This document shows positions 1 through 32,641 of a stretch of 32,641 nt of DNA, in pieces; the stretch's first letter is position 1, and every line of letters starts with the position of its first letter. The notes under the pieces were generated by a model that saw only the letters and a list, made by a program, of their open reading frames with translations, had not been told where the DNA came from and did not search any database. The position numbers and the translations under genes are program-made. Origin of the DNA: Bacteroidota bacterium (lineage in GTDB: Bacteria > Bacteroidota > Bacteroidia > Bacteroidales > VadinHA17); contig JANXXP010000042.1 in assembly GCA_025350595.1 (NCBI GenBank), positions 1 to 32,641 on the forward strand, in the 5' to 3' direction.

Positions 1-2729
1 CCTGATTCGATAATAATCCTTGCTGCAGAAATCTGCGGCCATTTAACCGGAATACCAAGCCATGGGTCGGTTGAGCCCCACCTGCCTGGTCCAATAAGAA
101 CATATCCTTTGGCCTCTTTAACAAACAAAGTGTTTAATTTCTCAATTTCAACGCCAACCTTAATATTATTTGCGGCACTAAATGATTCCGGTTTAACATA
201 AACCAGATCATAAATACCTTTAAAAACACCATTTCCAAGGGCTGATTCTGAATAAATTATTGTTTGATCTGTCGTAATATGATCAAGGTTAATAGAATGT
301 GCCTCTTCGGTATGAACAATTGGTCGGATCTGAAGAAAATTGAAAATTTTAGGAGTCCCGGCGGGGGTTTCAAGGTTAACCGCAAATTCAATTTCAATCG
401 GATTATTCATCTCCTGCTGTCCAAGTTCAAGCAGAGTGCTTAGTATCTCAGCCAAAGGAAAAGTCTTGTGCTGAAGTATGTTTGAGAAAGTAATTATTCG
501 TTTTCCTGTATGGATTATTCCATCACGCAAAACATTATTATTCATATCATAAGTCGAGGCGACATATTTCAGGGCTCCTTCGTTTTTCAAATCCTTAATA
601 TCAATTTTCAGGATGTTAACGCCATCATCAGTAGACGGCACGAAGCTGTTGATATTCATATCAAGTGCAAAAAATTCTTTTTGCGTATCTTTCAAAGCTG
701 TTTCAGGTGATGTAAGCTGGAGAATTTTTTTGGGGTGTTTAGGTGAAAATCTAAGAGATATTCCACCTTCTACGATCATCTTCCCGAGTCCAAAAGCAAT
801 GTTTGCAATACCATCCTCAGCCTTTTCAGAACCGATGGGATAATAATTTATTGATCTCGCAACCCCCGATAATGTCGGATAATATATCTCACCATGTCTG
901 TTCCCGCAAACTTCCTGCAGGACTATTCCCATTTTCTCTTCATCAATAACATTTGCTGTAGCTGTCATGTATGCTTTACTCGCTTTGTAATAAACCGAGG
1001 CATACACCTCTTTGATTGCATCTGATAACATCTTAACCATCTGCTTATTATCAGCAAGCCTGGGAATCATATAGGTCGAATAAATACCGGCAAAAGGCTG
1101 ATAATGTGAATCTTCCAATTTACTTGAAGAACGCACTGCAATAGGATAAGATCTGGAAACAGCAAGAAACGCATAAAAATCCTGGTACACATGTCCGGGA
1201 AGTTCCGCTTCCACAAACCTTTTAAGTATTTCCTCATCAGGCAGATCAGATAAGGCAATGGAATAAAGGTTATTCTGATCCATAAACTCATCGAAAATAT
1301 CTATACTTAAAACGACAGTACGCGGAATAGTAATCAGTACATCGGGAAACTTATTAAACAGTTTATTATTTTTAATAATCCTGTTAATGAATGCAAGACC
1401 TCTTGCTTTCCCACCTATTGAACCTTCACCAATACGCGAAAAGATCTGGTACTCATCAAAGCTTGTCTTATCAAACTTCGCGATTACCCCCCTGCCTTTC
1501 CCCAACCTGAAACTTGAGATTGCTACATAGAGAAATCTTCGCATCTCATCCATTGTGGCAAAATCTTCTTTTCTGATATACTTGAACATTTGCGCAACCG
1601 GAAAAAGAGCCCGGGCATTTAGCCATTTGGAAAAGTGGTTCCTGGTTGCATGGTACTCAAGGGTATTATCGGGTATTGTAAGGAGTTTTTGCTGCAGGCT
1701 TTGAAGATCAGTGGCAATAGCTATAGGCTCAAGGTTATCAGGATTCCTGAAGACAAATGGTCCGAATGCAAGATTCTGAATAATAAAATTCCTTAACTCC
1801 AGCGACAAAGATTTGGAATACTTATTAATGAAACCAGCTCCAAGGTCCTCAGCAATTTTCTTGTGTGTCAAACTCGATGATTGTATTAAAAACGGTACTT
1901 TATCATCGTCAGCCATAACCACTTTACATAACTCTATACCGGCACTCTCATCAGTTACATTATCTCTTTTGTAGCTGATATCGGAAATTACACCCAGTAC
2001 ATTGTATTTATATTTTTTGTAAAGGTCGAGAGCATCATTGAAATTGTTTGCAAGCAGAATTTTGGGACGTCCTCTCAGTTTAAGCATTCTCTGATGTTCA
2101 TTTAATGCTTCGCGCTGAAAATCAAGAGACTGGAGAAGAATTATCCTGTAGATATTGGGAAGATAAGATGAAATATATCTGATTGAGTTTTCGACCAGGA
2201 TAATTGCCTGTACACCAATATGTTCAATATCATAATCAGCATTCATTTTATCCTCAATCAGCTTAATTATTGCCAGAATAAGTGAAGTATCTCCAAGCCA
2301 GCAAAATACATAATCAATTGCACTAAGATCCTCTCCCTCGAGCCTTAAGGATACCTCCCTTGAAAAATAAGTAAGGACTACAATCGGGATGTTTTCGTAT
2401 TTCAACTTAATCCGTTTTGCGAGTGCAAAAACATCAGTTCCTTTCAGACTGAGCATTGAAATTACAAGATCAATATTGCCCTCTTCGAGTATTTTGAAGG
2501 CATCTACTGCATTATCAGTCTGAACAAATGTCGGAGGATAGCGGAGGTTAAGTGAAGCATATTCATTAAATATCTGCTCATCAATCCTCCCATCTTCTTC
2601 AAGCATGTAATTATCATAATTACTGCATATTACAAGAACACGATGTATTCGCTTCTGCATCAGAAGGTCAAAAGAAGTATCGGTAAAATCGTATTTCTGC
2701 AGGTCAAGTATTCCGTCGATAATGGCCAT
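1..2729 (-). CDS. Receiver-receiver-ATP-grasp (PPDK N-terminal-like) protein, copy B, 3' end cut by window edge
   Basis: An open frame starts with ATG at 2729 and runs off the window, giving 909 codons without a stop. Visible domains: a degenerate receiver-like fold (about residues 28-165); a second receiver (about 173-325) with E180-N181, acceptor candidate D250 (VISD), QSSS near 283 and K303; a linker; then the ATP-grasp of the pyruvate phosphate dikinase/PEP synthase N-terminus, with GGKARGL from 439, AVRSSS ending at 536 followed by ED, and LQIRP (Q800). GPGRWGS (880-886) and LGIPVKW open a C-terminal region truncated here. It is a paralog of the gene 11 bp upstream but lacks that gene's GAF domain, and the two are probably cotranscribed. 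No phospho-histidine domain or PEP barrel is visible. By comparison with the paralog, about 70-110 residues lie outside the window. Automatic labels such as PEP synthase would overstate it; its biochemical role is unknown. Confidence 0.93.
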   Translation of the reverse strand, partial: MAIIDGILDLQKYDFTDTSFDLLMQKRIHRVLVICSNYDNYMLEEDGRIDEQIFNEYASLNLRYPPTFVQTDNAVDAFKILEEGNIDLVISMLSLKGTDVFALAKRIKLKYENIPIVVLTYFSREVSLRLEGEDLSAIDYVFCWLGDTSLILAIIKLIEDKMNADYDIEHIGVQAIILVENSIRYISSYLPNIYRIILLQSLDFQREALNEHQRMLKLRGRPKILLANNFNDALDLYKKYKYNVLGVISDISYKRDNVTDESAGIELCKVVMADDDKVPFLIQSSSLTHKKIAEDLGAGFINKYSKSLSLELRNFIIQNLAFGPFVFRNPDNLEPIAIATDLQSLQQKLLTIPDNTLEYHATRNHFSKWLNARALFPVAQMFKYIRKEDFATMDEMRRFLYVAISSFRLGKGRGVIAKFDKTSFDEYQIFSRIGEGSIGGKARGLAFINRIIKNNKLFNKFPDVLITIPRTVVLSIDIFDEFMDQNNLYSIALSDLPDEEILKRFVEAELPGHVYQDFYAFLAVSRSYPIAVRSSSKLEDSHYQPFAGIYSTYMIPRLADNKQMVKMLSDAIKEVYASVYYKASKAYMTATANVIDEEKMGIVLQEVCGNRHGEIYYPTLSGVARSINYYPIGSEKAEDGIANIAFGLGKMIVEGGISLRFSPKHPKKILQLTSPETALKDTQKEFFALDMNINSFVPSTDDGVNILKIDIKDLKNEGALKYVASTYDMNNNVLRDGIIHTGKRIITFSNILQHKTFPLAEILSTLLELGQQEMNNPIEIEFAVNLETPAGTPKIFNFLQIRPIVHTEEAHSINLDHITTDQTIIYSESALGNGVFKGIYDLVYVKPESFSAANNIKVGVEIEKLNTLFVKEAKGYVLIGPGRWGSTDPWLGIPVKWPQISAARIIIES

Positions 2730-2740
2730 GATTTGTGTTT

Positions 2741-5700
2741 TTATTTATTCATAGAGATAACTGCCATCCCTTTTTTCCCATCCATCCGAATAAGGAGTGG
2801 CTTTTCAAATCTGACATGTTTGAAAAATTTACCACTCTCAATAACTTTTTGATTTTTAAGCTTTTCCCAGTCAACTATTCCATCCTGAGTCCCCTGGTTT
2901 ACAGAAAAATAGCCAACATTCATTGAGGTTACATTATGAAAAAAGTGAGAACCAAGAGATGCATCCAAATGATAATTTGGTAAACTAACTTCAACAATTA
3001 CTTTCGCATTTGATATCTGAGGCCAAGCAACAGGTATTCCCAGAAATCTGTCTTTAGTTCCCCATCGCCCCGGACCCAGAAGAACATATTTGCGGTTTTC
3101 ATTCAGCATCTTTTCGTTCATACGGTCAATTTCACCTGCCATCTCATTGGTAAGCATGTTGTTGAATTTTTCCGGTTCTATAAAAATAATATCTGTAATA
3201 TCACTAAGTACTCCGTTCCCCATGCTTCTTTTTGTAACAAGTATGGTCTCATCTGTATAAATACTTTCCGGATCAATGGTATAACCTGCACCACTTCCGA
3301 CAAGTGGTTTTATCTGTAGAAGATAGAACGAGGTAGAGCCATTATTATCTTTTTTCAGGTCTACTGCAAATTCAATCTCAACCGGTGTTCCAAAAGCTTC
3401 AGTTACAACGTCAAGTACAACTCTCAGTGTGGATGCGAGAGGCATGTATTCGTATTTCAATATGTCGGCGAAATTAATAACACGCGGACCAGTGGCATCC
3501 AGTCCGGGAATAATTGTATCATTATCAGTGTTTAAAACCGAGGCGGAATGTATTATTGTACCGTGCTTTTCCGCCTCACTGATATCTAATGTTACAAGTC
3601 CGGCATTTTCACCTTCAAGAAGGTTCAGTTCTTTTTTTGCCATGTCGACCGCATAGAAACGGACCTGGGAGTTTTTATAAAGATCTTTCAGAGATATAAT
3701 ATCAAGTGACGGGTATGCAGGAGAAAACCAGAACGCGCTCTCTCCTTCAACAACATACTGACCCAATCCAACTGCCAGAACAGCAAACCCTTCCTGTGGA
3801 GTCATGTGAGCAACCGGGTAAAAATTGAATGATTGAGCCGTACCACTGATGTGAGGATAAAATGCATTTTCAAACCTGTTTCCAACAACTTCCTGAATAA
3901 CCACAGCCATCTTCTCCTGCTCAACTTTGTAGTTAATTGCGTCGAAATATGTACGGGCATTTCTCGAATAGATAGAAGAAAATACCAGTTTAATTGCTTC
4001 CGATAATTGCCTTAGCCTGATTTCCGGATCAGGATCGTTATTTGGAAGAAGATATGTTCCAAATATACCGGAAAATGGCTGACTCATCGAATCTTCAAAC
4101 AAACTCGATGATCGCACAGCCAGTGGCTTGTTAATGAGCCTTATAAATATCCTCAGCTTTTTCTCAAGGGTATAACTCAGGCTTCCATCAAAAAATAGTT
4201 TCTGAAGAACATCAAAATCTTTTTCTTCTTTTACCCTATCCCACAGATGGTTACGTTCCATGAACATGTCAAATTCATCTGTTCCGATTATAGCAGTTAC
4301 CGGTGTTTTGATATTAATACCGGGAAGGAGACGGCCGAGTTCAAAGCTGTATATAAGGGTATTTACAAATGCTAATCCACGACCTTTTCCTCCAAGTGAA
4401 CCTCCTGAGAGACTTACAACATTAGTTTCATCTATAACGGCAGATTCCTCAAAATTAACCACCTTCCCTTTATTCATCTCCCGGCGTCTTTTTCGGATAA
4501 TGTCGATGAGGAACTCACGCAGATCTTTAAGACTATCAAAATCTGAAACCCTTATCGGATTTATCATCTTTGCAATTTTCACCTCTCCCCTTGCCATCAG
4601 CCATAATGAGAAGTGGTTCTTCATTGAATGATAAACGAGAGAATCTTCAGGGATGGTCTGGAGGTAGGCTTCAAACTCCTTCATCGATTTTGCCACGGCA
4701 ATCTGACGACCTTTAGTGTCTCTGTAAACAAAATGGCCAAAACCCAGGTAATAATTAATGAATGATTTGAGGTCCTGAAGAAGACTTTCAGAGTTTTTAT
4801 TTATGAAATTTGACTTTAAAAGATGTGCATATTTTGCGTTTTCCGGATCTGATGACTGAAGCACGGATGGAAGATTCGGAAGGTCTTCTTTGACATGCTT
4901 TATAAGTTCGAAACCGGCAGTGTCGTGTAAAACCCCATTCATTGGAAACCGCATATCAGAAATAATGCATAACAGACTGTCTTTGTATTTGTTGTAGATG
5001 ATAATCGCATCTTCATAACTTGAAGCTAGTAAAACCTTTGGCCGGGCTCTGAGTTTCAATACTTTATATAATTCATCTGTTGAGACATCCTCGATAAGGT
5101 TTTTAGTCTGCTCCATCACAAGGGTATAGAGCATTGGAAGATAACTTGAATAGTATTCAGCTGAATCCTCAACAATCAGAATCACCCTGGTAAGACCTTT
5201 CTTCGTATCATTATCAACATTTACCTTATCCTCGAGGAGTTTCACCATAGCAAAAAACATCTTCGACTCACCGGTCCATACAAAATAATTATCAAAAGGT
5301 AACCCAAGTGATTTTTGCTTTTTTACAAAGGCTACATCACCGGAACTATTCAGCAAAAGGAATGTTGGGATGTATGGATATTTCTCTTTTATTTTTTTAC
5401 AAAGTAATATCGGGCTTTCTTTATCCACTCCGATCATTATTATTATCATATCATAATGCCTGACTTTAAGCCGGCTAAAAGCCTCTTCCTCTCCCGAAAC
5501 TCCGGTAACCCTTGGAATTGAAGTCAGGCTCATCTGATAATATTCTCCCAGCATAAGGTCAGAAAAACGACCTTCACCTTCAATGGAATATGCGTCATAA
5601 AGATTGGCGACGAGAAGTATCTCTTTTACTTTGAATGGCATTAGATCATGAAAAACATCCCTCTCTGCATTATGTCTATCGAGGAAGGTCTGGAGCAGTT

Positions 5701-6187
5701 TCCTGCTTGAGGTCTCATGTTTATCGTCTGTATCAGTATTGGAGACTTTAGCCATCCGGATAATATCTCTGGCTTTATAACTGTTTATATAGCCAGTTAA
5801 AAGGCTCCCTATATTCTGAATAAGATCCCGCTCTTCCTTCAGAAAAGGGCCCTCATTCTCAGTATTGAATTCCGTCGTATAAAAAATTTCAATAGATCCC
5901 TTTTCCTCATCGATTGTAGAAAATTCCTGAATCATTTTCCAGGAAGATTCATTAAAGTCGGCCGATTCAAACTCTTTTCCCATATATCGTATACGAGCGA
6001 CTGTATATTCGGGATATTGCCAGGCGGCAGGAAGAAGGAGTACGATTTGCTGAAGAGACTCCTCAATTGGCTTTCCCTCTTTAAGGATGGAAGTAGTATG
6101 GTTGATACATGCCAGTTCTTTTAGCCGTTCCTGCTGATCATGAAGTAAACGGCTATATTCTCGACTATCATGCTTCAATTCATCCAT
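2741..6187 (-). CDS. GAF-receiver-receiver-ATP-grasp (PPDK N-terminal-like) protein, copy A
   Basis: The protein has 1148 residues. Order of domains: a coiled-coil-like start and a GAF-type sensor domain (about 15-140, with the EGPFLKEERDL signature); a degenerate receiver (about 188-325) without the acidic pocket; a second receiver (about 333-485) with E340-D341, acceptor D411 (ISDM), S445/S446 and K464; then an ATP-grasp like the PPDK/PEP synthase N-terminus, with GGSLGGKG (595-602), VRSSS (691-695), ED (698-699) and LQIKP (Q958). A C-terminal region carries GPGRWG (1038-1043) and GSHFF with H1081. The open frame extends upstream to a TTG at 6241, but that codon lies inside a terminator hairpin, so ATG 6187 is preferred. 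No mobile His domain or PEP-binding barrel follows. This suggests a signalling or ATP-dependent phosphotransfer protein rather than an enzyme making PEP. The ATP-grasp and receiver assignments are secure; the substrate is unknown. Confidence 0.93.
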   Translation of the reverse strand: MDELKHDSREYSRLLHDQQERLKELACINHTTSILKEGKPIEESLQQIVLLLPAAWQYPEYTVARIRYMGKEFESADFNESSWKMIQEFSTIDEEKGSIEIFYTTEFNTENEGPFLKEERDLIQNIGSLLTGYINSYKARDIIRMAKVSNTDTDDKHETSSRKLLQTFLDRHNAERDVFHDLMPFKVKEILLVANLYDAYSIEGEGRFSDLMLGEYYQMSLTSIPRVTGVSGEEEAFSRLKVRHYDMIIIMIGVDKESPILLCKKIKEKYPYIPTFLLLNSSGDVAFVKKQKSLGLPFDNYFVWTGESKMFFAMVKLLEDKVNVDNDTKKGLTRVILIVEDSAEYYSSYLPMLYTLVMEQTKNLIEDVSTDELYKVLKLRARPKVLLASSYEDAIIIYNKYKDSLLCIISDMRFPMNGVLHDTAGFELIKHVKEDLPNLPSVLQSSDPENAKYAHLLKSNFINKNSESLLQDLKSFINYYLGFGHFVYRDTKGRQIAVAKSMKEFEAYLQTIPEDSLVYHSMKNHFSLWLMARGEVKIAKMINPIRVSDFDSLKDLREFLIDIIRKRRREMNKGKVVNFEESAVIDETNVVSLSGGSLGGKGRGLAFVNTLIYSFELGRLLPGINIKTPVTAIIGTDEFDMFMERNHLWDRVKEEKDFDVLQKLFFDGSLSYTLEKKLRIFIRLINKPLAVRSSSLFEDSMSQPFSGIFGTYLLPNNDPDPEIRLRQLSEAIKLVFSSIYSRNARTYFDAINYKVEQEKMAVVIQEVVGNRFENAFYPHISGTAQSFNFYPVAHMTPQEGFAVLAVGLGQYVVEGESAFWFSPAYPSLDIISLKDLYKNSQVRFYAVDMAKKELNLLEGENAGLVTLDISEAEKHGTIIHSASVLNTDNDTIIPGLDATGPRVINFADILKYEYMPLASTLRVVLDVVTEAFGTPVEIEFAVDLKKDNNGSTSFYLLQIKPLVGSGAGYTIDPESIYTDETILVTKRSMGNGVLSDITDIIFIEPEKFNNMLTNEMAGEIDRMNEKMLNENRKYVLLGPGRWGTKDRFLGIPVAWPQISNAKVIVEVSLPNYHLDASLGSHFFHNVTSMNVGYFSVNQGTQDGIVDWEKLKNQKVIESGKFFKHVRFEKPLLIRMDGKKGMAVISMNK

Positions 6188-6223
6188 TAACGATAGCAGG
6201 GTTTGATCAATTGTTAAAATTAC

Positions 6224-6260
6224 TAAAAAAATTAACCGCAAAGGTCTTTTGCGGTTAATT
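6224..6260 (-). terminator. Rho-independent terminator of korAB
   Basis: A perfect 13-bp stem (6230-6242 pairing with 6248-6260) encloses a 5-nt loop. Read on the minus strand it is followed by a run of T (6229-6225). It begins 21 bp after the korB stop codon, so it ends the korA-korB transcript. It separates that operon from the two ATP-grasp genes and makes the TTG at 6241 an unlikely start for the downstream gene. Read-through remains possible. Confidence 0.88.
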
Positions 6261-6281
6261 GGATGAATAAGGTTTCTTCAG

Positions 6282-7304
6282 TTATTCAACTACCCAGGTA
6301 GATCCGCTCATAAGCAGATCATCCATGCATTTTATTTTAGCTGTTTTTTGAATTTCCTGTATCTGGTCTTCGACCAGATTGTCATAAGAAGGCCCGGGAA
6401 CCGATCTTATAACCCCCAAAGCAACAGGATATTCCGGAAAACTCATATTAGCAAGCATATATTGTATCCCGGGATTTGGCTCCATCGCATCATGGACCAG
6501 AATATTCTTTACAGTGATCCCGTTCTCACCAAGTTTCACAACTCTCAGTTTCAATCCATCGAGAATGAGTCCTTTGTCATTCTCTTTACCAAAAATCATT
6601 GGTTGGCCCTGTTTCAAAATAAGAGTTTTGTCATCCCGAACTTCCTTACCAGCTACTGTATCATGTATTCCGTCATTGAAAATGACACAATTCTGTAGCA
6701 CTTCAATTACCGATGTACCTGTATGTTTGGCAGCTTCAATATAGATCTGTACAGAAAGTGCAACATTTGTATCAATTGTCCGTGCGAAAAATTTACCTCT
6801 GGCACCTATCACAAGTTCGCCAACAGAAAATGGTTCTTCAACTGTACCAAAAGGAGATGTTTTTGTAACAAGTCCTTTTGCAGACGTTGGTGAATACTGC
6901 CCTTTGGTAAGTCCGTATATCTCGTTGTTAAACAGTATGATATTAAGATCTACATTTCGTCTTATTGCATGAATAAAGTGATTACCCCCGATAGCAAGGG
7001 CATCGCCATCGCCGGTTATCTGCCAGACGGATAATTCAGGATTTGCGGTTTTTACACCGGAGGCAATTGCTGAAGCACGACCATGAATACTATGAAAGCC
7101 ATAAGTATCCATGTAATAAGGAAACCTTGAAGAACAGCCAATTCCTGAAATAAATGCGAACTTCTCTTTAGATATTCCCAATTCTGCGAGAGCTCTCTGT
7201 ACTGAACTCAAAACCGCATGATCGCCACAACCCGGGCACCATCTGACTTCCTGATCGCTTTTAAAATCTTTAGCAGTATATTTATTTACCAGTGTTTCAG
7301 CCAT
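6282..7304 (-). CDS. korB: 2-oxoglutarate (2-oxoacid):ferredoxin oxidoreductase, beta subunit
   Basis: This is the thiamine-diphosphate and iron-sulfur subunit (340 aa) of a CoA-dependent 2-oxoacid:ferredoxin oxidoreductase, which oxidatively decarboxylates 2-oxoglutarate to succinyl-CoA with reduction of ferredoxin. WCPGCGDH (C23, C26), GIGCSSR (C57) and a later C206 match the cluster ligands of the family. GDGDALAIGGNH (98-109) followed by NNEIYGLTKGQ is the TPP/Mg site. The open frame could extend upstream to 7430, but that would run through the end of korA. ATG 7304 follows the korA stop by one base and has a good Shine-Dalgarno, so it is chosen. Two-subunit enzymes of this type in Bacteroidota are usually called KorAB; the exact 2-oxoacid cannot be proved from sequence. 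Confidence 0.95.
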   Translation of the reverse strand: MAETLVNKYTAKDFKSDQEVRWCPGCGDHAVLSSVQRALAELGISKEKFAFISGIGCSSRFPYYMDTYGFHSIHGRASAIASGVKTANPELSVWQITGDGDALAIGGNHFIHAIRRNVDLNIILFNNEIYGLTKGQYSPTSAKGLVTKTSPFGTVEEPFSVGELVIGARGKFFARTIDTNVALSVQIYIEAAKHTGTSVIEVLQNCVIFNDGIHDTVAGKEVRDDKTLILKQGQPMIFGKENDKGLILDGLKLRVVKLGENGITVKNILVHDAMEPNPGIQYMLANMSFPEYPVALGVIRSVPGPSYDNLVEDQIQEIQKTAKIKCMDDLLMSGSTWVVE

Positions 7305-7305
7305 T

Positions 7306-9150
7306 TTATTTATCCTCCAGCATTTTAGTGCATTTTTCTTTAATATTATTTGTAGTAAAAGGTACTCCCTGGACTTTATTAAGTTGTTCGTATCTGAACT
7401 CCTGATGTTTAATCCGCAGATAGTCTGCAAATTGTCCCAGATTTAATTCACATACAAGTATCTTCTTAAATTTACTGAACACATCCTTCACATTTTTAGG
7501 CAAAGGATTGATGTAATTGAAATTGACAAGGCTCACCTTATGCCCTTCTGTCTGCAATTCACGCACTGCAGTCAGGAGATAACCATATGATCCACCCCAG
7601 CCAACAACCAGAATATCACCTGAATTGTCCCCATAAGTAACCAGATCCGGAATTTCATTGGCAACCCTTGCAACTTTTTCAGCCCTTAAATTAACCATAA
7701 ACTCATGGTTTTCAGGAACATAAGAAACGGTTCCTTTAATTGTTTTCTCAAGACCGCCAATCCTGTGTTCCAAACCAGGGGTGCCTGGAACTGCCCATGA
7801 TCTGGTTAGTTTTTCCTCATCACGCTTATATGGCAAAAATGGAATCTCACTTCTGTCAGCAAATGGAGGGTTAATTTTCGGAAGATCTTTCATACTTGGG
7901 ATTCTCCATGGTTCTGTACCATTAGCTAGATAGCTGTCTGAAAGAAGAAGAACGGGTGTCATGTGTTCCACTGCAATTCTTGCTGCTTCAAAAGCAAAAT
8001 GGAAGCAATCAGAAGGTGTGCTGGCTGCGATAACAACAACCGGGCATTCCCCGTTACGTCCATACAGAGCCTGCATGAGGTCGGCCTGTTCAGTCTTGGT
8101 TGGAAGTCCGGTTGAAGGCCCACCTCTCTGAACGTTGACAATTACTATCGGAAGTTCTGCCATAACCGCCAGTCCAATGGCTTCTGACTTTAGTGCCAGT
8201 CCGGGGCCGGAGGTAGAAGTTATTGCAAGGTTTCCGGCGAAGCTGGCTCCAAGTGATGTACAAATACCTGCTATTTCATCCTCAGCCTGGAAACTTTTAA
8301 CTCCAAGATCTTTACGGGCAGCTAATTCTTCCAGTATCCCTGTAGCTGGTGTAATTGGATACGAACCTATAAAAATTTTCAACCCCGATTTCTCAGATGC
8401 AGCTAAAAATCCCCAGGCTGTAGCTGCGTTCCCTGCGATATTGCGATAAGTGCCTTTCGCTATTGATGCAGGAAGAATTTTGTATGTAGACGATAAGGCT
8501 TCAATTGTTTCAGCATAATAATATCCGGCACGCAGTGCAACTTTATTTGCTTCTGCCATACCAGGCTTATTATGAAACTTCTTTTCAAAATATTTCTCAG
8601 TATAGTCAAGTTTACGATCGAAAAGCCAGTAAACCATTCCCAGGGCAAACATGTTTTTTGTCCTTAATACAGACTTTGGATCAAGTCCAAAATCTTTTAA
8701 AGCCTCTTTCACCAAAGCAGATATAGGAGCTGCTATAATATTGTAACCATCAAGTCTTTCTTCTTTAATCGGATCTTTTGAATAACCTGCCTTCTCTATA
8801 TTTTTTTCAGTAAAATTCCCTTCATCATAAATTACCGTACCACCGGTTTTAATCCATTTGGCGTTGGCTTTAATAGCAGCCGGATTCATTGCCACCAGAA
8901 CATCAGAATAATCTCCCGGAGTATTTATTTCCGAATGTCCCAAATGAACCTGAAAGCCTGAAACACCGCCTACGGTTCCCTGTGGAGCACGAATCTCAGC
9001 AGGATAATCTGGAAAGGTTGACAAATCATTACCGAATAAGGCTGCGGTATCGGAGAACAAGGTACCAGTAAGCTGCATACCATCTCCCGAATCACCCGAA
9101 AACCGGATGACAACTTCTTCTCTTTCGATAACACGTGATCTTTTACCCAT
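7306..9150 (-). CDS. korA: 2-oxoglutarate (2-oxoacid):ferredoxin oxidoreductase, fused gamma-alpha subunit
   Basis: This subunit (614 aa) pairs with KorB. The N-terminal part (about 12-190) is the gamma domain, with GDSGDGMQLTG at 19-29. The alpha, pyrimidine-binding domain follows, with YPITP at 264-268, an AEDEIAG motif and the stretch STSGPGLALKSE. A C-terminal domain II-like region includes VGWGGSYGYL. The gamma-alpha fusion is the normal arrangement in this subfamily. No ferredoxin-like delta subunit is encoded beside it, so electrons must go to a ferredoxin encoded elsewhere. The start MGKRSR at 9150 fits the usual family N-terminus. A weak promoter candidate lies 60 bp upstream. In anaerobic Bacteroidota this enzyme can link the TCA branch to ferredoxin in either direction. 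Confidence 0.95.
   Translation of the reverse strand: MGKRSRVIEREEVVIRFSGDSGDGMQLTGTLFSDTAALFGNDLSTFPDYPAEIRAPQGTVGGVSGFQVHLGHSEINTPGDYSDVLVAMNPAAIKANAKWIKTGGTVIYDEGNFTEKNIEKAGYSKDPIKEERLDGYNIIAAPISALVKEALKDFGLDPKSVLRTKNMFALGMVYWLFDRKLDYTEKYFEKKFHNKPGMAEANKVALRAGYYYAETIEALSSTYKILPASIAKGTYRNIAGNAATAWGFLAASEKSGLKIFIGSYPITPATGILEELAARKDLGVKSFQAEDEIAGICTSLGASFAGNLAITSTSGPGLALKSEAIGLAVMAELPIVIVNVQRGGPSTGLPTKTEQADLMQALYGRNGECPVVVIAASTPSDCFHFAFEAARIAVEHMTPVLLLSDSYLANGTEPWRIPSMKDLPKINPPFADRSEIPFLPYKRDEEKLTRSWAVPGTPGLEHRIGGLEKTIKGTVSYVPENHEFMVNLRAEKVARVANEIPDLVTYGDNSGDILVVGWGGSYGYLLTAVRELQTEGHKVSLVNFNYINPLPKNVKDVFSKFKKILVCELNLGQFADYLRIKHQEFRYEQLNKVQGVPFTTNNIKEKCTKMLEDK
7314..7318 (-). promoter_or_regulatory. 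Ribosome binding site of korB
   Basis: GGAGG on the minus strand lies nine bases before the ATG at 7304, inside the last codons of korA. It fixes the korB start and suggests translational coupling of the two subunits. Clear Shine-Dalgarno sequences are uncommon in Bacteroidota, so it stands out. Confidence 0.7.
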
Positions 9151-9209
9151 GATATTTTTTAGTTTGTTAAAAAACTCAATACCTGAAACCAGTAACTACT
9201 TATTAAGCA

Positions 9210-9217
9210 CAAAATTA
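9210..9217 (-). promoter_or_regulatory. Candidate -7 element for korAB
   Basis: TAATTTTG on the minus strand matches the Bacteroidota -7 consensus TAnnTTTG and lies 60 bp before the korA ATG. No convincing TTTG is found 19-21 bp further upstream, so this is a half-match in AT-rich DNA. Confidence 0.35.
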
Positions 9218-9260
9218 ACTTTAAAACACTCGAAAATCGTATAAATTAATATTTTTGAGT

Positions 9261-9285
9261 ATGATATTGATCATGTTTGCATGAT
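9261..9285. promoter_or_regulatory. Candidate operator: alternating ATGAT/ATCAT half-sites
   Basis: ATGAT (9261-9265), ATCATG (9270-9275) and CATGAT (9280-9285) form two overlapping inverted repeats with 4-nt spacers. They lie about 110-135 bp upstream of korA, upstream of the candidate promoter. This spacing suits a dimeric regulator, but the motif is short and AT-rich and no regulator gene is adjacent. Confidence 0.25.
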
Positions 9286-9366
9286 ACGTCATTTCATTTT
9301 CTCACATCATCCTGTTATTACCTGGTTTTTTACCTCCCTGTCCCTACAGTCATTTCTTGTTTTTTA

Positions 9367-9461
9367 CCCCCCCTGCGGCCCTAAAGGGGGGTTAATTCTG
9401 CATATATTATTAATATTCAATATTTTACGCGGGTAAGCGCCCCTTTAGAGGGGTTGGGGGG
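9367..9461. repeat. GC-rich imperfect inverted repeat in the murI-korA intergenic region
   Basis: The 333-bp gap between murI and korA (9151-9483) holds no plausible gene. Its most marked content is two arms, 9367-9391 (seven C, a short GC core, then CTAAAGGGGGG) and 9438-9461 (GCCCCTTTAGAGGGG, then TTGGGGGG). They pair imperfectly around an AT-rich loop, and each arm also folds on itself. The G and C runs contrast sharply with the AT-rich surroundings. Similar CCCCTTTAGAGGGG elements recur between genes in many Bacteroidota. Lying just after murI, the element could help end or stabilise that transcript. Confidence 0.7.
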
Positions 9462-9483
9462 CAATCAAGGGGATCAGTAAATC

Positions 9484-10284
9484 TTAACTCCAGATATCGG
9501 CTTTCTTCAGGTTTATTTCACCTTCAAAAAACATTTTGGCAATTTTCTCAAAATAGTCGGTGTAGTCAGAAATAAAGAATTGATCTTTTACTATTCCGGA
9601 ATCGTTCAGAAGATGGTTTTTCTCCAAAGTCTCACGAAGGATCATCGACACAATCCTTGCTGAATCAATTACTTCAACATTAAAATTAAAAAACTTACTG
9701 ATCTGATTTTTTATAATAGGATAATGAGTACATCCGAGAATTAAAGCTTGTATTCCGGATAGTGATTCATTCGTCAGATAACTGCGGATAATAGCATTAC
9801 TAATGTCGTCGAAGATAAATCCCTCCTCTATCATTGGCACAAGCAATGGAGTAGCCATTGAAATAACTGAAGTAGACGGAGACTTTTCTTTTATCTTATT
9901 TTCATAAGTGCATGAACTTATAGTCCTCTTTGTTCCAATGACACCGATTTTATTAAAATGCCTTGTGCCCAAGTAATTAACAATAGGGTCAATTACGTCA
10001 ATAAGAATTGTCTTATCCTTAAATTCCTCTTTAAGAGAGTCAAATGCAGATGCTGAGGCAGTGTTACATGCAACAAGAACAACTTTTGAATTGTGTTCCA
10101 GCAGAAATTCAGTAATACGATGAGAATAAAACCGTATTGATTCAGCTGATTTATCTCCGTAGGGCAGGTGAGCGGTATCACCAAAATAGATAAGGCTTTC
10201 GTCTGGTAAAATCTGCTTAATTGCGTGTGCAACTGTCAGACCTCCGACACCTGAATCGAAAATTCCGATTGGCTGTTCTTTCAC
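9484..10284 (-). CDS. murI: Glutamate racemase
   Basis: This 266-aa cytoplasmic, cofactor-independent racemase interconverts L- and D-glutamate to supply D-Glu for the peptidoglycan stem peptide. The N-terminal IGIFDSGVGGLTV and the paired catalytic cysteines, C73 in ACNTAS and C185 in GCTHYP, are intact, and the length is normal. It sits last in the envelope-biogenesis cluster but after a strong terminator, so it is either expressed by read-through from ompH or from its own promoter. No clear TAnnTTTG element is visible in the short gap. Confidence 0.97.
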   Translation of the reverse strand: MKEQPIGIFDSGVGGLTVAHAIKQILPDESLIYFGDTAHLPYGDKSAESIRFYSHRITEFLLEHNSKVVLVACNTASASAFDSLKEEFKDKTILIDVIDPIVNYLGTRHFNKIGVIGTKRTISSCTYENKIKEKSPSTSVISMATPLLVPMIEEGFIFDDISNAIIRSYLTNESLSGIQALILGCTHYPIIKNQISKFFNFNVEVIDSARIVSMILRETLEKNHLLNDSGIVKDQFFISDYTDYFEKIAKMFFEGEINLKKADIWS

Positions 10285-10298
10285 TTTATTTATATATT

Positions 10299-10334
10299 AA
10301 AAAAAATGACCATCTGCCAGCTGGCGGATGGTCA
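10299..10334 (-). terminator. Rho-independent terminator after ompH
   Basis: A 14-bp stem (10307-10334, one G-U pair, essentially no spare loop) is followed on the minus strand by eight T (10306-10299). It lies between the ompH stop and the murI start, and so splits the bam/ompH transcript from murI. Confidence 0.85.
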
Positions 10335-10353
10335 CCGTAATAAAATATCTGAA

Positions 10354-10875
10354 TTATTTTAATCCAAGTTTTGCTTTAGCCAGGGCCATAACATTTGTGC
10401 TCTTTGTCTCATCAAAATACAGAAGAGCTCCTTTTGCCACGTCGAAAATATAGAGAAAACCATTTTCTTTACCAACATCTTTTATCGCTTTGTCAACTTT
10501 AGCATAAACAGGCTGGAAGAATTCTACCTGCTTGTCCTGCAATTGCTGTTGAGCATTTGTCTGAAAATCCTGAATTCTTTTGTTCATATCAACCAGTTCC
10601 TGTTCCTTTGTTTTTTTAACAAGGTCGGTAAGGTTTTTGCTCTCCTTATTATAAGCATCACTCTTATTATTCAATTCAACCGACATAAGTTCCAGGGCAT
10701 TAATAAGTTCCTTGCGGAATTTCTCGAGTTTTACATTTGCTGAGTCAAACTCCGGTAATGCCTGAATGAGTTGATCACTGTTGACATGACCAAACTTAAA
10801 TGTTTGAGCCATTGCATTATGGCCAGCCAGTGAAACAAAAATTGTAAGAGCCGCTATTCCAATAAATCTTTTCAT
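10354..10875 (-). CDS. OmpH/Skp-family periplasmic chaperone (first of two paralogs, distal)
   Basis: A secreted coiled-coil protein of 173 aa from the start at 10875. The open frame continues ten codons upstream, but MKRFIGIAAL begins a clear signal peptide with likely cleavage after AMA, before QTFKFGHV. The FGHVNSDQLIQALPEF start, the long charged helical middle and the C-terminal YIFDVAKGALLYFD stretch are typical of OmpH/Skp proteins, trimeric chaperones that hold unfolded outer-membrane proteins. It lies 40 bp after its paralog and downstream of bamA, as in Porphyromonas and other Bacteroidota. Confidence 0.92.
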   Translation of the reverse strand: MKRFIGIAALTIFVSLAGHNAMAQTFKFGHVNSDQLIQALPEFDSANVKLEKFRKELINALELMSVELNNKSDAYNKESKNLTDLVKKTKEQELVDMNKRIQDFQTNAQQQLQDKQVEFFQPVYAKVDKAIKDVGKENGFLYIFDVAKGALLYFDETKSTNVMALAKAKLGLK

Positions 10876-10915
10876 TTTAGTAATTTTATTAAACAATAAG
10901 TGCAAAAGTAATTAA

Positions 10916-11431
10916 TTAATTTTTATAACCTAATTTTTGCAGAACCTGGTCGCTGATGTCAAATTTAGGGTTGGCAAACAGGATGTTACCTCCTGCAGAC
11001 GTATCAAAAATAACAGCATAAGATCCTTCAACTGCTATCTCTTTTATAGCTTTTAATATTTCATCCTGGATTGGCTTAACCAACTCTTCTCTTTTTTTGA
11101 AAAGTTCGCCTTCCATTCCAAAGTACTTATTCTGAAGATCTTTCATTTCCTTCTCTTTGACAATAATTGCTTCCTCTCTTTTTGTCTTCATATCCTGAGA
11201 TAGAAGAACTGTTTCATTCTGATATGATTTATACATTTGTTCAACAACAGCATAACCATCAGCAACTTCTTTTTCCCATTGTTTCGAAAGCTTATCAAGC
11301 TGATCCTGTGCGGTAGTAAAAGCAGGTATATTCTTCCTGATATATTCGGAATCAACAAAAGCATATTTCTGAGCAGTGGCCAATGCCGAAGTCAGAATAA
11401 ACATTACTAATAAAACACCTATTTTCCTCAT
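10916..11431 (-). CDS. OmpH/Skp-family periplasmic chaperone (second paralog, next to bamA)
   Basis: A 171-aa protein with a signal peptide (MRKIGVLLVMFILTSALATA, cleavage before QKYAFVD). The mature part begins YAFVDSEYIRKNIPAF, followed by a long charged coiled coil and a C-terminal YAVIFDTSAGGNILF element, all of the OmpH/Skp type. It starts 25 bp after the bamA stop and is surely cotranscribed. It differs strongly from its neighbour, so the duplication is old and the two chaperones may have different clients. Confidence 0.93.
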   Translation of the reverse strand: MRKIGVLLVMFILTSALATAQKYAFVDSEYIRKNIPAFTTAQDQLDKLSKQWEKEVADGYAVVEQMYKSYQNETVLLSQDMKTKREEAIIVKEKEMKDLQNKYFGMEGELFKKREELVKPIQDEILKAIKEIAVEGSYAVIFDTSAGGNILFANPKFDISDQVLQKLGYKN

Positions 11432-11456
11432 GATTATAAATTTAATTTTTACATAA

Positions 11457-13973
11457 TTAGAACTGCTGACCTATAACAAATTGGAATTGTCCGTGATTTG
11501 CATTTGAATATGTGCCAGGTTCAGGAACAGCATCGAAACCATATCCCCAGTCAACTCCGAGTAATCCAAACATAGGGAGGTTTGCCCTTACACCGAAGCC
11601 TGCAGCCCTGTTCATCTTGAATGGATTGAATTCACTTAGCTGATACCAGGCTCGTCCTGTTTCAAGAAATGCTGTACCATATATAGTAGCCTGCGGGTTA
11701 AGTGATACAGGGTATCTGAGTTCAAATGTTATTTTTGAATATACGTTTCCTGAAGGAGAGCCTCTTTTTGGATCATTTGGTGTAAGTGATCCATCGATAT
11801 AACCCCTTTGCGAAATTATTTCACGTCCATAGAAGCTGTAACCTGTCATCCCGCTTCCTCCAACATAAAAGTTCTCAAATGGAGATGGGCCGATGTCATT
11901 GTTATAATGCCCGAGGTAACCAAAAGCGAACTTGGCATTGAGAACCATTTTATCATTTTTAGTTATAGGGTAATAATAATCTGCTTTAAATGTCCATTTG
12001 TGAAATTCAATCCATTTATATTTTACCTCATCCGGAGCATCCTTCATATTTTGTCCGCTTAACAATGAATAAGGAGGAGTCGCCTGAACAGCCAGGGTAA
12101 ATGAAGATCCGCTTCTTGGATAAATAAGGTTTGGAGCTGTTGAGAATCTGGTCAGTTTTGCTGTAAGACTCAACAGGTTTGATTGTCCGTTTTCAAAAAG
12201 AAACCTGTAAACATTATAGTTATTGAGGTTGTACTTTTGATAACTTAGTTCCCCATATAAGGAGAAATAGTCATCGGGCCATGTAAGTCTTTTCCCTAAA
12301 CCAACTGTTGCCCCATCAATAATCATAGACTGCAGTCCATCCTCACCTTTCTTTTTCCCGTTTGTCATGAGCGATCTGAAAAGAGATACTGTAAATGAAT
12401 TCGGGTTTTTCCCACCCAGCCAGGGTTCAATAAATGAAATATTATATGACTGATAAATTCGTCCGTTTGACTGAGCTCTGATGCTTACTGACTGTCCATC
12501 ACCTGATGGGTAAGGTTTCCACTCCTTGAGATCAAAAAAGTGCCTCATTGCGAAGTTATTGAACCTCACCCCCACTGTACCAACAAGCATTCCGGCTCCC
12601 CAACCGCCTGATACTTCGAATTGGTCGTTCGCCTTTTCTTCAAGTTTATAAAGCAGATCAACAGTTCCATTAGTAACATCAGGAAGTGGAGTAGGGTTTA
12701 TCTTCTCCGGGTCAAAATGGCCGAGAACCCCTAATTGCCTGATAGAACGCATTATTTTATCCTTACTGAAAAGATCGCCTGGCATTGTATAGAGCTCACG
12801 ACGGGCGACATGTTCATTGGTTCTGGTATTACCTGCAATAATAACATTATTAAGGTAAGCCTGATCTCCTTCATATATTCTGATCTCAAGATCGATTGAA
12901 TCGTGATCAACTTTAGCTTCAACCGGAGTAAGCCGTGAAAAAAGGTAACCATTGTCCTGATATAATGAGCTTACTGCATCCTGCGCTCCAGCAGAACCAT
13001 TAAGCCTGTCATTAATAAGTGATTGATTATAAACTGTTCCTTTCTTAACATTAAAAACTTTCTCAAGATCATTCTTCCTGTAAACACTGTTTCCCACCCA
13101 GCCAACATTCCTGAGGAAGTACTGTTTCCCTTCATCAATTCTTATCTTAAGACCGATGCGGTTTTCAGAAATTGTATATATTGAATCGGAAAGAATGGTA
13201 AAATCCTTAAATCCGTTATCATTATAAAAGGTGGTTAGTTTTTCTTTATCAGTTTCAAATTTCTCACTGATGAATTTTGAAGCACGGAAAAAGTTAAGAT
13301 TTTTTTTCTTCGTGTCTTTTAATTGTCTGCGAAGCTTTTTAGTTTCGAAAAATTCATTTCCGACAAACGAAATCTCTCCAATTTTGACTTTTTCATTCTT
13401 TTTCACATTGATACTAAGAATAACATTATTGGGCTGATCAGGATCCATTTTCTGAATAAAATCAACCTCAGTATTTAAATACCCTTTTTCAATAAAATGG
13501 TCCTTAATTATTTTTTTTGCGCTATTAAGTAAATATGCAGTTATCTGGGAACCTACAGGAAGATTAATCTTTTTTATAAGATCATCTGTTTCTGTTTTTC
13601 TCATTCCATTGTATTTGACTGAGGAAACTCTTGGCCTCTCCTGCAGGAAAATATCAAGATAAACAGAATCTGATATAATTTTAGCAATTGAAATTCTAAC
13701 ATCAGAAAATAAACCCTGCTGCCATAATTTTTGTACAGCAGTTGTAATAGCATCTCCGGGAATACTTACTTCTTGTCCTAATCTAAGACCTGAAAGACCA
13801 ATGAGAGCATTTGTATCGAGAAACCGGACTCCGGTAACTGAAACTCCGCCAATAACATAATCAGTGGACCCCATGAAATCGACTATCTCCTGCTTCTCCT
13901 GAGCAGAAAGAGAGAGACTCACAAGAGTCAGGAATATTGCTATAAAAGCCAGCTTAAATCTTCTAATCACCAT
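11457..13973 (-). CDS. bamA: Outer membrane protein assembly factor BamA (Omp85)
   Basis: The central barrel of the BAM complex, inserting beta-barrel proteins into the outer membrane; 838 aa from ATG 13973. The open frame reaches 14042, but that part overlaps uppS, while MVIRRFKL starts a signal peptide ending at LSLSA before QEKQ. Several POTRA repeats follow from about residue 38 (for example VIGGVSVTGVRFLD), and the barrel starts near residue 455 (GGWGAGMLVGTVGVRF). The loop-6 motif appears as QRGY after a short insertion typical of Bacteroidota. The protein ends in phenylalanine (FVIGQQF), as expected for a barrel. It starts 7 bp after uppS, and the two ompH genes follow. Confidence 0.96.
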   Translation of the reverse strand: MVIRRFKLAFIAIFLTLVSLSLSAQEKQEIVDFMGSTDYVIGGVSVTGVRFLDTNALIGLSGLRLGQEVSIPGDAITTAVQKLWQQGLFSDVRISIAKIISDSVYLDIFLQERPRVSSVKYNGMRKTETDDLIKKINLPVGSQITAYLLNSAKKIIKDHFIEKGYLNTEVDFIQKMDPDQPNNVILSINVKKNEKVKIGEISFVGNEFFETKKLRRQLKDTKKKNLNFFRASKFISEKFETDKEKLTTFYNDNGFKDFTILSDSIYTISENRIGLKIRIDEGKQYFLRNVGWVGNSVYRKNDLEKVFNVKKGTVYNQSLINDRLNGSAGAQDAVSSLYQDNGYLFSRLTPVEAKVDHDSIDLEIRIYEGDQAYLNNVIIAGNTRTNEHVARRELYTMPGDLFSKDKIMRSIRQLGVLGHFDPEKINPTPLPDVTNGTVDLLYKLEEKANDQFEVSGGWGAGMLVGTVGVRFNNFAMRHFFDLKEWKPYPSGDGQSVSIRAQSNGRIYQSYNISFIEPWLGGKNPNSFTVSLFRSLMTNGKKKGEDGLQSMIIDGATVGLGKRLTWPDDYFSLYGELSYQKYNLNNYNVYRFLFENGQSNLLSLTAKLTRFSTAPNLIYPRSGSSFTLAVQATPPYSLLSGQNMKDAPDEVKYKWIEFHKWTFKADYYYPITKNDKMVLNAKFAFGYLGHYNNDIGPSPFENFYVGGSGMTGYSFYGREIISQRGYIDGSLTPNDPKRGSPSGNVYSKITFELRYPVSLNPQATIYGTAFLETGRAWYQLSEFNPFKMNRAAGFGVRANLPMFGLLGVDWGYGFDAVPEPGTYSNANHGQFQFVIGQQF

Positions 13974-13980
13974 TATTTCA

Positions 13981-14727
13981 TTATTTTTCCAAAACTTGAT
14001 CACTCGTTTTTCCAAATCTTCTTTCTCTTTTCTGGAAGTCAATTATAGCATTATAAAAGTCCTCCTTACCAAAATCAGGCCAAAGTTTATCTGTATAGTA
14101 TAATTCAGTATATGCAATCTGCCACAACAGAAAGTTACTTATTCTCAACTCACCACTTGTCCTGATCAATAATTCAGGATCGGGGATACCATATGTAGTG
14201 AGGTACTTTTCGAAAACCTCTTCACAAATTGAATCAGGTTTAAGTTTTCCAAGAGCTACGTCAGCAGACAACCTTCTGGCAGCTTCAGTAATTTCCCAAC
14301 GTGAACTGTAACTTAAAGCAACCACAAGATTAAGTCCGGTACCTATTGATGTAACTTTGATAGTTTCATTCAGCCTTTCCTTTACATCCACGGAAAGCCT
14401 GTTTAAATCTCCGATTGCCTTCAGTTGAATATTATTTTTCAAGAGAGTTTCAGTCTCGTTATTAAGAGATTGTACCATTATTCCCATTAACGCATTTACC
14501 TCATCATCTGGTCTTCCCCAATTTTCATTTGAAAATGCGTAGAGAGTAAGATATTTGATTCCTAATTCCGCTGCAGTTTCAATCACTTCTCTTAACGCTT
14601 TCACTCCCTGCTGGTGTCCAAAGATTCTTTCAAGGCCCCTTTGTCTTGCCCATCTGCCATTTCCATCCATAATTATTGCCACATGTGAAGGCAATTTATC
14701 TGTATTTATCTGTTCTCTTAACAGCAT
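13981..14727 (-). CDS. uppS: Undecaprenyl diphosphate synthase (cis-prenyltransferase)
   Basis: A 248-aa cytoplasmic enzyme that condenses isopentenyl diphosphate onto farnesyl diphosphate to make the C55 carrier lipid for peptidoglycan and O-antigen. IIMDGNGRWARQRG (catalytic D21), the GHQQGVKALR stretch, YAFSNENWGRP and the C-terminal ELLIRTSGELRISNFLLWQ block are all present. The length is normal. It lies 3 bp after the porG-like stop and 7 bp before bamA, a tightly packed operon. This adjacency of uppS and bamA is conserved widely. Confidence 0.97.
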   Translation of the reverse strand: MLLREQINTDKLPSHVAIIMDGNGRWARQRGLERIFGHQQGVKALREVIETAAELGIKYLTLYAFSNENWGRPDDEVNALMGIMVQSLNNETETLLKNNIQLKAIGDLNRLSVDVKERLNETIKVTSIGTGLNLVVALSYSSRWEITEAARRLSADVALGKLKPDSICEEVFEKYLTTYGIPDPELLIRTSGELRISNFLLWQIAYTELYYTDKLWPDFGKEDFYNAIIDFQKRERRFGKTSDQVLEK

Positions 14728-14730
14728 AAC

Positions 14731-15408
14731 CTAGCGTTTTCTATCGGAAACCACATCATTATAAACCGGACAACTAAGCGATTTGCTATAGAATTTCCAG
14801 CTAACTGATATTCCGGTAAAGGTATACCAGTCATTGTTATGAATCCAGGCAACATCATTCGGGGCCACCAAATCTTTTAAGCCGTCAAAGTTATCATAAA
14901 ATGTTTTACGAAAACCATATTCTGCTTCCAATCCCAAATTTTTATAAATATTCATCTTTAAACCAAATGTAAAGGGGATGACAGGAATGTATGCGAAGAC
15001 TTTTGTACTGGTTAATGCAATTCCCAGTCCTGCAGCTATATAGGGAGTAAAGGTCCATGGTTTCCCCTCTGTTGTATATGGTAAAAAGTTGAATTCAAAT
15101 TGTCCGGAGAACTCTCCAACTGTTCCGGAGAAAGACGCTGCCCTGGCTTTCTGAAAATCATTATTGAAATCCAGGTCAGTCCCGCTTATTCTACCTAATA
15201 ATATACTGGCTTTTAGTGCTTGTCTGGGATTAAGATTGTACCTGAAGAACAATCCTCCGGCAGGTCCTGGTGAATATAAAAGTCTGGTGGGATTAATATC
15301 ACCAAGATAAGATGAAACTCCTCCAAAAATTCCATAATCAGATGTTCTCTGTCCTGACAAAGAGAGAGATAGACAAAAAATCAACAAAAATAAATGTAAT
15401 CTTTTCAT
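14731..15408 (-). CDS. porG: PorG-like outer membrane beta-barrel (DUF6089 family)
   Basis: A 225-aa protein with a signal peptide (cleavage probably after LSLSG, before QRTSDYG) and alternating, aromatic-rich barrel strands such as YGIFGGVSSYLGDINP and LGLEAEYGFRKTF. Position directly upstream of uppS-bamA-ompH-ompH matches PorG of Porphyromonas gingivalis, an outer-membrane part of the type IX secretion core that contacts the PorK/PorN ring. The family call (DUF6089) rests on the pattern of motifs and context; the secretion role is inferred, since no other type IX genes are in the window. The adjacent 254-aa gene is a related barrel and could alternatively hold that role. Confidence 0.75.
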   Translation of the reverse strand: MKRLHLFLLIFCLSLSLSGQRTSDYGIFGGVSSYLGDINPTRLLYSPGPAGGLFFRYNLNPRQALKASILLGRISGTDLDFNNDFQKARAASFSGTVGEFSGQFEFNFLPYTTEGKPWTFTPYIAAGLGIALTSTKVFAYIPVIPFTFGLKMNIYKNLGLEAEYGFRKTFYDNFDGLKDLVAPNDVAWIHNNDWYTFTGISVSWKFYSKSLSCPVYNDVVSDRKR

Positions 15409-15426
15409 TAAATGTGATCCAGCTCT

Positions 15427-16191
15427 TTACTTTCTGAAGGTTGGAAAACCTTGCTTGGTAGTCTTCATTTTATACAAGACTGTTAAATTCAAAAAATAGT
15501 AAACGTCTTTTGAGCTGGAAAATTGTGATGTATAACCATCAAGATTATCTGAAAATGAATATCTACCCCCTAATTCGAGACCAAAACTAAAACTTGAATT
15601 AAACGCTAATGAAGCGCCAACCCCAACCGGGACAACACCTGTAAATCCGCCGGGGGTTATCCCCATTTCAAGCTCTTTGGCTTTAAGCAGAGCATTTGGA
15701 GTTGAGGAATAAATAAGCCCGCCTAAACCGGTGAAGGCATACACATCAAGGGTACTTAAAATCCCACTTAAAAACCCATTCCGGCCTTTAACAAATGAAT
15801 AATCTCCTTCAACATTATTCTTAATAAAATAATATTCTCCTAAAATAGCAGGCTCAATAATTGAAGTGGAAATATCAAATCCTCTGGCCGCATTTGAACC
15901 GCGGGAATCAGTAGCACGAAGTAGCCCCTGCGTAAAACTGAACCTTATATTTATTTCTCTGGTAATACGATATTTTGCATTTAAATTAAAATCGTACCTT
16001 GTTTGAAGGAAACTCATATCTTTTAATCCAAGAATATTTTTTGTTTTTGAATAACCTCCGATATCACCAAAAAACATTGAAGGTCCAAAGCCTAAACCAA
16101 ATTCATACCTTCTTACCTTCCACAATTCCTGGGCCTGAGAAAATGTAACCATAAGGTATAAAAGAAATATAACAATAATGGCCCGTTTCAT
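15427..16191 (-). CDS. Second PorG/DUF6089-like outer membrane beta-barrel
   Basis: A 254-aa secreted protein: signal peptide MKRAIIVIFLLYLMVTFSQA, then a short linker and YEFGLGFGPSMFFGDIGGY, which resembles the opening GIFGGVSSYLGDI of the next gene. Later strands (FDLNAKYRITREINIRFSF, FGLELGGRYSFSDN) are amphipathic and end in LTVLYKM. It is probably a paralog of the porG-like gene 18 bp downstream. Both are cotranscribed with uppS and bamA. Role unknown; an accessory outer-membrane barrel, perhaps for type IX secretion, is the best inference. Confidence 0.75.
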   Translation of the reverse strand: MKRAIIVIFLLYLMVTFSQAQELWKVRRYEFGLGFGPSMFFGDIGGYSKTKNILGLKDMSFLQTRYDFNLNAKYRITREINIRFSFTQGLLRATDSRGSNAARGFDISTSIIEPAILGEYYFIKNNVEGDYSFVKGRNGFLSGILSTLDVYAFTGLGGLIYSSTPNALLKAKELEMGITPGGFTGVVPVGVGASLAFNSSFSFGLELGGRYSFSDNLDGYTSQFSSSKDVYYFLNLTVLYKMKTTKQGFPTFRK

Positions 16192-16232
16192 ATGGCATTC
16201 AATTTTTTAATGGTGTAAATATAATAAATATT

Positions 16233-17111
16233 TCAATTCCTCCGGTCAGCGCCCCACATCAGCTTATTTCTGAGGGTACTATAGAAATCCATGCCCTTCA
16301 GCATTACTGTTTTTAGCTTAACAGGCGCACGTACAATTTGAATTTCCTCACTGAACGGCATACGCTTAGATCTGAAATCGCAGGTGGCTAGATATTCTTT
16401 ACTTCTTCCCTCCATAACCATCCTCAGCCGGCTTTCTCCCGACAACACAATTGGTCTGATTGTAAGATTATGAGGCGAAATCGGGGAAATAATAATACTC
16501 CCATCCTCAGGTGATAAGATAGGCCCCCCGACACTCAGGTTATATGCAGTTGAACCTGTGGCTGTAGATACAATCAATCCATCTGCCCAGTAAGTATTAA
16601 GGTAGATATCATTTACAAATACATTTATTGTTATCATGCTGAGGTCGGCCTTTTGAATAGTAATCTCGTTTAGTGCCGATGAGGAGTCTCCATTAAATAA
16701 TTGGGAAGGTTTTGAAATTTCAAGAAGACACCTTTCAACTATTTCATACTCTCCATCGCATAACAAATCTATTGAGTTACTTATCTCTTCTTCAGAAATA
16801 TTTGCCAGGAAACCCATCCTCCCGGTATTTACCCCTGCAACGGGGATTCCCATATGTATAACTTTAAGAACTGTCTCAAGGAAAGTACCATCGCCACCAA
16901 CACTTATAACCAGTTCAGGCAACCCTGAAATCTCAGACAGGTCGCTGAACCGTTCGATTAATTGTCCACCAGGACAAATAACCGGATCGTCCGATTTTTG
17001 GTAGATCTGCATCTTTATTCCCCGCTTGCAGAACTCTGTAACAAGCCTGCTGACTCCTTCCCGGGTTTTTAAGCTATTATCCTTACTGTATATTGCAACT
17101 CTCTCCAGCAT
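16233..17111 (-). CDS. nadK: NAD kinase
   Basis: A 292-aa cytoplasmic kinase that phosphorylates NAD to NADP. The nucleotide-binding GGDGT motif is at 72-76 (D74 catalytic). It is followed by GVNTGRMGFLANI, a NEITI element, and the conserved SGSTAY-type turn seen here as TATGSTAYNLSVGGPIL. Length and order fit the family. It starts 4 bp after the CBS-domain gene, and the same neighbour pair, often with pdxJ close by, recurs in Bacteroidota. A 41-bp gap separates it from the downstream barrel gene. Confidence 0.96.
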   Translation of the reverse strand: MLERVAIYSKDNSLKTREGVSRLVTEFCKRGIKMQIYQKSDDPVICPGGQLIERFSDLSEISGLPELVISVGGDGTFLETVLKVIHMGIPVAGVNTGRMGFLANISEEEISNSIDLLCDGEYEIVERCLLEISKPSQLFNGDSSSALNEITIQKADLSMITINVFVNDIYLNTYWADGLIVSTATGSTAYNLSVGGPILSPEDGSIIISPISPHNLTIRPIVLSGESRLRMVMEGRSKEYLATCDFRSKRMPFSEEIQIVRAPVKLKTVMLKGMDFYSTLRNKLMWGADRRN

Positions 17112-17115
17112 GAGG

Positions 17116-17790
17116 TCAGGTATTAAGATATTTCATAAGATGATCGAACCTTTCGGAATAGAAATTGTCTGCTGAGTCATTATCGGAGATCCAGGTCTTT
17201 ACATCATAATTATAACGTTCGAAAGTCCTTATAACCGATGTCATATCCCTGGTGTTTACTTTGATTGTTACTTCCAGTTTTGTAGATTCAGGGGGGGAAG
17301 TAATATACATGCTGAGGACTTTAACATTATTTCCCTCAATAATCTGTGCAATCTGAGAAAGAGAATAATCTCTTTCAATAAGTTCAAGTACTATTATTCC
17401 GCCAGGTTGATCCAACGATGAGAGGCCTGCAAGATGCCTTATAAGATCGGTCGTTGTTATTACACCCTTATAGTGATTTTTATTATCCAGAACAGGAACA
17501 ACTGTCAGCTTCAGCCTTGATGCAAGTCCGATAACTTCAAAGATATGCTGCTCAGAGTCAACATAAGGCTTAAACAACGTCAGAGTATGATTCCCAATTG
17601 GTTCTTCAGGATGATTCATGTCATATATATCTGTATCAGAGATCAATCCAAGAAAATCCTGATTATTTACTATTGGCAGATGCGATATCCTGAAGATCTC
17701 CATCCAGTTTAAAGCAGTCTGACCAAGATCAGAGGTCTTCAGAGATGGAATAGCTTCTGATATTAAGTCTTTTGCAACCATACAAACCAT
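17116..17790 (-). CDS. Paired CBS-domain protein with C-terminal ACT-like domain
   Basis: A 224-aa soluble protein. Two CBS domains (about 1-60 and 67-125; LPIVNNQDFLGLISDTDIYD and VVPVLDNKNHYKGVITTTDL) normally bind adenine nucleotides. They are followed by an ACT-like fold (about 130-205; GIIVLELIERDYSLSQIAQI). No catalytic domain is seen, so it is a likely ligand-sensing regulator. Start: ATG 17790 is used; a TTG lies three codons upstream and a second ATG at 17781 would give MVAKDLIS, the more usual family N-terminus. It is first in the operon and 4 bp ahead of nadK, hinting that it senses adenylates or NAD(P) and influences that kinase; this is inference only. Confidence 0.88.
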   Translation of the reverse strand: MVCMVAKDLISEAIPSLKTSDLGQTALNWMEIFRISHLPIVNNQDFLGLISDTDIYDMNHPEEPIGNHTLTLFKPYVDSEQHIFEVIGLASRLKLTVVPVLDNKNHYKGVITTTDLIRHLAGLSSLDQPGGIIVLELIERDYSLSQIAQIIEGNNVKVLSMYITSPPESTKLEVTIKVNTRDMTSVIRTFERYNYDVKTWISDNDSADNFYSERFDHLMKYLNT

Positions 17791-17829
17791 TATTTTCAAC
17801 TAATATAGTAATAAAAAAACCAGTTGTTG

Positions 17830-17837
17830 TAATTTTG
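17830..17837 (+). promoter_or_regulatory. Candidate -7 element for pdxJ
   Basis: TAATTTTG matches TAnnTTTG and would place a transcript start some 35 bp before the pdxJ ATG. No TTTG is seen at the expected -33 distance. It lies in the 87-bp divergent gap between the CBS gene and pdxJ. Confidence 0.4.
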
Positions 17838-17877
17838 CCGAATAATTAAAATACGTAAAATTTTTACTTTTATTATA

Positions 17878-18591
17878 ATGACAAAGTTAAGCGTTAATAT
17901 CAATAAGATAGCAACTCTGAGAAATGCAAGGGGCGGAAACATGCCAAATGTTCTTAATGCAGCTATAAATTGCCAGCTTTTCGGAGCAGATGGAATAACT
18001 GTTCATCCACGTCCTGATGAGAGACATATTAAATATAGTGATGTTATTGAAATAAGGTCGATTATAACAACTGAATTCAATATTGAAGGATACCCTTCAG
18101 ATGATTTTATCGCTCTGGTTCTCAGTGTAAAACCTGATCAGGTTACCCTGGTGCCAGATCCTCACGATGCAATTACTTCAAATGCAGGATGGGATACTTT
18201 GAAGAACAAGATCTTTCTTACCGATATAGTTTCTGTATTCAGAAAAGAAGGGATAAGAACATCATTATTTGTTGATACCAATCCGGTTAATATCGAGAAT
18301 GCTGCATTAACCCGAACTGACAGGATTGAGCTATACACCGAACCTTATGCAACCGGATTCAGTCAAAATGCAGCTGAAGCACTTGAGCCGTTTATTAAGG
18401 CTGCAGAAATTGCTCGTGAAAGAGGCTTAGGGTTAAATGCCGGACACGACCTCAATCTTGAAAATCTGAGATATTTTCAGCAGAACATACCATGGTTGGA
18501 TGAAGTATCGATAGGACATGCACTTATTTGCGATGCTCTCTATCTTGGACTTGAAAATACGATTCAGATGTATAAACGTCAGCTTGTCTGA
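17878..18591 (+). CDS. pdxJ: Pyridoxine 5'-phosphate synthase
   Basis: A 237-aa TIM-barrel enzyme that condenses 3-amino-2-oxopropyl phosphate and 1-deoxyxylulose 5-phosphate to pyridoxine 5'-phosphate, the last ring-forming step of the DXP-dependent vitamin B6 route. [17 protein letters not shown] at the start, [10 protein letters not shown] (H43, R45, H50), a [11 protein letters not shown] stretch where enterobacterial enzymes have a similar glutamate-rich loop, and [13 protein letters not shown] near the end are all diagnostic. It is divergent from the CBS-nadK operon and 17 bp ahead of the hydrolase gene, with which it is probably cotranscribed. Confidence 0.96.
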
Positions 18592-18608
18592 TTGTCTGAT
18601 ATGATAAT

Positions 18609-19412
18609 ATGAAACTCTTTTACAGGAAATATGGGAACGGGCCGCCACTGATAATATTACATGGCCTCTATGGATCGTCAGATAATTGGGTATCGATTGC
18701 AAAAAGTCTGAGTGATAAATTCACAGTTTATTTACCCGATTTGAGAAATCATGGGCAGTCATCTCATGACAAAACACATGATTATAATTCAATGAGAGAT
18801 GATCTTCATGAACTTGCCATTGATTTAAAACTTCATAAATTTTTCCTGGTTGGTCATAGCATGGGCGGTAAAACTGCAATATCCTTTACCCTCAAATGGC
18901 CGGAAATGATAGATGGTCTTCTTATAGCAGATATCTCACCTTTTGTTAATGAAAACAACAAAAATGAAGCTTTTAATAAGCATAAAAATATTTTAGAGGC
19001 TGTACTTTCCGTCGATTTATCTGGGATTTCCACACGTGGTGAGGCAGAAATTATTCTGAAGAAAAAGATTTCTTCTGAAAAGGAAATAGGTTTTGTACTC
19101 AAAAATCTTCAGAGGAATCCAGGTAATTCTTTTTCCTGGAAGTTAAATGCCAAAGCTCTGTTTGAAAACCTTGGAAAAATAATGGAAGGCATTGACCGCA
19201 GTTCATTTATGGGGGAACAGATTACGGGGTTTCCTGTTATATTTCTTCAGGGAGAAGATTCTGATTACCTCCCCTCTTCTGATTTCAGGGATATTAAGAA
19301 AATTTTCCCGGGAGCAGAAATAATAAAAATATCAAATGCAGGTCACTGGATACATGCTGATCAACCGGAAGAGGTTGTACGAAGCATCAAAAAGTTAACA
19401 GAGGGCATATAA
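18609..19412 (+). CDS. Alpha/beta-fold hydrolase (YbfF-type esterase)
   Basis: A 267-aa cytoplasmic hydrolase. LHGLYGSSDNW (from 18) is the oxyanion-hole region, PDLRNHGQS follows, the nucleophile elbow is GHSMGG with S84, and the C-terminal NAGHWIHADQPEEV provides the catalytic His. An acidic residue in the GEDSDYL stretch is the likely third member. The pattern resembles the YbfF/ABHD11 esterase group; the substrate is unknown. The stop codon abuts, with no spacer, the stop codon of the convergent exonuclease gene. Confidence 0.9.
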   Translation: MKLFYRKYGNGPPLIILHGLYGSSDNWVSIAKSLSDKFTVYLPDLRNHGQSSHDKTHDYNSMRDDLHELAIDLKLHKFFLVGHSMGGKTAISFTLKWPEMIDGLLIADISPFVNENNKNEAFNKHKNILEAVLSVDLSGISTRGEAEIILKKKISSEKEIGFVLKNLQRNPGNSFSWKLNAKALFENLGKIMEGIDRSSFMGEQITGFPVIFLQGEDSDYLPSSDFRDIKKIFPGAEIIKISNAGHWIHADQPEEVVRSIKKLTEGI

Positions 19413-20138
19413 TTAAGAAAAAGTCACCGACTCTATCTTATCATCATCAATCTTAGACAGATTCAAAAACCTCAACATTACCCGTACAATTGCCAGGACA
19501 TCCTTCTCGCAATAACGGACTATCCTTTCAATATCGTTTTCACCATAATAAATGCCTGCAACCATACTGCCATCGATATCATCTTTGGGAGTAGGAATAC
19601 CCAGAATTGTTGTAAGAAGTTCGAGTGAAGTATAATTCTTATAATCACCGAATTTCCAAAGATCCATAGTATCCAGCAATTTAACCTCCCATGGTTTCTT
19701 GCCTGCATTATCAAGGATTTCAGGAATGAGGAGTCCGTTAATAATCATTCTTCTAGCTATATATGGAAAATCAAATTCTTTACCATTGTGAGCACAAAGT
19801 GTTGCATCTCTGTTTGTTTTTGTAAATTTCTTTAACATTGCAGCAAAGTCAGAAAGCAATAACTTTTCATCGTCACAAAAAAACGATTTGAGCCTGAGAC
19901 TAAATGGATTTTTCTCCTTTATCACTCCAACTGAGATACAGATAATCTTTCCGAATTCAGAGTAGATTCCGGCTCTTTCATAAACTTCTTCCGGAGTTTG
20001 TTCAGGTGTTCTGAACTGCTTCGACTTCTTGTTCCAGAGAGCTTGCATTTTTGTATCCAGTAGTTCATGTGAAGATACAGTCGGGACAGTTTCAATATCG
20101 AGGAAAAGGATATCCTCAACTTTAATGTTATCTAGCAT
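19413..20138 (-). CDS. DnaQ-like 3'-5' exonuclease (PolB-type exonuclease domain)
   Basis: A stand-alone RNase H-fold exonuclease of 241 aa. The three exonuclease motifs are present: LFLDIETVP (Exo I, D and E), LCAHNGKEFDFPYI (Exo II) and YCEKDVLAIV (Exo III with Y and D), so the acidic metal-binding set is complete. It resembles the predicted PolB-like exonuclease family (DNA_pol_B_exo2). The open frame extends 12 codons upstream, into udk; ATG 20138 (MLDNIKVED), 4 bp after the udk stop, is preferred. No polymerase domain is attached. A role in DNA repair or nucleic-acid turnover is inferred only from the fold. Confidence 0.9.
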   Translation of the reverse strand: MLDNIKVEDILFLDIETVPTVSSHELLDTKMQALWNKKSKQFRTPEQTPEEVYERAGIYSEFGKIICISVGVIKEKNPFSLRLKSFFCDDEKLLLSDFAAMLKKFTKTNRDATLCAHNGKEFDFPYIARRMIINGLLIPEILDNAGKKPWEVKLLDTMDLWKFGDYKNYTSLELLTTILGIPTPKDDIDGSMVAGIYYGENDIERIVRYCEKDVLAIVRVMLRFLNLSKIDDDKIESVTFS

Positions 20139-20142
20139 AATT

Positions 20143-20763
20143 TTATGATTTACTTTGCAATAAATGCTTTTCAATTATCGATATCAACACCTCTATTCCG
20201 ACTTCATTTTCACCTCCCCGTGGAATTATAATATCAGCATATCTTTTAGACGGTTCAATGAACTGCAGATGTGACGGTTTTACCGTATCATGATATCTCT
20301 CAAGCACTTTAAGTACTGAACGTCCACGTTCAATAATATCCCTTTGAATAACCCGTCCGAGCCTGTCATCAGCATCAGCGTCAACAAACACCTTAATATC
20401 CAGTATGTCACGCAATCCAATGTCGGTAAGAATAAGGATCCCTTCAACAAGCACAACTCTTGATGGTTTAATTGGGATTGTCTCTTTTGCCCTTAAACAC
20501 GTCAGGTAGGAATAGATTGGCATCTCAACAGATTTTCCTTTTTTAAGCTGTTTAAGATGATCGATCAGCAAAGAGAATTCTACGGAATCGGGATGGTCAA
20601 AATTAATTTTTTGCCTCTCTTCAAGGGATATATCTTTGTTATCCTTATAGTAGGAATCCTGAGGAATTACGATAACCTCATCATTAGGAAACACTTCCAT
20701 GATTTTTCTTACAACCGTTGTTTTTCCCGACCCTGTTCCTCCAGCTATTCCTACTATCAACAT
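20143..20763 (-). CDS. udk: Uridine kinase
   Basis: A 206-aa cytosolic kinase of the uridine/cytidine salvage pathway. The P-loop GGTGSGKT is at 8-15, then PQDSYYKD (the substrate-binding D and Y), INFDHPDS, LVEGILIL as the Walker B region, and RVIQRDIIERGRS as the lid arginines. The frame could start six codons upstream at 20781, but MLIVGIAGG matches the usual N-terminus. It heads a two-gene unit with the exonuclease, 4 bp apart, and a good promoter candidate lies about 30-60 bp upstream. Confidence 0.95.
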   Translation of the reverse strand: MLIVGIAGGTGSGKTTVVRKIMEVFPNDEVIVIPQDSYYKDNKDISLEERQKINFDHPDSVEFSLLIDHLKQLKKGKSVEMPIYSYLTCLRAKETIPIKPSRVVLVEGILILTDIGLRDILDIKVFVDADADDRLGRVIQRDIIERGRSVLKVLERYHDTVKPSHLQFIEPSKRYADIIIPRGGENEVGIEVLISIIEKHLLQSKS

Positions 20764-20791
20764 ATTTGTATAATTTTGCACAATTAATAAT

Positions 20792-20822
20792 CAAAAATAG
20801 TAATAAATAGAAATAGAACAAG
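20792..20822 (-). promoter_or_regulatory. Candidate promoter of udk
   Basis: On the minus strand TATTTTTG (20799-20792) fits the Bacteroidota -7 consensus. CTTG (20822-20819), a near-match to the -33 TTTG, lies exactly 19 bp upstream. The start point would fall about 20 bp ahead of the udk ATG. Confidence 0.5.
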
Positions 20823-20829
20823 TTTTAAA

Positions 20830-20854
20830 CTTTGCGTCTTAGCGTCTTTGCGAG
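20830..20854 (+). repeat. Short GCGTCTT direct repeat
   Basis: CTTTGCGTCTTAGCGTCTTTGCG contains two GCGTCTT units 8 bp apart, flanked by TTTGCG on both sides. It lies in the divergent udk/Dabb gap, 14 bp before the Dabb ATG. Similar strings occur between genes in many Bacteroidota, often near the CACGGAG repeats seen elsewhere in this window. Confidence 0.5.
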
Positions 20855-20867
20855 AAATAAATTATTC

Positions 20868-21164
20868 ATGATAAAACATATTGTATTCTTCAAACTGACT
20901 TCAGAAGCAGAAACAAAAAAGGAACAGCTGAAAAAAATGGAAGAGATTTTTTCTCCATTAGGTCGCAAATTAAACTACATAATTGAATTCAGAACTGGTA
21001 TTAACTTCAACAAAGCTGACTTTGCATGGGACTTCGTTATAGATTCAGTTTTCAGATCTAAGGAAGATCTTCAAAAATACCAGGTGAGTGACGAGCATCA
21101 GGAAGCAATTAGTAAAGGATCGTATATTGAAAAGACAAAGGCAATTATTGATTATGAATTTTAA
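20868..21164 (+). CDS. Dabb (stress-responsive A/B barrel) domain protein
   Basis: A 98-aa single-domain protein: MIKHIVFFKL is the typical first strand, and the DFAWDFVIDSVFRSKEDLQKY and KYQVSDEHQEAI stretches are the usual second half of the ferredoxin-like dimeric alpha-beta barrel. The open frame begins 12 codons earlier inside the GCGTCTT repeat, so ATG 20868 is taken. Members are often stress-related or act as small hydrolases or cyclases in other organisms; nothing here fixes the function. manA follows after 9 bp. Confidence 0.88.
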   Translation: MIKHIVFFKLTSEAETKKEQLKKMEEIFSPLGRKLNYIIEFRTGINFNKADFAWDFVIDSVFRSKEDLQKYQVSDEHQEAISKGSYIEKTKAIIDYEF

Positions 21165-21173
21165 ACATACAAA

Positions 21174-22169
21174 ATGTCAGAACTATATCCATTAAAGTTT
21201 GATACAATATTAAAAGAGAAAGTATGGGGCGGAAAGGTCCTGGTTGACCATTATAATAAACAGGACATCGGATCCGATCATATAGGTGAGAGTTGGGAAA
21301 TATCTGCAATTGCTGATGATCTCTCAATAATCAGCAATGGTTTTCTTGCAGGAAACAACATTGAGGAGATTATTGAGGTCTATATGGGTGACATAACCGG
21401 CGATGCGATATATGAAAAGTTCGGAAACGAATTTCCGCTCCTCATTAAGTTTATCGAAGCAAAAGAAGATCTTTCAATACAAGTTCATCCGGGAAATGAT
21501 CTTGCCAGAGAGAGACATCAGGCTTATGGGAAAACCGAAATGTGGTATATCCTCGAAAATGAAAAAAATGCAAAGATATTCACCGGCTTCAAAGAAGGCG
21601 TTACAAAGGAAATGTACTTCGAATCTCTCGGTAACGGAAAAATGGCTGACCTGTTAAATGTGGAAAATCCGGAAGCCGGGGATACCTTTTTTATCCCTGC
21701 CGGAAGAGTGCACTCAATTGGCGCAGGTAACGTTCTGATTGAGATTCAGCAAACTTCAGATATTACTTACAGGATATTCGATTGGAACAGAAAAGGTTCA
21801 GGGAGAGAAAAGAGAGAATTGCATACTGATCTGGCTCTTGATGCTATTGATTTTACCGCAACAGGAAAAAGCAAAATCACAATTAATCCGAGTCAGGGAA
21901 GAACTGAAAACCTGGTCAGCTGCGAATTTTTCAACACTAATATTATCAGTCTGAACGGACCAGTCAGAAAAGAATATTATTTAAATGACTCATTTGTTGT
22001 GTACATTTGTATCGAAGGCGAATTCCTGATCCGCTGGGACGAAAGTTCAGAAAAAGTAATAAAAGGGGAGACTGTTCTTCTTCCGGCAATGATAAAGGAA
22101 GTTATCCTCGAACCTGTTGACAAAGCGAAACTGCTTGAAATATTTATTAATGCTGAGAATCCATATTAA
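21174..22169 (+). CDS. manA: Mannose-6-phosphate isomerase, class I
   Basis: A 331-aa zinc enzyme interconverting fructose 6-phosphate and mannose 6-phosphate, leading to GDP-sugars for envelope polysaccharides. The zinc ligands are in IQVHPGN and KTEMWYI, with the later PAGRVHSIGAGN histidine; EISAIADDLSII and IFDWNR are also family signatures. The length is that of the short bacterial type. The start is 9 bp after the Dabb stop, so the two are probably cotranscribed. Confidence 0.95.
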   Translation: MSELYPLKFDTILKEKVWGGKVLVDHYNKQDIGSDHIGESWEISAIADDLSIISNGFLAGNNIEEIIEVYMGDITGDAIYEKFGNEFPLLIKFIEAKEDLSIQVHPGNDLARERHQAYGKTEMWYILENEKNAKIFTGFKEGVTKEMYFESLGNGKMADLLNVENPEAGDTFFIPAGRVHSIGAGNVLIEIQQTSDITYRIFDWNRKGSGREKRELHTDLALDAIDFTATGKSKITINPSQGRTENLVSCEFFNTNIISLNGPVRKEYYLNDSFVVYICIEGEFLIRWDESSEKVIKGETVLLPAMIKEVILEPVDKAKLLEIFINAENPY

Positions 22170-22182
22170 AAAAGTAATATAA

Positions 22183-22246
22183 ACCACGGAAGACACGGAG
22201 TGGCACGGAGGAAGAAACACGGAGTGATTAAACAGTGAAGCTCCGT
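22183..22246. repeat. CACGGAG dispersed repeat cluster
   Basis: Three exact CACGGAG units (22194-22200, 22204-22210, 22218-22224) follow an imperfect CACGGAAG at 22185. CTCCGT at 22241-22246 can pair with the last unit around a 16-nt loop. This is the main content of the 210-bp manA-lipoprotein gap (22170-22379); the remainder is AT-rich with no gene seen. The same motif recurs near 30237. Confidence 0.75.
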
Positions 22247-22379
22247 TTTAACCCCTGAAACAACGTGTTAAAAAGGATTTTTGAATTAAAGTACAAGTAA
22301 GTTAAGTTACTCAAAATCTTTGCGATATAGTAAAATAGTTAATATACTTAATCAGATTTTAATTAAATTTTAGAATTCA

Positions 22380-23150
22380 ATGAAAATATTTTCCGGGTCA
22401 CTTATAGTAATTATGTTCCTGATGCTGACGACTGGCTGTAATGGGAAAAGAACAGTTAAGAATGATATACAAACTGTTATAGATACAACATCTGTTCCCG
22501 ATACAGGTTATACGGGTATAAAACAATACATGAGCGGTCAGCTGAAGATCAAAGAGGTTACCTTTAAAAACGGAATAAGAGAAGGGCTGATGAAATCTTT
22601 TTACCAGAGTGGTAAAGTGAGACAGACATTCTGGTATCATAATGGTTTGAGGGAAGATTCTGCACGTTGGCTATACGAACAGGGAGAGGTCTTCCGCACA
22701 ACACCATATAAGAATGATACTGTAGATGGAATTCAGAAACAGTTTTACAGGAACGGAAAGATCAAAGCCAAACTTGGCTATAGCAAAGGTTTCAGAACAA
22801 CTTATCTCGAGGAGTTCACTCCTGAAGGTAAACTTGTCGAAGGATATCCTATACTTAAAGTCGGAATTCAGGATCAATACAAAGAAAAAGGTGTTTACAG
22901 GATAACTCTGGAGATGTCAAACAAATCAGCCTGGGTGAAATTCTACAGGGGAGAATTTACAAATGGGGCTTTTGACAGCACCCGGTGTAAAAGAATTGAA
23001 GCGGTTAAAGGTGTTGCTTATCTGGATCTCAAAAAAACCGGATCTCCAAAAGCCGGATCAGTTGGTGTAATTGGACAGGTACTTACAAATTTCAACAATA
23101 ATTATCTGATTTACAAGAAAATTGAACTTCCATATAATGACCTTAAATAA
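22380..23150 (+). CDS. MORN-repeat lipoprotein
   Basis: A 256-aa probable lipoprotein. MKIFSGSLIVIMFLML is a hydrophobic leader ending in TTGC, with C20 as the lipid anchor (a slightly weak lipobox). From about residue 45 to 145 it has four MORN-2-type repeats of the pattern G-x-R/K-x-G followed by aromatic-rich strands, for example FYQSGKVRQTFWYHNGLRE and FYRNGKIKAKLGYSKGF. Databases often name such proteins YwqK-type antitoxins, which the presence of a lipid anchor argues against. The C-terminal part is not recognised. It is 9 bp ahead of engB. Confidence 0.85.
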   Translation: MKIFSGSLIVIMFLMLTTGCNGKRTVKNDIQTVIDTTSVPDTGYTGIKQYMSGQLKIKEVTFKNGIREGLMKSFYQSGKVRQTFWYHNGLREDSARWLYEQGEVFRTTPYKNDTVDGIQKQFYRNGKIKAKLGYSKGFRTTYLEEFTPEGKLVEGYPILKVGIQDQYKEKGVYRITLEMSNKSAWVKFYRGEFTNGAFDSTRCKRIEAVKGVAYLDLKKTGSPKAGSVGVIGQVLTNFNNNYLIYKKIELPYNDLK

Positions 23151-23159
23151 CAAGTAATC

Positions 23160-23768
23160 ATGATAATCCGTTCGGCAAGCTTCGTTAAAAGCAGTCCTAC
23201 ATTGAAAGAGTGTCCACTGACAGCGAAGCCTGAATTTGGATTTATCGGCCGGTCAAATGTTGGAAAATCTTCCCTGATAAATATGCTGACCGGATGGTCG
23301 AAACTTGCAAAAACATCAGTTCAGCCTGGAAAAACAAGGACTATAAACCATTTCTATATAAATGAAAGCTGGTACCTGGTAGATCTTCCGGGTTATGGCT
23401 ATGCTAAAGTACCAATTAAACTTAGGGAGAATTGGGTCAAAGCAACTGAAAATTATATCATGAAAAGGGAGAATCTGATGTGCCTTTTTGTTCTTCTTGA
23501 CTCAAGACTAAAACCACAGCGATCAGATCTCGGGTTCATGGAGTTCCTTGGGAATAATGAAATCCCTTTTGCAAGAGTTTTTACAAAGAGTGATAAGCTT
23601 ACCAAAACTGTTCTTGAAGAATCTTTGGCTCAATATGACACTATAATGCTTGAAAACTGGGATTCATTACCGGTTTCTTTTGTCTCATCCGCTGTGAAAG
23701 GAACAGGAAGAGATGAGATACTGAACTACATAGAAGAATCTATTAACATTTTTTCAAACGAAGCCTGA
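23160..23768 (+). CDS. engB: Ribosome biogenesis GTPase EngB (YihA/YsxC)
   Basis: A 202-aa TRAFAC-class GTPase needed for 50S subunit assembly. The G-motifs are GRSNVGKSS (G1), TRTINHF (switch I), DLPGYGYAKV (G3, DxPG), TKSDKL (G4) and SSAVKGTG (G5). Length and order are normal. It follows the lipoprotein gene closely and is 69 bp ahead of prs. Confidence 0.96.
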   Translation: MIIRSASFVKSSPTLKECPLTAKPEFGFIGRSNVGKSSLINMLTGWSKLAKTSVQPGKTRTINHFYINESWYLVDLPGYGYAKVPIKLRENWVKATENYIMKRENLMCLFVLLDSRLKPQRSDLGFMEFLGNNEIPFARVFTKSDKLTKTVLEESLAQYDTIMLENWDSLPVSFVSSAVKGTGRDEILNYIEESINIFSNEA

Positions 23769-23784
23769 TTTCAGAAGGATTTTT

Positions 23785-23792
23785 TACTTTTG
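23785..23792 (+). promoter_or_regulatory. Candidate -7 element for prs
   Basis: TACTTTTG fits TAnnTTTG and lies 45 bp before the prs ATG. No TTTG is found at the -33 distance. Confidence 0.33.
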
Positions 23793-23837
23793 TATTTATT
23801 ATTAACCGACATATTATTCAGCTAAAATTACAGGAAA

Positions 23838-24776
23838 ATGTTTGGAACCGCACCTATGAAACTTTTTTCCTGCAGGTCTTCTCAGCATCTGGCTAAGATG
23901 ATTGCAGATAATCTGGGGATAGAACTCGGGAAAAGTTCAGTAACAAGCTTCAGCGATGGAGAATTTCAGCCTTGCTTTGATGAATCAGTCAGAGGCTGCA
24001 TGGTTTTTATTATACAGTCAACCAACCCTCCCGCTGATAATCTGTTCGAGCTGCTCCTTATGATTGATGCTGCAAAAAGAGCTTCAGCTTACAAAGTAAT
24101 TGCGGTAATTCCATATTATGGCTTTGCAAGACAGGACAGGAAAGACAGGCCAAGAGTTTCAATAGGGTCAAAGCTGTCAGCTGATCTGCTCAGCACCGCC
24201 GGAGTTGACAGGGTAATTACAATGGATCTTCATGCAGATCAGATACAGGGATTTTTCAATGTACCTGTTGATCACCTGTTCGGATCCGCAATATTTGCTC
24301 CATATATTGCAAATCTTAAACTTCCTAATTTATGTGTATCAGCTCCCGATATGGGAGGATCAAAAAGGGCTAATGCATATTCAAGACATCTGCAGTCAGA
24401 AATGGTATTATGCTACAAGCTTCGCAAAAAGCCCAATGTAATAGAAGAAATGTCAATTATAGGCGAAGTTGAAGGTCGTAATGTGGTGATAATAGACGAT
24501 ATGGTTGATACAGCCGGAACTCTTGCTCTAGCTGCTAATATGATGAAAGAAAGAGGCGCCTTAAGTATAAGGGCCTTCGCCACTCATCCTATTCTTTCAG
24601 GAAATGCGGTTGAAAGAATTAATGAATCAGCAATTGAGGAACTTGTTGTAAGCGATTCGGTCCCATTCATAAATACTTCAAAGAAAATTAAGATCCTTTC
24701 TATAGCGGATATATTTGCAAAAACTATTCAGGCCGTTACCACAAATCAGTCGATAAGTACAAATTTTGTATTCTGA
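23838..24776 (+). CDS. prs: Ribose-phosphate pyrophosphokinase
   Basis: A 312-aa class I enzyme making PRPP from ribose 5-phosphate and ATP for nucleotide, NAD, His and Trp synthesis. The FSDGEF motif, YYGFARQDRKDRPR, MDLHADQIQGFF and the PRPP-binding loop VVIIDDMVDTAGTL are all present. MFGTAPMKLF is a plausible N-terminus; ATG seven residues in is an alternative. The 3' end contains the -33 element of the rplY promoter. Order prs-rplY-pth is common among Bacteroidota. Confidence 0.97.
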   Translation: MFGTAPMKLFSCRSSQHLAKMIADNLGIELGKSSVTSFSDGEFQPCFDESVRGCMVFIIQSTNPPADNLFELLLMIDAAKRASAYKVIAVIPYYGFARQDRKDRPRVSIGSKLSADLLSTAGVDRVITMDLHADQIQGFFNVPVDHLFGSAIFAPYIANLKLPNLCVSAPDMGGSKRANAYSRHLQSEMVLCYKLRKKPNVIEEMSIIGEVEGRNVVIIDDMVDTAGTLALAANMMKERGALSIRAFATHPILSGNAVERINESAIEELVVSDSVPFINTSKKIKILSIADIFAKTIQAVTTNQSISTNFVF

Positions 24777-24795
24777 TTCCTTTGTCCTATATTTG
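24765..24795 (+). promoter_or_regulatory. Bacteroidota-type promoter of rplY
   Basis: TTTG (24765-24768), exactly 19 bp, then TATATTTG (24788-24795) is a full match to TTTG-N19-TAnnTTTG. The -33 box lies inside the last codons of prs. A start near 24801 would leave a leader of about 75 nt before rplY. Confidence 0.72.
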
Positions 24796-24834
24796 CAGGC
24801 CAATTTTTAAAATTAATGTCAAACGTGTAATGGG

Positions 24835-24851
24835 ATCCCGCTGTGCGGGAT
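24835..24851 (+). promoter_or_regulatory. Leader hairpin upstream of rplY
   Basis: ATCCCGC (24835-24841) and GCGGGAT (24845-24851) form a 7-bp GC-rich stem with a three-base loop in the rplY leader, 26 bp before its ATG. There is no T-run after it, so it is not a terminator. It may be an autoregulatory binding site for L25 or simply protect the mRNA. Confidence 0.45.
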
Positions 24852-24877
24852 TTAGTAGCACAATAACTTTGAGAGAA

Positions 24878-25513
24878 ATGAAGACAATAGAGATTAAAGG
24901 AACTTTCAGAACAGAATTAGGGAAGAAAAGCTCAAAACAACTCAGAAAATCAGGAAACGTACCATGTGTCATTTATGGAAAAGAAACTAATATTCATTTC
25001 TATGCACATGAGAACAGTTTCAAAAACCTGGTTTATACACCTGAGGCACATCTTGTAAAACTGATTCTTGAGGATAAGGAATACACCGTTATACTGAAAG
25101 ATATGCAGTTCCATCCTGTAAAAGACAACATTTTACATGCTGATTTTATTGAAATATTTGAAAATAAACCTGTTGTAATTAATATTCCGGTCAAAGTTGT
25201 CGGAGATTCAGTAGGCGTTATTGCAGGTGGTAAATTAAGTATCAAGAGAAGATCTCTTAAAGTAAAAGGGTTCGCGAAGGATCTTCCTGAACATCTTACA
25301 GTTGATATCACCAATTTGAATATTCATGAGGGTTTTAAAGTCATGGATTTATCATATCCCAATATAGAATTACTTGATCAGAAAAAGTCAATGGTTCTTA
25401 CAATAGCCACCTCACGCGTAGCAGCTAAAACTGACGCTGAAGTAGCAGCTGAAGCAGCAGCCGAAGCAGCTGAAGGTGCAGTAGTAACACCAGAAACTCC
25501 TAAAGCAGAGTAG
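24878..25513 (+). CDS. rplY: 50S ribosomal protein L25 (CTC form)
   Basis: A 211-aa long-form L25, with an N-terminal 5S rRNA-binding domain (MKTIEIKGTFRTELGKKSSK through about residue 90) and a C-terminal CTC domain (PVVINIPVKVVGDSVGV onward), ending in an Ala/Glu-rich tail. The open frame extends 32 codons upstream through the promoter and hairpin, and a start there would be incompatible with those signals and with the family N-terminus. It is 32 bp ahead of pth. Confidence 0.96.
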   Translation: MKTIEIKGTFRTELGKKSSKQLRKSGNVPCVIYGKETNIHFYAHENSFKNLVYTPEAHLVKLILEDKEYTVILKDMQFHPVKDNILHADFIEIFENKPVVINIPVKVVGDSVGVIAGGKLSIKRRSLKVKGFAKDLPEHLTVDITNLNIHEGFKVMDLSYPNIELLDQKKSMVLTIATSRVAAKTDAEVAAEAAAEAAEGAVVTPETPKAE

Positions 25514-25545
25514 AACAAATTTATTGTTAACAACAATCAGGGTTA

Positions 25546-26178
25546 ATGAAATATCTGATAGTTGGCCTTGGAAATACAGGTGAAGGGTATAAAAATACCC
25601 GGCATAATATAGGATTTACAATATTGGATGCCATGGCAACGGCATCCAATATTTCTTTTACAGACAAGCGTTACGGAGCTGTATGCGAAATAAAATATAA
25701 GGGCCGTACCCTTATCCTTCTCAAACCATCCACATTTATGAATCTCAGCGGCAATGCCGTTGACTACTGGCTCAAGAAGGAAAACATCCCGCTTGAGAAT
25801 ATGCTTGTCATCTCTGATGATTTAGCCATCCCTCTTGGCAGTATAAGAATGAGACCAAAGGGAAGTGACGGCGGACATAACGGACTCGCTCATATCAGTA
25901 GCATATTATCAACAAATGAATATCCCAGAATCAGGGTTGGTATAGGAAATGGTTTTCATAAGGGAGGGCAGGTAGATTTTGTACTCGGTAACTGGACCCA
26001 TGAAGAAAAAAAATTCATGGAGGAAAGAATTTCCATAGTTGTTGAAATGATCAAATCGTTTGCATTTGTCGGAACCGAACTCACCATGACAGCGTTTAAT
26101 AAAGTGGGGAAAGTGCAGAAAATTGTGCCTCCTACCACTAAGGTTAACCCTGCCAAAAATGGCCCAAATGACCAGTAG
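25546..26178 (+). CDS. pth: Peptidyl-tRNA hydrolase
   Basis: A 210-aa enzyme that releases peptides from peptidyl-tRNA that has fallen off ribosomes. N10 (GLGNTG), H20 (NTRHNIGF), the FMNLSG asparagine, SDDLAIPLG and GGHNGL correspond to the active-site set of bacterial Pth; positions 10 and 20 match Escherichia coli numbering. About 20 extra residues at the C-terminus are low-complexity. It lies downstream of rplY and a terminator follows. Confidence 0.96.
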   Translation: MKYLIVGLGNTGEGYKNTRHNIGFTILDAMATASNISFTDKRYGAVCEIKYKGRTLILLKPSTFMNLSGNAVDYWLKKENIPLENMLVISDDLAIPLGSIRMRPKGSDGGHNGLAHISSILSTNEYPRIRVGIGNGFHKGGQVDFVLGNWTHEEKKFMEERISIVVEMIKSFAFVGTELTMTAFNKVGKVQKIVPPTTKVNPAKNGPNDQ

Positions 26179-26214
26179 CCGTAAACTTAAGAGTTGTAAT
26201 AATATAGATTAATT

Positions 26215-26250
26215 AAAGTTTCCCTCCTTTTGAAGGAGGAGAAACTTTTT
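26215..26250 (+). terminator. Terminator after pth
   Basis: Two-part stem: AAAGTTTC (26215-26222) with GAAACTTT (26241-26248), and CCTCCTT (26223-26229) with AAGGAGG (26233-26239), loop TTG and one bulged A, followed by T-rich DNA. It is the main feature of the 183-bp gap 26179-26361. Confidence 0.78.
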
Positions 26251-26361
26251 ATTAACACTGTATTAATATAACTTTTCTTAGATTGACGGTTATGCCCCCT
26301 GAAGCGGGTAGCCTAATTCGCTGATTTATACACATTATGTTTTATTATTAGCATTAAATAA

Positions 26362-26757
26362 ATGGAAGAAAATAAGCAAATTAGGATTGATAAATTCCTC
26401 TGGTCTGTCAGGCTTTATAAGACCAGGAGTATAGCTTCCGATGAATGCCGGAAAGGTAGGATCCTTATCAACAATGTTCAGGTTAAGCCTTCCAGAGTTG
26501 TATTAAAAAACGAAATTATGATAGTAAAAAAACCGCCGGTTAATTATTCCTTTCGTGTTATTGAGCCAATTGAAAACCGTGTTGGGGCAAAACTTGTTGA
26601 GTTATATATTGAAGATCTGACACCGTCTGATGAGAAAGCCAAACTTGATGTGAGACTTGCCGGAGGAATTGTTTACAGAGATAAAGGCACAGGAAGGCCT
26701 ACAAAGAAAGAAAGAAGACTGATTGATAAACTTAGTGACGACACCAACGACCTCTGA
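26362..26757 (+). CDS. hslR: S4-domain RNA-binding protein, Hsp15 (HslR) family
   Basis: A 131-aa protein. IRIDKFLWSVRLYKTRSIAS and the following RKGRILINNVQVKPSR form the S4 RNA-binding fold. In Escherichia coli Hsp15 binds stalled 50S subunits carrying peptidyl-tRNA and helps free them. Adjacency to pth, which acts on the same substrate, supports that role here. The C-terminal TGRPTKKERRLIDKL is a basic tail typical of the family. Assignment to Hsp15 rather than another S4 protein is likely, not certain. Confidence 0.88.
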   Translation: MEENKQIRIDKFLWSVRLYKTRSIASDECRKGRILINNVQVKPSRVVLKNEIMIVKKPPVNYSFRVIEPIENRVGAKLVELYIEDLTPSDEKAKLDVRLAGGIVYRDKGTGRPTKKERRLIDKLSDDTNDL

Positions 26758-26789
26758 ACAGGTGGTATAAAAGCGTATTATTTCAAAAT

Positions 26790-26819
26790 ATGTTGTGAAA
26801 GTACTTCACGTTTTAACAT
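26790..26819 (+). other. Possible hairpin after hslR
   Basis: ATGTTGTGAA (26790-26799) can pair with TTCAC (26805-26809) and AACAT (26815-26819), with a five-base bulge. It lies 33 bp after the hslR stop. No strong T-run follows, so it may be only a weak terminator or mRNA stabiliser. Confidence 0.3.
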
Positions 26820-26906
26820 AAAAACTTCCTTTTCTTTAACTTGCACTAAACAACCTTAAGCCATCCGACCTGAATTTCATGGCTCAGGTAAATAGCTTTT
26901 TATTCA

Positions 26907-28235
26907 ATGGGAAAGGAAAATATTGAGAAGTATTCTAAAAGGTATGCTCTGTTAAAGTCAGTAGCCGGATTTTGGCATAATGCCGTTTTTTACAGAAAAG
27001 TCATTGTAATTGGTCGCGAAAATATAAATCCTGACCACCATCTTATCTTCGCCCCTAATCATCAGAATGCTCTGATGGACGCCCTGGCTGTTCTCTTTAC
27101 ACAGGACACTCAAATGATTTTTCTTGCAAGAGCCGATATCTTTAAAAAGAGGGTCGTAGCGGCTATACTTTATTTTCTGAAGATACTGCCTGTTTACAGG
27201 ATTCGTGACGGATTCAGCAGCCTGAAAGGGAATGATGAGATTTTCATAAAAACTATTGACGTACTTAAAAATAAAAACGGATTAGTAATTCTGCCTGAAG
27301 GTGATCATGCCGGGTTCAGGAGACTGAGGCAACTTAAGAAAGGGATCTGCCGGGTGGCTTTCCAATCAGATGAAGCTACAGGATATAACCTGAAAATAAA
27401 AATCATGCCCGTAGGTTTGGAATATTCAAACTACAGCAGATTCAGACAGGTACTTACAGTTGTATATGGAAAACCAATTGAAGTTTCAGAGTTTGTGGGC
27501 TTATATAAAGAAAGTCCGGAGAGAGCACTGAATGAATTGAGAACCAGGCTCTCAAATGATATGAAAAACAATATGGTGCATATCGAATCGGAAGAGGATT
27601 ACGAAGCAATAGATGAGCTAAGAAGTATAATAAACGGAAAATTCAGCGATGATATCAAATCTCCTAAGTTCTTCAGAGACAGAGAACTGATCGCTAAGAT
27701 GAATGCATTAATAACTTCAAATTCCGATCTATACAATAAAATTTGCTCCCTGAGTCTTCAGGTAAAGAAAAAAGCAAAAGCACTAAAAATAGATTACCGG
27801 CTTTTAGAAAAAAAGAAACATCCATTAGTGTGGCTGATTGCAGGGTTAATAGGCATTGTTGTTACCTTCCCTCTTTATCTTTATGGAAATATATTCAATT
27901 TAACTTTCCTTGAAATTCCTAATCTGCAGATCCGAAAAATACGCGATCCTCAGTTCCATTCATCAGTCAGGTATGGTCTTTCTCTTATTCTTGCAATAAT
28001 TTTCCTACCCGTATTCCTGATTCTTTCTCTTCTTATTTTTTCCTCCTGGGGGATTGGCATAATCATTTTTCTTACCCTGCCCCTATCCGGATTATTTGCC
28101 TGGAACTACTATCTCCAGTTCCGGAGAATTATCGGAGGATTCAGGATAAGAAGCTATATCAGAAATAAAGATAAAGAATTTGATCTTCTCAGACAAAACC
28201 ATAAAGAACTGGTTGAACAGGTTGCAAAACTATAG
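26907..28235 (+). CDS. PlsC-like lysophospholipid/glycerol-phosphate acyltransferase with C-terminal membrane segments
   Basis: A 442-aa protein. The catalytic motif appears as NHQNALMD (His and Asp separated by five residues, not the usual four), followed by a substrate-binding PEGDHAGFRRLRQLKKG motif. This spacing and motif resemble the Gpt2/Sct1 type of sn-glycerol-3-phosphate acyltransferase. From about residue 306 the sequence is strongly hydrophobic, with three or so membrane spans (HPLVWLIAGLIGIVVTFPLY; YGLSLILAIIFLPVFLI; a further segment). It probably acylates a lysophosphatidate or glycerol phosphate at the inner membrane. The SDR gene follows after one base. Confidence 0.85.
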   Translation: MGKENIEKYSKRYALLKSVAGFWHNAVFYRKVIVIGRENINPDHHLIFAPNHQNALMDALAVLFTQDTQMIFLARADIFKKRVVAAILYFLKILPVYRIRDGFSSLKGNDEIFIKTIDVLKNKNGLVILPEGDHAGFRRLRQLKKGICRVAFQSDEATGYNLKIKIMPVGLEYSNYSRFRQVLTVVYGKPIEVSEFVGLYKESPERALNELRTRLSNDMKNNMVHIESEEDYEAIDELRSIINGKFSDDIKSPKFFRDRELIAKMNALITSNSDLYNKICSLSLQVKKKAKALKIDYRLLEKKKHPLVWLIAGLIGIVVTFPLYLYGNIFNLTFLEIPNLQIRKIRDPQFHSSVRYGLSLILAIIFLPVFLILSLLIFSSWGIGIIIFLTLPLSGLFAWNYYLQFRRIIGGFRIRSYIRNKDKEFDLLRQNHKELVEQVAKL

Positions 28236-28236
28236 T

Positions 28237-29043
28237 ATGAAAAAAGACAAAATGTTTGCCGGCAAAGTTGCCTGGATAACCGGAGCATCATCAGGTATCG
28301 GGGAATCACTTGTTCACGCTTTTATTAAGAGAGGCGCTGCGGTTGTGGCATCATCAAATGAACCTTCCGGCCTTGAAAGAGTAAAAGAAGCATGCGGAGA
28401 AAAATCTGCAATGGTTACCTGTGTTCCATTTGATCTTTCAGATACTTCCGGTATAAAAGATATCGTTGATAAGCAGATTAAAACTTCAGGAAGGATTGAC
28501 TTTCTGCTTAATATCGGAGGCATAAGTCAGAGAGCAAGAATTGATGAGACACCGCTTTGGCTTGACAGGAAAATTTTCGAGATAAACTATTTCGGTACAA
28601 TTGCTTTTACAAAAGCAGTATTGCCATATATGGTAAAACAAAAATCGGGGCACATTCTTGCAACAAGCAGTATATCAGGACGTTTTGGATTTCCACTTCG
28701 TTCAGCATATTCCGCTTCCAAGCAGGCTATCCATGGATTCTTTGAAACTCTCTATCTGGAAAATAAAAAATTCAATATCAGGGCATCGGTAATTATTCCG
28801 GGCAGAGTCAGAACCTCTATTTCAGTTCATGCTTTAGAATCTGACGGAAAAGAGCACGGGAAACTCGATGACGGACAGGCAGGAGGAATTTCACCTGAAA
28901 AGGCTGCAGAAATAATTATTAGAGGAATGGTAAGAAACAAGCGGGAGATACTTGTTGGAAAAGGTGAATTAATGCTCTTACATATACGAAGATACTGTCC
29001 ATGGCTCTTTTTCAGAATTGCAGATAAAATTAAAAGTACTTAA
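28237..29043 (+). CDS. Short-chain dehydrogenase/reductase
   Basis: A 268-aa classical-type SDR: dinucleotide motif TGASSGIG (15-22), LNIGG (91-95, in place of the usual NNAG), catalytic S145, Y158 and K162 (YSASK). The open frame runs 19 codons upstream into the acyltransferase gene; ATG 28237, one base after that stop, is chosen. Membership with a lipid acyltransferase suggests a lipid or ketone substrate, which is inference. The closest resemblance is to the DHRS7-like SDR group. Confidence 0.93.
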   Translation: MKKDKMFAGKVAWITGASSGIGESLVHAFIKRGAAVVASSNEPSGLERVKEACGEKSAMVTCVPFDLSDTSGIKDIVDKQIKTSGRIDFLLNIGGISQRARIDETPLWLDRKIFEINYFGTIAFTKAVLPYMVKQKSGHILATSSISGRFGFPLRSAYSASKQAIHGFFETLYLENKKFNIRASVIIPGRVRTSISVHALESDGKEHGKLDDGQAGGISPEKAAEIIIRGMVRNKREILVGKGELMLLHIRRYCPWLFFRIADKIKST

Positions 29044-29054
29044 TACGATAAACA

Positions 29055-30131
29055 ATGAACAGATATACGATAAGTGGCATTCAGCAAATGGGGATTGGCG
29101 TCACGAATGTTCAGGAAGCCTGGAGTTGGTACAGAAAACAATTTGGTATGGATTGCCGGGTTTTTGATGATGAAGCCGAAGCGAAGCTCATGCTCCCGTA
29201 TACAGGAGGAGAACCTAGAAGCAGACATGCTGTACTGGCACTCAACCTTCAGAGCGGAGGAGGATTTGAGATATGGCAGTATGTAGGCAGGGTGCCAATT
29301 AAAATTACAGAAGATATCAGAATTGGTGATCTTGGAATTATTGCATGCAAGATCAAAGCAAAGAATGTTACAGAAACGTTAGCGCATTTTCAAAAGAGAG
29401 GAATCACGGTCCCGGCTGTACTTTCTGAAGATCCATCAGGTAAAAAGACCTTTTTCATGAAGGACCCTTATGGGAACATCTTCCAGGTAGTAGAATCCAC
29501 AGACTGGTTCATGAATGAAAAAAAAGATACTGGTGGATCTTATGGTGCTGTAATTGGTGTTGCAGATATTGAGAAATCGAAAGTTGTTTATTGCGAAATC
29601 CTGGGTTATGATGAAGTAGTATATGACAAGACCGCTATCTTCTCAGACTTATCAGATCTTCCGGGTGGAGATAATGAATTCAGGAGGGTGCTTCTTAAAA
29701 GATCAAAACCATTTGCAGGTCCGTTCAGCAAAGTATTGGGCGAGAGCGTTATAGAACTAATAAGCGCAATAAAAAAACCTGGAAAAAAAATCTATGAAGG
29801 CCGTTTCTGGGGCGATCCCGGCTTCATTCATCTGTGCTATGACATGCGTGGGATGGATGAACTGAAGAGGTTCTGTGAGAGTAAAGGATTCCCTTTCACT
29901 GTTGACAGTAAGAAGAGCCACGAAGGCAATAGCTTTGACATGGGCGAAGCAGCAGGCCACTTCTCATATATAGCCGATCCCGATGGAACGCTTATCGAAT
30001 TTGTAGAGACTCACAAAATGCCGATCCTGAAAAAGTTTGGGCTGTATTTCGACCTCCGCAAAAGGGATCCTGAAAAGTCACTTCCAAACTGGATGATTAA
30101 AGCCCTTAAATTTTCGAGAGTTAAGAATTGA
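29055..30131 (+). CDS. Two-domain VOC (glyoxalase/dioxygenase-fold) protein
   Basis: A 358-aa cytoplasmic protein with two vicinal-oxygen-chelate modules. The first (about 7-155) begins ISGIQQMGIGVTNVQEAWSW and ends YGNIFQVVEST; the second (about 160-325) begins GAVIGVADIEKSKVVYCEIL and ends ADPDGTLIEFVE. The metal-ligand positions expected of an active enzyme (H/E in beta strands) are only partly recognisable: the first module has MGIGV in place of HxxxxV. It could be an isomerase, dioxygenase or lyase on a small metabolite. It is 11 bp after the SDR gene and probably cotranscribed. Confidence 0.87.
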   Translation: MNRYTISGIQQMGIGVTNVQEAWSWYRKQFGMDCRVFDDEAEAKLMLPYTGGEPRSRHAVLALNLQSGGGFEIWQYVGRVPIKITEDIRIGDLGIIACKIKAKNVTETLAHFQKRGITVPAVLSEDPSGKKTFFMKDPYGNIFQVVESTDWFMNEKKDTGGSYGAVIGVADIEKSKVVYCEILGYDEVVYDKTAIFSDLSDLPGGDNEFRRVLLKRSKPFAGPFSKVLGESVIELISAIKKPGKKIYEGRFWGDPGFIHLCYDMRGMDELKRFCESKGFPFTVDSKKSHEGNSFDMGEAAGHFSYIADPDGTLIEFVETHKMPILKKFGLYFDLRKRDPEKSLPNWMIKALKFSRVKN

Positions 30132-30133
30132 AA

Positions 30134-30176
30134 GGGAGAATGGGAGAACAGGAGAACGGGAGAATGGGAGAGCGGG
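30134..30176 (+). repeat. Tandem 8-bp repeat, GGGAGAAY, about 5.4 copies
   Basis: Units GGGAGAAT, GGGAGAAC, AGGAGAAC, GGGAGAAT, GGGAGAGC and a partial GGG begin three bases after the VOC stop codon. All Ts and Cs vary at the last position. The 8-bp period is not a multiple of three and there is no reading frame reason for it. It is purine-only on the plus strand apart from unit ends, and may be prone to slippage. Confidence 0.85.
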
Positions 30177-30210
30177 TAAAAAAACAGACAAAAAAATCAA
30201 ACAAAATACA

Positions 30211-30300
30211 ATTAACCACTGAATGACACTGAGTTACACGGAGGAAGTCACTGAGTAATATTTCAGTAAAACTCCGTGAAAACTCAGTATAATTCCGAGG
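30211..30300. repeat. CACGGAG/CACTGAG element folding as a nested hairpin
   Basis: Nested complementary pairs: ACTGAG (30228-30233) with CTCAGT (30283-30288), CACGGAG (30237-30243) with CTCCGTG (30272-30278), and ACTGA (30250-30254) with TCAGT (30263-30267). Direct CAC(G/T)GAG repeats are thus also halves of one imperfect hairpin about 60 nt long. It lies between two converging genes (VOC, M56) in the 192-bp gap 30132-30323, where it could help end transcription from both sides. The same family as 22183-22246. Confidence 0.78.
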
Positions 30301-30323
30301 TTTTAAATACTCAGATTATATAA

Positions 30324-32641
30324 TTATTTGAGAACAAATTTAAAGTTGAGAGCAAATTCCAGATCTTTATCGTTCCAGTCAGGAATTTCGTTCACTGTTA
30401 GCAATCTGGCAACCCGTTCACATTCAACCTTAAGAGCAGGATGTTCATTACCAGCAACTTTAAATTTTTGAGCAGTATTTTGTCCGGTATTAGGGTTATA
30501 ACCAACAATTACTACTTCCGGCATTAATGGAACCTTCACTTCGAGTGGATCAGTCACTACTTTACATTCCTTTACAATACCACCTTTCTCAAGTTTTAAT
30601 ATTACAAATACTTTACCCGTATCTTGTGTATTTTTTGCTTCCTGCGGGTAGCCTGTAGTGGTTCCGAGAAATTTCAGTATATCAATCATAGAAGTCTTTT
30701 TGAAATCAGCCTCTTTCATAGTTATCTTGAAGGTAACAGGTACCATATACCAGACGTTAACAGGTATCCCTCCCTGCATACCGGGTTTGAATCCCGATAG
30801 CAATGATACAACTCTTACTGCTTCTGCATCCAGCAATGGATCAACACCTTTAAGAACCGAGATGCCATCAGCTTTTCCTTCTGTATTTACAATAAACCGA
30901 ATAATTACCCGTCCTTCGATTTTTCTATTCTTTGCTTCCTCAGGGTATTGTGTAATATTTGTTATAAATCTAAGCAACCCGGCATCTCCTCCTGGTTGAT
31001 ACATAGGCATTTTCTCGACCATAACAAAAGGAGATTCATCAAGTATTTGATCAGGTAACTTAAATCTCAAAGTAAGGCTCGCTGAAAATGGCTCATCAAC
31101 TGACTTATTAACAGGACTATCCCATCTGGGAGAGGATTTAATAACTCTGATTATTTCATTAACAAGAAGTGGATCGACAAGCCCGGATGTGGGTACAACA
31201 CTGCTGATAGAACCATCAAGTTCAATAGTAAAATTAACAGATACCCAACCCTCAGCTTTTTTAGTCTGAGCTTCTGCAGGATATTTAGCCTGACTGGCAA
31301 CCCATGCTGAATATTCTATAACTTTTTTGCTTTGAAATGTAGGGAAGTCCTCAGGAGCTAAACGTGGAAACTTAGGTTTTAGACCCATTTCGAGAGCTTT
31401 TTTTCTTGTTGTTATTTCGTAAACTCCATTAGCTCCTTTTTCCCCATATTTATCTGTCGCCTCTTTTCCAAAAACGGGTTTCGCGATTCCCATATTATAT
31501 CCAAGATCTTTTGCGGCTTCACTGGGGCTTTTATCGGTTAATACACCATCTATTACGGCGACGGGATCTTTTCTTTGAGCCTGAGGAGAATTTGGATTAA
31601 TCCCGGATGGTAACTTTTCTTCAGGGTTCAATTCCATTTTCACGTTCATCTCTTTGTTGAAATCTGCTTTGAGAGAAAGCGCTTTGTACCCCTTACTAAA
31701 GAATAACAACGATGCATCGGCCTCTATATTGGCAAATAAAAAACGTCCATCTTTCCCTGATGTTGCAATGTAAGCTGATTTTCCTGTACTTGTGATATTT
31801 ACTCCCTCTATAGGTTTCCCATCTGCACTAACAATAATTCCTTTCACTTCTTTTTGTTGTATTTCCTTAGACTGGTAAATAGTTATTGGGTTAGCAACAG
31901 GAGTAACATAATGATATTCCGGTTTTGCGAATGCATAGATTACAAATGCTGCTGCAGGAAGAATGATAATATTCTTCAGCATAGCATACTTACGGGTTGG
32001 TTTCTTGTTAATCATGATGATGCGGTTTTTTATTAAGCTGTTGAAACTATGAGCTAATGATATGTTTTTCATGCCTGACTGGAAATTCAGAAGCCTGTAC
32101 TGGTATTCTTTTACGCCTTTATTCTTTGAAAGGGAAACATAGTCGGCCAGGTATTCGTGGTTTAAAACAACTGATCTTCTTATTAGCCAGACAAACGGAT
32201 TAAACCACTGAAATGCAATAAAAATTTCGCTTAGTAACAGATCGAAAGTATGTCCCTGCCTGATATGGGCAAACTCATGATCCAGAATATCCATACAATT
32301 ACCACTTGTATATTGGTCTTCAGGGATAACAGCAAAAGGGAAAAAGGAGAATGGAGGAAGCTGATATTTCGAAATAATAATTTTAGGAAAAGCATTGTTT
32401 TCAACTGTCCCTTTCCTGATTATTCTGTATGTACTTATAAGACTGATCAGTATTTTTAATAGAAAGAATCCTGTAACTGACAAGTATAGCCATACCAGCA
32501 ATCCGGTATTATCGAATGTATTTATTGCAGCCGGGATTATCGTTGCAGAAGCAGCATCAGGCAATATGAAACTATCCATTCCACCAACTGGTTGTGAAGG
32601 AAGCACAGCATTAATCTGAACCGGGATCTTCATTAACGGAA
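30324..32641 (-). CDS. M56 (BlaR1-type) metallopeptidase with carboxypeptidase-regulatory and three TonB C-terminal domains, N-terminus cut by window edge
   Basis: 769 residues are visible from an internal ATG at 32633; the frame stays open to the edge, and family members carry extra N-terminal membrane helices, so the true start is outside. Membrane span at about 44-68; the zinc motif HEFAH (119-123) and NHEYLAD (E160) define a gluzincin M56 peptidase; a further span at 221-236. Then comes a carboxypeptidase-regulatory-like fold (about 262-335), a TonB-receptor plug-like stretch (about 356-410, DPVAVIDGVL to GANGVYEITT), and three TonB C-terminal-like repeats (about 437-527, 545-638, 646-768), the third diverged. 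The peptidase faces the cytoplasm in BlaR1 relatives and the C-terminal part the periplasm. Such proteins usually pair with a BlaI-type repressor, which would lie upstream of the window. Confidence 0.92.
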   Translation of the reverse strand, partial: PLMKIPVQINAVLPSQPVGGMDSFILPDAASATIIPAAINTFDNTGLLVWLYLSVTGFFLLKILISLISTYRIIRKGTVENNAFPKIIISKYQLPPFSFFPFAVIPEDQYTSGNCMDILDHEFAHIRQGHTFDLLLSEIFIAFQWFNPFVWLIRRSVVLNHEYLADYVSLSKNKGVKEYQYRLLNFQSGMKNISLAHSFNSLIKNRIIMINKKPTRKYAMLKNIIILPAAAFVIYAFAKPEYHYVTPVANPITIYQSKEIQQKEVKGIIVSADGKPIEGVNITSTGKSAYIATSGKDGRFLFANIEADASLLFFSKGYKALSLKADFNKEMNVKMELNPEEKLPSGINPNSPQAQRKDPVAVIDGVLTDKSPSEAAKDLGYNMGIAKPVFGKEATDKYGEKGANGVYEITTRKKALEMGLKPKFPRLAPEDFPTFQSKKVIEYSAWVASQAKYPAEAQTKKAEGWVSVNFTIELDGSISSVVPTSGLVDPLLVNEIIRVIKSSPRWDSPVNKSVDEPFSASLTLRFKLPDQILDESPFVMVEKMPMYQPGGDAGLLRFITNITQYPEEAKNRKIEGRVIIRFIVNTEGKADGISVLKGVDPLLDAEAVRVVSLLSGFKPGMQGGIPVNVWYMVPVTFKITMKEADFKKTSMIDILKFLGTTTGYPQEAKNTQDTGKVFVILKLEKGGIVKECKVVTDPLEVKVPLMPEVVIVGYNPNTGQNTAQKFKVAGNEHPALKVECERVARLLTVNEIPDWNDKDLEFALNFKFVLK

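Follow-up and report, generated by a model that had tools for sequence, protein, structure and literature searches.

VadK (Rv1127c) of Mycobacterium tuberculosis is a truncated PPDK that lacks the PEP domain and autophosphorylates on His422. It is reported to interact with, and tune, the enzymes encoded beside it (PMC13400623). Barrel-free dikinases can also be split between proteins and phosphorylate small molecules, as described for HpeHI (PMC12167813). The window analysed here, a stretch of 32,641 nucleotides comprising one entire contig (G000:C190:1-32641), encodes two proteins, A and B, in which receivers are fused directly to a PPDK-type ATP-grasp, an architecture already proposed by a first-pass annotation and supported by the present analysis. 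In the literature searched for a receiver/ATP-grasp fusion or its link to glutamate dehydrogenase (GDH), no characterisation was found, and the one annotated record inspected names its family member only as a 'PEP/pyruvate-binding domain-containing protein'.

Tandem paralogs A and B and their domains

The two paralogs lie on the minus strand, separated by 11 bases, A being complete and B truncated at the contig end; the first-pass annotation had described an adjacent pair with A complete and B present in part. The open frame of A spans 2741-6241, and its likely start is the ATG at 6187, from which the residue numbers of copy A (e.g. K601 and H1081) are counted. Complete orthologs of B have about 990 aa. 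Upstream of A lie genes for KorAB-like subunits; since orthologs of the korB-like product have about 340 aa and its frame overlaps korA, the listed TTG is probably too far upstream to be the real start of this gene. The features are as follows.

3..2729 (-), copy B, first 909 aa; the contig stops ahead of its His
3..296 (-), copy B swivel domain (predicted), initial part only, cut; from sequence
312..1457 (-), copy B ATP-grasp domain (PPDK_N); Pfam
1755..2216 (-), copy B receiver 2; E180, D250, S284 and K303 retained, second acidic residue Asn
2250..2648 (-), copy B receiver 1, degenerate; Pfam search
2741..6187 (-), copy A, complete, 1148 aa; GAF-like region, receiver 1 (degenerate), receiver 2, helical linker, ATP-grasp, predicted cryptic swivel domain, in this order
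2744..3280 (-), copy A C-terminal domain, predicted swivelling phospho-histidine domain; predicted structure, unrecognised by Pfam
2945..2947 (-), H1081 codon, invariant His of G-x-H-F-F, predicted phospho-histidine; conservation
3290..4456 (-), copy A ATP-grasp domain (PPDK_N); Pfam and structure comparison
4466..4693 (-), copy A helical linker, DUF5752 match barely above the cut-off (24.6 bits vs 23)
4730..5194 (-), copy A receiver 2; structure comparison and residue conservation
4955..4957 (-), D411 codon, predicted phospho-acceptor Asp of copy A receiver 2; conservation
5213..5632 (-), copy A receiver 1, pseudo-receiver; Pfam search and motif conservation
5738..6139 (-), copy A GAF-like sensor region, residues 17-150; secondary structure of the model, fold label unconfirmed
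6282..7430 (-), KorB-like 2-oxoacid:ferredoxin oxidoreductase beta subunit; domain searches and orthologs
7306..9150 (-), KorA-like 2-oxoacid:acceptor oxidoreductase alpha subunit; TIGR03710, 650.5 bits vs cut-off 482.75

The PPDK/PEP-synthase-type ATP-grasp of A and B is intact. Its hallmarks (GGK, VRSS-ED and the E and Q motif residues) are present in the family, both copies match PPDK_N (E=2.4e-35 for A and E=5.9e-37 for B), and K601, R692, E939 and Q958 are identical in 58/58 full relatives, which bears out the motifs read at first pass. Comparison of the copy A model with solved structures placed its ATP-grasp on RPH (5hv1; Z 26.3, rmsd 2.6, 281 aligned) and PEP synthase (2ols; Z 26, rmsd 4.9, 365 aligned), and copy A on HpeI (9goj; Z 19.5, rmsd 5.8, 287 aligned). 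RPH and HpeI rank among the closest solved ATP-grasps.

The presence of two receiver-type domains per protein is borne out by Pfam for receiver 1 of B (35.1 bits vs a cut-off of 30.2) and by the AlphaFold model for receiver 2, which is not detected by Pfam and finds many solved receivers at Z 12.8-14.0. Receiver 1 of A stays below the same cut-off (18.7 vs 30.2 bits). At its phospho-Asp position, located by motif, 52 of 58 relatives have Met and none has Asp; receiver 1 is a pseudo-receiver that has lost its phospho-Asp. In receiver 2, E340, D411, S445 and K464 are identical in all 58 relatives, and position D341 is Asp in 54 and Asn in four, the window's copy B being of the Asn type; the phosphorylation pocket is retained.

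Of the Pfam matches anticipated at first pass, PPDK_N was found in both proteins and neither PF00391 nor the PEP barrel appeared, as expected, while the receiver model cleared its cut-off only in receiver 1 of B. The GAF domain assigned to copy A survives only as a GAF-like alpha/beta region in the model, with no Pfam GAF match at E up to 1. Other family members carry the same core behind a GAF-like, a KaiC-like (by eye) or no N-terminal domain, and the minimal form, of 580 aa, consists of the ATP-grasp and the C-terminal domain only. Because the N-termini vary on a common core, the receivers are read as input modules. In three loci (L186, L187 and L188), a PAS/HisKA_3 histidine kinase and a LuxR-type response regulator are encoded between two family copies.

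The C-terminal domain

The C-terminal domain of A and B is probably a hidden swivelling phospho-histidine domain resembling those of PPDK and RPH. Its approximately 180 residues are confidently predicted as an isolated domain (pLDDT 91.3, pTM 0.89). In the full copy A model, residues 578-1148 align with residues 4-467 of 2ols, with ATP-grasp and swivel in the same order, and residues 574-1148 align with residues 8-511 of PPDK (1dik; Z 18.6, rmsd 4.7, 346 aligned). Nine of the 15 rows for PEP synthase, PPDK, RPH and HpeI in this comparison extend past residue 1090; the other six end with the ATP-grasp, two of these six chains holding that domain alone. For the isolated domain, the nine best structure rows are swivel domains of RPH and PPDK and the extra C-terminal domain of pyruvate kinase. 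The values for 5fbu (Z 7.0, rmsd 3.4, 113 aligned) and 2fm4 (Z 6.9, rmsd 3.7, 116 aligned) lie in a range that can also be reached when a model has no clear relative; a TRiC row (Z 5.7) draws level with the ninth swivel row (Z 6.1). An hhalign comparison of the core with E. coli PpsA (prob 97, E 8e-11) continues beyond the ATP-grasp up to PpsA residue 380, at which the PpsA swivel starts.

H1081 of copy A is invariant in 59/59 homologs and, in another comparison, in 22/22. In the predicted structure it opens a helix behind a strand and a Gly-containing loop, a position also occupied by the phospho-His in PPDK. By this topology, H1081 is predicted to correspond to the PPDK phospho-His.

Several searches gave no sign of a swivel. 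None of 22 family members matches PF00391 (the PEP-utilizers swivel), and the canonical motif GG-x-T-S/C-H-A is absent from the family. With hhalign, the isolated domain scored prob 0.3 against the swivel profile, and the core prob 10 against the PPDK alignment. A Foldseek search with the isolated domain returned no row at E<=0.001, its best rows being unrelated enzymes. Chance rows only were obtained when the PDB was searched with the domain profile, and phmmer with copy A against the PDB gave a single chance row. The family also has a conserved G-P-G-R-W-G loop without counterpart in the canonical swivel motif. The view taken at first pass, that a phospho-histidine domain is absent, is nevertheless probably wrong, as structure prediction favours a hidden one, with an invariant His, in the C-terminal 190 residues, the outcome which that annotation had itself listed as speaking against its view.

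The absence of a PEP barrel, also claimed at first pass, holds: A and B have no Pfam match to PF02896, and the copy A chain ends after the swivel-like domain. The barrel is probably the sole PEP-synthase part that is truly missing from the family. Within the genome, PF02896 (barrel) and PF00391 (swivel) were each detected in one protein only, a separate, complete PPDK. A PEP synthase proper is ruled out, as the chain lacks a barrel and the genome search turned up none outside that PPDK, in agreement with the earlier annotation.

Gene neighbourhood and distribution

In the window's genus, the A-B pair follows korA-korB instead of adjoining GDH. Matches were present in 22 same-genus genomes, and loci with flanks were retrieved from 15 of these. 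In 14 of these 15 other loci, korB lies at most about 205 bases before A or B, and in the remaining one it is 3 kb away. Orthologs of A and B are in tandem in 12/15 loci, so that this arrangement exceeds chance; the other three contain B alone. In the window's own genome, GDH genes are found on another contig, one that has no PF01326 match.

Across the phylum-wide sample, 49/59 family genes have a strong GDH match at a distance of 10 kb or less. Such a neighbour occurs in 27 of 33 genomes, with fewer than 0.9 genomes expected; the remaining six have no strong match nearby. PF02812 also covers Leu/Phe/Val dehydrogenases and the match in one genome (G137) is a partial one of 29 bits, for which reasons neighbours were recounted with the 67 strong GDH rows only, excluding G137. 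Including this partial match gives 50/59 genes and 28/33 genomes at the same odds. None of 67 canonical PPDK/PtsI genes (PF00391), taken as a control, has GDH within 10 kb. Among the matches listed, no family gene of this sample (0/59) has a full-length KOR within 10 kb, although 31 of the 33 genomes contain one; KOR was therefore dropped as a general partner of the family, and its link appears local to the window's lineage. In two loci elsewhere (L072 and L087), the order korB-A-B-x-GDH brings both partners together. This neighbourhood of GDH or 2-oxoacid oxidoreductase suggests an uncharacterised switch on carbon-nitrogen metabolism. KorAB here, GDH elsewhere and the degenerate receiver 1 are points beyond the first-pass annotation.

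Family members are common in Bacteroidota of the gut and of the environment, one scan giving at least 590 confirmed stretches. Named sources among the 80 loci kept include Bacteroides, Phocaeicola, Parabacteroides, Prevotella, Alistipes and Lutibacter, and the records behind some of these loci bear the labels Candidatus Delongbacteria, Chlorobiota and Acetofilamentum. A plasmid search with a distant core returned four records, three of them from Bacteroidota genera and one from Ilyobacter (25% of the query covered).

Proposed function and relation to known systems

At roughly even chances, A and B are histidine phosphotransferases of the dikinase type, gated by receivers and similar in kind to VadK, which act on the 2-oxoglutarate/glutamate node. 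The computed elements of this scheme are the domain order, the intact ATP-grasp motifs, the invariant His in a swivel-like predicted fold, the intact receiver 2 and the linkage to GDH or KorAB; autophosphorylation, the target or acceptor, the sign of the effect and the direction of signal flow are what we infer. The ATP-grasp would phosphorylate the invariant His of the cryptic C-terminal swivel domain and, with no PEP barrel to follow, this phospho-His, or the protein's phosphorylation state, would control enzymes of the node: GDH in most sampled genomes, KorAB in the window's genus. The input would come from the GAF-like region of copy A and from receiver 2, to which a conventional histidine kinase would pass phosphate, with receiver 1 acting as a pseudo-receiver. 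A bolder version is tentative and somewhat doubtful: a new class of bacterial signalling histidine kinase with a PEP-synthase engine, in which ATP phosphorylates the cryptic-swivel His, a receiver Asp gates or relays, and the output is direct control of GDH and KorAB.

Gene context alone fits a regulatory kinase and a metabolic enzyme of the same pathway equally. The latter, a dikinase with the receivers as on/off switch, in which some small glutamate/2-oxoacid-node metabolite would accept the phosphate from His, is a possible minority reading. RPH (5hv1) and HpeI (9goj) as close structural neighbours point in this direction, HpeHI provides the small-molecule precedent mentioned above, and the G-P-G-R-W-G loop could serve as substrate site. 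However, no extra domain that could be a second substrate site lies between or after the ATP-grasp and the swivel-like domain, the 580-aa form has these two domains only, and the diverse sensory N-termini favour regulation. An ATP-grasp ligase or transferase that forms an acyl-phosphate on some acceptor without a phospho-histidine step, as read at first pass, is improbable. Sequence-profile methods and Foldseek, which detect no His domain, agree with it, but PPDK-type ATP-grasps work on a His domain, and the domain order in the structure together with the invariant His tips the balance towards a phospho-histidine intermediate.

A scaffold without catalytic activity, sensing ATP and the state of its receivers while bound to GDH or KOR, would suit the genomic context as any regulator does; invariance of the checked ATP-grasp motif residues and of the His is unexpected in a dead enzyme and makes this quite improbable. 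Split dikinases such as HpeHI lend some plausibility to a PEP synthase or PPDK completed by a barrel on another protein. As the only detected barrel sits in a complete PPDK, PEP formation is already served, and this arrangement is very improbable.

Bacteroides GDH was, according to an old report, reversibly inactivated in vivo, and if the signalling-kinase reading is true, A and B would be candidate agents of this inactivation and, in Bacteroidota, a carbon-nitrogen switch acting on the 2-oxoglutarate node. The literature searched for this inactivation yielded no paper on it. The proximity to GDH offers the first testable function for the family, which also brings a predicted catalytic domain beyond Pfam's recognition.

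In the literature searched, no response regulator with an output domain of the A/B kind was found. Like response regulators with enzymatic output, A and B place an intact receiver 2 ahead of an enzyme; their receiver 1 is a pseudo-receiver. They share with PEP synthase and PPDK an ATP-grasp followed by a predicted swivel, and differ from them in lacking the barrel and a PF00391 match and in the receivers in front. As in HpeHI, CreHI, PpsAB and rifampin phosphotransferase, the ATP-grasp would feed a swivel His without a PEP barrel, whereas these systems have a second substrate-binding domain, none being visible in the A/B chain (PMC12167813). VadK likewise combines an ATP-grasp and a His domain (predicted in A and B) with the lack of a barrel and a gene near the metabolic enzymes with which it is reported to interact (PMC13400623); the A/B family differs in its Pfam-invisible swivel-like domain, its receivers and its GDH/KorAB context. 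After VadK, this family may be a second example in which a PEP-forming enzyme has become a regulator of metabolism encoded alongside it.

Tandem paralogs and their domain anatomy

The window is the entire contig C190 of a 4.3 Mb genome in 396 contigs. It contains two adjacent paralogs, A and B, which follow the genes of a 2-oxoacid oxidoreductase (KOR) in reading order:

9150-7306, minus strand, korA
ending at 6282, minus strand, korB, after korA
6187-2741, minus strand, A (1148 aa from its ATG), after korB
2729-3, minus strand, B, after A; incomplete, with the contig end inside the gene

The spacing between A and B is 11 bases. A relatives search gave a match in 37 of 41 genomes (own genome counted). 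Among the stretches listed from a separate scan of genome contigs, the closest named relatives are Bacteroidales MAGs. Of the 22 same-genus genomes that gave a match, 15 had their locus fetched with flanks. In 14 of these 15 loci korB lies at most about 205 bases ahead of A or B, and in L036 it is separated from the pair by three opposite-strand genes (3 kb). Both A and B are present in 12 of the 15 loci and B alone in three. Among 13 loci from other families of the order, several of them short contigs, korAB is present in two. The order bamA, two OmpH-like genes, murI, korA, korB (window 9484-14042) is conserved across most fetched same-genus loci. Close to the contig end (30324-32633), the translation resembles, by eye, a BlaR/MecR1-type membrane peptidase-like protein with carboxypeptidase-regulatory-like and repeated TonB-C-like regions.

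Pfam matches PPDK_N in A (E 2.4e-35) and B (E 5.9e-37), a receiver above the cut-off in B only, and DUF5752 in A, barely above the cut-off; no GAF match was found. Receiver 2 is visible in the AlphaFold model of copy A (59 sequences, pLDDT 83.8), where solved receivers align at Z 12.8-14.0 in VIA-align; the ATP-grasp of the same copy aligns with rifampin phosphotransferase (RPH) 5hv1 at Z 26.3 (rmsd 2.6, 281 aligned). ATP-grasp residues K601, R692, E939 and Q958 (copy A numbering) are invariant over 58 full relatives. Receiver 2 retains E340, D411, S445 and K464 in 58/58 and D341 in 54/58, and the phospho-Asp position of receiver 1, assigned by motif, is Met in 52/58 and Asp in none of the 58.

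The C-terminal domain

No Pfam family matches the C-terminal 179 residues in the 22 members scanned, the sole hit (E 0.03) being well below that family's cut-off. Modelled alone, the domain is predicted confidently (pLDDT 91.3, pTM 0.89). Its top nine VIA-align rows (998 chains aligned) are RPH His domains, swivel domains of PPDK (the isolated phosphoryl carrier 2fm4 among them) and the additional domain at the C-terminus of pyruvate kinase, at Z 7.0 to 6.1, rmsd 2.9-4.2 and 103-118 aligned; according to VIA-align's own note, a Z of 7 by itself could arise by chance. Rows further down match, among others, TRiC/GroEL apical domains, LD-carboxypeptidase, S66 peptidases, GCPII, aconitase, putative cyclases and Enzyme I, most of them members of this swivelling fold class. 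With the domain alone, Foldseek gave no significant match and hhalign failed to match.

With the full copy A model, 9 of 15 PEP synthase, PPDK, RPH and HpeI rows extend past residue 1090; residues 578-1148 align on 4-467 of PEP synthase 2ols and 574-1148 on 8-511 of PPDK 1dik. The other six rows end with the ATP-grasp, two of them being single-domain chains. By hhalign, the core (ATP-grasp plus C-terminal domain) aligns with E. coli PpsA (25-404 on 38-380) beyond the ATP-grasp up to the start of the swivel, and with PPDK over a weak ATP-grasp stretch only. The His of a G-[ST]-H-F-F motif is invariant in 59/59 sequences and, together with a G-R-W-G loop, in 22/22 of a more diverse set.

The fold, the order of the domains, the sequence link where the domain starts and the His all agree, so the C-terminal domain is very probably a swivel, the mobile phospho-histidine domain of such enzymes. 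The first-pass annotation had denied A and B a phospho-histidine domain, which is probably wrong given this predicted swivel-like domain with its invariant His. Its view that they are not PEP synthases holds, since the chain has no PEP barrel and no spare barrel was found elsewhere in the genome.

Family architectures and glutamate dehydrogenase neighbours

A scan with two degenerate patterns confirmed at least 590 stretches of the family in genome contigs, and in an even draw the family domain occurs in 34 of 198 phylum genomes, own included. The family is real and conserved, neither ordinary nor an artefact; no characterisation of it was found in the literature searched.

Architectures of family members
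Receiver-receiver + core: about 990 aa
GAF-like + receivers + core: A type
Three GAF-like repeats before receivers, A-type: L050:3711-8363, 1550 aa
Core only: about 580 aa
GAF-like (by eye) + core + nucleotidyltransferase domain: about 1060 aa; NTP_transf_2 above cut-off in L177 and L180
KaiC-like N-terminus (by eye) + core: L063:6291-8927, 878 aa

In a quick tree of 74 rows, A and B types form separate groups and the nucleotidyltransferase and L063 types stand apart. The L063 protein is a distant member within the window's genus, its KaiC/RecA-like N-terminus (by eye) lacking an obvious Walker A. Members of about 1060 aa (L177:4572-7769, L178:6646-9837, L180:4446-7646) join a GAF-like/ATP-grasp/swivel core to a C-terminal pol-beta-type nucleotidyltransferase domain, detected by Pfam in the two scanned, L177 and L180, and putative in L178; in L177 and L178 their neighbour is a core-only member of 580 aa. 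This type could conceivably be a regulator that combines phospho- and nucleotidyl-transfer.

Among the best 80 loci of the at least 590 stretches, which are the most similar ones and many of which end at contig ends, glutamate dehydrogenase (GDH) is present in 33 (directly adjacent in 24), KOR genes in 8 (adjacent in 7) and either in 39, with both in two (L072, L087). The even draw minus the own genome comprises 33 genomes with 59 family domains. A strong GDH match (67 matches in the set) lies within 5 kb of 46/59 domains and within 10 kb of 49/59, corresponding to 27/33 genomes; using every PF02812 match, the counts are 47/59, 50/59 and 28/33. Random placement predicts fewer than 0.9 genomes, and 0/67 canonical PF00391 genes of the same genomes, taken as control, have a nearby GDH. 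Six genomes have no strong nearby match: the nearest is 46 kb away in G054 and 17 kb in G172, G137 has a partial match at 3.4 kb, and in G236, G149 and G200 GDH is on other contigs. No full-length KOR lies within 10 kb of the 59 domains among the KOR matches listed.

Distant members (L178, L179, L182-L185) adjoin a GDH that shares 32-34% identity with the first GDH type; the fetched stretches of L180, L181 and L190 contain none, and that of L177 ends at a contig end. Three loci (L186:3867-16485, L187:2904-16807, L188:3646-16312) each carry three GDH genes and two family copies, with a PAS/HisKA_3 kinase and a LuxR-type response regulator placed between the copies. In a Parabacteroides record, gdhA is next to a gene annotated 'PEP/pyruvate-binding domain-containing protein'. 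In the own genome, two close GDH genes (matches 7973-8359 and 10780-11163 of L227, G000:C346:1-19000) lie away from the family genes, on a contig without a PF01326 match.

Proposed mechanism and known systems

The ATP-grasp would transfer phosphate from ATP to the invariant His of the swivel-like domain, and receiver 2 may gate this phosphotransfer. The receivers are read as input modules because core-only and GAF-like members lack them; a receiver-to-His relay could run in either direction. The family neighbours are enzymes using 2-oxoacids, the KOR substrate being given by family name only, and GDH or KOR could be the target of action. An alternative, by analogy, is a small-molecule acceptor, the outcome described for HpeHI and RPH (PMC12167813).

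Action on GDH or KOR would resemble what is reported for VadK, the nearest characterised analogue of the family. VadK lacks a PEP barrel, autophosphorylates at His422 and is described as interacting with methylcitrate-cycle enzymes encoded nearby (PMC13400623). PPDK-type phospho-His enzymes and the VadK precedent are already known; new in the present family are the cryptic, probable swivel, the putative receiver control and the linkage to GDH and KOR.
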